NCBI RefSeq assembly: GCF_900104775.1 | Contig: NZ_FNSA01000003.1 | Coordinates: 1,550,001 to 1,614,000, forward strand | Reading direction: 5' to 3' | DNA from: Tsukamurella tyrosinosolvens | Lineage (GTDB): Bacteria > Actinomycetota > Actinomycetes > Mycobacteriales > Mycobacteriaceae | DNA: 64,000 nucleotides | Shown here: piece after piece, positions 1 through 64,000 of the stretch | Layout: each line of letters opens with the position of its first letter | How positions within the stretch are numbered: position 1 is the stretch's first letter | The notes under the pieces: generated by a model | Databases searched by the model: none | The model's input: only the letters and a program-made list of their open reading frames with translations | What the model was told of the DNA's origin: nothing | Program-made: the position numbers and the translations under genes

Positions 1-3000
1 GACGTGCTCGAGGACGAGACCGGCATGCACGTCGACCGGTTCACCGCCCGCGTCACCGAGTCGGCGATCGCGCGGATCCAGTTCGTGCTCCTGCCGCGCG
101 GCGAGGACACCGTCCCCGTCTTCCAGGCGGCCGACGAGGCGCGGATCCGCGCCCGGCTCGGCGACGTGAGCCGGACCTGGGACGAGGACGTGCTCTCGGC
201 CGCCGCGGCCGCCGGCGCGGACGCGGCCACCGTCTCCGCATACCTCCCGGGCATCTCGCCCAACTACAAGGAGGACCAGACCCCCGAGGTCGCGCTGCTC
301 GACATCAACCGGATCGCCGCGCTCCCCGCACAGGGCAGCGACCTGGTCTTCTACGACCCGCCGGAGGGCCGCGGCGCCAACCTCGGGTTCACCATGTACA
401 TGACCGGCGGCCAGGTGACGCTGTCCCAGGTGCTGCCGGTGCTGCAGTCCCTCGGCGTGGACGTGCTCGACGAGCGCCCGTACACGGTGCGCCGTCCCGA
501 CGGTGCGCTGTGCTCGGTCTACGACTTCGGGCTGCGGGTCTCGCCGGTGCTGCGGGCGACCGCCGCGGAGGGCGTCGCGGAGGCGGACCTCCCCGCCCAC
601 CTGGCGCGGCTGCGCCGGCTGGCCAGCGAGGGCGCGGCCGCCGTGTGGCGCGGCGAGGCCGAGGTCGACAGGTTCAACGAGTTGATCTTCGCCTTCGGCC
701 TCGACTGGCGCCGGGTGGCGCTGCTCCGCGCCATCGGCCAGTACCTGCGGCAGTGCGGATTCCCGTACAGCCCGGGCCACATGGCGCAGGTACTGCTCGA
801 GCACCGCGACGCCGTGCTCGCGCTGGTGCGGCTGTGGACCGCCACCTTCGATCCGATCGCGGCCGACTCCGATGCGGCCGCCGCCGCTGAAGCCGACCTC
901 AAGGCCGCCTTCGCCGCGGTGACCAGCCTCGACGCCGACCGGATCCTGCGGGCCTACCTGCACGTCGTGCAAGCGACGGTGCGCACGAACTTCTACGCCG
1001 ACAAGCCGGTGATCTCCATCAAGCTGGAGCCCGGCCGTATCCCGGAGGCGCCCAAGCCGCGCCCGCGGTTCGAGATCTTCGTCTACTCGCCCCGCGTGGA
1101 GGGCGTGCACCTGCGCTTCGGCATGGTCGCGCGCGGCGGCCTGCGCTGGTCGGACCGCCGGGAGGACTTCCGCACGGAGATCCTCGGCCTGGTCAAGGCG
1201 CAGGCGGTCAAGAACGCCGTCATCGTGCCCGTCGGCGCGAAGGGCGGCTTCGTCGTCAAGCAGCCGCCGGAGCTCACGGGCGACGGTGCGGCCGACCGCG
1301 ACGCGCAGCGCGCCGAGGGCGTCGCCTGCTACCGCATGTTCATCTCGGGCCTGCTCGACGTGACTGACAACCTCGGCCCCGACGGGGACGTGCTCCCGCC
1401 CGAGCGCGTGGTGCGCCGCGACGCCGACGACACCTACCTGGTGGTCGCCGCCGACAAGGGCACCGCCTCGTTCTCCGACATCGCCAACGACGTCGCCGCC
1501 GGCTACGGCTTCTGGCTGGGCGACGCCTTCGCCTCCGGCGGCTCCGAGGGCTACGACCACAAGGGCATGGGCATCACCGCCCGCGGCGCGTGGGAGTCGG
1601 TGAAGAAGCACTTCCAGGAGATGGGCGTCGACACCCAGACCGAGGACTTCACCGCGGTCGGCGTCGGCGACATGAGCGGCGACGTCTTCGGCAACGGCAT
1701 GCTGCTCTCCGAGCACATCCGGCTGGTCGCGGCGTTCGACCACCGCGACATCTTCCTCGACCCGAACCCCGACGCGGCCACCGGCTTCGCCGAGCGGCAG
1801 CGCCTCTTCGACCTGCCACGCTCGTCGTGGAAGGACTACGACACGACGAAGATCAGTGAGGGCGGCGGCGTCTTCAGCCGCGACCAGAAGTCGGTGCCGA
1901 TCAGCCCGCAGGTCCGCGCGGCACTCGGCCTGGCGGACGACGTCACCGAGATGACCCCGCCGGAGCTCATGCAGGCCGTCCTCCTGGCCCCCGTCGACCT
2001 GCTGTGGAACGGCGGCATCGGCACGTACATCAAGGCCTCCACGGAGACGAACCTCGACGTGGGCGACCGTGCCAACGACGCGATCCGTGTCGACGGGCAG
2101 CAGGTGCGCGCCAAGGTGATCGGCGAGGGCGGCAACCTCGGCGTCACCCCGCTCGGCCGCATCGAGTTCGACCGTGCCGGCGGGCGGATCAACACCGACG
2201 CCATGGACAACTCGGCGGGCGTGGACTGCTCGGACCACGAGGTCAACATCAAGATCCTGCTGGACCGGCAGATCGCCGCGGGAGCGATCGCCGCGGACGA
2301 GCGGCACGACCTGCTGGTGTCGATGACCGACGACGTCTCGCGGCTGGTGCTCGCGGACAACGTCTCCCAGAACACGGCACTCTCGGTGGAGCGCTCACTC
2401 GCCCCGAAGATGGTCGACGTGCACGCGCGGATCCTGGCGGACCTGTCCCGCAACCGCGGCGTCGACCTGCGGCTGGAGGCGCTGCCGACCCGCAAGGAGA
2501 CCGACAAGCTGCAGGCGGCGGGCCTGGGCCTCAGCTCGCCGGAGCTGTCGAACCTCATGGCCCACGTCAAGCTCGCGGTCAAGGACGACGTGCTGTCCGG
2601 AGACCTGCCCGACAACGACGTGCTCGTCGCGAAGCTGCCCGAGTACTTCCCGGACCACCTCCGGGAGCGCGCGGGAGACGCCGTCTTCGCGCACCCGCTG
2701 CGCCGCGAGATCGTGGCCACGCAGACGGTGAACGAGATGGTCGACAACGCGGGCGTCAGCTTCGTCTACCGTCTCGCCGAGGAGACCGGCGCCGGCGCGT
2801 CCGACGCCGTCCGCGCCTTCGTCGCGGTGAGCCGCGTCTTCGACCTGCCGCGCACCTGGGCGGAGCTCAAGGAGGTGCCGGTCTCGGCGGGCGAGACCGC
2901 GGCGCTGCTCGCGGAGAGCCGCCGCGTGCTCGACCGCGGCGCCCGGTGGATGCTCACCAACCGGCCGCAGCCGATCGCTATCGGCGCCGAGGTCAACCGC

Positions 3001-3567
3001 TACGCGGACCGCATCGCCGCGCTGTCGGCCGCCATGGGCTCCTGGGACCTCCGGTACGACCGGCACGCCTGCGCGTCGTCCGAGCGCGCGATCGCCGCGG
3101 GGGTGCCGGAGGAGCTGGCGTACACCGTCGGGCGCGCGCTGTACCGGTTCAGCCTGCTGGACGTGGTGGACATCGCGGACATCGCCGAGCGCGAGGACGA
3201 CGAGGTGGGGCAGCTGTACTTCGCCCTCATGCAGCGCCTGCGGGTGGACGAGATGCTCGCGGCCGTCGCCGAACTGCCGCGCGGCGACCGGTGGAGCGAG
3301 ATGGCGCGGCTCGCGCTGCGCGACGACCTGTACGGCGCGCTGCGGGGCCTGACGATCGAGGTGCTCAACTTCACCGACCCCGCCGAGCCCGCGACGCAGA
3401 AGATCGGCGACTGGGCCTCGCACAACGCGCGTCGGCTCGAGCGCGTCGGCGCGCTGCTCGGCGAGATCCTCGATCCGGCCGACGGGACCAGCCCGATCGC
3501 GAACGACGAGTCGCGGCTGTCCGTCGCGACCCGCGCGCTGCGGTCGCTGCTGCGCCACGTGGGGTAG
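1..3567 (+). CDS. gdh: NAD-specific glutamate dehydrogenase, C-terminal part (5' end outside window)
   Basis: Oxidative deamination of glutamate to 2-oxoglutarate, by the large (about 1600-residue) NAD-dependent glutamate dehydrogenase family, cytosolic. The window holds about 1188 C-terminal residues; the frame is open from base 1, so the gene begins upstream. Seen: the catalytic core with VGAKGGFVVK, the GVGDMSGDVFGNGML segment and the NAD-binding stretch KVIGEGGNLGVT, followed by the long helical C-terminal domain typical of this family. Its neighbours downstream (thioesterase, Rv2474c-like) match the order around M. tuberculosis Rv2476c, which supports orthology. Confidence 0.95.
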   Translation, partial: DVLEDETGMHVDRFTARVTESAIARIQFVLLPRGEDTVPVFQAADEARIRARLGDVSRTWDEDVLSAAAAAGADAATVSAYLPGISPNYKEDQTPEVALLDINRIAALPAQGSDLVFYDPPEGRGANLGFTMYMTGGQVTLSQVLPVLQSLGVDVLDERPYTVRRPDGALCSVYDFGLRVSPVLRATAAEGVAEADLPAHLARLRRLASEGAAAVWRGEAEVDRFNELIFAFGLDWRRVALLRAIGQYLRQCGFPYSPGHMAQVLLEHRDAVLALVRLWTATFDPIAADSDAAAAAEADLKAAFAAVTSLDADRILRAYLHVVQATVRTNFYADKPVISIKLEPGRIPEAPKPRPRFEIFVYSPRVEGVHLRFGMVARGGLRWSDRREDFRTEILGLVKAQAVKNAVIVPVGAKGGFVVKQPPELTGDGAADRDAQRAEGVACYRMFISGLLDVTDNLGPDGDVLPPERVVRRDADDTYLVVAADKGTASFSDIANDVAAGYGFWLGDAFASGGSEGYDHKGMGITARGAWESVKKHFQEMGVDTQTEDFTAVGVGDMSGDVFGNGMLLSEHIRLVAAFDHRDIFLDPNPDAATGFAERQRLFDLPRSSWKDYDTTKISEGGGVFSRDQKSVPISPQVRAALGLADDVTEMTPPELMQAVLLAPVDLLWNGGIGTYIKASTETNLDVGDRANDAIRVDGQQVRAKVIGEGGNLGVTPLGRIEFDRAGGRINTDAMDNSAGVDCSDHEVNIKILLDRQIAAGAIAADERHDLLVSMTDDVSRLVLADNVSQNTALSVERSLAPKMVDVHARILADLSRNRGVDLRLEALPTRKETDKLQAAGLGLSSPELSNLMAHVKLAVKDDVLSGDLPDNDVLVAKLPEYFPDHLRERAGDAVFAHPLRREIVATQTVNEMVDNAGVSFVYRLAEETGAGASDAVRAFVAVSRVFDLPRTWAELKEVPVSAGETAALLAESRRVLDRGARWMLTNRPQPIAIGAEVNRYADRIAALSAAMGSWDLRYDRHACASSERAIAAGVPEELAYTVGRALYRFSLLDVVDIADIAEREDDEVGQLYFALMQRLRVDEMLAAVAELPRGDRWSEMARLALRDDLYGALRGLTIEVLNFTDPAEPATQKIGDWASHNARRLERVGALLGEILDPADGTSPIANDESRLSVATRALRSLLRHVG

Positions 3568-3583
3568 GCCCGGGGCGGTCGGC

Positions 3584-3589
3584 TAGCGT
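3584..3589 (+). promoter_or_regulatory. Leaderless -10 element TAGCGT
   Basis: TAGCGT lies 6 nt before the GTG at 3596 and there is no purine-rich Shine-Dalgarno, so transcription probably starts at the start codon itself. It gives the thioesterase its own promoter, inside the 28-bp gap after gdh. Confidence 0.55.
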
Positions 3590-3595
3590 GGAGCC

Positions 3596-4069
3596 GTGAC
3601 CGACTACAGCTTCACCGCGGCGGGCGTCACCGGCGTGCGCACCGTGACCGACGACGGTGCCGCCCTGACGGTGCCCGTGGACGTGCGCTGGTCCGATATG
3701 GACGTCTACCAGCACATCAACAACGCGCGCATGGTGACGTTGCTGGAGGAGGCGCGGATCCCGCTGCTGTTCGCGCCGGACGCGCCCACCCGCGACCTGC
3801 TCGACGGGCTGCTGCTCGCCAAGCTCGAGGTCGAGTACCGCGGGCAGCTGCGGCACCAGGATTCGCCGCTGGAGATCACGCTGTGGACCTCCGCGGTGCG
3901 GGCGGCGGACTTCGTGGTGCATCACGCGGTCCGGCCCGCGGGCTCCGGCCTCGACACCGCACCGGCGGTGGTCGCGCAGGTGCGGCTCGCCGCGTTCGAC
4001 GTGGCGGAGCAACGCGTGCGGCGGCTGTCGGGGGAGCAGCGCGACTACCTGAAGTCGTTCGCGCGGTGA
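3596..4069 (+). CDS. Acyl-CoA thioesterase, hotdog fold (Rv2475c-like)
   Basis: A 157-residue single hotdog-fold protein of the 4-hydroxybenzoyl-CoA thioesterase type; the family hydrolyses acyl-CoA thioesters, but the substrate cannot be told from sequence. The family signature is visible near residues 30-50: DMDVYQHINNARM followed by LLEEARI, with the Asp of DMD as the likely catalytic residue. GTG start 6 nt after a TAGCGT element. Its stop overlaps the next start (GTGA at 4066-4069), so the two genes are probably translationally coupled. Confidence 0.85.
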   Translation: MTDYSFTAAGVTGVRTVTDDGAALTVPVDVRWSDMDVYQHINNARMVTLLEEARIPLLFAPDAPTRDLLDGLLLAKLEVEYRGQLRHQDSPLEITLWTSAVRAADFVVHHAVRPAGSGLDTAPAVVAQVRLAAFDVAEQRVRRLSGEQRDYLKSFAR

Positions 4070-4710
4070 GCGATCGACGCCTGACGGTGGCCGGCGCGGG
4101 TCCGCGCTCGAACCTCGCGGCCTTCGTCACCCGCCTGCTCCGCACGGACGACTCCGCCGTGATCCGCGTGCGCCGCCGCGACGACGAGCGCGTCGAGGTG
4201 TGGGGGAGGACGGGCTTCGGGGTGCTCGCGGTCCGGGTGCTCACCGGCACGGTCGCGCCCGAGTCGCTGGTGTGCAGCGCCGCGACCGTGCTCGACTCCC
4301 TGCGGCTCGCACCGTCGGACGAGGGCGGCTACGTGGACGTCGGATTCGCCCTCGACTCCGCGTGGCGCGGCGCCCTGCCGCCCGCGACGGGCTTCGCGCA
4401 CGTCGACGACGTGCCCGCCCAGGCGCTGCGCGCCGTCGCGGCGCGGGGCGTCGAGGTGGGCCGCGAGACCGGCGGCCCCGCGGGGCCGCCCGCCTCCCTG
4501 CTCGACTCCGAGGTGGTCAGCGTGAGCACCGACGGGACCACCGTCCCGATCAGCCTGCGGACCGCGTTCGCGTTGGAGGCCATGGGATTCGCCGCTGATG
4601 GCGCCGACGAGCCGGTCCGCATCTCGGCGTCGGCGACGTGGGTGCGCGTCGACGCGCGTTTCGGCTCGCTGTACCAGCGGCGCGAGGCGGGCCCGGGCCT
4701 ACTGGTCTGA
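4066..4710 (+). CDS. Conserved hypothetical protein (Rv2474c-like)
   Basis: 214 residues, no domain I recognise. The start is set by the GTGA overlap with the thioesterase stop; the frame is open further upstream but that part overlaps the thioesterase. No signal peptide or membrane segment, so probably cytosolic. Position after gdh and the thioesterase is that of Rv2474c in M. tuberculosis, which is the only basis for the comparison. Its last 12 bp overlap the convergent MerR gene. Confidence 0.75.
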   Translation: MSDRRLTVAGAGPRSNLAAFVTRLLRTDDSAVIRVRRRDDERVEVWGRTGFGVLAVRVLTGTVAPESLVCSAATVLDSLRLAPSDEGGYVDVGFALDSAWRGALPPATGFAHVDDVPAQALRAVAARGVEVGRETGGPAGPPASLLDSEVVSVSTDGTTVPISLRTAFALEAMGFAADGADEPVRISASATWVRVDARFGSLYQRREAGPGLLV

Positions 4711-5340
4711 GTCCCCGTCCGAGCCCCTGGCCGCCTCGTAGAGCTGGGCGGTCCGGTTCTGCTGCGCCAGCCGGCGCAGCGTCTGCAGCACCTTGTCCGA
4801 GAGGACGGTGCCCACGATCGCGGTCCGCAGTGCCTGGGCGTCGTCCCCGGTGAGGGTGTCGAGGTCGGAGGCCGCCACGATCTCCGCGGCGTCGGCCCAG
4901 CGGTCCAGGGTCTCCCGGCCGCCCACGTCGCAGGTGTCGGCGAGTGCCTTGAGCTGCGCGCCGAGCTGCGGCAGCAGCACGTCGCCGTCCTCGATCCGCC
5001 AGCCGCGCTGCTCCACGAACGCGGTTGCCAGCGCGGTCCATTCGGCGTCCTCGTCGAACTTCTCGGCCTCCATGAGCGCCTCCTGCGCGACCCCGAGGAG
5101 CTCGTGGCGCGGCACCGTCGGGCTGTCGAGGGCGTCGATGACGCGCCGGACCTGCGCGAGGGAGAGCCCGCCGGAGTCGACCAGGGCGCGGATCAGCCGC
5201 ACGCGCTCGACGTGCGCGGGCCCGTACTCGGACTGCGTCCTGGTCACCGGCTCGCCGGGCGCGAGCAGCGACTCCCGCAGGTAGTACTTGAGCGAGGCGG
5301 TGCTCACGCCGGTCTCCGTGGAGAGTTCCGACAATTTCAT
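4699..5340 (-). CDS. MerR-family transcriptional regulator
   Basis: 213 residues. The N-terminal winged helix is clear: LSELSTETGVSTASLKYYLR, then the MerR wing with SEYGPAHVERVRLI. The remaining 140 residues are an effector or dimer region with no cysteine cluster, so a metal sensor is unlikely. The ATG at 5340 is the first in-frame start next to the DNA-binding domain; upstream in-frame codons would extend it through its own operator. It is divergent from the DUF4188 gene across an 82-bp gap carrying a near-perfect 39-bp inverted repeat, so it most likely controls that gene and itself. Ligand unknown. Confidence 0.85.
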   Translation of the reverse strand: MKLSELSTETGVSTASLKYYLRESLLAPGEPVTRTQSEYGPAHVERVRLIRALVDSGGLSLAQVRRVIDALDSPTVPRHELLGVAQEALMEAEKFDEDAEWTALATAFVEQRGWRIEDGDVLLPQLGAQLKALADTCDVGGRETLDRWADAAEIVAASDLDTLTGDDAQALRTAIVGTVLSDKVLQTLRRLAQQNRTAQLYEAARGSDGDSDQ

Positions 5341-5349
5341 CCCTCGATC

Positions 5350-5396
5350 TTGACACGGGATAGCTTCACTCTCCAATATGGGTAGTGACACTATCC
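5350..5396 (+). promoter_or_regulatory. MerR-type operator/promoter between merR-like gene and DUF4188 gene
   Basis: Arms starting GGATAG (5358) and ending CTATCC (5396) form an imperfect palindrome; 13 of the outer 17 positions pair. A consensus -35 TTGACA sits at 5350-5355, with a weak candidate -10 AATATG at 5375-5380, giving a 19-bp spacer. Over-long 19-20 bp spacers spanned by the operator are the hallmark of MerR-activated promoters. Confidence 0.6.
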
Positions 5397-5422
5397 AAGG
5401 TGTACCCAGCTGGGAGAGACAG

Positions 5423-5908
5423 ATGAACCACGATCTACAGACCGACACCCACGACGGTGACCTGGTGGTGTTCCTGCTGGGCATGCGCCCGCGGCGCACC
5501 TGGCGCCTGGGGCAGGCGGCGTTCGTCGGGCGTTCGCTGCGCCGGATGCAGGCCGAGATCGAGCGCGACCGGAAGCGCGGTGGCGCCCTGGGCTACCTCG
5601 GCGGCTTCAAGGCGATCGCGCCCGGCGGCCCGCTCCTCGTGCAGTACTGGCGGAGCTTCGAGGAGTTGGAGAGCTACTCGCACTCCACCGATTTCGCGCA
5701 TCGGCCGGCGTGGCTGCAGTTCTACAAGATGGCCCACGCCGAAGGGCGGTCGACGGTCGGCATCTGGCACGAGACCTACCGGGTCCCGGCCGGCGCCCAC
5801 GAGTCGATCTACGCGGACCTGTCGGCCCCGGTGGGGCTCGCCGCCGCGGTCGGCGCCCAGCCCCTGGCCCGACGGGGCCGGACGTCGCGGGAGCGCATCG
5901 GGGCCTGA
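5423..5908 (+). CDS. DUF4188 domain-containing protein
   Basis: 161 residues. The core (about residues 20-130) reads as a dimeric alpha/beta-barrel-like heme/monooxygenase-type fold of the DUF4188 family, with YWRSFEELESYS and WLQFYKMAH; members are uncharacterised or called monooxygenase-like. ATG 5423 is chosen because GGGAGAG sits 4-10 nt upstream; an in-frame ATG at 5378 lies within the operator. It is the likely target of the divergent MerR regulator. No membrane segment. Function unproven. Confidence 0.75.
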   Translation: MNHDLQTDTHDGDLVVFLLGMRPRRTWRLGQAAFVGRSLRRMQAEIERDRKRGGALGYLGGFKAIAPGGPLLVQYWRSFEELESYSHSTDFAHRPAWLQFYKMAHAEGRSTVGIWHETYRVPAGAHESIYADLSAPVGLAAAVGAQPLARRGRTSRERIGA

Positions 5909-5942
5909 GGCGTCGACCACGCCCGGCGGCGCACCGTCGGGA

Positions 5943-7541
5943 TCAGGCCAGCCAGCAGGCCGCGTTCGGCGGCAGCAGGCCGTCTACCAGGGGCGCGCTG
6001 GCGAGGATGACCTCGCCGCCCGGCAGGTCCACGGGGCCGTCCGAGGCGTTGAGCACACAGGTGAGGCGGCCGCCGGTGCGCCGGAAGGCCAGCGCGCCGG
6101 GACGCGGCGCGCCGTACCACTCGATCGCGTCGCCGCGGAACTCCGGCCGCATCCGGCGCAGCTCGATGGCGGTGCGATACAGCGTCAGCGTCGAATCGAG
6201 GTCCTCGAGTTCGGCCTCGGCCGTGAGGCCCTTCCAGTCGTCCGGCATCGGCAGCCAGGTGTCCGGGCTCGTCGAGAAGCCGTACGGGGGCTGCGCGCCC
6301 TGCCAGGGCAGGGGCACCCGGCAGCCGTCGCGGCCGCGCTCGGTGTGCCCGGACCTCTCCCAGGTCGGGTCCTGCAGCACCGCGTCGGGGAGGTCGACGT
6401 TCGGCAGGCCCAGCTCGGAACCGTTGTAGAGGAAGACGGTGCCCGGCAGCGCCAGCTCCACCAGGATCATCGCCCGCGCGCGGGCCGTGCCCAGCTCGCC
6501 GCCGCCGAACCGCGTGACCTCGCGGGGCACGTCGTGGTTGGAGAGCGTCCACGTCGGGATGCCGTTCACCGACTCGACCGCGATCAGCGAGTTGTCGATG
6601 GCCTCGCGGATCTCGCGGGAGTCCCACTCCGCCTCGGCGAGGCGGAAGTTGAAGCCCAGGTGCAGCTCGTCCGGCCGGATGTACTCCGCGAACCGGTCGT
6701 TGTCCTTGACCCAGACCTCGCCGACCGTCACGCGGCCGGGGAACTCGTCCATCACCTGCCGGATGCGCCGGTGGATCGCGTGCACGCCCGGATCGTTGAA
6801 CCGCAGGTCGTTCTCGTCGTTGTCCATGATCTGGTTGTTGACCAGGTCCATGTCCGGCAGCCCCGCGGGCTTGGCCATCCCGTGCGCGACGTCGATGCGG
6901 AAACCGTCGACGCCGCGGTTCAGCCAGAATCGCAGCGTGGCCGCCAGATCCTGGAAGACGTCCTCGTTCTCCCAGTTCAGGTCGGGCTGCTCGGGCGCGA
7001 AGATGTGCAGGTACCACTGGCCGGGCGTGCCGTCGGCCTCGGTGACGCGGTGCCACGCCGGCCCGCCGAAGATGCTGGGCCAGTTGTTCGGCGGCTCGTC
7101 ACCGTGGGGGCCGCGGCCCTCGCGGAAGATGTAGCGGTCGCGCTCCGGGCTGCCCGGCCCGGCGGCCAGCGCGGCCTGGAACCACGGGTGCTGATCGGAC
7201 GTGTGGTTCGGCACCAGATCCATCGTCACGCGGATCCGGTGGGCGTGCGCCGCCGCGATCAGCTCGTCCATGTCCGACAGGGTGCCGAACAGCGGGTCGA
7301 TGTCCCGGGGATCCGAGACGTCGTAGCCGTGATCGGCCATGGGGGAGCGCATCACGGGCGAGAGCCACAGCGCGTCGACCCCGAGCAGCTCCAGGTAGCC
7401 CAACCGGTCGATCACGCCGCGCAGATCACCGACACCGTCGCCGTTCGCGTCCGAGAACGACCGGGGGTAGACCTGGTAGAAGATCGCGTCCTTCCACCAC
7501 GGCGGCTCGGTGTAGTGGGGCGTGCGGACGGGTGGCGTCAT
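5943..7541 (-). CDS. aglA: Alpha-glucosidase, GH13 family
   Basis: 532 residues. Hydrolyses alpha-glucosidic bonds of malto-oligosaccharides, trehalose-like or sucrose-like sugars; no signal peptide, so cytosolic. GH13 motifs in order: DLVPNHTSD (region I), GFRIDVAHG with the nucleophile Asp (II), VGEVWV with the acid Glu (III) and LSNHDVPR (IV). ATG 7541 is chosen over an upstream TTG because AGGAGTGAG precedes it. Lies 11 bp after glbO, as in M. tuberculosis (Rv2471/Rv2470), so the pair is probably one transcript. Confidence 0.92.
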   Translation of the reverse strand: MTPPVRTPHYTEPPWWKDAIFYQVYPRSFSDANGDGVGDLRGVIDRLGYLELLGVDALWLSPVMRSPMADHGYDVSDPRDIDPLFGTLSDMDELIAAAHAHRIRVTMDLVPNHTSDQHPWFQAALAAGPGSPERDRYIFREGRGPHGDEPPNNWPSIFGGPAWHRVTEADGTPGQWYLHIFAPEQPDLNWENEDVFQDLAATLRFWLNRGVDGFRIDVAHGMAKPAGLPDMDLVNNQIMDNDENDLRFNDPGVHAIHRRIRQVMDEFPGRVTVGEVWVKDNDRFAEYIRPDELHLGFNFRLAEAEWDSREIREAIDNSLIAVESVNGIPTWTLSNHDVPREVTRFGGGELGTARARAMILVELALPGTVFLYNGSELGLPNVDLPDAVLQDPTWERSGHTERGRDGCRVPLPWQGAQPPYGFSTSPDTWLPMPDDWKGLTAEAELEDLDSTLTLYRTAIELRRMRPEFRGDAIEWYGAPRPGALAFRRTGGRLTCVLNASDGPVDLPGGEVILASAPLVDGLLPPNAACWLA

Positions 7542-7552
7542 CTCACTCCTGT

Positions 7553-7957
7553 TCAAGCGCCCATGGGGGTGTTCACGAGCATCTGTGCGGCCATCTCACA
7601 GTAGGCCCTGAGCTGCTGCTTGTGATCCGGGCTCATCCGCGCGTCGTCGATCGAGGCGATGGCGACGTCCATGCACCGCAGCCACGCGTCGCGCTCGATC
7701 TCGGTGATGCGGAAGGGGACGTGCCGCATCCGCAGTCGGGGGTGGCCGCGCTGCTCCGAATAGGTGCGCGGGCCGCCCCAGTACTGCTCGAAGAACATCC
7801 GCAGCCGCACCTCCGCGGGGCCGAGGTCCTCCTCCGGGTACAGGGGCCGCAGCAGCTCGTCGCGCGCGACCTCCTGGTAGAAGCGGTGGATCAATTCCGC
7901 GAAGGTATCCGCGCCGCCGACGGCGTCGTAGAAGGTCTGCTGGTCCGGCGTGCTCAC
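7553..7957 (-). CDS. glbO: Truncated hemoglobin, group II (GlbO)
   Basis: 134 residues from the GTG at 7957; a GTG two codons upstream (7963) is also possible. Group II truncated hemoglobins bind O2 and are linked to respiration and oxidative stress. Seen: FYDAVGG at the N-terminus, the proximal-histidine region [10 protein letters not shown], and the group II tryptophan in ERDAWLRCM. First gene of the glbO-aglA unit. An imperfect -10 (AAGACT) lies 7 nt before 7957, compatible with leaderless transcription. Confidence 0.92.
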
Positions 7958-8036
7958 ACCCACCAGTCTTGCACGGGCCGCCGCGGCGGCCGTCCCCGTG
8001 GTTCGCCGTCCGGTCGTCCCCGGGCCGGGTGCGCAT

Positions 8037-8042
8037 TACTGT
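8037..8042 (+). promoter_or_regulatory. Leaderless -10 element TACTGT
   Basis: TACTGT ends 7 nt before the GTG at 8050, with no Shine-Dalgarno, and it fixes the start of the first diguanylate cyclase. Confidence 0.5.
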
Positions 8043-8049
8043 CGAGCCG

Positions 8050-9870
8050 GTGAGCGGGAATGCGCACGAGCGCGACGACGGGGCCGAGGTCCGGTACCTG
8101 CGCGAGCGCGTCGCGGCGCTCACCGCGGAGGTCGACGAGGCGCGGCGCTCCCTCCCGATGTTCCGGGCGATCGCGGCGGCGGCGACCGACCTCATCTACG
8201 TCAAGGACCTCGCCGGTCGCTACCTGTTCGTCAACGACGCCGTCGCGCGCCTGTACGGGGTCCGGGTCGCCGACTTCGTCGGCAACGACGACCGGCAGAT
8301 GTTCGACGCCGCGGCGGCGTCGCAGCTGCGGGAGACCGACCGCGAGATCATGCGGAGCGGCGTCGCGCAGGAGCTCGAGGAGTCGACCACCGTCGACGGG
8401 CTGGCCCGCACCTTCCTGTCCACGAAGTCGCCGTACCGCGACGCCGCCGGCGAGGTCATCGGCTTGATCGGCGTGTCCCGCGACATCACCGACGCCCGGA
8501 GCACGGCCGAGGAGGTGGCCCGGCTGCGCGCCCTGCAGGCCGCCGCGACGGCGGCCGCGACGGGGGACCCGGACCGCGCGGCCGACCTGGCCACGTTCCG
8601 GACCTTCCAGGCCATCGCGGACGCGGCGCCCGACTCCGTCTACGTCAAGGATCGCGAGGGACGGTTCGTCTTCCTCAACCGGGCGGCCCTGCGCGTACTG
8701 CAGGCCACCGAGCTCCCGATCGGGGAGGTGCTCGGGAGCACCGACGACGCCTTCCTCGACGCCCCGGCGGCCGCCCGGATCATGGGCGCCGACCAGGAGG
8801 TCATGGCCACGGGCATCGCCCAAGAGGTCGACGAGTCGGCCGTGGTCGACGGCCGTCCGCGGACGGTCCGCTCGCTCAAGGCGCCCTACCGTGACGAATC
8901 GGGGCGGGTGATCGGCCTCGTCGGGGTCTCGCGCGACGTGACGGCGAGCCGGCAGCTGGAGGCCCGGCTGCTCCGCGCCGAGGCGCGCTGGCAGTTCGCG
9001 CTCGACACCGTCGGCGAGGGCATCTGGGACTGGGACCTCCCCTCGCGGGAGGTCTACTACTCACCCCGCTGGAAGAGCATGCTCGGCTACGCGGACGACG
9101 AGATCGGCGACACGACTCTCGAGTGGGAGCGGCGCGTACACCCCGAGGACCTCGAATCCGCGCTCCGCGCGATGAACCGGCACATGCGCGGGGAGACGGC
9201 GGAGTACAACTGCGAGCACCGGATCCGGACCAGGTCGGGCTACTACCTGTGGGTGCGGGGACGCGGCCGCGTCATCGAGCGCGGCGAGGACGGCACGATC
9301 GTACGGATCATCGGCAGCCAGACCGACGTCACCGCCGAGGTCATCGAGCGCCGCGCCCTCCAGGACGCGGCGGAGGAGCTGGGGCGCCTCGCCGAGATCG
9401 ACGAGCTCACCGGCATCGCGAACCGGCGCGGCTTTACGCGGGCGCTCGAGGCCGCACTGCGCGACGCGTCCGAGTCGGGCGACGTCGTGCACCTCGCCCT
9501 CATCGACGTCGACGGCTTCAAGACGTACAACGACACCCACGGGCACGTCGTCGGCGACCACGTGCTCCGCGAGCTGGCCGCGGTGATCGCGCGCATCCCT
9601 TCGCGCCGCGGCGAGGTGGCGGCGCGGTACGGCGGCGACGAGCTCGCGCTACTCCTCGTCGGCGACGTCGACCTGGCCGCGGTGCTCGAATCGGCGCGCC
9701 GCGACATCCTCGCGCTCGGCCTCGCGCCGAACGGCCTCCCGGTGTCCGTGAGCATCGGCGGCGTCTCCGCGACGGCGGCGACCACGGCGCCCGGCCTGTT
9801 GCTGCACGAGGCGGACCGTCGGCTGTACCGGGCGAAGGCCGACGGCCGGAACCGGGTCGTCGCCGGATAG
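8050..9870 (+). CDS. Diguanylate cyclase with three PAS domains
   Basis: 606 residues; makes c-di-GMP from two GTP, activity probably set by ligand or redox sensing through PAS domains. Order: short coiled coil (15-35), PAS (33-150), PAS (180-300), PAS_3/PAC (305-430), GGDEF (440-606). The active-site loop is GGDEL (528-532); the inhibitory I-site position holds R-x-x-E (RRGE) instead of RxxD, so product feedback may be weak or absent. No membrane segment, so cytosolic. It is followed by a paralogue with the same terminal three-quarters, a tandem duplication. Catalytic residues look intact. Confidence 0.88.
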   Translation: MSGNAHERDDGAEVRYLRERVAALTAEVDEARRSLPMFRAIAAAATDLIYVKDLAGRYLFVNDAVARLYGVRVADFVGNDDRQMFDAAAASQLRETDREIMRSGVAQELEESTTVDGLARTFLSTKSPYRDAAGEVIGLIGVSRDITDARSTAEEVARLRALQAAATAAATGDPDRAADLATFRTFQAIADAAPDSVYVKDREGRFVFLNRAALRVLQATELPIGEVLGSTDDAFLDAPAAARIMGADQEVMATGIAQEVDESAVVDGRPRTVRSLKAPYRDESGRVIGLVGVSRDVTASRQLEARLLRAEARWQFALDTVGEGIWDWDLPSREVYYSPRWKSMLGYADDEIGDTTLEWERRVHPEDLESALRAMNRHMRGETAEYNCEHRIRTRSGYYLWVRGRGRVIERGEDGTIVRIIGSQTDVTAEVIERRALQDAAEELGRLAEIDELTGIANRRGFTRALEAALRDASESGDVVHLALIDVDGFKTYNDTHGHVVGDHVLRELAAVIARIPSRRGEVAARYGGDELALLLVGDVDLAAVLESARRDILALGLAPNGLPVSVSIGGVSATAATTAPGLLLHEADRRLYRAKADGRNRVVAG

Positions 9871-9899
9871 CGTCCGACCTGGGACGGAGCGGGGCCGCG

Positions 9900-9905
9900 T
9901 ACGCT
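9900..9905 (+). promoter_or_regulatory. Leaderless -10 element TACGCT
   Basis: TACGCT ends 8 nt before the GTG at 9914; no Shine-Dalgarno. It gives the second cyclase its own promoter rather than read-through from the first. Confidence 0.45.
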
Positions 9906-9913
9906 CACGGATC

Positions 9914-11323
9914 GTGACGAGCGACGCGACGCCGGCCCCCGGGACCGGCGACCCCGCCGAGCGGACGCGGGAGTCCGCCGACGAGGTGCACAGGCTGCGC
10001 GCGATGGCGAACGCGCTGAACTCCGCCGTCGCGGACGGCGCCGGAGAGCCGCTGCGGATGCTGCAGGCCGTGGCTGATGCGGCGCCCGACCTGGTCTTCG
10101 TGAAGGATCTCCAGGGCCGGTACGTCTTCCTCAACGCCGCCGCGGCGCGCGTGAAGGGCGCCCCGGTCCCCGACGTCCTGGGCCGCGACGACACGAACTT
10201 CTTCGACCCCGAGTTCGCCGCCCGCCTCATGGCGACGGATCGGGAGATCATGACCTCGGGCGTGGCGCGCGAGGTCGAGGAGAAGCCCGTCGTCGAGGGG
10301 GAACTGCGCACCTTCCTCTCCCTCAAGGCGCCCTACCGGGACGCGGCGGGCACGGTGATCGGGATGATCGGGATCTCCCGCGACATCACCGAGGCGCGTC
10401 GCGCCGCAGCCGAGCTCGCGCGCGCCGAGGCCCGGTGGCAATTCGCGATCACCAGTGCCGGGGACGGCATCTGGGACTGGGACCTGGCGACCGGGTCGGT
10501 GTTCTACTCACCGCAGTGGAAGGCGATGCTCGGCTACGCGGGCCGCGAGTCGGAGGTCGGCGACCGTACCGCCGAGTGGGAGCGGCGGGTGCATCCGGCC
10601 GACCTGAATGACGCCCTCAGCCGGGTGAACCGACACCTGCGAGGCCTCTCGGACGAGTTCTCGTTCGAGCACCGGATGCGTACCCGCGCGGGCACGTGGA
10701 TCTCGGTGCTGGCGCGTGGTCGGGTCATCGAGCGCGCTGCCGACGGTGCGCCGCTCCGGCTCGTCGGCATGCAGACCGACATCACGCGGCAGGTGGCGGA
10801 CCGTCGCCGCGCCGAGCGCCAGGCGGTCGAGGCCGGCCGGCTCGCCGAGATCGACGACTTGACGGGGATCGCGAACCGGAGGGGGTTCGGTCGCGCCCTG
10901 GATCTCGCGCTGCGCGCCGCCGCCGAGGAGGGCGGCCTCGTGCATCTCGCCCTGATCGATGTGGACGGCTTCAAGCGCTACAACGACACGCACGGACACA
11001 CGGCGGGCGACGACGTCCTGCGCGCCGTCGCTGCGGCGATCGCGGCCGTCCCGGAGCGTCCCGGCGAGGTCGCCGCGCGCTACGGCGGAGACGAACTGGC
11101 CCTGCTGCTGGTGGGGGACCGCGACCTCGTCGCGGTGCTCGAGGCGGTACGCGGCGTCGTTCTCGAGCTGGGCCTCGTGCGCGACGGTTTCCCGGTCACG
11201 GTGAGCATCGGCGGGGTGTCGGCGACGGCCGCGACCACTGCGGCCGGCCTGTTGCTGCACGGGGCGGACCGTCGGCTGTACCGGGCGAAGGCCGGCGGCA
11301 GGAACCGGGTCGTGGCGGGTTAG
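9914..11323 (+). CDS. Diguanylate cyclase with two PAS domains (tandem paralogue)
   Basis: 469 residues. Order: PAS (about 45-160), PAS_3/PAC (165-295), GGDEF (305-469) with GGDEL at 391-395 and RPGE at the I-site position. It lacks one of the N-terminal PAS domains of its neighbour but otherwise aligns along its length; the last 100 bp of both genes are nearly identical at DNA level, showing a tandem duplication followed by loss or gain of a PAS module. Sensory input is unknown. Confidence 0.88.
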   Translation: MTSDATPAPGTGDPAERTRESADEVHRLRAMANALNSAVADGAGEPLRMLQAVADAAPDLVFVKDLQGRYVFLNAAAARVKGAPVPDVLGRDDTNFFDPEFAARLMATDREIMTSGVAREVEEKPVVEGELRTFLSLKAPYRDAAGTVIGMIGISRDITEARRAAAELARAEARWQFAITSAGDGIWDWDLATGSVFYSPQWKAMLGYAGRESEVGDRTAEWERRVHPADLNDALSRVNRHLRGLSDEFSFEHRMRTRAGTWISVLARGRVIERAADGAPLRLVGMQTDITRQVADRRRAERQAVEAGRLAEIDDLTGIANRRGFGRALDLALRAAAEEGGLVHLALIDVDGFKRYNDTHGHTAGDDVLRAVAAAIAAVPERPGEVAARYGGDELALLLVGDRDLVAVLEAVRGVVLELGLVRDGFPVTVSIGGVSATAATTAAGLLLHGADRRLYRAKAGGRNRVVAG

Positions 11324-11471
11324 GTCACCTCACGTTCACCCGCTATCCGCCGATTCGCCTCGGGAAATGCGCGGAAATCACCGTGCGGATCACCGTCGTC
11401 CGTGGTGCACTACTAGAGGCGAAGGGACCTCGGCCGCCCCGGCGGGGTCCGTGCGACGGTGAGGAGTGTCG

Positions 11472-12062
11472 ATGAAGCGAACGCACGCCGCGGGTGGCCC
11501 CGCGACCACGGCGCTCGCCGACGACTCCCGGTCCGGTGGTGCCGTGTGGGGCAAGCGCCGGGTGCTGCTGCTCAACGCCACGTACGAGCCATTGACGGCG
11601 ATCTCGATGCGGAGGGCGATAGTCCTCATGCTCAGGGATAGGGCCGATGTGGTCCACGACGATCCGAACGGTCCGCTGGTTCATTCAGCGGACCGTTCGC
11701 TGTCTGTGCCGTCGGTGATCCGGCTGCGCACCTACGTCCGCGTCCCGTACCGGGCGCAGGTGCCCATGACGCGGGCCGCGCTGATGCACCGCGACCGGTT
11801 CCGCTGCGGCTACTGCGGCGGCAAGGCCGACACCATCGACCACGTCCTGCCGCGGTCGCGCGGCGGCGGCCACGGCTGGGACAACTGCGTCGCGTGCTGC
11901 GCCTCCTGCAACCACCGCAAGGCCGACCGGCTGCTGTCCGAAATCGGCTGGACGCTGCGCACCGAGCCACGGCCGCCGCAGGGTCGGCACTGGCGGCTGC
12001 TCTCCACGCTCAAGGAGGTCGACCCGATGTGGAGTCGGTATCTCGACCTCGATGCGGCATAG
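11472..12062 (+). CDS. HNH endonuclease (Rv2469c-like)
   Basis: 196 residues. The HNH/zinc-finger module lies in the middle: C-x2-C at CGYC, then the catalytic DHVLPRSRGG, and a second C-x2-C at CASC followed by NHRK. The family includes stand-alone nucleases of unknown target. ATG 11472 is preferred because GGTGAGGAG precedes it; a GTG two codons earlier is in frame. Position between glbO and the Rv2468c-like gene matches M. tuberculosis. The upstream 11324-11471 gap shows no other feature. Confidence 0.88.
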   Translation: MKRTHAAGGPATTALADDSRSGGAVWGKRRVLLLNATYEPLTAISMRRAIVLMLRDRADVVHDDPNGPLVHSADRSLSVPSVIRLRTYVRVPYRAQVPMTRAALMHRDRFRCGYCGGKADTIDHVLPRSRGGGHGWDNCVACCASCNHRKADRLLSEIGWTLRTEPRPPQGRHWRLLSTLKEVDPMWSRYLDLDAA

Positions 12063-12127
12063 GCTAAGTTGTTCCACAGACCGACCAGCGTCGTCGGGCG
12101 TCCGACAGAGAAGGAAAGGGGCCCACA

Positions 12128-12385
12128 GTGAGCTTGCTCAACATCGTCGGCGGGATCACCGTCGTCGCGACGATCGTGATCGTCGTCCTGTGTGTCATCT
12201 CGATGGCCACCGGCCGCAACGAGAAGTACCAGCAGCCGGGCGAGTACAAGCTCGGCGAGCCGTGGACCCGCGAGCCCATGCTGTTCAGCGCGGTCGACGA
12301 GGCCCCCGTGGGCCCGCACGGTGCGCACCACGGCGACCATGACAACGAGAACCTGATCGGGGGTGCCGCTCGTGGCAAGTGGTGA
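12128..12385 (+). CDS. ctaJ: Small membrane protein, probable aa3 oxidase subunit CtaJ
   Basis: 85 residues: an N-terminal transmembrane helix (about 5-26, IVGGITVVATIVIVVLCVIS), then a short tail with the pattern Y-x-P-G-x(5)-G-x-P-W-x(3)-P and a His-rich end (GAHHGDH). This helix plus PG...PW tail is what I recall for CtaJ, an accessory subunit of the mycobacterial bc1-aa3 supercomplex, encoded next to the Rv2468c homologue; the assignment rests on pattern and position, not on alignment. GTG start with GAAGGAAAGGGG upstream. The stop overlaps the next gene. Confidence 0.6.
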   Translation: MSLLNIVGGITVVATIVIVVLCVISMATGRNEKYQQPGEYKLGEPWTREPMLFSAVDEAPVGPHGAHHGDHDNENLIGGAARGKW

Positions 12386-12854
12386 TCACACGCAGACCGT
12401 CGCCGTGCCGCAGGGCGAGCTGCCCATCGGTACCGCGATCACCTCGAGCGGTCGGATCTCCGCCGCGCGCCAGGCGAGCGACAGCCCGGCCAACCCGCCG
12501 TTCACGCGCGAGGAGCTGATCGGCCTCGACGAGGCGCTGATCCGCGCGACCCGCGACGCGAACGCCCGGTTCTCGGTGTACATCGGCGACCTGGGTGACG
12601 ACGCGCACGCCGGTGCCGAGGCCGTGCTCCGCCAGGCCCCCGAGCCCGAGTACGCCGCGCTCATCGCCGTCTCGCCGAACACCCGCGACATCGTGGTGCT
12701 GACCGGCAGCGGCGTCGCCGACCGCCTGGGCGACAAGGTCGCGCAGCTCGGCGTCACCGCCGCGATCCCGCCCTTCCAGGCCGGCGACCTCATCGACGGC
12801 GTCATCGCCGCCCTGCGCGTCATGGCCTCGGCCGTGAAGCCGCCCACGGCGTAA
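12372..12854 (+). CDS. DUF5130 family protein (Rv2468c-like)
   Basis: 160 residues from GTG 12372; GTG 12363 is also in frame. Resembles the TPM/DUF5130 group: FSVYIGDLGDD, the LIAVSPNTRDIVVLTG strand pair and C-terminal IDGVIAALRVM. Role unknown; related TPM domains are linked to photosystem or membrane quality control in other organisms. Overlaps the ctaJ-like gene by 14 bp, so coupled to it. A strong terminator follows. Confidence 0.75.
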   Translation: MASGDHTQTVAVPQGELPIGTAITSSGRISAARQASDSPANPPFTREELIGLDEALIRATRDANARFSVYIGDLGDDAHAGAEAVLRQAPEPEYAALIAVSPNTRDIVVLTGSGVADRLGDKVAQLGVTAAIPPFQAGDLIDGVIAALRVMASAVKPPTA

Positions 12855-12864
12855 TCCGCCTCGA

Positions 12865-12905
12865 CGCGACGAGCCCACCGGATCCGTTCCGGTGGGCTCG
12901 TCGCG
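12865..12905 (+). terminator. Rho-independent terminator after DUF5130 gene
   Basis: An 18-bp perfect stem (12865-12882 with 12888-12905, loop of 5 nt) is followed by TTTCT. It ends the ctaJ-DUF5130 unit. Confidence 0.85.
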
Positions 12906-12926
12906 TTTCTCGTGGTGGCGCCGGGC

Positions 12927-13250
12927 CTACGCGGGGAAGTCCCCGTCGACGTAGAACCACCGCCCGTCCTCGCGGACGAACCGGGAGCGTTCGTGGAGGA
13001 CCCCGTGCGCGCCGTCCGCGACGTAGGTCGCCCGGAACTCGACGACGCCGGTCTCGTCGCCCTCGGCTCCGTCGACGGTGTCGACGATCTGCAGGCCGCG
13101 CCAGCGTACGTCCCCGTCGAGCTCGAGGTCCGCCGGGCGGGTGCTCGGGTGCCACGAGGCGAGCAGCCAGTCGACGTCGCCGTCGCGGAAGGCGGCGAAC
13201 CGGGAGCGCATCAGCGCCTCGGCGGTCTCGGGGGTGTGGTGCGCGTCCAT
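12927..13250 (-). CDS. YchJ-family (UPF0225) protein
   Basis: 107 residues, the NTF2-like YchJ core: AEALMRSRFAAFRDGDVDWL, then W-x-G-L-x-I and the C-terminal GRWFYVDGD. The Cys-rich SEC-C motifs that flank this core in E. coli YchJ are absent, so no zinc site is expected. Function unknown. ATG start preceded by a -10 element at 6 nt, so monocistronic and probably leaderless. Confidence 0.8.
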   Translation of the reverse strand: MDAHHTPETAEALMRSRFAAFRDGDVDWLLASWHPSTRPADLELDGDVRWRGLQIVDTVDGAEGDETGVVEFRATYVADGAHGVLHERSRFVREDGRWFYVDGDFPA

Positions 13251-13256
13251 CCGTGC

Positions 13257-13262
13257 AGCGTA
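13257..13262 (-). promoter_or_regulatory. Leaderless -10 element TACGCT
   Basis: On the minus strand TACGCT ends 6 nt before the ATG at 13250; no Shine-Dalgarno is present. Confidence 0.5.
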
Positions 13263-13346
13263 CGGCGATGGTCATCACGTTGTGCGCGGCGCCCGATCGT
13301 GTTCTGATCGAATTAAAGTATTGAAGTTTCAATGATTGGACACGGT

Positions 13347-13808
13347 ATGAACCTCAACCGGACGATCCGCAACGCCGTCGCCGCGGTGTTCACGGTCGGA
13401 GCCCTCGTCCTGGGCGTCGCCGCCCAGGCGAGCGCGGCCCCGTCGACCCCGCGGGAGGTCGTCACGGCCTTCTACACCGAGGGCTTCGTACAGCGCGATA
13501 TCGCCGGCGCGGCGCAGCGCTACATCGGCGACCACTACATCCAGCACAACCCCGAGGTCGCCGACGGCCGCGACGCCTTCGTCAAGGTCCTCGGCCCCGT
13601 CGTGAAGGACCCGAAGTACAGCACCTCGATCGTGCGCATCGTCGCGGACGGCGACATCGTCGTGGTCTACGCGAAGTCCGTCTACGACGGCAAGGCCCAG
13701 GCGGTCGCCGACATCTTCCGCGTCGCCAACGGCAAGATCGTCGAGCACTGGGACGTCATCCAGGACGACCCCGGCAAGACCGTGAGCGGCCACCCCTTCA
13801 TCAGCTGA
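13347..13808 (+). CDS. Secreted SnoaL/NTF2-like protein
   Basis: 153 residues from ATG 13347 (an in-frame ATG at 13332 adds five residues). A Sec signal peptide is clear: MNLNRTIRNA, a hydrophobic run to about residue 27, and cleavage after A-S-A-A. The mature part is SnoaL-like: PREVVTAFYTEGFVQRD, then YIQHNPEVADGRDAF, which in this group builds a small ligand pocket. Exported, substrate unknown. The upstream 80 bp are unusually AT-rich for the window and probably hold the promoter. A bidirectional terminator follows. Confidence 0.8.
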   Translation: MNLNRTIRNAVAAVFTVGALVLGVAAQASAAPSTPREVVTAFYTEGFVQRDIAGAAQRYIGDHYIQHNPEVADGRDAFVKVLGPVVKDPKYSTSIVRIVADGDIVVVYAKSVYDGKAQAVADIFRVANGKIVEHWDVIQDDPGKTVSGHPFIS

Positions 13809-13818
13809 GCCACCACAC

Positions 13819-13856
13819 ACCGCGGCCCCGGGATCGAAGGATCCCGGGGCCGCGGT
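13819..13856. terminator. Bidirectional hairpin terminator
   Basis: A 17-bp perfect stem (13819-13835 with 13840-13856) and GAAG loop between the convergent secreted-protein and pepN genes. No T-run, as is common in high-GC actinobacteria. Confidence 0.75.
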
Positions 13857-13866
13857 CGTCGGTGCG

Positions 13867-16434
<2,568 letters not shown>

Positions 16435-16609
16435 AGGGACGCTCCTTCTGGACTCGGCGGACACGGAGCCGGACGCACCGGCTCGACCCGTCCCACAATG
16501 CCACCCGCCGTCCCCGCGTGTCCGCGCGGGAAGCAGATCGGCGTGCGCGATGTTGCACCGGGGAGCAGGATCTAATCGAGATCTGACCGTCCCACGAGCA
16601 GGAGCCGAA

Positions 16610-17239
16610 GTGACCGATACCGCCCCGTCCACCGCCAAGGATCGCGTCGAGTTCTGGTTCGACCCGCTGTGTCCCTGGTGCTGGATCACCTCGCGCTGGA
16701 TCCTCGAGGTCGAGAAGGTGCGCGACATCGACGTGCAGTTCCACGTCATGAGCCTGGCCGTCCTCAACGAGGGCCGCGACGACCTGCCCGAGATCTACCA
16801 GGAGCTGATGAAGACGGCGTGGGGCCCGGTGCGCGTCCTCATCGCCGCCGCCCAGCGCCACGGCGACGAGGTGCTGCCGAAGCTGTACACGGCGATGGGC
16901 ACCCGGATCCACAACGAGCAGAACAAGGACCTGGCCGTGGTGATCGCCGAGTCGCTCGCCGAGACCGGCCTCGAATCCGACCTCGCCGCGGCTGCGAACA
17001 GCACGGACTTCGACGAGGCCCTGCGCGCGAGCCATCACGCCGGCATGGACAAGGTGGGCGACGACGTGGGCACCCCGACGATCCACGTCAACGGCACCGC
17101 CTTCTTCGGCCCCGTGCTCTCGCGCATCCCGCGCGGCGACGACGCGGGCCGGGTGTGGGACGGCGCCGTCCTGCTGGCGAGTTACCCGCACTTCTTCGAG
17201 CTGAAGCGCAGCCGCCACGAGGAGCCCGCGTTCGACTGA
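16610..17239 (+). CDS. Mycothiol-dependent nitroreductase, DsbA/thioredoxin fold (Rv2466c-like)
   Basis: 209 residues. Thioredoxin fold with a Cys-Pro-Trp-Cys active site (residues 21-24, [13 protein letters not shown]) and a helical insert. Rv2466c of M. tuberculosis is a mycothiol-dependent reductase active on oxidants and nitro-prodrugs; the CPWC site and the neighbours pepN and rpiB match it. GTG start with GCAGGAG at 6-12 nt upstream. Cytosolic, no signal peptide. Divergent from pepN. Confidence 0.9.
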
Positions 17240-17267
17240 GCCCGGAACCGACTGACCCGGAACCACA

Positions 17268-17304
17268 GAACCCCCGCCGTACCGGATCGGTGCGGCGGGG
17301 GTTC
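17268..17304. terminator. Hairpin terminator between convergent genes
   Basis: A 12-bp stem (GAACCCCCGCCG at 17268-17279 with its complement at 17293-17304) separates the Rv2466c-like gene from the M48 peptidase gene and can serve both. Confidence 0.75.
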
Positions 17305-17317
17305 CGTCGTCGTGGGC

Positions 17318-18844
17318 CTAGGAGCCGGACGGGCCGCTCGGCGGGGTACCGGGCTGCCCGGACCGGCCGTCCGAGCCCTGGTCGTCCTGCGTGCCCGGGT
17401 CGCCCTGCGAACCCTGCCACTGCGCGAAGTAGCCGCCCTCCGGGTACGGCTGCTGAGTGGGCGCCGGCTGGTCCGTGGGAACCTGCGTGGCGCCGTACGG
17501 CCCCGTCGGGACCTGGTGCACGTGCCCCGGCACGACGGGCGCCGACGCCACCTGCCCGGGAGCCGGGGCCAGTACCTCCTGCTGCGTGTACGTGGGCAGC
17601 GGGCCGGCGGGCACGACCGCGCCTCCGCCGACGCCGCGCATCGGGCCGCTGGGCGCGAACCACAGCGAGCCGGCCTTGGTGCGGTTGCGCAGCGCGGCAG
17701 CGCGCCAGGTGAGGACGGGGTGCGACGCGGTGAGGTTCACCAGCCAGGTGAAGAAGCCCTTGTCGGTCGACGCGCGGTCGGCGAGTTGGTCGAAGTCGAC
17801 CTCCTTGCCGAGGTACTTGCCCGCGCCGAGGACGCCCATGCCGCCCGGGGTGCCGGCGGGCTGGTTGAAGTAGCCGTAGTTGTCGGCCGTGTACTCCTGC
17901 GAGCGGGACAGTGCCGCGCCGATCACGGGCAGGTATCCCATCGCGAAGGAGCCGACCTGCCGCCAGTAGGAGACGTGGCCCGCGGCGATGTGACCGACCT
18001 CGTGGCCGATGATGTACGCCAGCGCGTCGGGGTCGCGGGCCTCGCCGCCGATCTCGAACAGGTCGCTGTAGACCACGACGAAGCGACGGAAGCCGTGGCC
18101 CGAGGCGAAGGCGTTGATCTGGCCGTTGCCGATCACCACGAACGCGTCGGGGACCTCGCGCATGCCGTACCGGGCCGCGGCCTCGCGCACCATCCGGTAG
18201 CCCTCGGGGAACTGCGTCGGCGTCATCTGCACGCCCTGGACGCGGGGCGACGCCCAGGTCAGGCCTCGGCCGAGCCACAGCAGGATCGGCACCACGAGCG
18301 CCAGCAGCAGGTACTCGTTGACCACACCGAACGCGGCCAGGAGCAGCGCGCCGCCGTAGATCAGGACGGTCACGAGGATCACGATCACCAGCAGCGGGAT
18401 CTCCCACGGGTGGCGCCGCGGCGCCCCGGCGTACGACGGAGGCTGCGGCATCGGCGGAACGGGGCCGCCCGGGAAGTGCCCGCCCGGGAAGTGGCCGCCC
18501 GGCAGGTGGCCCGAGCCGAACGGCGGACCGCCCGCCTGCGGGGCGGTCGCGCCCAGGCCCGCGGTCACCGACGGGTCGTGGGCGCCGAGCTCCGGCAGGG
18601 CGTGGTGCGCACCGGAACGGTGACGCTCGGTCGGGAAGTCCGCGGCGGGGATGGCGGAGGTCGCCGCGTCGGACGGCGCCGGGGTCGCGGTCGGCTCCTC
18701 GGGCTGCACGACCGGGAAGAAGCCCGTGCTCGGCATCGTCGATTCGTCCGGTTCGGAGCTGAAGGCCCCGCTGCGGGCGGACTCGGTGGGGGAGGAGTCG
18801 CCCTGCGGCTCCCGGCCCGGTGTCTGCTCGGTGCTGTCATCCAT
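17318..18844 (-). CDS. M48-family membrane metallopeptidase
   Basis: 508 residues. Order: disordered Pro/Ser/Thr-rich N-terminus (1-145, with GGHFPGG repeats), two transmembrane helices (about 149-172 and 177-193), M48 catalytic domain with HEVGH (281-285) and a downstream EYTAD that supplies the Glu ligand, then a Pro/Gly-rich tail. HtpX-type proteases degrade damaged membrane proteins; here the extra disordered ends are unusual and may mediate contacts. ATG start 7 nt after a TACATT element. Confidence 0.88.
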   Translation of the reverse strand: MDDSTEQTPGREPQGDSSPTESARSGAFSSEPDESTMPSTGFFPVVQPEEPTATPAPSDAATSAIPAADFPTERHRSGAHHALPELGAHDPSVTAGLGATAPQAGGPPFGSGHLPGGHFPGGHFPGGPVPPMPQPPSYAGAPRRHPWEIPLLVIVILVTVLIYGGALLLAAFGVVNEYLLLALVVPILLWLGRGLTWASPRVQGVQMTPTQFPEGYRMVREAAARYGMREVPDAFVVIGNGQINAFASGHGFRRFVVVYSDLFEIGGEARDPDALAYIIGHEVGHIAAGHVSYWRQVGSFAMGYLPVIGAALSRSQEYTADNYGYFNQPAGTPGGMGVLGAGKYLGKEVDFDQLADRASTDKGFFTWLVNLTASHPVLTWRAAALRNRTKAGSLWFAPSGPMRGVGGGAVVPAGPLPTYTQQEVLAPAPGQVASAPVVPGHVHQVPTGPYGATQVPTDQPAPTQQPYPEGGYFAQWQGSQGDPGTQDDQGSDGRSGQPGTPPSGPSGS

Positions 18845-18851
18845 GCCATCG

Positions 18852-18857
18852 AATGTA
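18852..18857 (-). promoter_or_regulatory. Leaderless -10 element TACATT
   Basis: Ends 7 nt before the ATG at 18844 on the minus strand; no Shine-Dalgarno. Confidence 0.5.
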
Positions 18858-18906
18858 GGCTGTGCCGCCTTCGGATGCTCGCGCGACGCGTGTCAGACTT
18901 GTTCCC

Positions 18907-19389
18907 ATGCGCGTTTACCTCGGCGGCGACCACGCCGGATTCGAACTGAAGTCCCAGATCGCTCGGCACCTGACGGCCGCCGGCCACGAGGTCGTCGATT
19001 GCGGCGCCCACACCTACGACGCCCTCGACGACTACCCCGCGTTCTGCATCGACGCCGCGAAGCGGGTCGTCGCCGACCCGGGCAGCCTCGGCATCGTGCT
19101 CGGCGGCAGCGGCAACGGCGAGCAGATCGCCGCGAACAAGGTGCCCGGCGCCCGCTGCGCCCTCGCCTGGAGCGTCGAGACGGCCCAGCTCGCGCGCCAG
19201 CACAACAACGCGCAGCTCATCGGCATCGGTGGCCGTATGCACACCGCCGACGAGGCCCTCGCCATCGTCGACGCCTTCCTCGCGACCCCGTGGTCGGACG
19301 AGGAGCGCCACCAGCGCCGCATCGACATCCTCGCCGAGTACGAGCGCACGGGCGTCGCCCCGGCCGTGCCCGGCGCACCCGAGGCCTAG
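18907..19389 (+). CDS. rpiB: Ribose-5-phosphate isomerase B
   Basis: 160 residues. Interconverts ribose-5-phosphate and ribulose-5-phosphate in the pentose phosphate pathway. Seen: MRVYLGGDHAGFELK, the phosphate/active-site loop GGSGNGE (Glu72, the base used by actinobacterial RpiB in place of Cys), NKVPGARCALA and HNNAQLIGIGGRM. Divergent from the M48 gene, followed 15 bp later by the DNA glycosylase gene, as in M. tuberculosis Rv2465c-Rv2464c. Confidence 0.95.
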   Translation: MRVYLGGDHAGFELKSQIARHLTAAGHEVVDCGAHTYDALDDYPAFCIDAAKRVVADPGSLGIVLGGSGNGEQIAANKVPGARCALAWSVETAQLARQHNNAQLIGIGGRMHTADEALAIVDAFLATPWSDEERHQRRIDILAEYERTGVAPAVPGAPEA

Positions 19390-19404
19390 CGAAGCGCGCC
19401 CTCG

Positions 19405-20205
19405 ATGCCCGAGGGACACACTCTCCACCGGCTCGCCCTCGCCCACGACGCACTGTTCGCGGGCGAGGGCGTCCGCGTCTCCAGCCCCCAGGGTCGGTTC
19501 GCGCCGGAGGCGAAGCGTCTCGACGGCCGTGTCTTCGAGCGCGCCGACTCGTGGGGCAAGCACCTGTGGCACCGCTACGACGGCGGGCTGATCGTGCACG
19601 TGCACCTCGGCCTGTACGGCGCCTTCACCGACTTCGGGGTGTCCGACGGTGCCCCCGCTCCCGTCGGACAGGTGCGGTACCGCATCGTCGGGCCGCGCGG
19701 CGGCACCGACCTGCGCGGCCCCACCGCGTGCGAGCTCGTCACCGAGGAGCAGGTCGACGGGGTCCTCGCCCGCCTCGGGCCCGACCCGCTGCGGCCCGAT
19801 TCCGACCCGGAGGACGCGTGGCGGCGCATCGAGCGGTCCCGGCGGCCCGTCGGGGCGCTGCTCATGGACCAGAAGGTGATGGCCGGCGTCGGCAACGTCT
19901 ACCGCGCCGAGGTGCTCTTCCGCGCCGGGATCGACCCGCACCGCGAGGGGCGCGACGTCTCGCGCGCCGAGTTCGACGGGATCTGGGCCGACCTCGTCGC
20001 GCTCATGCCGATCGGCGTCGAGCGCGGGCGCATGCACGTCGTGCGGCCGGAGCACGATCACGGCGCACCGTCGTACGCCGAGGACCGCCCCCGGACCTAC
20101 GTCTACCGGCGCACCGGCGACCCCTGCCGGGTGTGCGGAACACCCGTCCGCACCGAGGTCATGGAGGCGCGGAACCTGTACTGGTGCCCCACCTGTCAGA
20201 GCTGA
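19405..20205 (+). CDS. nei: Fpg/Nei-family DNA glycosylase (endonuclease VIII, Nei1-like)
   Basis: 266 residues; removes oxidised pyrimidines and cleaves the abasic site. Order: catalytic N-terminus MPEGHTLHR (Pro2 nucleophile, Glu3), beta-sandwich with the conserved Lys in WGKHLWH, helix-two-turn-helix (QKVMAGVGNVYRAEVLF) and C-terminal zinc finger with CRVC and CPTC. PEGHT rather than PELPE marks the Nei branch. Co-transcribed with rpiB. Confidence 0.94.
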   Translation: MPEGHTLHRLALAHDALFAGEGVRVSSPQGRFAPEAKRLDGRVFERADSWGKHLWHRYDGGLIVHVHLGLYGAFTDFGVSDGAPAPVGQVRYRIVGPRGGTDLRGPTACELVTEEQVDGVLARLGPDPLRPDSDPEDAWRRIERSRRPVGALLMDQKVMAGVGNVYRAEVLFRAGIDPHREGRDVSRAEFDGIWADLVALMPIGVERGRMHVVRPEHDHGAPSYAEDRPRTYVYRRTGDPCRVCGTPVRTEVMEARNLYWCPTCQS

Positions 20206-20287
20206 CGCCGCTGTTAGCTCAGACACATCACCGGTTTCTTAACATGGATTTCAGCTCGTTCTCATCCACGGGCGCAAGGGTTGTCGC

Positions 20288-21283
20288 ATGAACACGCTGA
20301 CCGTCCACAGCAGGGCGGCCCGGCGACCGGCGGACGCCGGCCGGGCCCGGATCACCGTGCTCGCCGTCGGGGGCACGGGCGAGTCCTGGATCGACGATCC
20401 CCGCACCGAGGTGACCGGCATGCTCAGCCACGTCGTGGCCGAGCTCGACGACCGCTTCGGGTCCCGCTGGGTCGGCTACCCGGCCTCGTACGGGCCGGTC
20501 CCCGCCCGCGACGGCGTCTCCTTCGCCGAGTCCGTGTCGATCGGCGTGGAGCGACTCCTGGCCGCGATCGCCGATGCCGACGGCCCCGTCGCCCTCATCG
20601 GGTACTCGCAGGGCTGCACCGTGGTGCGCCGGGTGCTGGGCGCCATGGCCGACGGCCCGGTGTTCGCGCCGCACGTGCTCGCCGTCGGCCTGATCTCCGA
20701 TCCCGAACGCCCGCACGGCAGCGATCCGTCGTTGTGCGGCTCCGGCGTCGCGGGCGACGGCCCGTCGGTGCCCGACGGTCTGCCGCTGCACTGGATCTCG
20801 CACCCGCAGGACGTGATCTGCAACGCCAGCGTCGACTCCTTCGTCCGCGACATCGCCGACGCCACCGCGTACCTGACGCTGCGCGACCTGGCGACGTGGG
20901 CGCCGCGCGCCGCGGGGGAGTACCTCGGGCACCGCTTCCAGAACGCCACCCGCACCGCCTTCGGCTCCCGGCAGTGGCGGCGCGATGTGAACCGGCTGCG
21001 CACGGCCGGTCGGGAGATCCTCGGCTACCTGCCGCGGGTGCAGTACCGCGGCCGCGACTACAACCTGCGCGGCAACCGCCACACCGCGTACGCGACGGAG
21101 CCGCTCGCCCGGCTGCGGCACGAGGACTACGAGCTCACCGGCTGCCAGATGCTGGCGCAATGGCTGCAGGTCCAGGCCACCTTCGCCCTCCCGGCGGAGC
21201 CGGATCGCGGCGCCGGGGCCCCGCAGAGCGGTGCGCCGGCGGCCGCTGGTCTAGAGTCGGGGAAGTATTTGCAGGCCGGCTGA
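20288..21283 (+). CDS. Alpha/beta hydrolase, cutinase/PE-PPE/LysB-like
   Basis: 331 residues. A nucleophile elbow GYSQG follows the strand VALI, near residue 119, and the N-terminus has the VLAVGGTGES oxyanion loop. The GYSQG type with this spacing is seen in cutinase-like, PE-PPE-domain and mycobacteriophage LysB esterases; the C-terminal 90 residues carry RGRDYNLRGN and resemble none that I recognise. No signal peptide, so either cytosolic or exported by another route. Substrate unknown, perhaps a lipid or mycolate ester. GCAAGGG lies 7 nt before the ATG. Confidence 0.7.
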   Translation: MNTLTVHSRAARRPADAGRARITVLAVGGTGESWIDDPRTEVTGMLSHVVAELDDRFGSRWVGYPASYGPVPARDGVSFAESVSIGVERLLAAIADADGPVALIGYSQGCTVVRRVLGAMADGPVFAPHVLAVGLISDPERPHGSDPSLCGSGVAGDGPSVPDGLPLHWISHPQDVICNASVDSFVRDIADATAYLTLRDLATWAPRAAGEYLGHRFQNATRTAFGSRQWRRDVNRLRTAGREILGYLPRVQYRGRDYNLRGNRHTAYATEPLARLRHEDYELTGCQMLAQWLQVQATFALPAEPDRGAGAPQSGAPAAAGLESGKYLQAG

Positions 21284-21299
21284 CCGGAGGTACAGCGAA

Positions 21300-21575
21300 G
21301 TGGCACGTGACACCGAGAGCATCGAGCGCGACATCGAGCGCGCCCGGGAGCAGCTGGCGGCGACGCTGGATCAGCTGGGCGAGCGGGCGGACCCGCGCAA
21401 GCTCGCCGAGCAGGCGCAGCAGTCCGTGATCGCCACCGTCACCAAGCCGCCGGTGCTGGCCGCCGCGGCCGGTGTCGCGGTGCTGGCCGCGCTCGTCATC
21501 GGGTCGCGCTTCAAGCGCGCCCGCCGCGAGAAGCAGCTCATCCGCGCGATCGCCGAGGGCAAGATCTCGCTCTGA
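21300..21575 (+). CDS. DUF3618 membrane-associated protein
   Basis: 91 residues: DUF3618 helix (ESIERDIERAREQLAATLD), a short linker, one transmembrane helix (about 50-68) and a basic tail RFKRARREK. GTG start after CCGGAGGT. The family is found beside phage-shock-like or envelope genes, but its role is unknown. It lies 16 bp after the hydrolase and 5 bp before the lipoprotein, likely one operon. Confidence 0.8.
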   Translation: MARDTESIERDIERAREQLAATLDQLGERADPRKLAEQAQQSVIATVTKPPVLAAAAGVAVLAALVIGSRFKRARREKQLIRAIAEGKISL

Positions 21576-21580
21576 CCCGC

Positions 21581-21967
21581 ATGGAACGAACGAACAGGGG
21601 CGGCGCCGGTACCGGCGCCGCCCTCGTCGTCTCCGCCCTGCTCGCCGCCGGATGCGGCGGCCCCGCGGCCGCGCCCGTCGCACTGCCCGCGACCTTTCCG
21701 GTGCAGCAGGTGCCGGTGATCGGCGAGATCCGCAAGGCCGAGACGATCGAGGTCGGGCACGCGATGTGGCGGGTCACCGTGGAGGGCCGCGACACCGTGG
21801 CCGCCGCCCGTGCCCTGCTCGCGGCCGGGCTCGTCCCCGTCGCGCCGGGCGTCCCCCTGGACGCGGGCCGGATCGGCGCCGTCTACCGCGGCCACGGCTA
21901 CACCGTCGGGATCTCGGCGAACGACGGCGACGTGACCTACGTCGTCAGCCCCACGCCCGGGGCCTGA
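21581..21967 (+). CDS. Small putative lipoprotein
   Basis: 128 residues. A lipobox LLAAGC (Cys about residue 24) ends a hydrophobic signal segment, so the mature protein should be lipid-anchored outside the membrane. The rest is a compact domain of about 90 residues with no known relatives that I recognise. Starts 5 bp after the DUF3618 gene. Confidence 0.65.
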   Translation: MERTNRGGAGTGAALVVSALLAAGCGGPAAAPVALPATFPVQQVPVIGEIRKAETIEVGHAMWRVTVEGRDTVAAARALLAAGLVPVAPGVPLDAGRIGAVYRGHGYTVGISANDGDVTYVVSPTPGA

Positions 21968-22007
21968 CCTCAGGGATTCTCCCGATTCCGGCATCGCGGA
22001 TCGGCGC

Positions 22008-22013
22008 TACGCT
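22008..22013 (+). promoter_or_regulatory. Leaderless -10 element TACGCT
   Basis: TACGCT ends 6 nt before the ATG at 22020; no Shine-Dalgarno. Confidence 0.5.
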
Positions 22014-22019
22014 GGATAC

Positions 22020-22820
22020 ATGGAGTTTCCGAAAGCACTGCTCGCCCCCGCCCGCGTCGGGCTGGCCGCGGCGGGCCTGGGTCTCGCCGCCGCCGAGACC
22101 TCGGTCGGGCTCGCGCGCGACGCCGTGTCGATGGCCGCGGACAAGATCGATCCCGGCTCCGGCGGCGGCACCCGCCACGAGAACCTGATCACCGCGGCGC
22201 AGCGCGTGCCGCACATCGTGCACCGCGTGTCCGACCTGCTCAGCGACGACGGCGCCATCCACCGCGTGGTCGGTCCCGGCGGCGCGGCGGACCGGGTGGC
22301 CGACCTGTTCGACGAGGGTGGCCCGGTCGACCGCGTGATCCGGCCCGACGGGCCGCTCGACCGCGCGACCCGCGAGGGCGGCATCGTCGACGCCTTCACC
22401 GCGGAGGACGGCGTGGTGCAGAAGCTGGCGGAGGTGACCGAGGCGATGAACAAGCTCACGCCGACGATCGCCGCGATGGGTCAGCGCCTGGGCGACATCG
22501 AGAACGTGGTCGGTGCCGCGAACACCGTCGCCGAGCCGGTCACGGACCTGCTGTCGAGCCTGCCGAAGTTCGCGCTGCGCACCGCGAGCGAGGTCGCGAA
22601 GGCGGCGCAGCCGCGGCAGCCGCGCCCGGCCCGGGTGACGGCGGCGCCGTCGGTCGCGGTGCCGCCCGCGGTCGTCGCGCCCGCGGTGGCGCCGCCGGCG
22701 GTGGTCGTCGTCCCGGTCATCGACGCCGAGACGACGGAGGCGGACGCGACCGACGGGCGGGCCGAGCCGGCCGCCCCGGAGCCCCGGGGGGACGACGGCG
22801 CGGCCCCCGCGCAGAGCTGA
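22020..22820 (+). CDS. Hypothetical protein with internal DR-x-V/A-D repeats and Ala/Pro-rich tail
   Basis: 266 residues, not recognised. A helical N-terminus (1-45) is followed by an acidic-basic repeat region (60-125) where short units recur: HRVVGPGGAADRV, VDRVIRPDGPLDR and related blocks of about 14 residues. A coiled-coil-like stretch (130-165) and a Pro/Ala/Val-rich low-complexity tail (190-266) follow. No signal peptide; the N-terminal hydrophobic helix could associate with membrane. Ends 4 bp from the convergent metA gene. Confidence 0.65.
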   Translation: MEFPKALLAPARVGLAAAGLGLAAAETSVGLARDAVSMAADKIDPGSGGGTRHENLITAAQRVPHIVHRVSDLLSDDGAIHRVVGPGGAADRVADLFDEGGPVDRVIRPDGPLDRATREGGIVDAFTAEDGVVQKLAEVTEAMNKLTPTIAAMGQRLGDIENVVGAANTVAEPVTDLLSSLPKFALRTASEVAKAAQPRQPRPARVTAAPSVAVPPAVVAPAVAPPAVVVVPVIDAETTEADATDGRAEPAAPEPRGDDGAAPAQS

Positions 22821-22824
22821 TCGC

Positions 22825-23739
22825 CTACGCGCCGTCGGGGTCGAACGGCGTCTCCTGGTAGACGCAGTAGTTCAGCCAGTTGCTGTACAGCAGGTTCCCG
22901 TGGCCGCGCCAGCGGTTGCGCGGGAGCCGGGCGGGATCGTCGCCCGGGAAGTAGTGGGCGGGCGGCGCGACGGGGAGGCCCTGCTCGCTGTCCCGGGCGT
23001 ACTCGCGGGCGAGCGTGTCCGCGTCGTACTCCGGGTGGCCGGTGACGTAGACCTGCCGCCCGTCCCGGCTGGCCGCGAGATAGACGCCGGCCTCGTCGCT
23101 GACCGCCAGCACCGCGACGTCACCGGTCGCGTCGACGTCGGCCGCGTCGACGTCGGTGTGCCGCGAGTGCGGGGCGAGGAACTCGTCGTCGAAGCCGGTG
23201 ACGACCGGTGATCGCGCTGCCGTGAGCCGGTGCGGGTAGATACCGGAGAGCTTCTGCGGCAGTTCGTGTTTGCCGACGCCGTAGTGGTGGTACAGGGCGG
23301 CCTGCGCGCCCCAGCAGACGTGCAGGGTGGACTGCACGTTGGTCCGCGTCCAGTCGAGGATCCGGGTCATCTCCGGCCAGTAGTCGACGGCCTCGAAGTC
23401 GAGGCGCTCGACCGGGGCGCCGGTGATGATGAGGCCGTCGAAATGCTGCTCTGCCACGTCGTCGAAGGTGGAGTAGAACGAGTCGAGGTGCTCCGACGCG
23501 GTGGTCCGCGAGACGTGGCTGGCCATCCGCAGCAGCGTCAGCTCGATCTGCAGCGGGCTGTTGCTGAGCAGGCGCAGCAGCTGGGTCTCGGTGGTGACCT
23601 TCATCGGCATCAGGTTCAGGATGGCGATCCGCATGGGCCGGATGTCCTGATGCCCCGCGCGGTCGTCGGACATGACGAAGACCTGCTCCGCGGCCAGGAC
23701 GGCCCGGGCGGGAAGGTCGTGGGGCATGGTGACGGGCAC
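22825..23739 (-). CDS. metA: Homoserine O-acyltransferase MetA (predicted acetyl-CoA type)
   Basis: 304 residues; activates homoserine for methionine synthesis. From the GTG at 23739 the numbering matches E. coli MetA: Lys47, catalytic Cys142 (HVCWGAQ), His235 and Glu237 (GHPEY). Residue 111 is Glu (TGAPVE) rather than the Gly of succinyl-specific enzymes; a published rule links Glu111 to acetyl-CoA use, so O-acetylhomoserine is the predicted product. The N-terminus [10 protein letters not shown] aligns with the family and supports GTG over the ATG four codons later. Many Actinobacteria use the unrelated MetX instead. Confidence 0.9.
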
Positions 23740-23745
23740 GGGACC

Positions 23746-23751
23746 AGCCTA
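23746..23751 (-). promoter_or_regulatory. Leaderless -10 element TAGGCT
   Basis: TAGGCT ends 6 nt before the GTG at 23739 on the minus strand; it independently supports that start for metA. Confidence 0.5.
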
Positions 23752-23803
23752 GTTCAACGACGGTGCCGCCCGACTCCGCCCGGGGCGTCGGCGGGCACCG
23801 CTG

Positions 23804-24472
23804 CTAGGTGTAGGACTTGGCGCAGATCGTGTAGACGGGGTCGTCGAAGAAGTAACTGCGGTCCCACTCGCCGGAGCACCGGCCGGAGTCCTTGAGGCCG
23901 CCCACGACGGAGACCACGGTGATCGTGCCCGGCGCGCCGCACTGCCCGGCGGCCTTGATCCACGTCCCGGGGACCGGGGCGGTGTAGCAGTAGTTCACGT
24001 TGAGATTGGGTGTGAGGCAGTACCAGCGGCCCCGGGCGATCGACGTCTGCTCGGCGCGGCACTTCTCGCCCGGCTGCATCACCTGGGTGACCTTGTACGG
24101 CGACCCGCCGTCGTCGCAGTTGCCGACCTTAGGGGCCTCGGGCACGTCGTACAGGCAGTCGTTGATGCGGAAGACGGCGCCCGCGCCGGTCGTCGCCGAC
24201 GCGGTGTCCTTGCCGGGGTCGGCGCCGTTCGAGTCGCTGAGGAGCGCGGCCACCACGATCGCGGCGATGAGCGCGACGACGGAGGCGACGGCGACGAGGG
24301 CCACGATCACGTTGCGGCCCGAGCTGGGCTTCTGCGGCGGCGGGGGAGCGCCGCCGGGGACGGGGTTCGGCGCCGCCGGGCCGCGGGGTGGCGGGGGCAG
24401 CGGGATCGCCTGTGAGTAGGCCTGCCCCGGCTGATTCGGGTTCTGGCCGCCGTACGGACCCGGTCCGGTCAT
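23804..24472 (-). CDS. LppU/SCO3897-like membrane-anchored protein
   Basis: 222 residues: Pro/Gly-rich cytoplasmic N-terminus (1-55), one transmembrane helix (about 56-78), then an extracytoplasmic domain with six or more cysteines (CLYDV, GNCDD, GEKCR, WYCLTP, YCYTAP, GQCG), probably disulfide-bonded. It resembles the actinobacterial LppU/SCO3897 group; function unknown. The ATG overlaps the stop of the upstream gene (ATGA at 24469-24472), so the two are coupled. Confidence 0.65.
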   Translation of the reverse strand: MTGPGPYGGQNPNQPGQAYSQAIPLPPPPRGPAAPNPVPGGAPPPPQKPSSGRNVIVALVAVASVVALIAAIVVAALLSDSNGADPGKDTASATTGAGAVFRINDCLYDVPEAPKVGNCDDGGSPYKVTQVMQPGEKCRAEQTSIARGRWYCLTPNLNVNYCYTAPVPGTWIKAAGQCGAPGTITVVSVVGGLKDSGRCSGEWDRSYFFDDPVYTICAKSYT

Positions 24473-25044
24473 GCGCCCGCCTTCTTCCCGGCCGCCTTCA
24501 TCTCCTTCTTGTAGGCGCGCACCTTCTGCAGGGACTCGCCGTCGACGACGTCCGCGACCGAGCGGTAGCCGGCCTTGCTGTAGTCGCCGACCGCCGTCGC
24601 CCAACCGCGCGGCTTCACGCCGAGCTGCTTGCCGACGAGCGCCGCGAAGATCTTCGCCTTCTGCGCGCCGAAGCCGGGCAGGGCCTCGATCCGCTTCACC
24701 AGGTCGGCGCCGGAGGAGGCCTCGGTCCAGATCCGCTCGGCCTGCCCGTCGTACTCGTCGACGACGATCTGGGCGAGGGCCTGCAGGCGTGCCGCCATGG
24801 CACGGCCGTACCGGTGGATCGCGGGGGGCGTGGTGCACAGTTCCTCGAACCGGACCGGGTCGGCGACCGCGATGTCGCGCGGGTCGATACTGCCGAACCT
24901 GTCGAGGACCTTCCACGGACCCGCGAACGCGCGTTCCATCGGGAACTGCTGGTCGAGAAGCATGCCCGCGAGCAGCGCGAACGGGTGCTCCGAGAGCACC
25001 GCGTCCGACTCGGGTTCCCCCGTGATGTGCAACGTGACCGCCAT
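24469..25044 (-). CDS. HhH-GPD-type base excision repair protein
   Basis: 191 residues, a compact member of the HhH-GPD superfamily (DNA glycosylases). The hairpin region is RIEALPGFGAQKAKIFAALVG; the N-terminal MLLDQQFPME region is also typical of the actinobacterial subgroup. Which damaged base it removes is unknown. ATG 25044 is chosen because TAAAGT lies 7 nt upstream; a GTG three codons earlier would overlap that element. Confidence 0.8.
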   Translation of the reverse strand: MAVTLHITGEPESDAVLSEHPFALLAGMLLDQQFPMERAFAGPWKVLDRFGSIDPRDIAVADPVRFEELCTTPPAIHRYGRAMAARLQALAQIVVDEYDGQAERIWTEASSGADLVKRIEALPGFGAQKAKIFAALVGKQLGVKPRGWATAVGDYSKAGYRSVADVVDGESLQKVRAYKKEMKAAGKKAGA

Positions 25045-25051
25045 GAGCGCC

Positions 25052-25057
25052 ACTTTA
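25052..25057 (-). promoter_or_regulatory. Leaderless -10 element TAAAGT
   Basis: TAAAGT ends 7 nt before the ATG at 25044 on the minus strand. Confidence 0.5.
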
Positions 25058-25144
25058 CTTCAGCCGTGCCTTCCCATACGGGGACCGACGCGGCGGCTAG
25101 GGTTGCAGATGACGGCCAACGGCGACCGAAACGAGGAGAAGCGG

Positions 25145-25936
25145 ATGTCGAACATCGACTACGAGGTGCGCGACGAAGTCGCCCACGTGCGGATCAATCG
25201 TCCTGAGAAGCACAACGGTCTCACCCTGGACATGATCGACGACCTCGCCAAGGCCGCCGACCGCGCGAAGAACGACCGCTCGCTGCGCGCCGTGATCCTC
25301 TCCGGCGAGGGCAGCTCGTTCAGCTCGGGCCTCGACTTCGCCTCCGCGGGTAAGGAGCAGCGCCGGCTGCTCATGAACTTCGTGCCGAAGCGCATCTCGG
25401 CGGCCAACAACTTCCAGGCCGCGGGCTGGGCGTGGCGCAGCGTGCCCGCGCCGGTCATCGCCGTGGTGCACGGCCACTGCTACGGCGGCGGACTGCAGAT
25501 CGCGCTGGGCGCCGACTTCCGCTACGCCTCGAGCGAGGCGGACTTCTCCATCCTCGAGGCCAAGTGGGGCCTCATCCCCGACATGTCGATCTCGGCGTCC
25601 ATCGCCCAGCTCACCACCATCGACGTCGCCAAGCGCCTCACCATGACCGGCGAGATGTTCTCCGCGAAGCAGGCGCTGGATTGGGGCATCGTCACCGGCG
25701 TCTCCGCCGACCCGATGAAGGACGCGCTGGAGCTGGTGGACAAGCTCAAGGAGCGCTCACCCGACGCGGTGGCCGCGTCGAAGGCGCTGTTCGAGAACAC
25801 CTGGTACAGCGGCTCGCGCCTGTCCTTCCCGGTCGAGCAGGCCCTGCAGCTGGGCCTCATCCGCGGCAAGAACCACGTGATCGCCCGCACCGCGGCCGCG
25901 AACAAGGAGAAGCCGGCCTTCATCGAGCGCCAATAA
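25145..25936 (+). CDS. Crotonase / enoyl-CoA hydratase family protein
   Basis: 263 residues, crotonase fold with the oxyanion-hole segments GSSFSSGLDF and HGHCYGGGLQIALGAD. At the second catalytic Glu position the sequence is ILEAKWGLIPDM, so one Glu of classical hydratases is kept and the other position has Asp. The CoA substrate is not deducible. Start ATG 25145 follows CGAGGAGAAGCGG. Confidence 0.88.
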   Translation: MSNIDYEVRDEVAHVRINRPEKHNGLTLDMIDDLAKAADRAKNDRSLRAVILSGEGSSFSSGLDFASAGKEQRRLLMNFVPKRISAANNFQAAGWAWRSVPAPVIAVVHGHCYGGGLQIALGADFRYASSEADFSILEAKWGLIPDMSISASIAQLTTIDVAKRLTMTGEMFSAKQALDWGIVTGVSADPMKDALELVDKLKERSPDAVAASKALFENTWYSGSRLSFPVEQALQLGLIRGKNHVIARTAAANKEKPAFIERQ

Positions 25937-25950
25937 CCCGTTCAAACGCG

Positions 25951-26120
25951 TCAGCCGCCGGGCCGGACGATGCCGTGGTCGGGGGCGAAGACCGGGCCCG
26001 GCCCCGGCGGACCGTCAGCCGCCCGGCCGGACGATGTCGTGGTCGGGGGCGAAGACCGGGCCCCGCCTCGGCGGACCGTCAGCCGCCCGGCCGGACGATG
26101 CCGTGATCGAACGCGAAAAC
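25951..26120 (-). repeat. 64-bp tandem repeat made from the 3' end of the response regulator gene
   Basis: Units begin at 25951, 26015 and 26079 (period 64; about 2.6 copies). The third is the real end of the regulator gene. Read on the minus strand each copy re-encodes the same last 14 codons, VFA-F/P-DH-G/D-IVRPGG plus TGA, followed by a 22-nt GC-rich spacer. The copies differ at a few positions, so the duplication is not brand new. They are untranslated as part of the gene because each has its own stop. Confidence 0.85.
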
Positions 26121-26747
26121 TATCGCCTCCGCGCGGTTGCGGACGCCGAGCTTGGTGAAGATCGAGCCGATGTGGCTCTTCACGGTGACGATCGAGATCA
26201 CCAGCTCGGCGGCGATGTCGTCGTTGGACAGTCCGCGGCCCACGAGCGCGAGGACGTCCACTTCTCGGGAGGTCAGTCGCGCCTGTTCGCCCGACGGTGT
26301 CGCTGCCGCGGGTGCGGCGGCGCGGTAGGTCTCGAGTACGCGGCCGGTGACGGCGGGGTCGAGCACCGCCTCCCCGGCGGCCACCAGGCGCACGGCGCGG
26401 ATGAGCTCCTCCGCGGGCGAGTCCTTGAGGACGAAGCCGGACGCTCCCGCCCGTAGTGCCTCGGAGAGCAGGTCGTCGTCGCGGAAGGTGGTGAGCACGA
26501 GCACCGGCGGCGCGCCCGCGGGGGCGGTGACGCGCCGGGTGGCCTCCATCCCGCTGACCCGCTTCATGCGCAGGTCCATCAGCACCACGTCGGGCATGGT
26601 CTCGGCGACGGCCGCGGTCACCTCGTCGCCGTCCGAGCATTCGCCCACGACCTCGAAACCATCACGGCGGCGCAGGATCCGGCGCAGCCCGAGGCGCACC
26701 AGGTCCTGGTCGTCCACGAGGAGCAGGCGGATCGGTCGGTCGGTCAC
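26079..26747 (-). CDS. NarL/FixJ-type response regulator
   Basis: 222 residues. Receiver domain (5-120) with acidic pocket Asp12/13 and phospho-acceptor Asp58 (VVLMDLRMK), switch Thr (LVLTTFR) and Lys (VLKDSP); LuxR-type HTH (155-215: LTSREVDVLALVGRGLSNDDIA). GTG start overlaps the kinase stop (GTGA), so it is co-translated with its partner. Its 3' end is tandemly duplicated downstream. Targets unknown; the divergent 50-residue gene at 28112 is a candidate. Confidence 0.92.
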   Translation of the reverse strand: MTDRPIRLLLVDDQDLVRLGLRRILRRRDGFEVVGECSDGDEVTAAVAETMPDVVLMDLRMKRVSGMEATRRVTAPAGAPPVLVLTTFRDDDLLSEALRAGASGFVLKDSPAEELIRAVRLVAAGEAVLDPAVTGRVLETYRAAAPAAATPSGEQARLTSREVDVLALVGRGLSNDDIAAELVISIVTVKSHIGSIFTKLGVRNRAEAIVFAFDHGIVRPGG

Positions 26748-27937
26748 GGGCGGTCTCCTCCGGTCGAACAGCGTGCGCCCGTCACGGCGCCGGACGGAAA
26801 GGTCGCGTCCACGAGCCACGTCCCGTCGACGGGGCCGGTGGTGAGCGTGCCGCCCGCGCTCTCGACGCGGGCCCGCATCCCCGTCAGCCCGGAGCCGCCG
26901 GGGGCGCGCCGCACACCGTCGGGCACCGGGCACGAGACCCGGATGCCGAGCCGGCCCCCTGCGCCGGGCGCCACGCGGACGGCGACCCGGGCGCCCGGCG
27001 CGTGTTTGACGGCGTTGGCCAGCGATTCCTGCACGACGCGGAAGGCCGCGAGCCCGGCGCTCGCGGTGAGGTCGGTCGACGGTGCCCGGTGCTCCAGGTC
27101 CACGGCGAGCCCGGCGCGCTCGAACGAGGCGACCAGCTCGGGGATGTCGGCGAGGCCGGGCTGCGCCGACCCGGCACCGTCGGAGCGGAGGAGCTCGATG
27201 GTGGTGCGGATGTCCTTCATCGCGGCCCGCCCCTGGGTCTCGGCGTCGCGGAGTGCGTCCACGGCCTCGTCCCGGGCGTCGTCGGATTCGAGTGCCCGAC
27301 GTGCCGCCGTGACGTTGAGCAGCACCACGGCCAGCGAGTGCGCCACCACGTCGTGCACCTCCCCGGCGATCGTGGCGCGGTCGAGGGCGATCCGCGAGGC
27401 CTGGGCGTCGCGTTCGGCCCGGAGCAGTAGCAGCTGGTTCTGCAGCAACTGGCCGACGGCGGCGCCGAAGCAGACGGTGAGGGCGATCAGCCACGCCTGG
27501 TGGATCGCGCCGAGCAGGCCCGCGGCGATCACCACGGCCAGGTACGCCACCAGGTGCGCGACGGTGACCCGCGGCGGGGTCACCGCCGCGACCTGGGTGA
27601 TGCCGAGGATGACGATCAGGGGGACGACGTCGAACGTCGTGGGGACGCACCAGAAGAGGGACGCGGTGGTGAGGATGACGATCGAGTGCGCGGTGAGCGA
27701 GACGCCGCCCTTCCGCATCAGGCTGGCGGCCGTGTGGCACAGCGAGAGGACGATCGCCCCCGTCAGCCAGATCCATTGCCGGCCCTCGGGGCCCTCCAGG
27801 AGCCGGGGCACCGCGGCCTCGATGACCAGCGCGAGCATGGCGACCTCGGTGATCGTCATGTAGTACGGCGGGTACTCGTAGCCGAGCAGTTCGAAGTCCC
27901 GCCGGTACCGCGCTTCCAACCACCGCAACCAGCGCAT
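26744..27937 (-). CDS. NarL-type sensor histidine kinase
   Basis: 397 residues. Five or six membrane helices (about 27-165), then HisKA_3 dimerisation domain with phospho-acceptor His195 in GEVHDVVAHSLAV and an ATPase domain with NAVKHAPG and GGSGLTGMRARV. This is the DesK/NarX-like subgroup without a separate sensory domain, so the signal is probably sensed in the membrane. Start ATG 27937 is chosen because TACGAT lies 7 nt upstream; an ATG three codons earlier lies inside that element. Confidence 0.9.
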   Translation of the reverse strand: MRWLRWLEARYRRDFELLGYEYPPYYMTITEVAMLALVIEAAVPRLLEGPEGRQWIWLTGAIVLSLCHTAASLMRKGGVSLTAHSIVILTTASLFWCVPTTFDVVPLIVILGITQVAAVTPPRVTVAHLVAYLAVVIAAGLLGAIHQAWLIALTVCFGAAVGQLLQNQLLLLRAERDAQASRIALDRATIAGEVHDVVAHSLAVVLLNVTAARRALESDDARDEAVDALRDAETQGRAAMKDIRTTIELLRSDGAGSAQPGLADIPELVASFERAGLAVDLEHRAPSTDLTASAGLAAFRVVQESLANAVKHAPGARVAVRVAPGAGGRLGIRVSCPVPDGVRRAPGGSGLTGMRARVESAGGTLTTGPVDGTWLVDATFPSGAVTGARCSTGGDRP

Positions 27938-27944
27938 GGTGTGC

Positions 27945-27950
27945 ATCGTA
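27945..27950 (-). promoter_or_regulatory. Leaderless -10 element TACGAT
   Basis: TACGAT ends 7 nt before the ATG at 27937; it overlaps the alternative ATG at 27946, so it argues for the later start of the histidine kinase. Confidence 0.5.
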
Positions 27951-28111
27951 GTCGCGCGCGTGCGCCCGGTCGTCCACCCTGGGGCGGATCCGCGCGCCCG
28001 CCTCGGGGCGGAACCGGATTTCCTTCCTGGGCACGCTGACCTGCGGCGATCGACTTCGTAGCGTCGAAGGCGACCCGGAACACAGCCCGGGCACCGGAGA
28101 AGGAGAAGGCC

Positions 28112-28264
28112 ATGATCACCGTTCTCGTCATCGCAGCATTCGTCGTCGCCGTCCTGTGGCTCACCCACGACCGCGACGGCCTCGACTTCGGCGCGCGGGA
28201 CATCCACCGCGCGATGGCCGCCCGGGACCGCCGGAGCGGGCCGCTGGGCACCGTCGTGCCCTGA
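28112..28264 (+). CDS. Small single-helix membrane protein, 50 residues
   Basis: A short gene starting with a hydrophobic helix (ITVLVIAAFVVAVLWL, residues 2-17) and ending in a charged tail rich in Asp/Arg. A strong double ribosome-binding site, GGAGAAGGAGAAGG, precedes the ATG by 2-15 nt, which is the main support. It is divergent from the histidine kinase operon with a 174-bp shared control region and may be its regulated target. No family recognised. Confidence 0.6.
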   Translation: MITVLVIAAFVVAVLWLTHDRDGLDFGARDIHRAMAARDRRSGPLGTVVP

Positions 28265-28325
28265 CGATCGCGACGGCCCGCCCGCGCGCCGCGTTCGGCG
28301 TGCACAATCGATGCAGGAGGACGAT

Positions 28326-29822
28326 ATGACCACGATCACACGAGCCTTCCGAACCGGGATCGGTTCCGGGCTGGGCGGCACCGTCGCGCGCACCCTGTCC
28401 ATCCCCGAACCCGCGTGGCACCTGCGCGAATCCGCGCGACCGGGCGTGGACGGCGGCAACGGCGACGAGGCGGGCCCCGTCGACCCCGCCGGCGCCGCCG
28501 CCCTGCGCGCGGCCCCGTCCCTCCCGATGGGGCCGCTGCGGGCGTCCCTGAGCTACACGCTCCGCGAGGGCGACGTGACCTTCCGCGCCGCGGAGCGCTA
28601 CGGCGACGTCTTCCGCTCCGAGTTCGCGGGCGGTCCGGGACAGGTGGTGCTCGTCTCCAATCCGGCCCACATCGCCTCGCTGATGTCGCGACCCGACGAC
28701 GCGCCCTCGGCCACGCGGTTCTCGCCGCTGCGGCCCATCGTCGGCCCGGACTCGGTGCTCACCGCGGTCGGTCCCCGCCACAAGCAGCAGCGCGGCCTGC
28801 TGCTGCCGCAGTTCCACGGCCGCGCGGTCACCGAGTACCAGCGCCGGATCGACGCGGCGACGACGCACCGCATCGACGACTGGCGCACGGGGGAGCCGGT
28901 GGCGCTCGCCGACATCGGCCAGCAGATCACCCTCGACGTCATCATGTCGGCGGTCTTCGGCATCGAGGACGAGGCCGGCGCCACCGCCGCCGAGAGCGCG
29001 GTCCGCACCTCGATGATCCGGTTGCTGCAGCTCTCGACGCACCCGCTCGCGACGGCCGTGCAGCTGGTCAACGCCCGCAGTCCCGAGCCGCGCGGTGTGC
29101 TCAAGATGATCCTGCGCCCCCTCGACCGTGCCATCTACGCGGTGATCGCCGAGCGCCGCCGGGAGGGCGCCGACGGTGCCGACGGCGCCGGCCGCTCGGA
29201 CATCCTCACCGTCCTCATGGCCGCCCGCGGCGACGACGGTGCGCCCCTGGCCGACAGCGAGATCCGCGACGAGCTGCTGACCCTCGTCCTCGCCGGCCAC
29301 GAGACGACGTCGAACTCGGTCGCGTGGACCTTCGAGCGGCTCACCCGCAACCCCGAGGCGTACCGCCGCTCCGTGGAGGCCGCCCGCGCCGGCGACGAGG
29401 CGTACATCGAGGCGCTCATCAACGAGTCGATGCGCAGCCGGCCGGTGGTCCCGGTCGTCGCGCGGGAGCTGCTGTCGGACTGGCGGTTCGGGCCCTACGT
29501 CGTGGAGCGCGGCGTGATCGCCCTCGTCTCGATCCTGCTGCTGCACCACCGCGAGGACCTGTACCCGCGGCCCTTCGCGTTCGACCCCGAGCGCTTCCTC
29601 GGCGTCAAGCCCTCGCCGCAGAAGCTGATGCCGTTCGGCGGCGGCACCCGCCGCTGCCTGGGCGCGGGGCTGGCGATGGCGGAGCTGCGCGCCGTGGTCA
29701 CGCAGATCCTGCTGCGGGTCGACCTCGCGATGACCGACGCGCCCGCCGAGCAGCCGCGGCACCGCAACGTCACCATGATCCCCGGGAACGGCGGGGTGGT
29801 GACGGCGCTCGCCAAACGCTAG
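28326..29822 (+). CDS. Cytochrome P450 (CYP135/138-like)
   Basis: 498 residues; heme monooxygenase. Seen: I-helix oxygen-binding AGHETT (323-328), ExxR (Glu367, Arg370) and the heme loop FGGGTRRCLG with Cys444. The TRRCLGAGLAMAEL form recalls mycobacterial CYP135/CYP138. It has a longer N-terminus (about 60 residues) than bacterial average. ATG 28326 follows AGGAGGA by 4 nt. Substrate unknown; no ferredoxin gene is adjacent. Its stop shares a CTAG with the convergent monooxygenase gene. Confidence 0.92.
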   Translation: MTTITRAFRTGIGSGLGGTVARTLSIPEPAWHLRESARPGVDGGNGDEAGPVDPAGAAALRAAPSLPMGPLRASLSYTLREGDVTFRAAERYGDVFRSEFAGGPGQVVLVSNPAHIASLMSRPDDAPSATRFSPLRPIVGPDSVLTAVGPRHKQQRGLLLPQFHGRAVTEYQRRIDAATTHRIDDWRTGEPVALADIGQQITLDVIMSAVFGIEDEAGATAAESAVRTSMIRLLQLSTHPLATAVQLVNARSPEPRGVLKMILRPLDRAIYAVIAERRREGADGADGAGRSDILTVLMAARGDDGAPLADSEIRDELLTLVLAGHETTSNSVAWTFERLTRNPEAYRRSVEAARAGDEAYIEALINESMRSRPVVPVVARELLSDWRFGPYVVERGVIALVSILLLHHREDLYPRPFAFDPERFLGVKPSPQKLMPFGGGTRRCLGAGLAMAELRAVVTQILLRVDLAMTDAPAEQPRHRNVTMIPGNGGVVTALAKR

Positions 29823-31519
29823 GCGCGCGTGCCCCGCTCGTCGCCGAGCCGGACCGGGGCGATGTCGGCGAAGACGTCGCCCGGCCCGGGGTTGGTCGAC
29901 GGTGCGCTCCCGCCCAGGTGGTGCACGACGCCCCACACGGCGTTGAGGGCGGTCTGCAGCGCACCCTCGGCCCACCCCGCGGTCCACGAGATGTCGTCGC
30001 CGGCGAGGAAGAAGCCGCGGTGCCGCGGGTCGAGCGACTCCTGCATGAAGTGCGTGTACAGCCGCTCCTGGTAGCGGTAGTGCCCGGGGAGGTTCGCCTT
30101 GAACGCGCCCATGAAGTACCGCTCCGTCTCCCACGAGACCGTCTTCGGCGTGGCGATGATGTGGCTGCGGATGTCGACGCCGGGGTAGACCTCGCCCAGC
30201 GACTTGAGCATGAGATCGAGCCGCGCGTTCACGTCCAGCGGCAGCACCTTGAGCGAGTCGTCGGACCAGGTGTAGGACAGGCAGATGACGCCGGGCCGGT
30301 CGGGACCGTGGTCGAGCAGGTAGGTGCCGCGGCTCATCCGGTCGGTGAGCGTCATGGACATGGTGTCGCGCCCCGTCGCGGGGTCGACGTCGCGCCAGAA
30401 GGGGCGATCGACCAGTGCGAAGACCTTGGAGCTGCCCATGTAGTGGGTCCGCTCGACGGCGGTCCAGTGGTCGATCGGCAGCAGGTCGTCGTCGCAGTCG
30501 ATGGTGTTGAGGAGCATCCACGCCTGGCCGGTGAAGACCGCCGCCGGGTACGTCCGGGTCTCGCCGGCCGCGTCGGTCAGCGTGTACGCGGGGGCGCCGC
30601 CGGGGCCGGCGGTGCGGCGGATCGCGGTGACCGCCGGCCGGTGCTCGCCGCCGTTGAGGTCCCGCACCGACCGCGCACCGTCGAACGGGCTCTCCCACAG
30701 GTGCTTCGGCAGCAGGTCCGCGCCCCCGACGATGCCGCGGTGCTCGTCGTCGGCGGCGGTGCAGGTGACGCGGAGGATCTCGAGCATCGAGTTGGGGTAG
30801 TCGGTGTCCCAGCCGCCCGTGCCGAATCCGACCTGGCCGAACAGTTCCCGGTGCGCGAACGACCGGAAGTGCTCGGAGGCGGTGAGGAAGCCGTAGAAGG
30901 TCTGGTCATCGAGCTCCTCCACCAGGCGCGACCACACCGCCCGGATGCGGGGGACGTCGCGCGCGCGGATCGCGTCCTGCAGCTCGGCGGCGTCGGCGTA
31001 GTCGGCGAGCGTCGCGTCCCAGGCGCGGGCGACCTCGGCGAACTCGGGCGGGAGATCGGCGGTGGTGCGGGCGTAGTAGCTGTGGCCCTTGAGGTCGATG
31101 ACGGTGCTGGGCGTCGTCTCGGCGAGGGGATTGGGGAAGGGCTCCGTGCGCAGGCCCGCGAGGTCGAGGTAGTGCTGCAGCGTGGTCGACGACGGCGGGA
31201 AGCGCATCGCCCCCATCTCCGCGACGAGATCGTCGGCGTAGCCGTCGAAGCGCTCGCTGCGCATCCGCCCGCCGATCCGGTCGGCCTCGTAGACCACCGG
31301 TTTCAGGCCGATGCGGGCCAGCTCGTAGGCGGCGGTGAGGCCGGCGAGGCCGGCGCCGATGACGGCGACCTCGGTGCCTCGGACGGCGTCCGGCACCGCG
31401 CCGAGGCCGTCGGCGTGCGCGACCCAGTCGTCGTACGCGAAGGGGAAGTCGGGGCCGAACATCGTCAGGGGCGCGTCCGAGGCGGACGGTCCGTGGGCGG
31501 GCATGGCGGGCTGGGTCAT
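29819..31519 (-). CDS. Flavin amino-acid 2-monooxygenase, probable arginine 2-monooxygenase
   Basis: 566 residues, flavin monoamine oxidase superfamily with the Rossmann motif VIGAGLAGLTAAYEL near residue 53. The N-terminus MFGPDFPFAYDDW and internal FGQVGFGTGGWDTDYPNSML match what I recall of lysine 2-monooxygenase DavB, which turns an amino acid into its amide with loss of CO2. In this operon a carbon-nitrogen hydrolase and a ureohydrolase are present, which fits arginine to 4-guanidinobutyramide rather than lysine. Last gene of the operon. Lysine or tryptophan as substrate remains possible. Confidence 0.8.
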   Translation of the reverse strand: MTQPAMPAHGPSASDAPLTMFGPDFPFAYDDWVAHADGLGAVPDAVRGTEVAVIGAGLAGLTAAYELARIGLKPVVYEADRIGGRMRSERFDGYADDLVAEMGAMRFPPSSTTLQHYLDLAGLRTEPFPNPLAETTPSTVIDLKGHSYYARTTADLPPEFAEVARAWDATLADYADAAELQDAIRARDVPRIRAVWSRLVEELDDQTFYGFLTASEHFRSFAHRELFGQVGFGTGGWDTDYPNSMLEILRVTCTAADDEHRGIVGGADLLPKHLWESPFDGARSVRDLNGGEHRPAVTAIRRTAGPGGAPAYTLTDAAGETRTYPAAVFTGQAWMLLNTIDCDDDLLPIDHWTAVERTHYMGSSKVFALVDRPFWRDVDPATGRDTMSMTLTDRMSRGTYLLDHGPDRPGVICLSYTWSDDSLKVLPLDVNARLDLMLKSLGEVYPGVDIRSHIIATPKTVSWETERYFMGAFKANLPGHYRYQERLYTHFMQESLDPRHRGFFLAGDDISWTAGWAEGALQTALNAVWGVVHHLGGSAPSTNPGPGDVFADIAPVRLGDERGTRA

Positions 31520-31542
31520 GTGGGCTCCTGGGGTGGAGGGGC

Positions 31543-32334
31543 TCAGTACAGGTCGGTGCGCCGGTCGCGCAGGTAGGTGTTGACGAGGCGCGCCTCGCGC
31601 AGCGCCTCGGGGTCGGCGGTGAAGGTCAGGAGGCGCTCGTCGCGCCCGGCCTGGGCCACGACGTCGCCGTCGGGCCCCGCGGCGGTGCTCAGGCCGCAGT
31701 ACTCGAGCGAGGTCTCGCGGCCGCAGTGGTTGGTGTAGGCGATGTAGAGCTGGCTCTCGAAGGCCCGCACCGGCACGACCTGTTCCGCGATGCGGCCGAA
31801 CGGCTCCATGAGGCCCGTCGGGATCAGGAGCAGGTCGGTGCCCGCCTCGGCGTGGGCGCGCACGGCCTCGGGGAACTCGACGTCGTAGCAGATGAGCAGT
31901 CCGCAGGTGAGCCCGCCGAGCGGGAACGTCACGGGCAGTTCGTCGCCGGGCGCGAAGGCGTTGCGGTCGAGGTCGCCGAAGAGGTGCGTCTTGCGGTAGT
32001 GCGCGAGTTCGGTGCCGTCGGGCGCGACCACGGTGGCGGCGTTGAACACCCGGTCGCCGTCCCGCTCCGCGTAGCCGCCGACGACCGTGAGGTCGTGGCG
32101 GGACGCGATCGCGGTGAGCGCGTCGTGGTACTCGCCGCCGCGGGGGCGCGCCAGCCGCGCCACCTCGGCCCCGATGTCGTAGCCCGTCACCGACATCTCG
32201 GGGGTGACGAGCAGACGCGCGCCGCTCTCCGCGGCACGGGCCGCGGCACCGTCGATCGCCGCCAGGTTCCGCGCGACGTCCGGCTCGGGCCCGAGGCCCT
32301 CCGGCCCCTGGTACATCGCGACGGTGACCGTCAT
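31543..32334 (-). CDS. Carbon-nitrogen hydrolase (amidase), probable 4-guanidinobutyramide amidase
   Basis: 263 residues, nitrilase superfamily with the Glu46-Lys115-Cys149 triad (VTPEMS, YRKTHLF, LICYDVEFPE). It resembles DavA-type aliphatic amidases; in this operon the expected reaction is hydrolysis of the amide released by the monooxygenase to the free acid plus ammonia. The ATG overlaps the permease stop (ATGA at 32331-32334). Substrate is inferred from context. Confidence 0.85.
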   Translation of the reverse strand: MTVTVAMYQGPEGLGPEPDVARNLAAIDGAAARAAESGARLLVTPEMSVTGYDIGAEVARLARPRGGEYHDALTAIASRHDLTVVGGYAERDGDRVFNAATVVAPDGTELAHYRKTHLFGDLDRNAFAPGDELPVTFPLGGLTCGLLICYDVEFPEAVRAHAEAGTDLLLIPTGLMEPFGRIAEQVVPVRAFESQLYIAYTNHCGRETSLEYCGLSTAAGPDGDVVAQAGRDERLLTFTADPEALREARLVNTYLRDRRTDLY

Positions 32335-33767
32335 CGCGCGTCCTTCGCGAGGTCGACGTCCTGCCGCAGCCGCGAGTGCTGGTAGCCGTAGACGAAGTAC
32401 ACGACGAGTCCCACCGCGGACCAGACGGCGAAGGCGATCCACGTGCGGGCCTCGAGTTGCAGCATGAGGTATCCGCAGAAGCCGATGCCCAGCACGGGGA
32501 TCAGCGGGAACAGGGGCGTCTTGAAGGCGCGGGGCAGATCGGGTCGGTTGATCCGCAGCAGGATCACGCCGACGTTGACCAGCGCGAACGCGAAGAGGGA
32601 GCCGATCGACGTGGCGTTCGCGAGCTCACCGAGGGGGACGAGACCCGCGAGCACGGCGATGACCACGCTGACGATCACGATGTTGCGGACCGGCACGAAG
32701 GTGCGGGGGTTGACCTTGGCGAAGACGCGGGGGACCAGGCCGTCGCTGCCCATCGTGTAGAGGATGCGGCTCTGGCCGTACATGACCGCGAGCACCACGC
32801 TGGCGATCGCGATCACCGCGCCGATGGAGAGGATCACGGAGGGCCAGGTCTGGCCGGTGACGTCCGTGAGGATCTTCGCGAGGGAGGCTTCGGACCCGCC
32901 GAACTCCTGCCAGGGCATCGCTCCGACCGCCGCGAGCGCGACCAGGCAGTAGAGCACGGTGATGATGCCGAGCGACAGGATGATCGCGCGCGGGAGGTCG
33001 CGGGTGGGATTCTTCGCCTCGTTGCCCGCGGTCGACGCCGCGTCGAAGCCGATGTAGGAGAAGAAGACCATCGCCGCGGCGGCGGTCATCCCGTGGGTGC
33101 CGAAGGGCATGAACGGGCTGAGGTTGCCCGACTCGAAGGCGGTGAAGGCGATGGCGCAGAAGAAGACGAGGACGCACACCTTGAGGACGACCATCGCGGT
33201 GTTCAGGCGGGCGCTCTCGGTCGCGCCGCCGACGAGGACGATGCAGGCGAGGGCCACGATGACCATGCTCGGGATGTTCACGATGCCGCCGTCGCCCGGC
33301 GGGGCGGCGATCGCGGTGGGGAGTTCCACGTCGAAGAGGGTGCGGAGGAGTTCGTTGATGTACTGGCCCCAGCCGACGGCGACGGCCGCCACGGAAACGC
33401 CGTACTCGAGGAGCAGGCACCAGCCGCAGATCCAGGCGAAGAACTCGCCGATGGTGGCGTAGGCGTAGGAGTACGAGCTGCCGGACACCGGGATGGTGCC
33501 CGCCATCTCGGCGTAGGAGAGCGCGGAGAACAGCGCCGTGACCGCCGCCAGGATGAACGCGACGATGACCGCCGGCCCGGCCTTGGGGGTCGCCTCGCCG
33601 AGGATCACGAAGATGCCGGTGCCGAGCGAGGCGCCGATCGACAGGGCGGTGAGGTGCCCGAGTCCCATCGAGCGCTTGAGCTGCGGCCCGTCGTGCGCGG
33701 CGGCGCTGTCGGCGAGGATGCGATCGACGGACTTCCGGGCGAACAGACTCTCGGTGAAGGTGCTCAT
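32331..33767 (-). CDS. APC-family amino-acid permease, cationic amino-acid type
   Basis: 478 residues, about 12-13 membrane helices. The helix-1 motif [15 protein letters not shown] and [22 protein letters not shown] are those of the CAT (cationic amino-acid transporter) subgroup, which carries arginine and lysine in characterised relatives. It sits between the ureohydrolase and the amidase with ATGA overlaps on both sides, so it most likely imports the substrate of the pathway. Confidence 0.88.
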
Positions 33768-34744
33768 CGGGCGTTCACCGCGAGCACGGACAGCAGCTCG
33801 TAGGCCACGTGGGCCGCCGCGACGCCCGTCAGCTCGGCGTGGTCGTAGGGCGGCGCGACCTCGACGACGTCGGCGCCGACGACGTCGGTGCCGACGAGCG
33901 CGCGCAGCGTGTTGAGCAGCTCGCGGCTCGTCATGCCGCCGGCCTCGGGGGTGCCGGTGCCGGGCGCGTGCGCGGGGTCCAGCACGTCGATGTCGACGGA
34001 GACGTAGACGGGGCCGCCGGCACCGTCGGGCCCGGCGAGGCGCCGGCGCATGCGCTCGATCACGCTGGCCAGGCCGTCGTTCTCGTAGTCGTCGGAGCGC
34101 ACCACCTGGAAGCCGAGGACGCCGTCCGCGGTGAGGTCCTGCTCGCCGTAGAGCGGGCCGCGGATGCCGATGTGCATGGAGCGCTCGAGGTCGATCAGCC
34201 CCTCCTCGCTGGCCCGCCGGAACGGGGTGCCGTGCGTGAACGGCGCGCCGAAGTAGGTGTCCCAGGTGTCGAGGTGCGCATCGAAGTGCAGCACCGCGAC
34301 GGGGCCGCGGTCGGCGGCGACGGCGCGCAGGATCGGCAGCGCGAGCGTGTGATCGCCGCCGAGGGTGAGCACCTTGGACCCGGCGCCGCGCAGGCGCGTG
34401 ATCTCGGCCTCGACGGTGCCGAGGGCCTCGACGATGTCGAACGGGTTCACCGCGAGGTCGCCGGCGTCGGCGACCTGGTGCACCGCGAAGGGGGAGACGT
34501 CCAGCGCCGGGTTGTAGGGCCGCAGGAGCTTCGACGACGCCCGGATGTGCCCGGGGCCGAACCGCGCGCCCGGGCGGTAGCTCACGCCCGAGTCGAAGGG
34601 GATGCCGAGGACGGCGACGGCGGCACCGTCGACCTGATCGAGGCGGGGCAGGCGGGCGAAGGTCTCCGGCCCGCAGTAGCGGGGGACGAGGCTCGCATCC
34701 ACCGGTCCGCGGGGCTGAGACGGGCGCTGGGTTTCGTCGGACAC
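33764..34744 (-). CDS. Ureohydrolase: guanidinobutyrase/agmatinase family
   Basis: 326 residues, arginase superfamily with all Mn ligands: GGDH (His132), DAHLD (155-159), and [17 protein letters not shown] (Asp251, Asp253). The long N-terminal part (ARFGPGHIR) is typical of agmatinase/guanidinobutyrase. In this operon it would release urea from 4-guanidinobutyrate to give GABA. GTG start with GAGAGGAT upstream; first gene of the operon. Agmatine or guanidinopropionate is the alternative substrate. Confidence 0.88.
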
Positions 34745-34787
34745 GGATGGATCCTCTCGCAGGGGCTGCTTTTGTGGGCCGGATCAC

Positions 34788-34816
34788 ATAGTGTGGGACA
34801 TCGACCGACTTGTCAA
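34788..34816 (-). promoter_or_regulatory. Promoter of the arginine-monooxygenase-type operon
   Basis: On the minus strand, TTGACA (34811-34816) is a perfect -35, followed after 17 bp by CACTAT (34788-34793). The predicted 5' leader is about 36 nt, ending at the GTG of the ureohydrolase. Confidence 0.6.
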
Positions 34817-34822
34817 CTCGAG

Positions 34823-34837
34823 TTTCCTGAAAGGAAA
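34823..34837. promoter_or_regulatory. Candidate operator TTTCC-N5-GGAAA
   Basis: A perfect 5-bp inverted repeat just upstream of the operon -35 and inside the region where the XRE-cupin leader starts. Likely binding site of that regulator; short, so only moderate support. Confidence 0.4.
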
Positions 34838-34843
34838 CATCTG

Positions 34844-35443
34844 TTGGATGCAGCTGCTCCGGGGGCGGATGCCGTTCCCGCCGTGCCGGATCAGGTGGGT
34901 GCGTCGCTGAAGGCCGCGCGCCGCGCCCGCCGCCTCACGCTCGCGGACATCGCGGAGCGGGTCGGGGTCACGAAGGGCTACCTGTCGAAGGTCGAGCGGG
35001 GCCTCGCGGCGCCGTCGATGGCCGTCCTGGTGCGGTGGTGCGAGGTGCTCGACGTGCCCGTCGGGTCGCTGTTCGACGGTGGCGCCGCGGGCTCGATCGT
35101 GCGCGCGGACGCCTACCCGCCGGTGCGGTTCGGCGGCGACGGACTGTCCGAGTTCCTGCTCACGCCGTCGGGCGAGCGGCGGGTTCAGGTGCTGCTCAGC
35201 GACATCGCGCCCGGCGGGGGGAGCGGCGACGAGGCCTACGCCCTTCCGGCGGAGGTGTCGTTCGTGCTGGTGCAGCAGGGCGCCCTGCGGCTCGCCTTCC
35301 CGCCCGAGCCGGGCGTCGAGCTGGGGGTCGGCGACGCCATGACCTTCGATCCGGCTCGGCCCCACGTCTTCGCGGCCGGTCCGGACGGTGCCCGGGTCCT
35401 CTGGGTGATGGCCCCGGCCCTGCCCGCCGGGGAGCGCCGCTAG
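34844..35443 (+). CDS. XRE-family regulator with C-terminal cupin
   Basis: 199 residues. HTH_3 (about 25-75: LTLADIAERVGVTKGYLSKVERG) and a cupin sensor domain (110-195). This layout is that of PuuR-like regulators of polyamine and amino-acid catabolism. TTG 34844 follows GAAAGGAAA; GTG 34883 is a possible later start and would remove 13 unstructured residues. Divergent from the operon, so probably its regulator, with a pathway amine or acid as ligand. Confidence 0.82.
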   Translation: MDAAAPGADAVPAVPDQVGASLKAARRARRLTLADIAERVGVTKGYLSKVERGLAAPSMAVLVRWCEVLDVPVGSLFDGGAAGSIVRADAYPPVRFGGDGLSEFLLTPSGERRVQVLLSDIAPGGGSGDEAYALPAEVSFVLVQQGALRLAFPPEPGVELGVGDAMTFDPARPHVFAAGPDGARVLWVMAPALPAGERR

Positions 35444-37059
35444 GCCCCGTCGTGCGCGCCGGAGGGCGCCGCGGCGGCGTGCGATCCGGCGCGCCGGCCG
35501 GAGAAGATGCAGTCGGCCAGGGAGAGTCCGCTGACGTACGAGTTCGAACAGATCCCGACGGCGGTGCGGCCCGCGGCGAACAGCCCGTCGACCGTCGCGC
35601 CCGCCGCGGTGCGGACGGCACCCGAGTCCTCGTCGACGACCAGGCCGCCCAGGGTGAGCATCGGCATGGGATAGGTCATCCGGTCCGTGAACGAGATGTC
35701 GAGCAACGTGAACGGCGCCGCGACGGCGGGGCGGCGGAGGTCGTCCGGTTTCCCCAGCGGGTCGGGCCGGCCCTGCGCGATCGCGTCGTTGTGCGCGTCG
35801 ACGGTGCGCCGCAGCCCGGCGGGGTCGACGCCGGCGCGGCGCGCGGCCTCCTCGACGGTGGGCGCGGAGACGCTCCCGATGCGGAGCAGCCGCTCGAGCT
35901 GGAGCCGCTGGAACCAGACCGTCTGGTCGCCCAGCTGCTCGCGCGCCCGCGCCGCCAGGTCGGCGTCGACGAGCAGCCACGCGCGGTGTCCGGGCGCCTC
36001 GGCGATGGCGGCGCCCAGCGCGGCGCCGTAGCGGGACTCGTCGACCATCCGCCGTCCGTCCACGTCGACGGCGAGCGCGCCGAGGTAGGCGCTGGGCGGG
36101 GCGATGAACCGCCAGTTCGACAGCGAGTCCATCCGGTCCGTCGCGCCGCCGACCGAGCGGCCCAGTTCGATGCCGCTCCCGTCGTCGCCCGCGGTGCCGA
36201 GTGGGAGGCCCTGTGCCCAGGGGTAACCCGGCGCGTGCTCGCGCACCATCGCGCCGTTGGCGATGAAGCCGCCGGTGCTCAGGACGACGCCGGATCGGGC
36301 CCGGATCCGGATCGGCCGGCCGTGGCGGTGCTCGATCCGGTCCAGCAGTCGCTGCATCGCCGCGCGCAGGCCCTGGTGGTAGACGCCCGGCTTCGCCGAG
36401 ATCCGGGTGAGGACGGCGAACCGTCGGCGGACCGCGGACGGCGCGTCCTCGATCGTGACCGCCTCGACGCCCACGACCCGGCCGTCCTCCACGACGAGGC
36501 CGGTCACCCGCGTGCCGGTGCGCACACGGACGCCGTGGGCGGCGGCCGACGCGGCGAGCGGGCCGTAGAGCTTCTTGCCCGAGACGCCGGGCCCGTGGGC
36601 GCGATGGCCCCGCTGGCGGGGCGTCGCCGCGTCGCGGAAACCGCCGGAGTTCTCGCTGCCCGAGAAGTACAGGTAGTAGTCGTCGGTGGGGTACGAGGTT
36701 TTGAACGGGCACAGCGACGGGTCGAAGGGCACGCCGTGATCCATCAGCCAATCGATCATCGCGGGGGACTGCTCGCAGAAGCGCCGGAGCGTCTCCTCGG
36801 ACACCACGTCGCCCACCTCGCGACGCAGGTACGAGAACATGTTCTCCGTGTCGTCCTCGACGCCGGCGGCCCGCTGGATCCGCGTGCCGCCGCCCGCGTA
36901 GACGATGCCGCCGGAGAGGTTCGTCGCGCCGCCGCCGAGGTAGCGGTCGAGTGCGAGCACGTCGGCCCCGGATTCGCGGGCAGCCAGTGCTGCGGCGGCT
37001 CCGGCGCCGCCGTATCCCACCACCACCACGTCCGCCGTCGCGTCCCAATCCTGCGCCAT
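35440..37059 (-). CDS. FAD-dependent dehydrogenase, 3-ketosteroid dehydrogenase-like
   Basis: 539 residues. FAD motif GYGGAGAAAALAARESG (15-31), covalent-free fumarate reductase/KstD fold, with GGFIANGAMV and the C-terminal signature SYVSGLSLADCIFSGRRAG. The family dehydrogenates ketosteroids or related rings. A perfect KstR-type operator sits 9 bp before the start codon and overlaps the -10, so steroid or cholesterol metabolism is strongly indicated; which bond it oxidises is not known. Leaderless TATAGT at 6 nt. The stop shares CTAG with the convergent regulator. Confidence 0.85.
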   Translation of the reverse strand: MAQDWDATADVVVVGYGGAGAAAALAARESGADVLALDRYLGGGATNLSGGIVYAGGGTRIQRAAGVEDDTENMFSYLRREVGDVVSEETLRRFCEQSPAMIDWLMDHGVPFDPSLCPFKTSYPTDDYYLYFSGSENSGGFRDAATPRQRGHRAHGPGVSGKKLYGPLAASAAAHGVRVRTGTRVTGLVVEDGRVVGVEAVTIEDAPSAVRRRFAVLTRISAKPGVYHQGLRAAMQRLLDRIEHRHGRPIRIRARSGVVLSTGGFIANGAMVREHAPGYPWAQGLPLGTAGDDGSGIELGRSVGGATDRMDSLSNWRFIAPPSAYLGALAVDVDGRRMVDESRYGAALGAAIAEAPGHRAWLLVDADLAARAREQLGDQTVWFQRLQLERLLRIGSVSAPTVEEAARRAGVDPAGLRRTVDAHNDAIAQGRPDPLGKPDDLRRPAVAAPFTLLDISFTDRMTYPMPMLTLGGLVVDEDSGAVRTAAGATVDGLFAAGRTAVGICSNSYVSGLSLADCIFSGRRAGSHAAAAPSGAHDGA

Positions 37060-37065
37060 GGCCGG

Positions 37066-37071
37066 ACTATA
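37066..37071 (-). promoter_or_regulatory. Leaderless -10 element TATAGT
   Basis: TATAGT ends 6 nt before the ATG at 37059 on the minus strand; overlapped by the KstR-type site. Confidence 0.6.
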
Positions 37072-37081
37072 ACGTGTTCTA
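37068..37081. promoter_or_regulatory. KstR-type operator TATAACGTGTTCTA
   Basis: Matches the published KstR consensus TNNAACNNGTTNNA at every fixed position. It overlaps the -10 of the KstD-like gene, the usual position for repression released by steroid-derived CoA esters. Confidence 0.75.
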
Positions 37082-37110
37082 CATCCTCCCGGGTCGGTTC
37101 CCGACGAAGG

Positions 37111-37911
37111 TCAGTTCCCGGTGAACCGAGGCGGCCGCTTGTCGAGCATCGCGGCGACGGCCTCGTGATGATCGGCCGTGGAATGCGCGATGGTCTGCAT
37201 CGCGGCGGAGAGCTCGAGCAGCGCGTCGAGGCTCTGGTGCTGTCCCTCCCGGAGCAACCGCTTGGTCATCCGCAGCGCCTGCGGCGGATTCGCGGCCACC
37301 CGGTCCGCGAGGGCGCGGGCCGCGGCGTGGAGCTCGTCGGGCTCGACGACGCTGGACACCATGCCCCACTCGAGGGCGGTCGCCGCGTCGACGGCCTCGC
37401 CCGTGAGTGCCATCTCCGTCGCCCGGGCCATGCCGACGATCCGCGGGAGCAGCCACGCGCCGCCGTCGCCGGGGATAAGGCCCACCTTGACGAAGCTCTC
37501 GGCGAAGACGGCCTTCGTGGACGCCACGCGCAGGTCGCACATCATGGCGAGGTCGCAGCCCGCGCCGATCGCCGGGCCGTTCACGGCCGCCACCGTCGGG
37601 ACTTCGCAGTGGTAGAGCGCCCGCGGGATGCGCTGGATGCCGTGCCGGTAACCCTGCCGCTGCTGCGCCGCGGTGCCGCCGAACATGCCCTCCTTGTCGC
37701 GCATGTGCTTGACGTTGCCGCCCGAGCTGAACGCCGAGCCGGCGCCGGTGAGGATCGCGACCCGCACCTCGTCGTCGCGGTTCACCGCGTCCACCGCGCG
37801 CTCGATCGCCTCGATCATCGCCTCGTCCGAGACGGGGTTCCGCGCGGCGGGGTCGTTCAGGGTCCAGGTGACGACGGGGCCGTCGCGCTCGATCAGGAGT
37901 GGTTCGGTCAT
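37111..37911 (-). CDS. Enoyl-CoA hydratase/isomerase family protein
   Basis: 266 residues, crotonase fold: oxyanion-hole loops GSAFSSGGNVKHM and NGPAIGAGCDLAMMCD, and the catalytic-Glu region VFAESFVKVGLIPGDGG. Ends 29 bp before the KstR-type box of the flavoprotein gene and has its own leaderless element, so the two need not be co-regulated. Its substrate is unknown, but the steroid-linked neighbour makes a degradative role plausible. Confidence 0.88.
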   Translation of the reverse strand: MTEPLLIERDGPVVTWTLNDPAARNPVSDEAMIEAIERAVDAVNRDDEVRVAILTGAGSAFSSGGNVKHMRDKEGMFGGTAAQQRQGYRHGIQRIPRALYHCEVPTVAAVNGPAIGAGCDLAMMCDLRVASTKAVFAESFVKVGLIPGDGGAWLLPRIVGMARATEMALTGEAVDAATALEWGMVSSVVEPDELHAAARALADRVAANPPQALRMTKRLLREGQHQSLDALLELSAAMQTIAHSTADHHEAVAAMLDKRPPRFTGN

Positions 37912-37917
37912 GGGGAG

Positions 37918-37923
37918 ACCCTA
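37918..37923 (-). promoter_or_regulatory. Leaderless -10 element TAGGGT
   Basis: TAGGGT ends 6 nt before the ATG at 37911 and contains the stop codon of the upstream AraC gene. Confidence 0.5.
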
Positions 37924-38682
37924 TGCGCTCCGGACGCGCGAGGGAGGCGCGCCGAACTCCGCCGTGAACGCGGCGGTGAACGCCGCGGGCGTCGCGTAGC
38001 CGAGGCGGCCGGCGGTCTCCGTGACCGTCGCGGTGCGCAACATCGGCAGCGCGGCGAGCAGCCGCGCCCGACGGCGCCACGCGGCGGGGCTCGACCCGGT
38101 CGCGGCCCGGAACCGGGCCGTGAACGAGCGCTCGCTCCGCCCGCACCGCGCAGCCCACTCGGCGTTGCCGACGGCGACATCCGGTGCGGTGAGATAGTCG
38201 CGGCACAGCGCGCGCAACTCCTCGTCGGCGGGGAGCGGAACGTGGAGCGGGAGCGGTGCGAGCGCGGCGATCTCGTGCAGGAGGAGCGCCGCGACGGCCC
38301 CGTCGCGGCCCGCCTCGTCGTACTCGGCGTCTGCGTCGACGGCCGCGAGGAGGAGCTCGCGGAGCAGGGGCGTCACGTCGACCACGGTGCAGCGGGACGG
38401 CCACCACGGCGCCGCCGCCGGCTCGACGTACAGGCTGCGCGTGCTCACGCCGGAATAGCGGACGCCGTGCGGCACGCCCGGCGGGATGAGCACGGCGCGG
38501 TCGGTCGGAACGGACCACGCCCCGTCGTCGGTGTCGACCTCCATGACGCCCGTCGCGGCGTACAGGAACTGGGCGCGCCGGTGGTGGTGCCGGGCCTGCG
38601 CGTAGCCGTCGGGATAGTCCGTGCCGACGGCGAGAACGTCGCGCGGAAGGTCCTCCAGCGCGGCGACGGGAACGTTCCGCAT
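37921..38682 (-). CDS. AraC-family transcriptional regulator with N-terminal cupin
   Basis: 253 residues. AraC_binding cupin (1-100, with RHHHRRAQFLYA and VLIPPGVPHGVRY) and a double HTH C-terminus (about 155-250, WAARCGRSERSFTARFRAATG and GYATPAAFTAAFTAEFG). Ends 9 bp upstream of the crotonase start, so it may control that gene or the divergent TauE/SafE exporter. ATG preceded by TAGTCT at 7 nt. Confidence 0.88.
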   Translation of the reverse strand: MRNVPVAALEDLPRDVLAVGTDYPDGYAQARHHHRRAQFLYAATGVMEVDTDDGAWSVPTDRAVLIPPGVPHGVRYSGVSTRSLYVEPAAAPWWPSRCTVVDVTPLLRELLLAAVDADAEYDEAGRDGAVAALLLHEIAALAPLPLHVPLPADEELRALCRDYLTAPDVAVGNAEWAARCGRSERSFTARFRAATGSSPAAWRRRARLLAALPMLRTATVTETAGRLGYATPAAFTAAFTAEFGAPPSRVRSA

Positions 38683-38689
38683 GCGCGCC

Positions 38690-38695
38690 AGACTA
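38690..38695 (-). promoter_or_regulatory. Leaderless -10 element TAGTCT
   Basis: TAGTCT ends 7 nt before the ATG at 38682 on the minus strand. Confidence 0.45.
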
Positions 38696-38763
38696 CCGAT
38701 ACTCAATGATCTGATGCCGACCATCGATTGCCGGTAAGTACGCGATCCGGTGGACTCGGAGCA

Positions 38764-39552
38764 GTGAGTGCACTGATCCTGGTTCTGGTCGGCATCGCCT
38801 CGGGCGTCACGACGGCGCTGTTCGGCTTCGGCGGCGGCTTCGTCGCGGTGCCCGTCCTGGTGTGGGCGGACGCCGCCCTCGGCGACGACGCCCCACGCGT
38901 CGCGGTGGCCACGTCGTCGGTGCTCATGGTGGTCGCCGCCGCCGTGGCGACGGCCTCCACGTCGCGCACCGTGCTCGCCGAGCTGCGGGGGAGCGGGCGC
39001 CTGCTCGGCCTGCTGGCGCTCGGCGGCGCGCTCGGCGCGGTGGCGGCACGGCACGTCCCCGGCGACGTCATCGCCGTCGGCTTCGTCGCCTACCTCCTGC
39101 TGACCATCGCGGCGGTCACCGCCCGGCCCGGGGTCCTCCAGGCGGGGGCCGACGGTGCGCGGCCGCTTCCGGCCGGTGCAGGCCTCCCGATCGGCGCGGT
39201 CGCGGCCTTCCTCGGGGTGGGAGGCAGCGTCGTGACGGTGCCGCTGATGCGCCGCAACGGTCACCGCATGGCGGTGGCGACGGCGCTGGCGAACCCGCTG
39301 ACGCTCGCGGTGGCGCTCCCCGCGACGGCGGTCTTCCTCCTGCTCTCCGGCGGACGGCCCGTCGGCGCCGGGGCCGGATTCGTGGGCGCCGTGGACGTCC
39401 TCGCCGCCGCGGCGCTGCTCGCCGGGTCGCTGCCGGTGATCGTGTTCCTGCGCCGCCGCGGCCCGCGGCTGTCCGATCGCGCGCACGCCCGCTGGTACGT
39501 CGGGCTGCTCGTAATGGTCGCCGTGGCGATGACCGCGGCGCTGTTCCGCTGA
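38764..39552 (+). CDS. TSUP (TauE/SafE) family anion exporter
   Basis: 262 residues, about eight membrane helices. The two TSUP half-repeats start with GIASGVTTALFGFGGGFVAVP and AVAAFLGVGGSVVTVPLM. Family members export sulfite, sulfoacetate or similar anions; the substrate here is unknown. GTG start with a GGAG 4 nt upstream. Ends 4 bp from the convergent ArsR gene. Confidence 0.85.
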   Translation: MSALILVLVGIASGVTTALFGFGGGFVAVPVLVWADAALGDDAPRVAVATSSVLMVVAAAVATASTSRTVLAELRGSGRLLGLLALGGALGAVAARHVPGDVIAVGFVAYLLLTIAAVTARPGVLQAGADGARPLPAGAGLPIGAVAAFLGVGGSVVTVPLMRRNGHRMAVATALANPLTLAVALPATAVFLLLSGGRPVGAGAGFVGAVDVLAAAALLAGSLPVIVFLRRRGPRLSDRAHARWYVGLLVMVAVAMTAALFR

Positions 39553-39556
39553 CGGG

Positions 39557-40294
39557 TCAGGCGGGCCAGTCGACGGCGAACCGTCGCGCGAGGACGCGTT
39601 CGCCGGCCGGGGTCACGCGGACGGCGCGGTACGTAGGGAGCCGCTCCGCCCAGCCGGCGGCGAAGAAGCGGTCGCACAGCGCGCGGCCGGCGCCGCCCGC
39701 GAGATGGTGCCGCGTCTCCGTCCAGTCGATGCAGTACCGCACGAGGGGACGGGAGGCACCGTCGGGCAGCGCGACCCCGAGGTCGGCGAGGAAGGCGCGC
39801 CCGTCGGCGGTGAGCCGGTAGTCGAGCTCCCGGCCGGCGGACGCGGGGTGGTCGGCACCGTCGTCGTGGAACAGGCCGTCGCCACCCGTGATCCGGCCGT
39901 GGTCGAGGAGCGAGCCCATGATCGCCACGCCGAGCCGCCCGGCGAAGTGGTCGTAACAGGTGCGGGCGGTGCGGAGCCGCTCGGCGCGGGTGGACGCCTT
40001 GAGCGTGGCGACCGGCTGCGGCGGCGCGAGCGCGGCGAGGCGTTCGACGAGGTCGGCGACCTCGGGTCCGGCGATCCGGTACCAGCGGTTCCGGCCCTCC
40101 GCGCGCACGGCCAGCAGCCCACCGTCGACCAGCTTGCGCAGGTGGCCGCTCGCGGTGGGGCGGGAGACGCCCGCCTCGTCGGCGAGGACGCCGGCCGCGA
40201 GCTCGCGGCCGCCCAACAGGGACAGCAGGATCCGGCTGCGCGTGCGGTCGGCGAAGAGCTCGCCGACACCCGCCAGGTCCGCGTCACCCGACAT
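39557..40294 (-). CDS. ArsR-type winged-helix regulator
   Basis: 245 residues. N-terminal wHTH (10-85: DRTRSRILLSLLGGRELAAGVLADEAG is its first half), followed by a 150-residue C-terminal domain with Cys and His residues seen in similar large ArsR-like proteins. No clear metal-binding motif. Its start overlaps the MFS stop by 11 bp, so it is co-expressed with that exporter and probably regulates it. Confidence 0.85.
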   Translation of the reverse strand: MSGDADLAGVGELFADRTRSRILLSLLGGRELAAGVLADEAGVSRPTASGHLRKLVDGGLLAVRAEGRNRWYRIAGPEVADLVERLAALAPPQPVATLKASTRAERLRTARTCYDHFAGRLGVAIMGSLLDHGRITGGDGLFHDDGADHPASAGRELDYRLTADGRAFLADLGVALPDGASRPLVRYCIDWTETRHHLAGGAGRALCDRFFAAGWAERLPTYRAVRVTPAGERVLARRFAVDWPA

Positions 40295-41639
40295 CGCAGA
40301 GGTCCTCTCGCCGGCTCGTCGTGGCGCCGATGCTGGTGGCCACCCCGACCACGAGTATGGCCGCGGCTACGGCGAAGGTCAGCGATAGCGCCGTCGAGGA
40401 GCGGCCCGTGGCGTTGTCGAGGGCGCCGAACCCGGCTACACCGAGCGCGCCGCCCGCCTGGCGGGCGCAGTTGAGGACCGCGCCGGCGAGGCCCGCGTGC
40501 TCGGGTGGCGCGGCGGCCAGCGCGACCGAGGTCATGGCGGGCATCGCGAGCGAGGCGAGGCCGACGAGGCCCATGCCGGTGACGATCGCACCGGGGTGCG
40601 ACGCTCCGGCCGAGACGACGAGCGCGCCCACCGCCGCGCACGTGAACCCGGCGACCATCGGCGGACGCGGGCCGGTGCGCGCGGTGATGAAACCACTGGT
40701 GGTGGAGCCGAGCGCCACGACGATCGTCATCGGCAGGATCGCCGCCCCGGTCTGCAGGACGGTGAGGCCGTGCACGTCCTGGAGGGCGAGGCCGACGACG
40801 AGGAGGGCGCCGTACAGCGCGGAGTTGAACACGAAGCCGGTCAGGACCGCCCCGCGGAACTGGACGCGGGCGAGCATGTCTCGCGGGATCATCGGATCGC
40901 CGACCGACCGTTGTGCGGCCACGAAAGCCCAGCCCGTCGCGGTGGCGGCCGCGGCGAGGATGGTGGTGGGTGCGACGCGGCCCTGGCCGAGTTCGATGAG
41001 CGCGGCGGTACCCAGCGCGAGCGTCGCGGCGCCGAGCGCCGCGCCGCGGACGTCGAGTCGGCGGGCGTGGCGCGACGAGGCCGGCACGGTGCGCGCGGCC
41101 GCGATCCCCGCGAGGATCGCGATGGGAGCGCCGACCCAGAAGGCGGCCCGCCACCCCGAGCTGGTCGCGAGGAGACCGCCGATGGGCGGCCCGGCGGCGA
41201 AGCCCGCGCTCGCGATCCCGCCCCACACCCCCAGCGCGCGGGCCCGCTCCGCCGGGCCGGGGTAGAGCTCGCCGATCATCGCCAGCGAGCTGGGCAGGAT
41301 CATCGCCGCCGCGACCCCCTGGACGATGCGCGCCCCGATCAGGACGGCCCAGCCCGGTGCGAGCGCGCACGCCGCGGTCGCCAGCGCGAACAGCGCGAAG
41401 CCGAGGGTGCAGACCCGCCGCCGCCCGAACCGGTCGGCAGCCGATCCGGCGATGAGCATCAGGGCGGCGAACGGGATCGCGTACCCGTCGACCGCCCACT
41501 GCGCGAGCCCGAGCCCGCCGCCCAGGTCGCGGGACATGGACCCCAGGACGACGTTGACGACGGTGGCGTCGAACTGGATCAGCCCGAACGCGACCGACAG
41601 GGCGAGGAGGGCGACGGTGCGCCGCCGGGCGGGATGCAT
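40284..41639 (-). CDS. MFS multidrug-type transporter (DHA2-like)
   Basis: 451 residues, 12-14 helices. Motif A-like GSAADRFGRRRVCTLG between helices 2 and 3, and the motif C-like GPPIGGLLA of drug/H+ antiporters. Likely proton-driven efflux; substrate unknown. Partner of the overlapping ArsR gene. An imperfect CAGGCT lies 6 nt before the ATG. Confidence 0.85.
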   Translation of the reverse strand: MHPARRRTVALLALSVAFGLIQFDATVVNVVLGSMSRDLGGGLGLAQWAVDGYAIPFAALMLIAGSAADRFGRRRVCTLGFALFALATAACALAPGWAVLIGARIVQGVAAAMILPSSLAMIGELYPGPAERARALGVWGGIASAGFAAGPPIGGLLATSSGWRAAFWVGAPIAILAGIAAARTVPASSRHARRLDVRGAALGAATLALGTAALIELGQGRVAPTTILAAAATATGWAFVAAQRSVGDPMIPRDMLARVQFRGAVLTGFVFNSALYGALLVVGLALQDVHGLTVLQTGAAILPMTIVVALGSTTSGFITARTGPRPPMVAGFTCAAVGALVVSAGASHPGAIVTGMGLVGLASLAMPAMTSVALAAAPPEHAGLAGAVLNCARQAGGALGVAGFGALDNATGRSSTALSLTFAVAAAILVVGVATSIGATTSRREDLCDVG

Positions 41640-41712
41640 GTCCCCAGCCTGGTGCCGAAACGGTTCGGCCCCCGCCGAACTGTTCCGCCGGACGATTCCC
41701 TCCGGAGACGAC

Positions 41713-41740
41713 GAAAGCCCCGGCCGGGGCCGGGGCTTTC
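41713..41740. terminator. Hairpin terminator beside tRNA-Gly
   Basis: A 13-bp perfect stem (41713-41725 with 41728-41740) with a two-base loop, 4 bp beyond the tRNA 3' end in the direction of its transcription. Confidence 0.75.
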
Positions 41741-41744
41741 GTGC

Positions 41745-41818
41745 TGGAGCGGGCGACGGGAATCGAACCCGCGTAGCTAGTTTGGAAGACTAGGGCTCTA
41801 CCATTGAGCTACGCCCGC
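41745..41818 (-). tRNA. tRNA-Gly (anticodon UCC), CCA encoded
   Basis: On the minus strand GCGGGCG (7-bp acceptor) pairs with CGCCCGC; the D-arm has AGCTCAATGGTAGAGC, the anticodon loop CTTCCAA gives UCC, and the T-arm has GGTTCGATTCC. The 3' CCA (41745-41747) is encoded. Sits alone between an MFS gene and an SDR gene. Confidence 0.96.
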
Positions 41819-41903
41819 GTGCGCCGCTTCCGGCGCGCGAGACATGTTACGGCATGCGACCCGCGGGACGGAATTCTCCCCGCCCGACGGGTCGCCGCGA
41901 GGA

Positions 41904-42740
41904 TCAGCGGAAGCCCTCGATGTGGTCGCACGCCCAGCTCGCGTAGCTCCGGGCCGGGCGGCCCAGGATCCGGGACACCGCGTCGGTGGGTCGGGACGGA
42001 TGCTCGGCGGCGACCTCGAAGGACCGCAGCATCGCATCGACCGCGGGCGCGGGCACGCCGACCGCCGCGAGCCGCCGGCGCACCTCGTCCGGCTCGATGG
42101 GCCGCACGTCGAGGGGCGTGCCCAGTGCCTCCGCGACCACCGCCAGCTGCTCGCGGGAGCTCAGCGCGTTCGGACCCGTCAGGTGCAGCGGACCGTCGGG
42201 CTCGGGCGTGCCGAGCAGGAGCGCTGCGGCCACGTCGGCGACGTCCCGCTCGTCGACCGGTGTCATCGGGACGTCGAGGTACGGCGCCTCCGCGAACCGG
42301 GCGGCGCGCACCGTCGGGCCCCACCAGTGCAGCGTGTTCAGTGCGAACGGGACAGGGCGCAGCACGTGGCGCGTGCCGTCGAAGCGACTGCTGACCTCCT
42401 CCAGCGCGCGATGGTGCGCGCCGGTCGGGCTCTGCGAGTCGGTCACCGAGGCGGTGGACAGGTGCACCAGGCGACCGGTCCCGGTGGCGTTCGCGGCATC
42501 GACGAGCTCGGTGAGGCGCTCCTCCTGGTCGGTGCCCAGCGCGGACGCGACGATCAGCAGCGCCGAGCAGCCGTGGAGTAGAGCTGCGGCCGGATCGGTC
42601 GGGCGCACCACCTCCACCGCGTCGGGCAGGCCCGCCGTGTCCGGCGTCCGACTCGTCGCGCGGACTGCGGCACCGCCCGCGACGAGCTGCTCCACCACGC
42701 GCCGCCCGATCACGCCGGTCGCGCCGGTCACCAGGATCAT
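41904..42740 (-). CDS. NAD(P)-binding NmrA-like oxidoreductase
   Basis: 278 residues. Rossmann motif MILVTGATGVIGRRVVEQL at the N-terminus, then a NmrA/HSCARG-like fold without the SDR YxxxK pair, as in atypical SDRs that bind NADP as sensors or reductases. ATG 42740 follows GGGAG. Monocistronic; role unknown. Confidence 0.85.
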   Translation of the reverse strand: MILVTGATGVIGRRVVEQLVAGGAAVRATSRTPDTAGLPDAVEVVRPTDPAAALLHGCSALLIVASALGTDQEERLTELVDAANATGTGRLVHLSTASVTDSQSPTGAHHRALEEVSSRFDGTRHVLRPVPFALNTLHWWGPTVRAARFAEAPYLDVPMTPVDERDVADVAAALLLGTPEPDGPLHLTGPNALSSREQLAVVAEALGTPLDVRPIEPDEVRRRLAAVGVPAPAVDAMLRSFEVAAEHPSRPTDAVSRILGRPARSYASWACDHIEGFR

Positions 42741-42830
42741 GTGGCTCCCATCGGTCGGGCGAAACGTCGTTTCCCACCCTACGGAAGGCGAGCCGGGGTG
42801 AAGTTGAAAAGAGTGCATCCGCAATGCAGG

Positions 42831-44102
42831 ATGAGTGCCGTGAATCCCGACGGAACCGGCAATCAGCCCAGCTACGGCCCCGATGGTCAGTGGGCGCGGC
42901 CCGCTGATCCGCAGCAGGGCGACCCGCAGTACGGGTACCAGCAGCCGGGCCCGCCGCAGTACCCCTCCGGCGACCCGTGGGCGCAGCCGTACGGCCAGCC
43001 GCAGCCCGGGTATGCCCAGCAGGGATACCCGCAGGGCTACCCCCAGCAGGGATACGGGCAGCCCGGCCCCGGCTGGGGCGCGCCCGCGCCCGAGGTGAAG
43101 GTCGGGATCGTCGCGCTGCGCCCGCTCGACCTGGGCGACATCTACGGCGGCGCGATGGCCGCGATCCGAACCAACCCGGGCGTCATGGTCGGGCTGACGG
43201 CGGTGCTCGTTCTGGTCACGCAGGTGATCACCTTTCTGGCGCAGATCCCGTTGACGCGCATCCCAGTCGATCCGGACGCCGAGGCAGACGAGTTCCTCGG
43301 TGACCTCGCCGCGGCCTCCGGTCTCAGCATCGGTGTCGGGCTCATCGCGGGCATCGCCACGCTCTTCCTCACGGGCGTCCTGACAGTCGCGGTCGCGCGC
43401 GCGGTGATGGGGGAGCGGACCAGCTCCGGCGAGGCGGTGCGGGCGATCGGTCCCCGCCTGCTGTCGCTGATCGGGCTCAGCCTGCTGCAGTTCCTCATCT
43501 TCCTCGTGCCCACCGCGCTGGTGGTCGGTCTCGTCGTCGTCATCGCGGTGGCGGCGGGCGATGCGGGTCCCGTCGTGGCGATCCTCGTCGCGTTCCTGCT
43601 GTTCCTCGTGCTGATCGTCGGATTCCTGGCGCTCCTGCCGACGGTCTCGCTCGCGTACCCGGCCGTCGTCCTCGAGCGGGCCGACCCGATCACGGCACTG
43701 AAGCGCGGCTACGAGCTGCAGCGGCCGGGCTTCTGGCGGGTCCTCGGCATTCTGCTGCTCACCTACCTCATCGCCGGCATCATCACGATCGTCATCTCGC
43801 TCCCGTTCGGCGTCGTCAGCGTGATCGTCGACGACGGTGCCGGGCTCGAGAACCTCGCGGGCACGACGGTGACGGGGCTCGCCCTTGCGGGCGTTGGTGC
43901 AGCGATCGCGCAGGTCCTCACGGCGCCCTTCCTCGCTGGCGTGCAGACGCTGCTGTACGTCGATCAGCGGACGCGCAACGAGCAGTTCGACCAGGTGCTC
44001 CGCGACGAGGCGATCCGCCGCTGGCAGACCGGCGTGCCGGGCATCCCGACGGACGCGCTGTGGCTGCAGAAGCCGCGGGCCGCACCGTCGACCTGGTACT
44101 GA
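42831..44102 (+). CDS. Multi-pass membrane protein, glycerophosphodiesterase membrane-domain-like
   Basis: 423 residues: a Pro/Gln/Gly/Tyr-rich cytosolic N-terminus (1-85, PQYGYQQPGPPQY and similar), then six hydrophobic helices of the GPDPase_memb/DUF7544-like type (105-395) with the typical PAVVLERADPITALKRGYEL. No catalytic phosphodiesterase domain is attached, so it probably acts as a structural or transport-like membrane protein. ATG with CAGG just upstream. A 15-bp duplication follows its stop. Confidence 0.75.
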   Translation: MSAVNPDGTGNQPSYGPDGQWARPADPQQGDPQYGYQQPGPPQYPSGDPWAQPYGQPQPGYAQQGYPQGYPQQGYGQPGPGWGAPAPEVKVGIVALRPLDLGDIYGGAMAAIRTNPGVMVGLTAVLVLVTQVITFLAQIPLTRIPVDPDAEADEFLGDLAAASGLSIGVGLIAGIATLFLTGVLTVAVARAVMGERTSSGEAVRAIGPRLLSLIGLSLLQFLIFLVPTALVVGLVVVIAVAAGDAGPVVAILVAFLLFLVLIVGFLALLPTVSLAYPAVVLERADPITALKRGYELQRPGFWRVLGILLLTYLIAGIITIVISLPFGVVSVIVDDGAGLENLAGTTVTGLALAGVGAAIAQVLTAPFLAGVQTLLYVDQRTRNEQFDQVLRDEAIRRWQTGVPGIPTDALWLQKPRAAPSTWY

Positions 44103-44116
44103 CCGACCTGGTACTG
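44089..44116. repeat. 15-bp-period tandem duplication over a stop codon
   Basis: CGACCTGGTACTG occurs at 44089-44101 and again at 44104-44116 (period 15). The first copy contains the last codons of the membrane-protein gene and its TGA begins at 44100. Small, recent-looking slippage or duplication. Confidence 0.7.
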
Positions 44117-44129
44117 CCCCGGAACGGCC

Positions 44130-45323
44130 TCAGGCGCGTTCGCGCGCCACGATCCACCGGCTCACCGGGGTCCGCAGCACCAGGTCCACGAAGAGCAGCG
44201 ACATCGCGAGCACGACGACCGACAGGGTCGCGGTGCGCAGCAGCGCCGACGCGGGGAACCAGGTGCCCAGCAGCTCGAAGAAGCCGGCCTTACTGAGGAT
44301 GTCGAGCATGAGCGGGTGCACCGCGAACACGCCGAACGCGCGGATCGTGGCGTAGGAGACGACGCGCTCGCCGACGGCCCGCCCGGAGGCGCGCAGGTCG
44401 TCCCACATCATCGCGGCCAGCCAGATCAGGATCGTCGCGGCGACGTACCACGGCAGGTAGAGCGGATTCCACGCCGCGGTGGCCGTCTCGGGCACGACGC
44501 CGGGCTCGGTGTCGCGCAGGTAGATGACGAGACTGAAGGCGCCGGCCGCCAGGCACACGGCGATCAGCCGCAGCGCGTGCGATCGGAGCCACGGGCCGAC
44601 CTTCTCGTAGTGCTGCGCGGCGAGCATGCCCATCGCGACGAACAGCACGTACATGGGAAGCAGCTTCCACAGGTGGTTGAAGAGCGTCTCCCACGGCTGC
44701 CCCGGCGGGCGGGGCGTGTACTGATAGAACGCGAAGAACCCGAGCTGGATCGCGCCGGCGCTGAGCAGCACCGTCCACGGATGGCGCTCGAGCTTGTGCG
44801 CGAGCTTCTGCAGCGCGGGGAAGAACAGGTAGATCTGCATCGAGATCAGCAGGAAGTACAGCTGGTACTTCGCGTCGCCGGTGAACGTGGTGCGGGCGAG
44901 GTCGCCCAGCCAGCGCCCGGGCGACGGGAACGGATCGCCGGCGATGAGCAGGTGATCGGTGATCGAGTAGACGAGGGTCCACACCAGGTACGGGCCGACG
45001 ATGAGCCCGAAGCGCTTGCGCCAGAACTCGCGGGCCGTCATGGTCCTGCCGCGCATGCTCAGGACCAGGACGAACAGCGTCACGGCGACGAAGCCGTACC
45101 GGGTGAGGTGCAGCGCCGCGGAGATGAGCCCGGTCTGCCGGATCACGTCGGGGGTGTAGTTGATCGTGGTGACGCAGTGCGCGATCACGACGCCGAGGAA
45201 CAGCAGGACGCGAGTGAGGTCGGCGGTCTGCTCGCGTTTCGGCTTCGCCGGCGCCTTCTGGGGCGCGGCGACCTGCGGCGTCTTCGTCGTTTCGATGGTG
45301 GGCACCACCCTGGTGTCGTGCAA
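44130..45323 (-). CDS. Acyltransferase-3 family membrane protein
   Basis: 397 residues. About ten helices with the acyltransferase_3 signatures FLGVVIAHCVT near the N-terminus and FWRKRFGLIVGPYLVWTLVY after helix 3. Members O-acetylate or O-succinylate cell-surface glycans and lipids using acyl-CoA. The start is uncertain: TTG 45323 gives a 35-residue Lys/Pro-rich N-terminus; GTG codons at 45308 and 45305 are also open. The 118 bp upstream are AT-leaning and hold no other gene. Confidence 0.78.
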   Translation of the reverse strand: MHDTRVVPTIETTKTPQVAAPQKAPAKPKREQTADLTRVLLFLGVVIAHCVTTINYTPDVIRQTGLISAALHLTRYGFVAVTLFVLVLSMRGRTMTAREFWRKRFGLIVGPYLVWTLVYSITDHLLIAGDPFPSPGRWLGDLARTTFTGDAKYQLYFLLISMQIYLFFPALQKLAHKLERHPWTVLLSAGAIQLGFFAFYQYTPRPPGQPWETLFNHLWKLLPMYVLFVAMGMLAAQHYEKVGPWLRSHALRLIAVCLAAGAFSLVIYLRDTEPGVVPETATAAWNPLYLPWYVAATILIWLAAMMWDDLRASGRAVGERVVSYATIRAFGVFAVHPLMLDILSKAGFFELLGTWFPASALLRTATLSVVVLAMSLLFVDLVLRTPVSRWIVARERA

Positions 45324-45441
45324 GGGCTGAGCGTCTTCACCCCGGGCTGTCGTCGTGTTTGTTTCGGTATCCTACGTGACACTCCTGCAAGAATCGGACA
45401 AGGGGCGCATCCGCCCGTGTCCGATCACGACGCCGTGGAAG

Positions 45442-46572
45442 TCACCGGGCGGTGATGAGCGGGATGGCCTGTTCGTCCACGGTCCACGCCCCGTGATGGC
45501 CCAGCATCCGCGACTCCATCGGCTCCTGACTGGGCGTGACCAGCACCGATCCGCCCTGCGCCACGGCGAGGACGTGACCGATGCGGTGCGCGACCACCGG
45601 GTTCGGGGGCGTGGGGCCGAACCAGTGCTCGTCGAGCGCCTGCTCGCGGGTCACCACGTGCGCGTGGGGTCCGAGCGTCTCGGACCAGCGCGCCAGGACG
45701 TCGTCGACGTGGTGCCCCCGCGCGAGGTAGACGTGTCGCACCCGCGCCTCGCCGGCGATGATCCGGACGCCGCGGTGCAGGGCCGGCAGCACGTCGAGGT
45801 TCACCAGCGATTCGGCCTGGATCATCCCGTGGTCGCCGGTCGCGAGGACGGTGCACGTCGCGGGCAGGTCTGCCAGGAGGTCCGCGAACATCGCGTCGAC
45901 GGCGCGCAGCACGCCGAGCCATTCGGGGGATCCCGGTCCGTGGACGTGCCCGGCCGCGTCCAGCAGGCCCGTGTAGGCGTACGCGAACCGTCGGGTCGCG
46001 GAGTCGTGCCGGGCCACCTCGAGCACGCCCGCGCGGACCTCGTCGAGGTGCGACGCCGGATGCAGGACTCCGGCGGCGCGGAACGAGGCCCGGGTCAGGC
46101 CGGAGGTCTCCTGGTAGGCGGGCACCACGTAGTGGATCTCGGCGCCCGCGTCCGCGAGGTCCTCGAGGCGGCTGCGGCGGCGTTGCAGCTCGCGCGGCGG
46201 GTGCGATTCCCGGGCGTCGGGCCCGCTCGCCCCGTCGATGGTCCAGCGCAGTGAGTTGAACAGGCGCCGGCCGTGCTCGTCGGGCACGCCGAAGCTGTAG
46301 CCGACGATGCCGTGCGCCGCGCACGGCGCGCCCAGGGCGAGGCTCGACAGGCTGCTGGCCGTGGTCGCCGGGAAGCCCGCGTTGAGCGTCGAGCGCACGT
46401 GGGCCGCGAGCGTCGGCGCGTCCTCGGCGTGGCGGCGCAGGAGCTCCGCGCCGAGCCCGTCGATGAGCAGTAGGACCACGTCCCGTTCGACCGTCAGGCC
46501 CAGCGGATTCTCCCCGGCGATGCCGAAAGCGCTACAGACCGAGGGCAATACGTCGGAGAGCATGCCGGTCAT
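45442..46572 (-). CDS. Alkaline phosphatase superfamily phosphodiesterase/pyrophosphatase
   Basis: 376 residues, nucleotide pyrophosphatase/phosphodiesterase-like (PF01663). Metal ligand Asp in LLLIDGLGAELL and the nucleophile region FPATTASSLSSLALG (the Thr), followed by ATGDHGM with the metal-binding Asp-His. No signal peptide, so cytosolic. Start ATG 46572 with TACGAT at 6 nt; a second ATG is at 46563. Confidence 0.85.
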   Translation of the reverse strand: MTGMLSDVLPSVCSAFGIAGENPLGLTVERDVVLLLIDGLGAELLRRHAEDAPTLAAHVRSTLNAGFPATTASSLSSLALGAPCAAHGIVGYSFGVPDEHGRRLFNSLRWTIDGASGPDARESHPPRELQRRRSRLEDLADAGAEIHYVVPAYQETSGLTRASFRAAGVLHPASHLDEVRAGVLEVARHDSATRRFAYAYTGLLDAAGHVHGPGSPEWLGVLRAVDAMFADLLADLPATCTVLATGDHGMIQAESLVNLDVLPALHRGVRIIAGEARVRHVYLARGHHVDDVLARWSETLGPHAHVVTREQALDEHWFGPTPPNPVVAHRIGHVLAVAQGGSVLVTPSQEPMESRMLGHHGAWTVDEQAIPLITAR

Positions 46573-46578
46573 CCGTCG

Positions 46579-46584
46579 ATCGTA
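46579..46584 (-). promoter_or_regulatory. Leaderless -10 element TACGAT
   Basis: TACGAT ends 6 nt before the ATG at 46572 on the minus strand. Confidence 0.5.
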
Positions 46585-46648
46585 ACGCTCGCAAAGGCGC
46601 GCCGAGGCGGGAACGGCGGCGTGTGACGCGCTCTCCGGCGCGGCCGCC

Positions 46649-47287
46649 CTAGGTGATCGCGGACGGGATGAGCGCGGCGACGCCGTTCTCCACGAGCAGG
46701 GCCTGATCGTCGTTGACGCGGGTCAGCGGGAAGCGGTCGCCGTAGGTTCGCACCACCTCGTCGATCATCGCCGGGGGATACGGCGGGAGCGCACCGTCGG
46801 CGTGCGGGATGACGACGGTGTCGACCAGGCCCAGTCCGGTGTAGTCGGTGACGCCGGGCGCGTCGGCGGGGTCGTCGAGCGGCGCCACGGGCTCGACGTT
46901 CGGTCCGGCCACGACGGAGCCCGCGCTGAGCCCGACGTAGGGGAGGCCCGCGCGGACCCGGGCCTTGAGCACCTCGCCCGTGCCGTTGCCCTGCAGCGCA
47001 CCGAGGAGGACGAAGGTGTGGCCGCCGGAGAGGTACACGGCGTCGACGGTGTTCAGGTCGGAGTCGAAATCGGCCGCGTCCGTGTACTTCGCGAGGGTCA
47101 TCCGAGTCAGCCGGAACCCGAGATCGGTGAGCTGGGTCCACTCGAACGAGCCGAACGGCTGGTCGGCGTACGGCGCGCCCGCGTCGTCGATGAAACCGAT
47201 CCGCAGGCCGCTCGGTTCCCGCCCGGTGTGCCGGCGCAGGAAGTCGGGGAGGGCGCCCGCGTTGAGGGACAGCAGCAGCAGATTCAC
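46649..47287 (-). CDS. Peptidase E-like S51 dipeptidase
   Basis: 212 residues, S51 family of class-I-glutaminase fold. Nucleophile Ser in GLSAGSVVAGP and the YLSGGHTF loop are both present. E. coli PepE removes N-terminal Asp from dipeptides; specificity here is unknown. GTG start with TAGCGT 7 nt upstream. Confidence 0.88.
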   Translation of the reverse strand: MNLLLLSLNAGALPDFLRRHTGREPSGLRIGFIDDAGAPYADQPFGSFEWTQLTDLGFRLTRMTLAKYTDAADFDSDLNTVDAVYLSGGHTFVLLGALQGNGTGEVLKARVRAGLPYVGLSAGSVVAGPNVEPVAPLDDPADAPGVTDYTGLGLVDTVVIPHADGALPPYPPAMIDEVVRTYGDRFPLTRVNDDQALLVENGVAALIPSAIT

Positions 47288-47294
47288 GAACGCG

Positions 47295-47300
47295 ACGCTA
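47295..47300 (-). promoter_or_regulatory. Leaderless -10 element TAGCGT
   Basis: TAGCGT ends 7 nt before the GTG at 47287 on the minus strand. Confidence 0.45.
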
Positions 47301-47444
47301 CGGGGACGGCGCTGCCCGCGGCCCCGGTCACCCGGAGTGTGAGCCGGTCGCGGTCCGCGGCCGGCTACTCCCCGTGCAACAGAAGAGGGAGAAGTCTACC
47401 CTTGTGGCAGCAGTGGTAGCAGTGACGATGATGCGGAGGTCCGG

Positions 47445-48014
47445 ATGCGCGCACGATTCGTGCCCGCGGTGGTGGCGGGCTGCTGCGCGCTCCTCGCGGG
47501 TTGCTCCGCGACGGTGTCCGGGAACGGCGCCGGCGTCACGGTGATCCGCGGCGGCGTCGGCCCGGGCATCGCCACCCCCGCACCTGCCACGCCCGCGCCG
47601 GTCACCACCACGACGACCACGGCACCGTCGACCAGCAGCGCGCCCGCGTCGGGTGCCGCCGCCACGGCGATCGCTCTGCCCGACAACGGGAACGGCTTCA
47701 CCTTCATTCAGACCCGCAGCGGGCGCACCCGCTGTCAGATCAGTGAGAGCAGCGCGGGCTGCCAGCTCGTCTTCGACCAGCCGCGGCCGCGGACCGAATC
47801 GGGCGACGAGGCCAACGGCGTCAACGTGACCAGCGACGGCGAGCTGTCCTACGTGCTCGGCAACCTCGGCGCCATCGACCCGGTGACGCTCGACTACAAG
47901 ACCTACACCGCGCGCGGATGGTTCATCGTCGCCAACGAGTACGGCACGGCGTTCACCAACCGCACCACCGGTCACGGGATGGTGGTGAGCACGCGCGGCG
48001 CGGAGACCTTCTAG
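47445..48014 (+). CDS. Putative lipoprotein with Thr/Ala/Pro linker
   Basis: 189 residues. Signal peptide with lipobox LLAGC (Cys about residue 20), a Thr/Pro/Ala-rich linker (40-75, possibly glycosylated) and a C-terminal domain of about 110 residues with two cysteines (RCQI, GCQL). Not a family I recognise. ATG follows CGGAGGTCC. Its stop shares CTAG with the convergent XRE-cupin gene. Confidence 0.7.
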   Translation: MRARFVPAVVAGCCALLAGCSATVSGNGAGVTVIRGGVGPGIATPAPATPAPVTTTTTTAPSTSSAPASGAAATAIALPDNGNGFTFIQTRSGRTRCQISESSAGCQLVFDQPRPRTESGDEANGVNVTSDGELSYVLGNLGAIDPVTLDYKTYTARGWFIVANEYGTAFTNRTTGHGMVVSTRGAETF

Positions 48015-48523
48015 CGCGGCGTCGTGATCACCACGACGGCCTCGGCGCCGTTCGCGGTGGCGAAACGGTGCGGCCCGTCGCTGGTCCACGAGTGCGAATC
48101 GCCCTGCTGCAGAGTCTGTTCGGTGCCCACTGGGCCGACGGTGAGGGCGCCGTCGGCCACGGTGAGGTGCTCCCGGACGGCCGGGCCGTGCCCGGGTGAG
48201 ACGTGATCGGCGCCGGCGGGGAACTCGAGGCGGAAGACCTCGACCGTGACGTGCGGCAGGTGGCGGACCGAGAGCAGGACGGTGCGCATGCCGCCATCGG
48301 CGACGCTGTGCGCGCCGGGGGACTCGCCGACCAGGGCCGTCAGTGGCACGTCGAGCGGACCGCAGAGCGCGTAGAGCGTCTCGACCGTCGGGTTGCGGCC
48401 ACCCGCCTCGATCTCCGAGAGCGAGCCCTTGCCCACGCCGGCGCGGCGCGCGAGCTCGGACAGGCTGAGCCCGCGCTCGGTGCGCAGCTCGCGGAGGCGT
48501 CGGCCGACGTCGGGGGAGGGCAT
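48011..48523 (-). CDS. XRE-family regulator with C-terminal cupin
   Basis: 170 residues. HTH_3 (7-60: LRELRTERGLSLSELARRAG) and cupin_2 (100-168, VSPGHGPAVREHLTV). Divergent from benE across 22 bp; the two -10 elements overlap and palindromes lie on the benE start, so it very likely represses benE and itself. In other bacteria such pairs respond to an aromatic acid or its catabolite. Confidence 0.85.
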   Translation of the reverse strand: MPSPDVGRRLRELRTERGLSLSELARRAGVGKGSLSEIEAGGRNPTVETLYALCGPLDVPLTALVGESPGAHSVADGGMRTVLLSVRHLPHVTVEVFRLEFPAGADHVSPGHGPAVREHLTVADGALTVGPVGTEQTLQQGDSHSWTSDGPHRFATANGAEAVVVITTPR

Positions 48524-48529
48524 GGCCCC

Positions 48530-48535
48530 ATGCTA
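48530..48535 (-). promoter_or_regulatory. Leaderless -10 element TAGCAT
   Basis: TAGCAT ends 6 nt before the ATG at 48523 on the minus strand; shares two bases with the benE -10. Confidence 0.5.
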
Positions 48536-48539
48536 CGTT
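48534..48539 (+). promoter_or_regulatory. Leaderless -10 element TACGTT of benE
   Basis: TACGTT ends 6 nt before the ATG at 48546 and overlaps the opposite promoter, so the two divergent genes exclude each other's polymerase. Confidence 0.5.
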
Positions 48540-48564
48540 CTGTTCATGGAACGTTCTGAGAACG
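48535..48564. promoter_or_regulatory. Palindromic operator region over the benE start
   Basis: Two inverted repeats: ACGTTC at 48535-48540 with GAACGT at 48549-48554, and the 13-bp CGTTCT-G-AGAACG at 48552-48564. They cover the -10 region and the first codons of benE. Likely sites for the XRE-cupin regulator. Confidence 0.6.
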
Positions 48565-49748
48565 GAACGATGGTGCCGGTCGGCGCCGGCATCGTGACCG
48601 CCCTGGTCGGATACACCTCCGCCTTCGCGGTCGTGCTCGCCGGGTTGCGGGCGATGGGCGCGAGCCCGGGCCAAGCGGCGTCGGGCCTCCTGGCCGTGAC
48701 GGTGACCATGGGCGCGGCGTCCGCGCTGCTCTCGTGGCGCTACCGGATGCCCATCATCAGCGCCTGGTCGACGCCGGGCGCGGCGCTGCTCGCCACGACC
48801 GGCGCCGTCGCGGGCGGCTGGCCGGCGGCCGTGGGGGCCTTCGTGGTGTGCGGCGTGTTGTTCGTGCTCACCGGGCTGTGGCCGGCGCTCGCGCGCTGGG
48901 TGCAACGGATCCCCACGCCGATCGCCCAGGCCATGCTTGCGGGCGTGCTGCTGCCGCTCTGCATCGCGCCGGTCACCTCGCTCGCGAAGCATCCGTGGGC
49001 GGTCGCACCGGTGCTGGTGGTGTGGCTGGTGCTGCTCAAGCTCCGCCCGCGGTGGGCGGTGCCGCTGGCCTTCGTGGCCGCGCTCGTCGTGATCGCCGTT
49101 GCCCTCGTGCGCGACGATGCCGTCCCCGCCGTTGCGGAGTTGGTGCCGCACGTCGAGTGGACCACCCCGTCGATCACGCTGCAGGCCCTCACCGGCGTGG
49201 TGCTGCCGCTCTACATCGTGACGATGGCCTCGCAGAACATCCCGGGTGCCGCTGTCCTCGCGAGCTACGGGTACTCAGTGCCGTGGCGGCCCTCGCTCGC
49301 GGTGACCGGCGTCGGCAGCGTCCTCGGTGCCCCGTTCGGCGGGCATGCGATCAACCTCGCCGCGATCAGCGCCGCGCTCGCCGCGGGACCCGATGCGGGT
49401 GAGGACCGCTCGCGGCGGTGGATCGCCGGAGTCTCCTCGGGTGCCGCGAATCTCGTTCTCGGCGTGCTGAGTACGGGCTTGACCGCCGTGGTGCTGGCCG
49501 CGCCGGAGGGAGTGATTCAGGCGGTGGCCGGCGTCGCGCTCGTGGGCGCCTTCGCCGCCGCGTGCGCCGGTGCCATGGCCGACGAGTCCGCGCGCGTGCC
49601 CGCGGCCGTCACGTTCATCGTCGCCGCATCGGGCACGACGGTGGCGGGCGTCGGCTCCGCCTTCTGGGCTCTGGTCGTCGGGATCGTCGTGAGCCTACTG
49701 TTGCGTCAGGATGGGCTCAGCGGAACGCGTGGCGCCACACAGAGCTGA
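48546..49748 (+). CDS. benE: Benzoate/H+ symporter BenE-like, with exchanged C-terminus
   Basis: 400 residues, BenE family with about 12 helices; imports aromatic acids such as benzoate. Seen: ISAWSTPGAALLA, PTPIAQAMLAGVLLPL, ASQNIPGAAVLASYGY and FGGHAINLAAISAAL. The last 21 residues from VVSLLLRQDG to the stop lie inside an inserted island: the 78 bp before them (49608-49685) are repeated exactly at 51722-51799, where the ancestral ending [13 protein letters not shown] remains. The symporter probably still works because the new end is hydrophobic and of similar length. No benzoate catabolic genes are nearby. Confidence 0.88.
   Translation: MERSENGTMVPVGAGIVTALVGYTSAFAVVLAGLRAMGASPGQAASGLLAVTVTMGAASALLSWRYRMPIISAWSTPGAALLATTGAVAGGWPAAVGAFVVCGVLFVLTGLWPALARWVQRIPTPIAQAMLAGVLLPLCIAPVTSLAKHPWAVAPVLVVWLVLLKLRPRWAVPLAFVAALVVIAVALVRDDAVPAVAELVPHVEWTTPSITLQALTGVVLPLYIVTMASQNIPGAAVLASYGYSVPWRPSLAVTGVGSVLGAPFGGHAINLAAISAALAAGPDAGEDRSRRWIAGVSSGAANLVLGVLSTGLTAVVLAAPEGVIQAVAGVALVGAFAAACAGAMADESARVPAAVTFIVAASGTTVAGVGSAFWALVVGIVVSLLLRQDGLSGTRGATQS
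49608..49685 (+). repeat. Left 78-bp direct repeat (att-like) in benE
   Basis: Identical over 78 bp to 51722-51799, in the same orientation; bounds the low-GC island. Upstream and downstream flanks diverge, as expected for attL and attR. Confidence 0.85.
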
Positions 49749-50238
49749 CGGCGTAGCCAATGCCGGAGCCTGGATGGCCGGCCCGAGACGTCGCCACGTC
49801 GGCGGCGAGCTGGCCGGTCCAGTCGCGTAGCTCCCCCGCTACCCAGCCGGGTTGTCGACCGGCCCGTACTTCGCCGAGAGCAACCCGAAAGAGGCCGGAC
49901 AGTCGCACGAAGCGGGCTTTGTGGTCTGGTTGGGAGTTGAGGTATGTGGCGCAGTCTGCCGCAAGCCGGTCGATGGCACCCTGAGCTTCACTCCACGTGC
50001 TGACGGTGCTAGCTGGTGCCGATCCGACTGCCAATTGGCCTTCGATCTGGGTCGACTTGACCCGTACCTCGGAGATCGATGTTGTGCACGTCTCTCGATC
50101 TTTCGATTCGTTCTGAGCCCCTGCAATATACACCGCTACGTAGAGCCCCAGTATTCCGACTGCGACACTCCAGCATATGCTTGCCAGCGTCCAGTCTTTG
50201 GGCGAACCTGCGGTGTCCTCAGAATCTTCCGCGCTCAT
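49717..50238 (-). CDS. Island protein 2: single-pass membrane protein, unknown
   Basis: 173 residues, not recognised. Short acidic N-terminus, one transmembrane helix (about 20-41, SICWSVAVGILGLYVAVYIAG), then a 130-residue region rich in helix with one Cys pair (ETCTTS, ADCATYL). Topology suggests the C-terminal part is outside the cytoplasm. ATG follows AAAAGGA. Its 3' end overlaps the altered benE end by 32 bp. It follows the larger island gene after 45 bp, so they form one operon. Confidence 0.7.
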   Translation of the reverse strand: MSAEDSEDTAGSPKDWTLASICWSVAVGILGLYVAVYIAGAQNESKDRETCTTSISEVRVKSTQIEGQLAVGSAPASTVSTWSEAQGAIDRLAADCATYLNSQPDHKARFVRLSGLFRVALGEVRAGRQPGWVAGELRDWTGQLAADVATSRAGHPGSGIGYAVSSVWRHAFR

Positions 50239-50283
50239 GACGATCCTTTTGGTCGCGGATGTGGTTGTGGTATCTGCTCACAG

Positions 50284-51468
50284 CTACTTTTCGCCCCCCT
50301 GGCAATGCGAGTCGTCTACAGCGATCAATATCTCGCTACGCTTGAGAGTGTCGGCCGAGCTAACTACTATTTTGCCACGCCTTTCTCTTGGCGAAGCTGC
50401 GCATGCGCGCCCCGAGTCTACGGTGCCACGGAGAGATATTGTATGAACCTCTCCACTTGGGATGTCGCCGAATCGGGTGTTGCTCGGAGTGCCAGAAAGG
50501 CGGCGGAGTTCTGTGTTCTTGCCAGCTGTTGCTTGAATCTCGTTGACGGCGTCCTCCGGATCGAATCCGGGTGGAAGTGTCGCAGAAATTCGCACGTCGT
50601 GTTCCGTAGTGTCGGTCCTATTCCAGATGGAAGTCCAAACTTCGAACGAGGATGCATCTTTCGGGATGGATAGATAGCCGACCATTGGATCGTCTCCCGT
50701 CCGTGCAAATACTTGCACGGGTACGGTCGCGGCGACCGCTCGAAATCGGAATCTTATGACACCTGTGCATCCTGGTCCGCTACGTAGCAACCCGGACCCG
50801 AAGTTGTCGCGACATCCGATCAGTACTCCGTCTCCAATGAGCTTCTCGAGATCGACCGGAATGGTTGGAAGTGATGAATCTTTGAACGCTGCGAAGGCTG
50901 AACCCTCGACGGGCTTAATGCTAAGTCGGGTATAGGACGCGACGCCGATCTGCGAGAAGACGTAGCCCGGTAGAACCGTAGGCGAGCTAAGGTGTGCGGA
51001 GATGGATTCGGCGCTGTCGACCGATTCGGGGAGGTTCACTCTTAGTACTGTGTCCGTGGGGACGGTTTGAGTATCGGATGTGTCGACGTTGTCGTTGTTG
51101 AAATTGACGGAGATTTGATACTCCGATCCTGATCGTAGAATCCGAGACGTGTCATAGTCCCTGGATTGTGCGTTGTCGATTCGACGAATCTGAACGAACC
51201 TGGTCTCGTCGTATTCTTCTGTCACACGCGAGTTGAGTACTGCGCGACCCGGCAGTGTTTCATCGTTGAACAATAGTCGGTTCGGTCCCCAGGTATCGAA
51301 TCGAGAGCCTGTGTCCACGGCGGATCGGTCGGCGCTGTTCGACTTCGCCTGCGTGCCGAGTGTGTCTGTAAGTGCGAGGACCGCGACTGTTAGTAGAACT
51401 ATCAAAGGGATCGCGTCGCGTCGGAGGTAGGTGATGGCGATCGCGTACAGTCTTAGGAGTCCATCCAT
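50284..51468 (-). CDS. Island protein 1: membrane-anchored extracytoplasmic protein, unknown
   Basis: 394 residues, not recognised. N-terminal transmembrane anchor (about 18-37, AIPLIVLLTVAVLALTDTLG), then an extracytoplasmic part of about 350 residues. The C-terminal 130 residues have the strand pattern of DUF11-like beta-sandwich domains: WTSIWNRTDTTEHDVRI, LPPGFDPED and FGDIPSGEVHTISLRG. Two Cys in CRDNFGSGLLRSGPGC may pair. Ser/Thr/Asn-rich, GC and codon use unlike the neighbours, consistent with transfer from a lower-GC host. First gene of the island operon. Confidence 0.7.
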   Translation of the reverse strand: MDGLLRLYAIAITYLRRDAIPLIVLLTVAVLALTDTLGTQAKSNSADRSAVDTGSRFDTWGPNRLLFNDETLPGRAVLNSRVTEEYDETRFVQIRRIDNAQSRDYDTSRILRSGSEYQISVNFNNDNVDTSDTQTVPTDTVLRVNLPESVDSAESISAHLSSPTVLPGYVFSQIGVASYTRLSIKPVEGSAFAAFKDSSLPTIPVDLEKLIGDGVLIGCRDNFGSGLLRSGPGCTGVIRFRFRAVAATVPVQVFARTGDDPMVGYLSIPKDASSFEVWTSIWNRTDTTEHDVRISATLPPGFDPEDAVNEIQATAGKNTELRRLSGTPSNTRFGDIPSGEVHTISLRGTVDSGRACAASPRERRGKIVVSSADTLKRSEILIAVDDSHCQGGEK

Positions 51469-51649
51469 CTGATTCTGTGCTTTCTTAAATCATGTTTGGC
51501 GGCTGCGAGATCTAACCAAGGGTGACTTGGCGCATTTGGTACTTCAAGGTACTCCGCCAACCATGCGCGAGTTGCCAAACAGTGTGAATCAAAGTTCGGC
51601 CACGCGGCAGCGTAAGGCAAACAAGTTGGTTGAGATTGCGACGGCTTTA

Positions 51650-51687
51650 GAACCTGCGACCCTTCGTTTTCGCAGCGAATGTGCGTG
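51650..51687 (-). pseudogene. tRNA-Pro-like relic at island edge
   Basis: 17 bp (51650-51666) are identical to the T-arm/anticodon-stem part of the tRNA-Pro gene at 53443-53459, followed by AGCGAATG shared with the same gene. The anticodon loop is replaced by unrelated bases, so it is not a functional tRNA. Looks like an attachment-site remnant. Confidence 0.55.
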
Positions 51688-51707
51688 TAGGTGACGCGTA
51701 AATCCTC

Positions 51708-51832
51708 GCGTGCCTGCCGTTGTCACGTTCATCGTCGCCGCATCGGGCACGACGGTGGCGGGCGTCGGCTCCGCCTTCTGGGCTCTGGTCGTCGGGATCC
51801 TCGTGTACGTGATCCTGGGAGTCCGCCGGTCC

Positions 51833-51844
<12 letters not shown>
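51708..51844 (+). pseudogene. Detached ancestral 3' end of benE
   Basis: In benE frame this reads RVPAVVTFIVAASGTT and on to a TGA at 51842-51844, ending [13 protein letters not shown]. The middle 78 bp equal 49608-49685; the first 15 bp differ from the left copy almost only at synonymous positions, apart from one Ala-to-Val change. It has no start codon of its own. Confidence 0.8.
51722..51799 (+). repeat. Right 78-bp direct repeat (att-like)
   Basis: Exact copy of 49608-49685. Marks the right end of the island. Confidence 0.85.
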
Positions 51845-53233
<1,389 letters not shown>

Positions 53234-53425
53234 GGCTGGTCCCTCCTGCGTCGGGATCGTCGCTGGTGCACGGGCTCGGGGCGCCGATGGACGGCGGGCG
53301 CATCATCGGCACGGCACCGCGCACGACGGATCGGGGTACGGCTGGTCGTCGGGCATATCGCCGCGGGCGGTCGAATCGTTACCGAACGCCGTCGGCGCGG
53401 ACGACTGCTGCATCCTCATTCTCTG

Positions 53426-53499
53426 TCGGGATGACAGGATTTGAACCTGCGACCCTTCGCTCCCAAAGCGAATGCGCTACCAAGCTGCGCCACATCCCG
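53426..53499 (-). tRNA. tRNA-Pro (anticodon UGG)
   Basis: On the minus strand, acceptor CGGGATG pairs with CATCCCG; the anticodon stem TTCGC/GCGAA encloses TTTGGGA (anticodon UGG), and the T-arm reads GGTTCAAATCC. CCA is not encoded. A relic of the same sequence lies 1.8 kb to the left at the island edge. Confidence 0.95.
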
Positions 53500-53739
53500 T
53501 GATCACTCGCGCGACCAGGTAAGAGAGTACCCGTGGTGAGGACCCCGACTACGCCCGCGTCGATGTGAGCCCTCCGGCTCCGGCCCGGCTCGAACGGGCG
53601 GCCACCCTCACCATCGCGGGTAGGTCGCGTCCTTACCGGGTAGACGCGACGTGGGCGGAGTCGGCACCGACGCTACGGGCGCTGCCGCGGAGCGGGCAAT
53701 CGCTTTTCCGCGGGGTGGGCAGCGCGAGTGAGTCGGATC
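53500..53739. other. Intergenic region without a gene
   Basis: Between tRNA-Pro and the GNAT gene. A 65-codon open frame at 53565-53762 has no ribosome-binding site or recognisable composition and overlaps the GNAT promoter, so nothing is called here. The tRNA promoter should lie near 53500-53540. Confidence 0.5.
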
Positions 53740-53745
53740 TACTGT
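53740..53745 (+). promoter_or_regulatory. Leaderless -10 element TACTGT
   Basis: TACTGT ends 7 nt before the ATG at 53753. Confidence 0.5.
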
Positions 53746-53752
53746 TCATCTC

Positions 53753-54289
53753 ATGGTCCTGAGCAGCGACGTGGGTACCGGCTACCTCATCCGGCAGCCC
53801 GAGGACCGCGACGCCCGAGCGCTCGCCGACGTGCACGTCCGCGTTTGGAAGGCGACCTATCCCGGGCTGGTGGACCGTGCGAAGCTCGACGCCCTCACCG
53901 TGGCGGCCGGGGAGGAACGGTGGCAACGGATCATCGGCGGCCTGGATCGCCAGGAGTCGGAGGGCGTCCGGACTCGCTGCGCTGTGCACACGGCGACGGG
54001 GAGGATCATCGGGTTCGCGACGGGCGGCCCCGCGCGCGACGTCGGCGCACCGTCGACCACGCAGCTCTGGTCCTTGAACGTCGTACCGGGCCACCACGGC
54101 ACGGGGGTGGCTACGGACCTCATGGACGCGGTGATCGGGGAGCGCGGGGCGTACCTGTGGCTGGCGACGGGCAACACGAGGGCGCTCGCCTTCTACCGCA
54201 AGCACCGGTTCGAGCTCGACGGTGCCGTGCAGCTCGACGAGGAGTGGTCGTGTCACGAGTCGCGGATGGTCAGACCTGACCTTTGTTAA
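53753..54289 (+). CDS. GNAT-family N-acetyltransferase
   Basis: 178 residues. GNAT fold with the acetyl-CoA-binding segment VVPGHHGTGVATDLMDAV (near residue 105) and the C-terminal NTRALAFYRKHRFELDG. Acceptor unknown; might be an amine, a peptide end or an antibiotic. Confidence 0.88.
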   Translation: MVLSSDVGTGYLIRQPEDRDARALADVHVRVWKATYPGLVDRAKLDALTVAAGEERWQRIIGGLDRQESEGVRTRCAVHTATGRIIGFATGGPARDVGAPSTTQLWSLNVVPGHHGTGVATDLMDAVIGERGAYLWLATGNTRALAFYRKHRFELDGAVQLDEEWSCHESRMVRPDLC

Positions 54290-54319
54290 CGACTCCGGGT
54301 GCTTTGGCAAACTGATCTG

Positions 54320-54985
54320 ATGACGAGAACGCGCGGCGTGCTGCTGCTGGCCTCCCTGCTCGCCACGACGGCGCTCACCGTGGTCCTCGGCACCACCGAC
54401 CCGGCCGCCCCGCTCACCTACCCGAGCCGGTTCCTCATCTGGAACCTCTTCCTGGCGTGGATCCCCATGCTGTTCGCCGTGGGCTTCGCGACGGTCCGCC
54501 GCCGGTGGGCGCTCGTGCCGCTCGGCCTCGGCTGGCTCGCCTTCCTGCCCAACTCGCCGTACCTGGTGACCGACCTCGTCCACCTCGGCGACGACGAGAA
54601 CATGTGGCGGCACGTGCTGCAGTACGGTTTCGCGGCCTGGACCGGGATCCTGCTCGGGGTCGTATCGATGCTGCTGGTGCATCGCCGTCTGCAGCGGGAG
54701 TTCGGCGCGCGCTGGGGGTGGCTCGCCGTCGTGCTGTCGGTGGGACTCTGCGCGATCGGGGTGGTGATCGGCCGGTTCCAGCGATGGAACTCATGGGACC
54801 TCGTGACGCGGCCCGACGCCGTCATCATCGCGACACTCGACTGGGTGACCTCGCCGTTCTCCTACGTCCAGTCCACGGGGGTCGCGGTTGCGGTAGCCGC
54901 GTTCTTCGGCCTCGCGTACCTGACCATCTGGTCGCTCACCCCGCCGGTCCCCGCCCCGGCCGGGAACGCGGCGGAACGCGAGTGA
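54320..54985 (+). CDS. DUF1361 membrane protein
   Basis: 221 residues, six or seven helices. DUF1361 features: WNLFLAWIPMLFA, LPNSPYLVTDLVHL and the FQRWNSWDL loop, which are strongly conserved polar segments in this family and may form an active site. Function unknown. ATG 54320 with an imperfect CAAACT at 6 nt. Confidence 0.85.
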   Translation: MTRTRGVLLLASLLATTALTVVLGTTDPAAPLTYPSRFLIWNLFLAWIPMLFAVGFATVRRRWALVPLGLGWLAFLPNSPYLVTDLVHLGDDENMWRHVLQYGFAAWTGILLGVVSMLLVHRRLQREFGARWGWLAVVLSVGLCAIGVVIGRFQRWNSWDLVTRPDAVIIATLDWVTSPFSYVQSTGVAVAVAAFFGLAYLTIWSLTPPVPAPAGNAAERE

Positions 54986-54991
54986 GCGGCG

Positions 54992-54997
54992 TACCGT
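54992..54997 (+). promoter_or_regulatory. Leaderless -10 element TACCGT
   Basis: TACCGT ends 7 nt before the GTG at 55005. Confidence 0.45.
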
Positions 54998-55004
54998 CGG
55001 ACCC

Positions 55005-55328
55005 GTGTACCTGGAGCGTTTCGTCGCGCACGGCTATCTCGACGCCGATCGCGCCGCGCGCCTGAGCTGGGAGAGTTCGCGGCACGTCTCCAGGATCTAT
55101 CTCATCGTGGGGGAGCGGCGCCTGCTCGCGCAGAACCTCTCGCTCTGCTGGGCCGACCTCGGCGTCGGCCCGGGCACGCCGATCGCCGTCGAGGTGACCA
55201 GTGGTGACCGTCGCCTCCTCGACGACGAGCAGCGCGCCATCGCGGACTTCGCGGACCGTTTCCGCGCTGCCCTCATCCCGCCGGAGCCGCGCCGGGCGCG
55301 GCGGGGCTTCTTCCGTCGCGCCCGCTGA
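55005..55328 (+). CDS. Small hypothetical protein, 107 residues
   Basis: No family recognised. Mixed alpha/beta pattern, a basic C-terminus (RRARRGFFRRAR) and no signal or membrane segment. Starts 19 bp after DUF1361 but with its own -10 element. Supported by that element and by sequence composition typical of coding DNA here. Confidence 0.6.
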   Translation: MYLERFVAHGYLDADRAARLSWESSRHVSRIYLIVGERRLLAQNLSLCWADLGVGPGTPIAVEVTSGDRRLLDDEQRAIADFADRFRAALIPPEPRRARRGFFRRAR

Positions 55329-55348
55329 CCGCACCCGTCGAGGCGGGC

Positions 55349-55477
55349 TCAGCCCTGGAACAGTTGCAGCGCCGCGTCGACGGCGTTGTACAGCCCGTAG
55401 AGCAGCGGGATCGCGACCAGTGTCCACGTCACGACGAGTTGGACGGGGTGCCGCCCGTCGGATCCGGTGTCGGTCAT
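55349..55477 (-). CDS. MFS transporter small subunit, single-helix peptide
   Basis: 42 residues with one transmembrane helix (about 14-33, VTWTLVAIPLLYGLYNAVDA). The ATG overlaps the stop of the OFA-type MFS gene (ATGA at 55474-55477). Small peptides of this form directly after OFA-family carriers are known as MFS small subunits, thought to associate with the carrier. Confidence 0.7.
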   Translation of the reverse strand: MTDTGSDGRHPVQLVVTWTLVAIPLLYGLYNAVDAALQLFQG

Positions 55478-56889
55478 CGGGACTCCTTCGGTGCGTGCGC
55501 GGCGTCGACCGCGTCGACGACGGTGCCGGTCTCGTGCCAGCGGTCGGCGACGGGGCGGATGGCGAGATTGGCGAGGAAGCCGACGACCAGGACGCCGACC
55601 ATGATGTAGAGCGCGAGGTGGTAGTCGGCCGCCTCGAGCGGGATCGCCCTGCCCGCCTCGTCGACCCGGTCCTTCTTGGAGTCCAGCACCCGATTGACGA
55701 TGAGCGGGCCGAGCACGCCCGCCGTCGACCACGCCGTCAGCAGACGGCCGTGGATCGCGCCCACCTGGTAGGTGCCGAACAGGTCCTTGAGGTACGCGGG
55801 TACCGTCGCGAACCCGCCGCCGTAGAACGAGATGATCACGGCGCAGAACAGCACGAACAGCGTGGTCGACGTGGCGCCGACGGTCGCCAGGCCGAGGTAG
55901 AGCAGGATCCCCACGCCGAGGTAGATCATGTACGTCGGCTTGCGGCCGATGTAGTCCGACGTGGTCGACCACCCGAGCCTGCCCGCCATGTTCGCCACGG
56001 ACAGCAGCCCGACGAAGCCGGCCGCGACGGTCGCGGTGACGGTGGAGACGCCGGTGCCGTCGCGGAAGAAGTCCTGGATCATGTCGGCGGCCTGCTCGAG
56101 GATGCCGATGCCTGCGGTCACGTTGCACAGCAGCACGATCCACAGCAGCCAGAACTGCGGGGTCTTGATCGCGTTGGCCGCGGAGACGTTCCCGGTGCTC
56201 ACCATCGCCTTGGAGGCGACGACGGCGGGGTCGAAGCCCGCGGGGGCGTACCCGGGCGCCGGCACGCGAATGGTGAAGACGCCCATCATCATGACGACGA
56301 AGTAGGCGATGCCGAGGGTGATGAAGAGCTTCGTCACCGCGCTGCCGCCGGCCTCGGCGCCGCCGTAGAACTTCATGAGCTCCTTGGACATCGGCGAGGC
56401 GACCATGGCCCCGCCGCCGAAGCCCATGATCGCCATGCCGGTCGCGAGCCCGGGCCGGTCGGGGAACCACTTCATCAGGGTGGAGACCGGCGAGATGTAG
56501 CCGAGTCCCAGGCCGATGCCGCCGACCACGCCGTAGCCGAGGTAGACGAGCCAGAGTTGACCGGTCGCGATGCCGGCGGCGGCGATGAGGAAGCCCGCGC
56601 CCCAGCAGCTCGCCGCGGTGAACATGGTGCGCCGCGGCCCGACTCGGTCCACCCACGTGCCGAAGACGGCCGCCGAGAGCCCGAGCATGACGATGGCGAT
56701 GGAGAAGACGATGCCGATCATCGTCTTGTTGGTGTCGAAGTGCTTGACCAGCGCGTCCTTGTAGACACTCGTCGCGTACACCTGGCCGATGCACAGGTGG
56801 ATCGCCAGCGCCGCAGGGGGAATCAACCACCGGTTGTAGTTCAGCGGTGCGACGGAGTGTTCTCGGTCGAGGAAGGACAGCGCGGCCAC
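55474..56889 (-). CDS. OFA-family MFS transporter (oxalate/formate antiporter-like)
   Basis: 471 residues, 12 helices. The N-terminal NRWLIPPAALAIHLCIGQVYATSVY and GGIGLGLGYISPVSTLMKWFPDRPG are typical of the OFA subgroup, whose members exchange oxalate, formate or other small carboxylates. Substrate unknown. GTG 56889 with TAGCGT at 6 nt. Coupled to the small subunit. Confidence 0.85.
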   Translation of the reverse strand: MAALSFLDREHSVAPLNYNRWLIPPAALAIHLCIGQVYATSVYKDALVKHFDTNKTMIGIVFSIAIVMLGLSAAVFGTWVDRVGPRRTMFTAASCWGAGFLIAAAGIATGQLWLVYLGYGVVGGIGLGLGYISPVSTLMKWFPDRPGLATGMAIMGFGGGAMVASPMSKELMKFYGGAEAGGSAVTKLFITLGIAYFVVMMMGVFTIRVPAPGYAPAGFDPAVVASKAMVSTGNVSAANAIKTPQFWLLWIVLLCNVTAGIGILEQAADMIQDFFRDGTGVSTVTATVAAGFVGLLSVANMAGRLGWSTTSDYIGRKPTYMIYLGVGILLYLGLATVGATSTTLFVLFCAVIISFYGGGFATVPAYLKDLFGTYQVGAIHGRLLTAWSTAGVLGPLIVNRVLDSKKDRVDEAGRAIPLEAADYHLALYIMVGVLVVGFLANLAIRPVADRWHETGTVVDAVDAAHAPKESR

Positions 56890-56895
56890 GGCGCG

Positions 56896-56901
56896 ACGCT
56901 A
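56896..56901 (-). promoter_or_regulatory. Leaderless -10 element TAGCGT
   Basis: TAGCGT ends 6 nt before the GTG at 56889 on the minus strand. Confidence 0.5.
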
Positions 56902-56947
56902 GCAGTCGGGACCGGCCCGACGGTGCCGGTCGGGGAACTTAGATCGC

Positions 56948-58087
56948 TCAACGTACGAGTGGGTCGCGCCCGGTCAGGAGCGCGGCGAGGACGTGGGCGT
57001 GGCTGATGTCCTCCGCCTTGGAGGCCGTCAGGAGGGTGACCGGCCCCGCATCGACGCGAGCCTGCAGGGCCTCGAACGCCGCGGCCGCCTCGGGCGCGGC
57101 GAGTTCGGCCCGGTACCGCTCCACGAACTCCGGGTACTTGGCCGGATCGTGCTCGTACCACTTCCGCAGTTCCGTCGACGGCGAGATCTCCTTGCACCAC
57201 AGGGCAAGGTCGGCGCGGTCCTTGCTGATGCCGCGCGGCCATAACCTGTCGACGAGGATCCGCTCGCCGTCTCCCGCCGCCTCCGCCTCGTACACGCGTT
57301 TGACCCGGACCGTCACCGTCGCCCCTTCCCACGCACTGTCGCGCGCGATCGTCCGCGCGCGCCGGAGAACATCCTCCAGCATGGCGGGTGTCAGCCGCCC
57401 GGTGAAGGTGTTGTGCTGGCTCACGTGGAAACAGCCGAGCACGGTGAGCTCCCGGCCGTCGGGATGGACGAGGTCCACCCGGGCGCCGTGCCCGAACGCG
57501 GGGCGCGGCCTGGGGACCGGCCAGCCGCCCTCGACCAGGACGGCGAACAGCGACTGCCAGCCGAACGCGCCGAGCACGACCGCCACGCGGAGCCGGGGGA
57601 GCAGCGCGAGCTCGCGGGCGAGGAACGGTGCGCACGTCCGGCGCTCCGCGGGGGTCGGCTTGTTCTCCGGCGGCGCGCAGCGCACCGGCGAGCTCATCCG
57701 GGTGTCGCGGAGCTCCATGCCGTCGTCGATCGCCACGGCCCGCGGCTGATTCGCCAGACCGACCGCGTGGAGGGCCGCGAAGAGGACATCGCCGCTGCGG
57801 TCGCCGGTGAACATGCGCCCCGTGCGGTTGGCCCCGTGCGCCGCGGGCGCGAGCCCGACGATCAGGATCCGCGCGTCCTCCGGCCCGAAGCCGGGGACCG
57901 GACGGGCCCAGTAGGTCTCGTCGGCGAACGCCGCGCGCTTGACGCGCGCCACCTCCTCGCGCCACGCCACCAGGCGCGGGCACGCCCGGCACGAGCAGAT
58001 CAGGGTGTCCAGTTCCGGAACGGTCCGCGCCGTCCTCGCGGCCGACGGTGCCGCCTCCGGCGCGGTCGTGCGGGCTCGCCTGGACAT
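56948..58087 (-). CDS. Uracil-DNA glycosylase (family 5) fused to DUF488 domain
   Basis: 379 residues. Part 1 (about 22-250): UdgB-type glycosylase with the Fe-S cysteines CSCRAC near 31-36, active-site loop VGLAPAAHGANRTGRMFTG and HVSQHNTFTGRLTP. Part 2 (about 258-379): a complete DUF488 domain starting VTVRVKRVYE, with RLWPRG and TLLTASKAEDISHAHVL. No stop separates them; a GTG at 57316 with GGAAGGGG upstream could also start the DUF488 part alone. DUF488 function is unknown. ATG 58087 with TAGGCT at 6 nt. Confidence 0.88.
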   Translation of the reverse strand: MSRRARTTAPEAAPSAARTARTVPELDTLICSCRACPRLVAWREEVARVKRAAFADETYWARPVPGFGPEDARILIVGLAPAAHGANRTGRMFTGDRSGDVLFAALHAVGLANQPRAVAIDDGMELRDTRMSSPVRCAPPENKPTPAERRTCAPFLARELALLPRLRVAVVLGAFGWQSLFAVLVEGGWPVPRPRPAFGHGARVDLVHPDGRELTVLGCFHVSQHNTFTGRLTPAMLEDVLRRARTIARDSAWEGATVTVRVKRVYEAEAAGDGERILVDRLWPRGISKDRADLALWCKEISPSTELRKWYEHDPAKYPEFVERYRAELAAPEAAAAFEALQARVDAGPVTLLTASKAEDISHAHVLAALLTGRDPLVR

Positions 58088-58093
58088 GGTCCG

Positions 58094-58099
58094 AGCCTA
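58094..58099 (-). promoter_or_regulatory. Leaderless -10 element TAGGCT
   Basis: TAGGCT ends 6 nt before the ATG at 58087 on the minus strand. Confidence 0.5.
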
Positions 58100-58136
58100 G
58101 GCGCAGCCGTCCACCCGGTCTGCCCGCCCACTTGGA

Positions 58137-58793
58137 TCACTTGTCGCAGGCGATGCCATCTCCGTCGCGATCCAATGCCCGGCGGTAGCCGGGACTCCCT
58201 CGGTACATCGGGGCTGCGCCCGCGGCTTTCGCTTCGTCGCAATTGCTGTAATACGCGGATGGAGCATCGGCCGTGGTCGTCCGGGGTGGAGGCACCCGAT
58301 CGACCGTGGGGACCGGTGTCCGGGTGTTCGTCTCCGTGAGCCCGGGATTCGGTGGGATCCGGGTGCTCGTCGAGGCCACGGCAGTCGTGGTCGGCTCTGT
58401 GCTCGTCGGAGGCACAACGGTCGTGGTGGTAGTGACGGTCACTGTCGCCGTCGCTGATTCAGTGACCGTTGCAGTGGCGGTTGGGCCGATCAGACCGCTT
58501 GCCGGAGCAGGCTCTTTCGGTGCGCTCGGTAGCATCACGGCCCCTAGGACGAGTGCGATGATCGCGCCCGGCGCAGCCTTCTTCCATGAGGTGAATGGAC
58601 GGACCAGCATCGCGCCGCAGAGCGCGATGGCGGCTCCCATCAAAACCCCTCCGATGTGTCCGCCCAGCCCAGTCCCACCAATCAGCGACCCGAGGGCAAG
58701 TAGCCCGCCGATCGCGATGAGAATCCACCCGACGAGTTGGGCGACGCGCGATCGACCGCCCCCGGATGGCTGCTGACTTCCCGTTGAATCCAT
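58137..58793 (-). CDS. Excalibur calcium-binding domain membrane protein
   Basis: 218 residues: two or three membrane helices (about 18-90), a Thr/Pro-rich linker (100-165) and a C-terminal excalibur domain with YSNCDEAKAAG and the DRDGDGIACDK calcium loop. The linker and domain are predicted outside the membrane. GC is lower than the neighbours, suggesting acquisition. ATG follows GGGAGGT by 7 nt. Confidence 0.85.
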   Translation of the reverse strand: MDSTGSQQPSGGGRSRVAQLVGWILIAIGGLLALGSLIGGTGLGGHIGGVLMGAAIALCGAMLVRPFTSWKKAAPGAIIALVLGAVMLPSAPKEPAPASGLIGPTATATVTESATATVTVTTTTTVVPPTSTEPTTTAVASTSTRIPPNPGLTETNTRTPVPTVDRVPPPRTTTADAPSAYYSNCDEAKAAGAAPMYRGSPGYRRALDRDGDGIACDK

Positions 58794-59163
58794 GCGTTGT
58801 ACCTCCCAAACCGGATACGACGATCAGCGGGCCCCCGCATCGCGCCCCGTTGTAGTGACGCTAGACGAATCAGTAGCCGGCAGATAGAGCGGGGAAGCTA
58901 ACTAGGTCGGCGAAGTATACTGCGGCGCAGTCCTTCTGGATCACTTCGACGATGGGAAGGCGGGACGGGTGAGACGCGAGATTGTGTGCGGCGTGTGACC
59001 GACCTGAGGCGCGAATGCTCCGGATATGGGCGAGGCCGGTGGCACCTGTAACGCGCCCCGGCCTCTGTTTCACTGAGCGGTTTACAGTCACGCTCACGAA
59101 CTTGTTCGAAACTGTATCAGACGACGCTCTTCTGTTCCAATCAGTATCACGGGATCCGGGCGG
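58794..59163. other. Lower-GC intergenic region without a supported gene
   Basis: 370 bp. Open frames at 58870-59097 (minus) and 58982-59257 (plus) lack ribosome-binding sites and recognisable composition. One hairpin (see terminator at 59032) is the only structured signal. May hold promoters of the flanking genes or an unannotated RNA. Confidence 0.5.
59032..59065 (+). terminator. Possible hairpin terminator in intergenic region
   Basis: GAGGCCGG (59032-59039) pairs with CCGGCCTC (59058-59065), loop 18 nt, followed by TGTTT. It is not directly after any called plus-strand gene, so it might end a small RNA. Confidence 0.3.
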
Positions 59164-60441
59164 TCAGAGGCGTGCGTACGTCTCGATGTCCTCGGAGAAC
59201 TCCGCTGCGACGGCGGGGGAGACGGTGGCGCGGGTCGCGGCGAGTGCGGCCAGGTAGTCGTCGGCGCTGAGTTCGTGTGTGGGCGTGCCCTCCGGGGCGT
59301 CGAGGGCCCTCGCCAGGGCGTCCTGGGACGCCCTGCGGGCCGCGTACTCGATGTCGGCGGGCGTCATTCCCTCGCTCGCGGCAGTGAGTGCCGCGACGTC
59401 GACCGCGCCGACCACGTGATCCGGGATGTACCGGCCCCAGATGGCCGAACGGGCGTCGGCGTCCGGCAGCCCGATCGGCATGACGTAGTCGAAGCGGCCG
59501 TGCCGTAGGAAGGCGTCGTCGAGCGCGCGCACGAAGTTCGTGGCGCATACCAGGAGTCGCCCCTCCTGGTCGCGGAACTCGGCGACCTGCTTGAGCAACT
59601 CGTTCGTCACCCCCTGCGTGGGCGAGGGCGGATCTCCGCGTCGGTGCGAAGCGATCTCCTCGACCTCATCGATGAAGACCACCGCGTGCTCCAGCGAGGC
59701 GATCGCCTCGAACGCCGACCGCAGCGCGCCGGCGAGACCACCGGGCGAATCGGCGAGCCGCGACGGGAACAGCTCCACGAAGGGCCAGTCCAGGCGCGAG
59801 GCCACCGCCTTCGCGAAGGTGGTCTTCCCGGTCCCCGGCGGGCCGAAGAGCATCACCGCGTGCGGCGGCATCACGCCGAAGCGCTCCGCCATCTCGGGCC
59901 GCGCGAGCGGTGTCACGAGACGCTGCTCGAGCATCTCCTTCTCCCGCCGCATGCCGCTCACGCGGTCCCACAACTGTCGCGGGAGCAGACGGCCTCCGAC
60001 CTCCTTGAGCAGATCCAACTCGCGCCGCTGCACGGGCATCGGCCGCTCCAGGTAACGGACCGGATCGCGCACGACGAAGCCGTTCTTCGACAGCGCCGCG
60101 GAGGCGTCGTCGTCGCCGGCGGTGAGCACCGACAGCTTGCCGAGCCCGAGCGGCGCCATCCGCCGCTCCAGCGCGTCGAGCACGAGGCCCGCGACCGTCG
60201 GGTCGGTGTCGGGCGCGACGTCGAAGAAGACGATCCAGCCCTGCGCGTGCGCGGCGCGGCCCACGGCGACCGCCACGACCCGGTCGCCCTCGGTCGCGAC
60301 CATCGCGTGGTCCTGCTGGCACGAGGCGATGACCTCCGCCATGGAGTACACCGGCGGGGTCCCGCGGTGGTAGGCGGCTTCCCAGAGCCGGACGATGGTG
60401 TCCAGGTCGTCGTCGTGGAACTCGCGGATGTGGGCCGTCAT
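59164..60441 (-). CDS. GNAT-AAA+ ATPase fusion protein
   Basis: 425 residues. N-terminal GNAT-like domain (1-130, VAVAVGRAAHAQGWIVFFDVA) and a classical AAA+ module with Walker A GPPGTGKT (200-207), Walker B VVFIDE (254-259), sensor-1 CATN and the arginine-finger region FLRHGRFD. The ATPase part resembles FtsH/CDC48-type modules. An N-terminal acetyltransferase fold in place of a usual adaptor is unusual; it may acetylate or bind a substrate that the ATPase remodels. Imperfect CACACT at 6 nt before the ATG. Confidence 0.85.
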   Translation of the reverse strand: MTAHIREFHDDDLDTIVRLWEAAYHRGTPPVYSMAEVIASCQQDHAMVATEGDRVVAVAVGRAAHAQGWIVFFDVAPDTDPTVAGLVLDALERRMAPLGLGKLSVLTAGDDDASAALSKNGFVVRDPVRYLERPMPVQRRELDLLKEVGGRLLPRQLWDRVSGMRREKEMLEQRLVTPLARPEMAERFGVMPPHAVMLFGPPGTGKTTFAKAVASRLDWPFVELFPSRLADSPGGLAGALRSAFEAIASLEHAVVFIDEVEEIASHRRGDPPSPTQGVTNELLKQVAEFRDQEGRLLVCATNFVRALDDAFLRHGRFDYVMPIGLPDADARSAIWGRYIPDHVVGAVDVAALTAASEGMTPADIEYAARRASQDALARALDAPEGTPTHELSADDYLAALAATRATVSPAVAAEFSEDIETYARL

Positions 60442-60524
60442 GGACGCAGTGTGGCATGCATCACAGTCGGATGCCCGCCGGTTTTGCGCCCGCACCCGCC
60501 CCGCATCAGCACGTGCCGGAATGG

Positions 60525-61862
60525 TCACGCGTCGAGCGTCGATCCCGTGGGCAGTGCGACGCGCCTGATCCACACGGTCGCCGCGAGCGAGATGAGTGCG
60601 GTCGCAACCAGATAGCCCGCCGCGGTCCACGGCGCACCGTCGGCGCTGTGGATCAGGGCGGTGAGGACGAGGGGCGTGAGGCCGGAGGCGTAGATCCCCG
60701 AGAACTGGTAGACGACGGACAGCCCCGTGTACCGGACCTCGGTGGGGAACAGGCTCGCGAAGAAGGTGCCCTGCGCCGCGTAGAAGACGCCGTGGATCAG
60801 GCCGAAGACGATGACGAGGCCGACGGTGAACCACGCGATCGACGCGGTGCCGAACAGCGCGAACACCGGGAACACCGCGATTCCGTAGAGCAGCACGCCC
60901 GTCCCGTACACGCGCGCCGGGCCGAATCGGTCGGCGAGCACACCGGCGAACGGGATCACCACGGCCATCACCAAGGCTGCGACCGTGACCGCGAGGAGGA
61001 CGTCCACCTTGTTCATGGCAAGGGTCGCCGTGGCGTAGGTGATGGCGAAGACGCCCCACGTGTTGAACGCGCTCCCCTCGGCCCACCGCGCGAGGCAACC
61101 CGCGATCGTGTTGCGGCGCAGGACCGGATCGCCGAGCAACTGGCGCAGGGGAGTGCGGGTGGTGTCCAGCGTGGCCCGCGCGGCCACGAACGCCGGTGTC
61201 TCGTCGACCGCGAGGCGCACGACGATGCCGATCACCACCAGCACGATCGACACCGCGAAGGCGATCCGCCACCCGAAGCGGAGGAACTGGTCGTCGTCGA
61301 ACACCGTTTGCAGCAGGGCGAAGACGGCGGTGCCGAGCCCGAGGCCGAGGGCCAGGCCCACCTGCGGGACGGCGCCGAAGCGGCCCTTGCGGCCCTCGGG
61401 GGCGTGCTCGACGGCGAGCAGCACCGCGCCCGCCCACTCGCCGCCCAGCGCGAAACCCTGCACGATCCGCAGGAGCAGCAACAGGATCGGCGCGAGGATG
61501 CCGACCTGCCCGGCGGTGGGCAGGGCGCCCATGAGTGCCGTCGCCACGCCCATCAGCAGCATCGTCAGCGCGAGGGTCTGCCGCCGCCCGATCCGGTCGC
61601 CGATGTGTCCGAAGACGAGCCCGCCGACGGGCCGCATCACGAAGCCGACCGCGAAGGTCACGAAGCTGAGCATCGTGCCCACGAAGGAACTCGTGTCCGG
61701 GAAGAAGAGCTTGTTGAACACCATCGACGCCGCGGTCGAGTAGAGGAAGAAGTCGTACCACTCCACCGTGGTGCCCAGCAGCGACGCCGCGATCACGCGC
61801 CGCAGCTGGGAGCGGTCGGGAGCGGACGGGGCGGGGGCGTCGTCGACGGTGGCGGTACTCAC
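60525..61862 (-). CDS. MHS-family (metabolite:H+ symporter) MFS transporter
   Basis: 445 residues, 12 helices. MHS markers: GTTVEWYDFFLYSTAASMVF in helix 1, GHIGDRIGRRQTL in loop 2-3 and GFALGGEWAGAVLL. Relatives carry shikimate, proline-betaine, alpha-ketoglutarate or citrate. Substrate unknown. GTG start with TAGCTT at 7 nt. Confidence 0.88.
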   Translation of the reverse strand: MSTATVDDAPAPSAPDRSQLRRVIAASLLGTTVEWYDFFLYSTAASMVFNKLFFPDTSSFVGTMLSFVTFAVGFVMRPVGGLVFGHIGDRIGRRQTLALTMLLMGVATALMGALPTAGQVGILAPILLLLLRIVQGFALGGEWAGAVLLAVEHAPEGRKGRFGAVPQVGLALGLGLGTAVFALLQTVFDDDQFLRFGWRIAFAVSIVLVVIGIVVRLAVDETPAFVAARATLDTTRTPLRQLLGDPVLRRNTIAGCLARWAEGSAFNTWGVFAITYATATLAMNKVDVLLAVTVAALVMAVVIPFAGVLADRFGPARVYGTGVLLYGIAVFPVFALFGTASIAWFTVGLVIVFGLIHGVFYAAQGTFFASLFPTEVRYTGLSVVYQFSGIYASGLTPLVLTALIHSADGAPWTAAGYLVATALISLAATVWIRRVALPTGSTLDA

Positions 61863-61869
61863 CGACCGG

Positions 61870-61875
61870 AAGCTA
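61870..61875 (-). promoter_or_regulatory. Leaderless -10 element TAGCTT
   Basis: TAGCTT ends 7 nt before the GTG at 61862 on the minus strand. Confidence 0.45.
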
Positions 61876-61928
61876 TCGGCGGTCGGCGGTACCTGTCACC
61901 GGTTGTGCTCGCGGTGACCGCAATCGGC

Positions 61929-62354
61929 TCAGTACGCGGCGGTCCGGTTCGCCGCTGCCCAGCTCCGCTCGGCCTCCGACTGCGCGGGCGGCGGCACGAT
62001 GCCGTTGATCATCCACATCTCCTCGCTGGTGTCGTCGACGTGGAACTCCCACTGCAGGTCGGGGTGCCGCGCCAGCGCGGGCGCGACCATGGCGCGGACC
62101 CAGTGCGCGATCCGGGTCCGGCTCTCCGAATCGGAGGCGTGCCGGGCGATGTGGTCGATGGCGATGCGCACCGCCGTCGGCGCCTGCACGCCGCCGATGA
62201 AGAAGTCCTGCGGCGCGACCTCGTGGAAGAGGACGACGACGTAGAAGCGCGGCAGGCCGATCGCCGCGTACTGGTCGGTGATCGCCGCGGCGAGGGACTC
62301 CTTCTCGGCGGGCGTGAAGACGTCGGGGGTGTGGTGGATGTTCCAGAGCGGCAT
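61929..62354 (-). CDS. Tautomerase superfamily protein, cis-CaaD-like
   Basis: 141 residues. The tautomerase fold keeps the N-terminal Pro after Met (MPLWNIHHTPD), the catalytic base of the family, and the cis-CaaD-like length with FHEVAPQDFFIGG and WEFHVDDTS. cis-CaaD dehalogenates 3-chloroacrylate; homologues often have other substrates. ATG follows GAAGGA. It lies 30 bp downstream of the SDR, so they form one operon under the HxlR regulator. Confidence 0.82.
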   Translation of the reverse strand: MPLWNIHHTPDVFTPAEKESLAAAITDQYAAIGLPRFYVVVLFHEVAPQDFFIGGVQAPTAVRIAIDHIARHASDSESRTRIAHWVRAMVAPALARHPDLQWEFHVDDTSEEMWMINGIVPPPAQSEAERSWAAANRTAAY

Positions 62355-62384
62355 GATGATTCCTTCGTATCGTGGGCGGGATGA

Positions 62385-63086
62385 TTACGCGCCGCCGGGG
62401 AACGCCAGGGCCTCGACGGGGCCCGACAGGGCCGCCTTCGTCGCGGTCGTGATGTCGTCGGCGAGGATCTCGACGTCGCCGGCCTCGAGACCGTCGAGGA
62501 TGGCCGCGGCGATCTCGGCCGGCGTCGCCTTGGGCAGGGGGATCGCGGACACCATGTCGGTGTCGATGAAGCCCGCGTGCACGCCGACGACCCGGGTGTT
62601 CTGTGCCGCGAGCTCGGTCCGCAAGGAATTGGTGATCGACCACGCAGCGGCCTTGGAGGCGCCGTACCCGCCGGCGCCCGCGAGCCATGACAACACCGAG
62701 TGCATGTCGACGAGGGCGCCGCCGCCGTTCGCGGCCAGGACCGGCGCGAACGCCCGTGCCACGCGGAGCAGCCCGAACGCGTTCACGTCGAACATCGTCT
62801 CGATCTCCCGAAGGTCGCCGGTGACGAGCGGTGTGGGCGTCATGATGCCCGCGTTGTTGAAGACGATCTCGGCGTCGGAGGCGAGTCGCGCCAGTGCAGC
62901 GGCGGATTCGGCCGATCGGACCTCGAGCTCGACCGGTACGACCTCCGGGCGGGAATCGGTGAACGACGCACGGCCGGTCGCGTAGACCTTCCGCGCCCCG
63001 CGGGCGAGCACCTCGTCGACCAATGCGGCCCCGAGGCCGCGTCGGCCTCCGGTGACCACGACGACGGCGTCCTTGACGGCGACCAT
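62385..63086 (-). CDS. Short-chain dehydrogenase/reductase
   Basis: 233 residues, classical SDR with GGRRGLGAAL (cofactor loop TGxxxGxG-type), NNAGIM, catalytic Ser in HSVLSW and YGASK. Substrate unknown. ATG follows AGAAGGAGG. First gene of the SDR-tautomerase unit, divergent from the HxlR regulator. Confidence 0.88.
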   Translation of the reverse strand: MVAVKDAVVVVTGGRRGLGAALVDEVLARGARKVYATGRASFTDSRPEVVPVELEVRSAESAAALARLASDAEIVFNNAGIMTPTPLVTGDLREIETMFDVNAFGLLRVARAFAPVLAANGGGALVDMHSVLSWLAGAGGYGASKAAAWSITNSLRTELAAQNTRVVGVHAGFIDTDMVSAIPLPKATPAEIAAAILDGLEAGDVEILADDITTATKAALSGPVEALAFPGGA

Positions 63087-63105
63087 GGCGCCTCCTTCTG
63101 AGTAA

Positions 63106-63120
63106 TGACTACGTTAGTCA
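63106..63120. promoter_or_regulatory. Inverted repeat TGACTA-CGT-TAGTCA (candidate HxlR operator)
   Basis: Perfect 6-bp arms in the SDR-HxlR gap, 20 bp upstream of the SDR start. Confidence 0.55.
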
Positions 63121-63146
63121 GCTCGATTCAAGCACTCGCACCTGAG

Positions 63147-63160
63147 TAACGCAACCGTTA
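63147..63160. promoter_or_regulatory. Inverted repeat TAACG-CAAC-CGTTA (candidate HxlR operator)
   Basis: Perfect 5-bp arms just upstream of the HxlR -10, where a repressor could block its own promoter. Confidence 0.5.
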
Positions 63161-63162
63161 GT

Positions 63163-63168
63163 TATGAT
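63163..63168 (+). promoter_or_regulatory. Leaderless -10 element TATGAT
   Basis: TATGAT ends 6 nt before the ATG at 63175; no Shine-Dalgarno. Confidence 0.55.
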
Positions 63169-63174
63169 GAGGGC

Positions 63175-63702
63175 ATGGAGTTCGAGGAGCGACTGCGCGA
63201 CAGGAGCGGGTGGGCGATCGGCGACGGCTGTTCCGCCGCCCGCACGCTGGACCTGCTCACCACGAAGACGGTCTTCCTCGTAGTCCGCGAGCTCCTCTAC
63301 GGGACATCGCGCTTCGACGACCTCGTGGCCAGGACGGAGACCTCCGCGCCCGCGGTCTCGCGCGCGCTCAAGCAGCTCGCGTCCGCGAACCTCATCGCGG
63401 CGACGGAGTACCGCGAGCCGGGGGCCCGCGCTCGCTCGGAGTACCGACTCACGCCGGCGGGACAGGACCTGCTCCCGGTCTTCCTCGCGCTGATCCAGTT
63501 CGGGGATGCCCACCTGCAGCCCGAGGGCGCACCGCTCGTCTTCGTGGACGCGGCGACGGGCGAGCCGGTCCGCACCAGGCCGGCCGTCGGCGGGGTCGAG
63601 GTGCCCGCGAGTGGGATAGAGATCCGGCTGAACCGGGATCGCTGGGGTGCGCGCGACGCCGTCAGCCGAGCAGCTTCCGACGGTCCGAGTGCAGGAACGT
63701 GA
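63175..63702 (+). CDS. HxlR-family transcriptional regulator
   Basis: 175 residues. HxlR wHTH (20-105: RTLDLLTTKTVFLVVRELLYG, then TSAPAVSRALKQLASANLIA) with an additional C-terminal part. Cys19 is the first Cys, as in redox-sensing relatives, but only one Cys is present. Probably represses the divergent SDR-tautomerase operon and itself through two inverted repeats in the gap. Confidence 0.88.
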   Translation: MEFEERLRDRSGWAIGDGCSAARTLDLLTTKTVFLVVRELLYGTSRFDDLVARTETSAPAVSRALKQLASANLIAATEYREPGARARSEYRLTPAGQDLLPVFLALIQFGDAHLQPEGAPLVFVDAATGEPVRTRPAVGGVEVPASGIEIRLNRDRWGARDAVSRAASDGPSAGT

Positions 63703-64000
63703 CCAATGTGATCGCACCGCACAGGAGGCCGGCCACGAGGATCACCTGCGGTCCGGTGACGAAGGAACCGATGACGCCACCCACGGCGGCGCCGAGGATG
63801 AATCCCACGTAGACGAGGGCGTAGCCGAGCCAGTCGAAGACGGTGCCGTTGCCCGTCGCGTGGCGCTCGATGCCCTGGCCGAGCTTCACGAGCGTTCCCG
63901 TCACGTACGACAGCGGCACCGAGACCTCGCCGTTCTTCGTGAACGAGGTGTTCAGGGCGCCGAGTGAGAAGGTGATGATGAGGATGGGGACGAACCGCAC
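63662..64000 (-). CDS. DUF1275 (YoaK-like) membrane protein, C-terminal part
   Basis: The frame is open to the window edge; 112 residues seen, start lies to the right outside. Three or four helices with SYVTGTLVKLG and the FVTGPQVILVAGLLCG stretch of the DUF1275 family. Its 3' end overlaps the HxlR gene by 41 bp in convergent orientation. Confidence 0.8.
   Translation of the reverse strand: MRFVPILIITFSLGALNTSFTKNGEVSVPLSYVTGTLVKLGQGIERHATGNGTVFDWLGYALVYVGFILGAAVGGVIGSFVTGPQVILVAGLLCGAITLVTFLHSDRRKLLG

Follow-up and report, generated by a model that had tools for sequence, protein, structure and literature searches.

The benzoate transporter gene benE is followed, about 2 kb downstream, by a second copy of its own 3' end, and the DNA in between differs in composition from its surroundings in the 64-kb stretch of the clinical actinobacterium Tsukamurella tyrosinosolvens analysed here (the window). 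This raises the question of how the gene came by two endings, and which of them it had before. An exact comparison bore out the claim of an earlier note on this DNA that the two copies share a perfect repeat: they are identical at 78/78 bp, in direct orientation and with an offset of 2114, and a direct repeat of the 3' end of the target gene lies at both borders of the island (Table 1). The G+C content of the inter-block DNA is 56.8%, compared with 71.5% for the window; in 300-bp steps the values are 0.52-0.64 within 49800-51749 and 0.69-0.80 outside, with the border steps being intermediate. The insertion of DNA of foreign composition at benE is thus real and well bounded. The earlier note had described an element of low GC and about 2 kb with no integrase; the island measures 2,036 bp, and no integrase-like ORF was seen in it, either in the ORF list or in a scan of the cargo proteins.

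Table 1. Features of the benE locus (positions and strand refer to the window)
Feature	Position	Strand	Basis
Present 400-aa form of benE (benzoate/H+ symporter family transporter), last 20 residues exchanged	48546..49748	+	Pfam BenE 2.1e-93
Native benE side of left repeat, outside exact block	49593..49607	+	11/15 bp shared with 51707-51721
Left copy of 78-bp exact repeat (attL-like)	49608..49685	+	repeat comparison
New, element-derived benE ending (VVSLLLRQDGLSGTRGATQS, stop)	49686..49748	+	in 0/14 relatives
Island between exact blocks, 2,036 bp, 56.8% G+C	49686..51721		composition, repeat comparison
173-aa protein, second of cargo pair, overlaps new benE tail head-on	49717..50238	-	N-terminal membrane helix by eye
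394-aa protein, WGPxR motif, C-terminal part aligns with one relative's DUF11-type repeat	50284..51468	-	N-terminal membrane helix by eye
Degenerate tRNA-Pro-like stretch, 35/45 bp, tRNA positions 23-67, beside right repeat	51640..51684	-	repeat family D8, alignment
Element side of right repeat, diverged benE-like 15 bp	51707..51721	+	repeat comparison
Right copy of 78-bp exact repeat (attR-like)	51722..51799	+	repeat comparison
Displaced ancestral benE 3' end (14 residues, stop), convergent with pknB	51800..51844	+	relatives' tails
pknB-type Ser/Thr kinase gene, native benE neighbour	51833..53233	-	Pfam Pkinase 1.7e-46; directly downstream of benE in 7/14
tRNA-Pro(TGG); another element of the genus integrates here	53425..53499	-	genus comparison

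The resemblance between the copies extends slightly beyond the exact block. Eleven of the 15 bp on its 5' side are shared (p = 0.0016 against an assumed background identity of 0.33; the value measured at offset 2114 was 0.30), as are 6 of the 9 bp on its 3' side (p = 0.04), and past these limits the similarity fades; the repeat-family listing gives the benE 3' repeat (family D3) as 95% over 99 bp. Three codons are changed in the left flank, two of them synonymously and the third (GCC to GTT) from Ala to Val, which agrees with the earlier description of this difference as mostly synonymous. If the flanks are homologous, their 7 mismatches in 24 positions versus none in the 78 of the block correspond to a Fisher p of 1.9e-5, and because the 5' flank has mismatches at 4 of 15 positions but the block has none, the benE stand-in is a mosaic. 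The arrangement is not that of a transposon with a target-site duplication, as the repeat is 78 bp long, its flanks are also related and no transposase-like ORF was seen.

Reading on from the left copy yields the BenE tail VVSLLLRQDGLSGTRGATQS and then a stop, whereas reading on from the right copy yields a benE ending of 14 residues and then a stop. When the outer flanks are joined in silico, the frame is preserved into the type of ending found in relatives (the stop codon being read separately). The Pfam BenE match covers residues 11-383 of 400 and the swap begins at residue 381, and therefore the conserved domain has been kept and only the tail has changed; the same gene is annotated as BenE in record NZ_LR134452.1. 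The element supplied a replacement gene end with the reading frame preserved. Its benE-like part is a gene 3' end with an in-frame stop of its own, which is what an attP needs in order to restore the target gene. The last 51 residues of BenE were compared with 397 genomes of the order. Two genomes, both of the family, aligned over residues 3-50 (56%) and 3-45 (58%), and other alignments reached residues 45-49 with lower identity. As 31 of the 51 query residues precede the swap, this is no more than a hint that the new tail came from another BenE. The earlier note had proposed a mimic of the benE 3' end from another species: the exchange of the end holds, while the origin comes down to 4 mismatches in 15 bp, and a donor of the new ending was not found among the genomes searched.

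The direction of the exchange can be read from relatives. The benE 3' region matched in all 15 other genomes of the genus that were searched, and the 3' end was readable in 14 of them; in the remaining genome (G012) only pieces matched, and it was left out of the counts. In 7 of the 14 relatives (loci L006, L007, L009, L010, L011, L012 and L013) benE directly adjoins pknB without an insert, and this comparison among other genomes of the genus provides the empty site. In the other seven no pknB was found within the ~1.5 kb read, nor beside benE in 16-17 kb, and they do not represent a plain empty site; the island proteins are absent from these seven as well. A tail of the right-copy type was recognized by eye in 12/14 relatives, L008 and L019 being different, and the present left-copy tail in 0/14, in agreement with the claim that the left copy runs into a new ending and the right copy into the ancestral one. 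Two relatives bear a partial likeness to the present tail: L009, the tail of which begins with VVS, and L019, which has GLSG and a DNA match extending to 49723. This comparison identifies the benE end on the right copy as the ancestral type and that on the left copy as the newcomer, and because of the empty sites and the distribution of the two tails we conclude that the insertion gave benE a new set of last 20 residues.

The island carries two genes, both on the minus strand and with the 173-aa gene downstream of the 394-aa gene, and neither protein was found in any of the 15 other genomes of the genus. Among 396 other genomes of the order, the 394-aa protein had matches in five, of which those in G280 and G341 were weak and partial, and the 173-aa protein in two. 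The WGPxR motif is common to the five long proteins in the alignment. In Amycolatopsis sacchari (L068) a relative of the short gene, itself a search match (24%, E 8.7e-8), lies behind the long gene. In Lentzea cavernae (L067) the short gene in this place was not among the search matches; its position, its size and 17% aligned identity make it a probable relative of the 173-aa partner. No short partner gene was seen beside the long gene at locus L069, and at L070 the long protein has 273 aa and is devoid of the C-terminal part. The Lentzea pair adjoins IS21-type genes, and the L070 gene adjoins ORFs that, read by eye, are relaxase- and helicase-like. The long protein of Amycolatopsis has matches on seven plasmid records (five of which were inspected) over 36-42% of its length, and it alone among the relatives passes a cut-off (for DUF11 and a DUF11-type repeat).

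Further searches with the cargo proteins gave little. The family of the 394-aa protein had four weak partial matches besides its own in 394 genomes of the class (own included); among plasmid records the 394-aa protein matched that of its own strain alone, it had no match in phage records and no relative in viral contigs, and its profile found nothing among PDB sequences. Neither cargo protein had a match in Pfam, NCBIfam or PADLOC, or anything better than E 0.031 in PHROGs. The single Rfam match was at chance level and outside the island, and a promoter/terminator scan gave one promoter-like and no terminator-like site, also at chance level. The L069 relative contains a stretch, QINIVGDHVGDI, that we take to be of the kind found in NTPase conflict systems, and this may serve as a lead. 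The cargo is best described, from its predicted proteins, as a putative two-gene membrane-protein module with distant plasmid-borne relatives; that the pair are carried fitness or conflict genes is a guess.

With somewhat better than even confidence, we favour a Campbell-type integration at the 3' end of benE by an element that carried a replacement benE end and whose integrase was lost or never present. A circular element and the chromosome would have undergone a single crossover within the last ~100 bp shared with benE; the element would have brought a stand-in benE 3' end, leaving the BenE domain in place and exchanging the last residues, and the native end would have been displaced 2.1 kb downstream. 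Both junctions are consistent with one crossover between the chromosome and a circle that has a benE 3' end. The recombinase would be a site-specific, probably tyrosine, integrase, and the element would be a remnant that is minus its integrase, either of the cis-mobilizable type or a grounded island; because of the small size and the missing integrase the island is likely to be a remnant.

Integration at the 3' end of a gene with provision of a replacement ending is known from phages and genomic islands, and the element e14 encodes its integrase, whereas none was seen in the benE island. Integrating elements usually bring along a substitute for the end of their target (PMC10111431). In Escherichia coli K-12, e14 is inserted inside the 3' end of icd; the gene takes its new end from e14, and its old end persists as a duplicate (PMC6379469). 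The benE island has the same anatomy as e14 and other phages that integrate in icd, with a new 3' end and the old end retained, and site-specific integration is favoured because of this layout and of the usual equipment of integrating elements. The two differ in that e14 has 15.2 kb (PMC6379469) and the benE island only 2.0 kb, and in that 163 bp of icd are displaced with the protein nearly unchanged, whereas the new BenE tail differs in sequence and length. CIMEs are elements that have kept attL and attR after losing their genes for integration and transfer (PMC5704250). The benE island resembles them in its attL/attR-like ends and in that no integration or transfer genes were seen, but our searches turned up no related ICE or IME that shares its att.

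These searches covered the genome itself, related genomes, viral contigs and phage records. The genome has 14 tyrosine-recombinase and 3 resolvase matches, none of them within the window, and neither the ORF list nor the genome search placed an integrase gene next to an att site. In the own genome no second benE-type att site was found beyond short weak matches, and the same was true for a second benE-type end among the best candidates (up to 40 per genome) in the genus; in 120 other genomes of the family no second benE end near the first was found among the best candidates (up to 6 per genome). No related att was found in viral contigs, and benE-end matches in phage records all lay within whole transporter genes. 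The search for an integrase-bearing element with the 78-bp att core, which the earlier note had suggested as a check, was thus negative in the genomes, viral contigs and phages searched. Several candidates were rejected along the way: a match in phage MT835574.1 is the end of a 391-aa ORF, by eye a whole BenE, on an unannotated 'unverified' contig; two Acinetobacter phage matches fall within annotated benzoate transporter genes; at the positions of short benE-like DNA matches in G001, G005 and G011 there is no BenE at the protein level; and a seemingly lone benE fragment in G310 proved to be part of a complete benE that contains an in-frame stop. An inverted-repeat core within the 78-bp block is not above chance, as 84% of 300 control segments match its score, and no repeated 10-mer was found at the island ends. 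The diagnosis of site-specific recombination made in the earlier note is thus upheld with respect to the real insertion and the exchanged gene end, but not with respect to an integrase or a recognizable core.

A less probable, though by no means far-fetched, explanation is a RecA-dependent single crossover with circular non-replicating DNA, either a plasmid piece or an excised island, that carried a benE 3' fragment of ~150 bp and no integrase. Site-specific recombination alone exchanges only a short overlap. Because the block of 78 identical bp is longer than a recombinase overlap and has diverged flanks, the favoured integration would require that the stand-in was captured recently or that gene conversion took place, and a RecA crossover would also produce such gene conversion: when conversion accompanies a crossover between homologous sequences, it leaves just such a long identical stretch between diverged flanks. 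The lack of a visible recombinase in the island and the window, and the partial relatives of the Amycolatopsis cargo homologue on plasmids, are also in line with a RecA crossover. However, the shared piece is short, coincides with a gene 3' end and provides an in-frame replacement tail with a stop, as is usual for integrase targets but not for random pieces. It should be noted that a doubled benE end by itself does not prove the action of an integrase, since in G358, from another family of the wider order, the last ~90 benE residues recur 546 bp behind the first copy; this duplicate (325 bp, 99.1% alike) runs to the contig end and has a span different from that of the block in the window, and either tandem duplication or an effect of the contig end may account for it. 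Because no integrase, related att or inverted-repeat core was found, because the block exceeds the overlap, and in view of G358, our confidence in site-specific integration is limited and an appreciable minority share goes to RecA. A further possibility, to which we give only a small chance, is that the island is a complete minimal mobile unit of ~2.1 kb, consisting of the two-gene cargo and a single benE-derived att and moved in trans by a recombinase of the host or a helper; it would then be, to our knowledge, among the smallest integrase-free islands.

The benE-to-tRNA-Pro interval is variable across the genus, and this, together with a degenerate tRNA-Pro-like piece near the right end of the island and the doubled benE end in another family, would be compatible with linear import of the interval from a donor Tsukamurella, the 78-bp repeat having arisen by later duplication or strand slippage. 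We regard this as improbable, since the benE similarity to the left of the right repeat stops after 15 bp, the cargo module is present in no other genome of the genus (0/15), and the tRNA-like piece (35/45 bp) looks far older than the repeat (78/78). The piece has an alignment score of 25, compared with at most 18 in 500 shuffles; of 49 other window segments, one, which by its coordinates contains the piece, also scored 25 and the rest scored at most 15. It is not called an att, because it covers tRNA positions 23-67 but not the tRNA 3' end. The tRNA-Pro itself lies 1.7 kb from the island end and is used by another element of the genus: in G013 (locus L049) an element with integrase, AAA, terminase and capsid genes is located between benE and tRNA-Pro, with 25 bp of the tRNA-Pro 3' end at its far border. 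This prophage- or satellite-like element shares the neighbourhood of the island, but it targets tRNA-Pro; the two cargo proteins were not found in G013.

Record NZ_LR134452.1 (strain NCTC13231, 386 kb) shows the identical island arrangement and 100% identity over 24.9 kb, and because of this identity it is not an independent strain; the window's assembly and NCTC13231 are the same strain or nearly so. The window is part of a 4.9-Mb contig, and NZ_LR134452.1 is labelled a plasmid. Although the sole other record with the arrangement comes from virtually the same strain, an assembly artefact or a chance repeat is hardly credible, as that record has the same arrangement and 78 exact bp with ORF-consistent junctions do not arise by chance.

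The benE island represents a known kind of integration, here by an element that is very small and in which no integrase was seen. It records the use of benE as a target of integration in Tsukamurella, a subject that none of the titles listed (20 of 420) in a literature search addressed, and it points to a two-gene membrane module with distant relatives on plasmids.

In another Tsukamurella genome, G001, the benE gene for the benzoate/H+ symporter family transporter has a different tail (RGLLQPRRPRDQ; locus L044, 11000-12700), and the interval between benE and tRNA-Pro lacks the pknB-type kinase gene; this tail has perhaps arisen by an independent exchange of the end of the gene. Two genomes of the wider order, retrieved with the C-terminal 51 residues of BenE, show other irregularities. 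In G358, the last ~90 residues of benE are present a second time (locus L132, 1-871, at the start of contig C2), as a copy of 325 bp with 99.1% identity; it lies 546 bp behind the complete gene, running up to the end of the contig. The doubling could be a tandem duplication, an artefact of the contig end or a further insertion at benE. In G310, an in-frame stop codon is located within benE (locus L130, C2:67706-67822); of the sampled genomes of its genus (g2) listed in the same search, most had no match.

NZ_LR134452.1, a 386-kb record of T. tyrosinosolvens NCTC13231 labelled 'plasmid 10', is identical to the window over 24.9 kb, and the window itself lies within a 4.9-Mb contig; the record looks like a piece of the chromosome wrongly labelled as a plasmid.

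The tRNA-Pro adjoining benE is occupied in a further Tsukamurella, G013, by an element resembling a prophage or satellite (locus L049, 3500-14131), which carries genes for an integrase, an AAA protein, a terminase and a capsid. At two other loci, in the stretch from pknB to tRNA-Pro, alignments overlap by ~20 bp (L053, 6178-6804) and ~48 bp (L054, 11832-12150) at the 3' end of the tRNA gene. These overlaps may be traces of additional insertions; a search for short matches returned just 14 bp in L053 and nothing in L054.

Positions in the window of the tRNA gene and the stretch resembling it
Feature	Position
tRNA-Pro	53425-53499
tRNA-Pro-like stretch	51640-51684

Beside the right repeat of the island in the window lies a degenerate, 45-bp tRNA-Pro-like stretch. 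It corresponds to tRNA positions 23-67 and does not include the 3' end, the part that is kept at the border of the G013 element.
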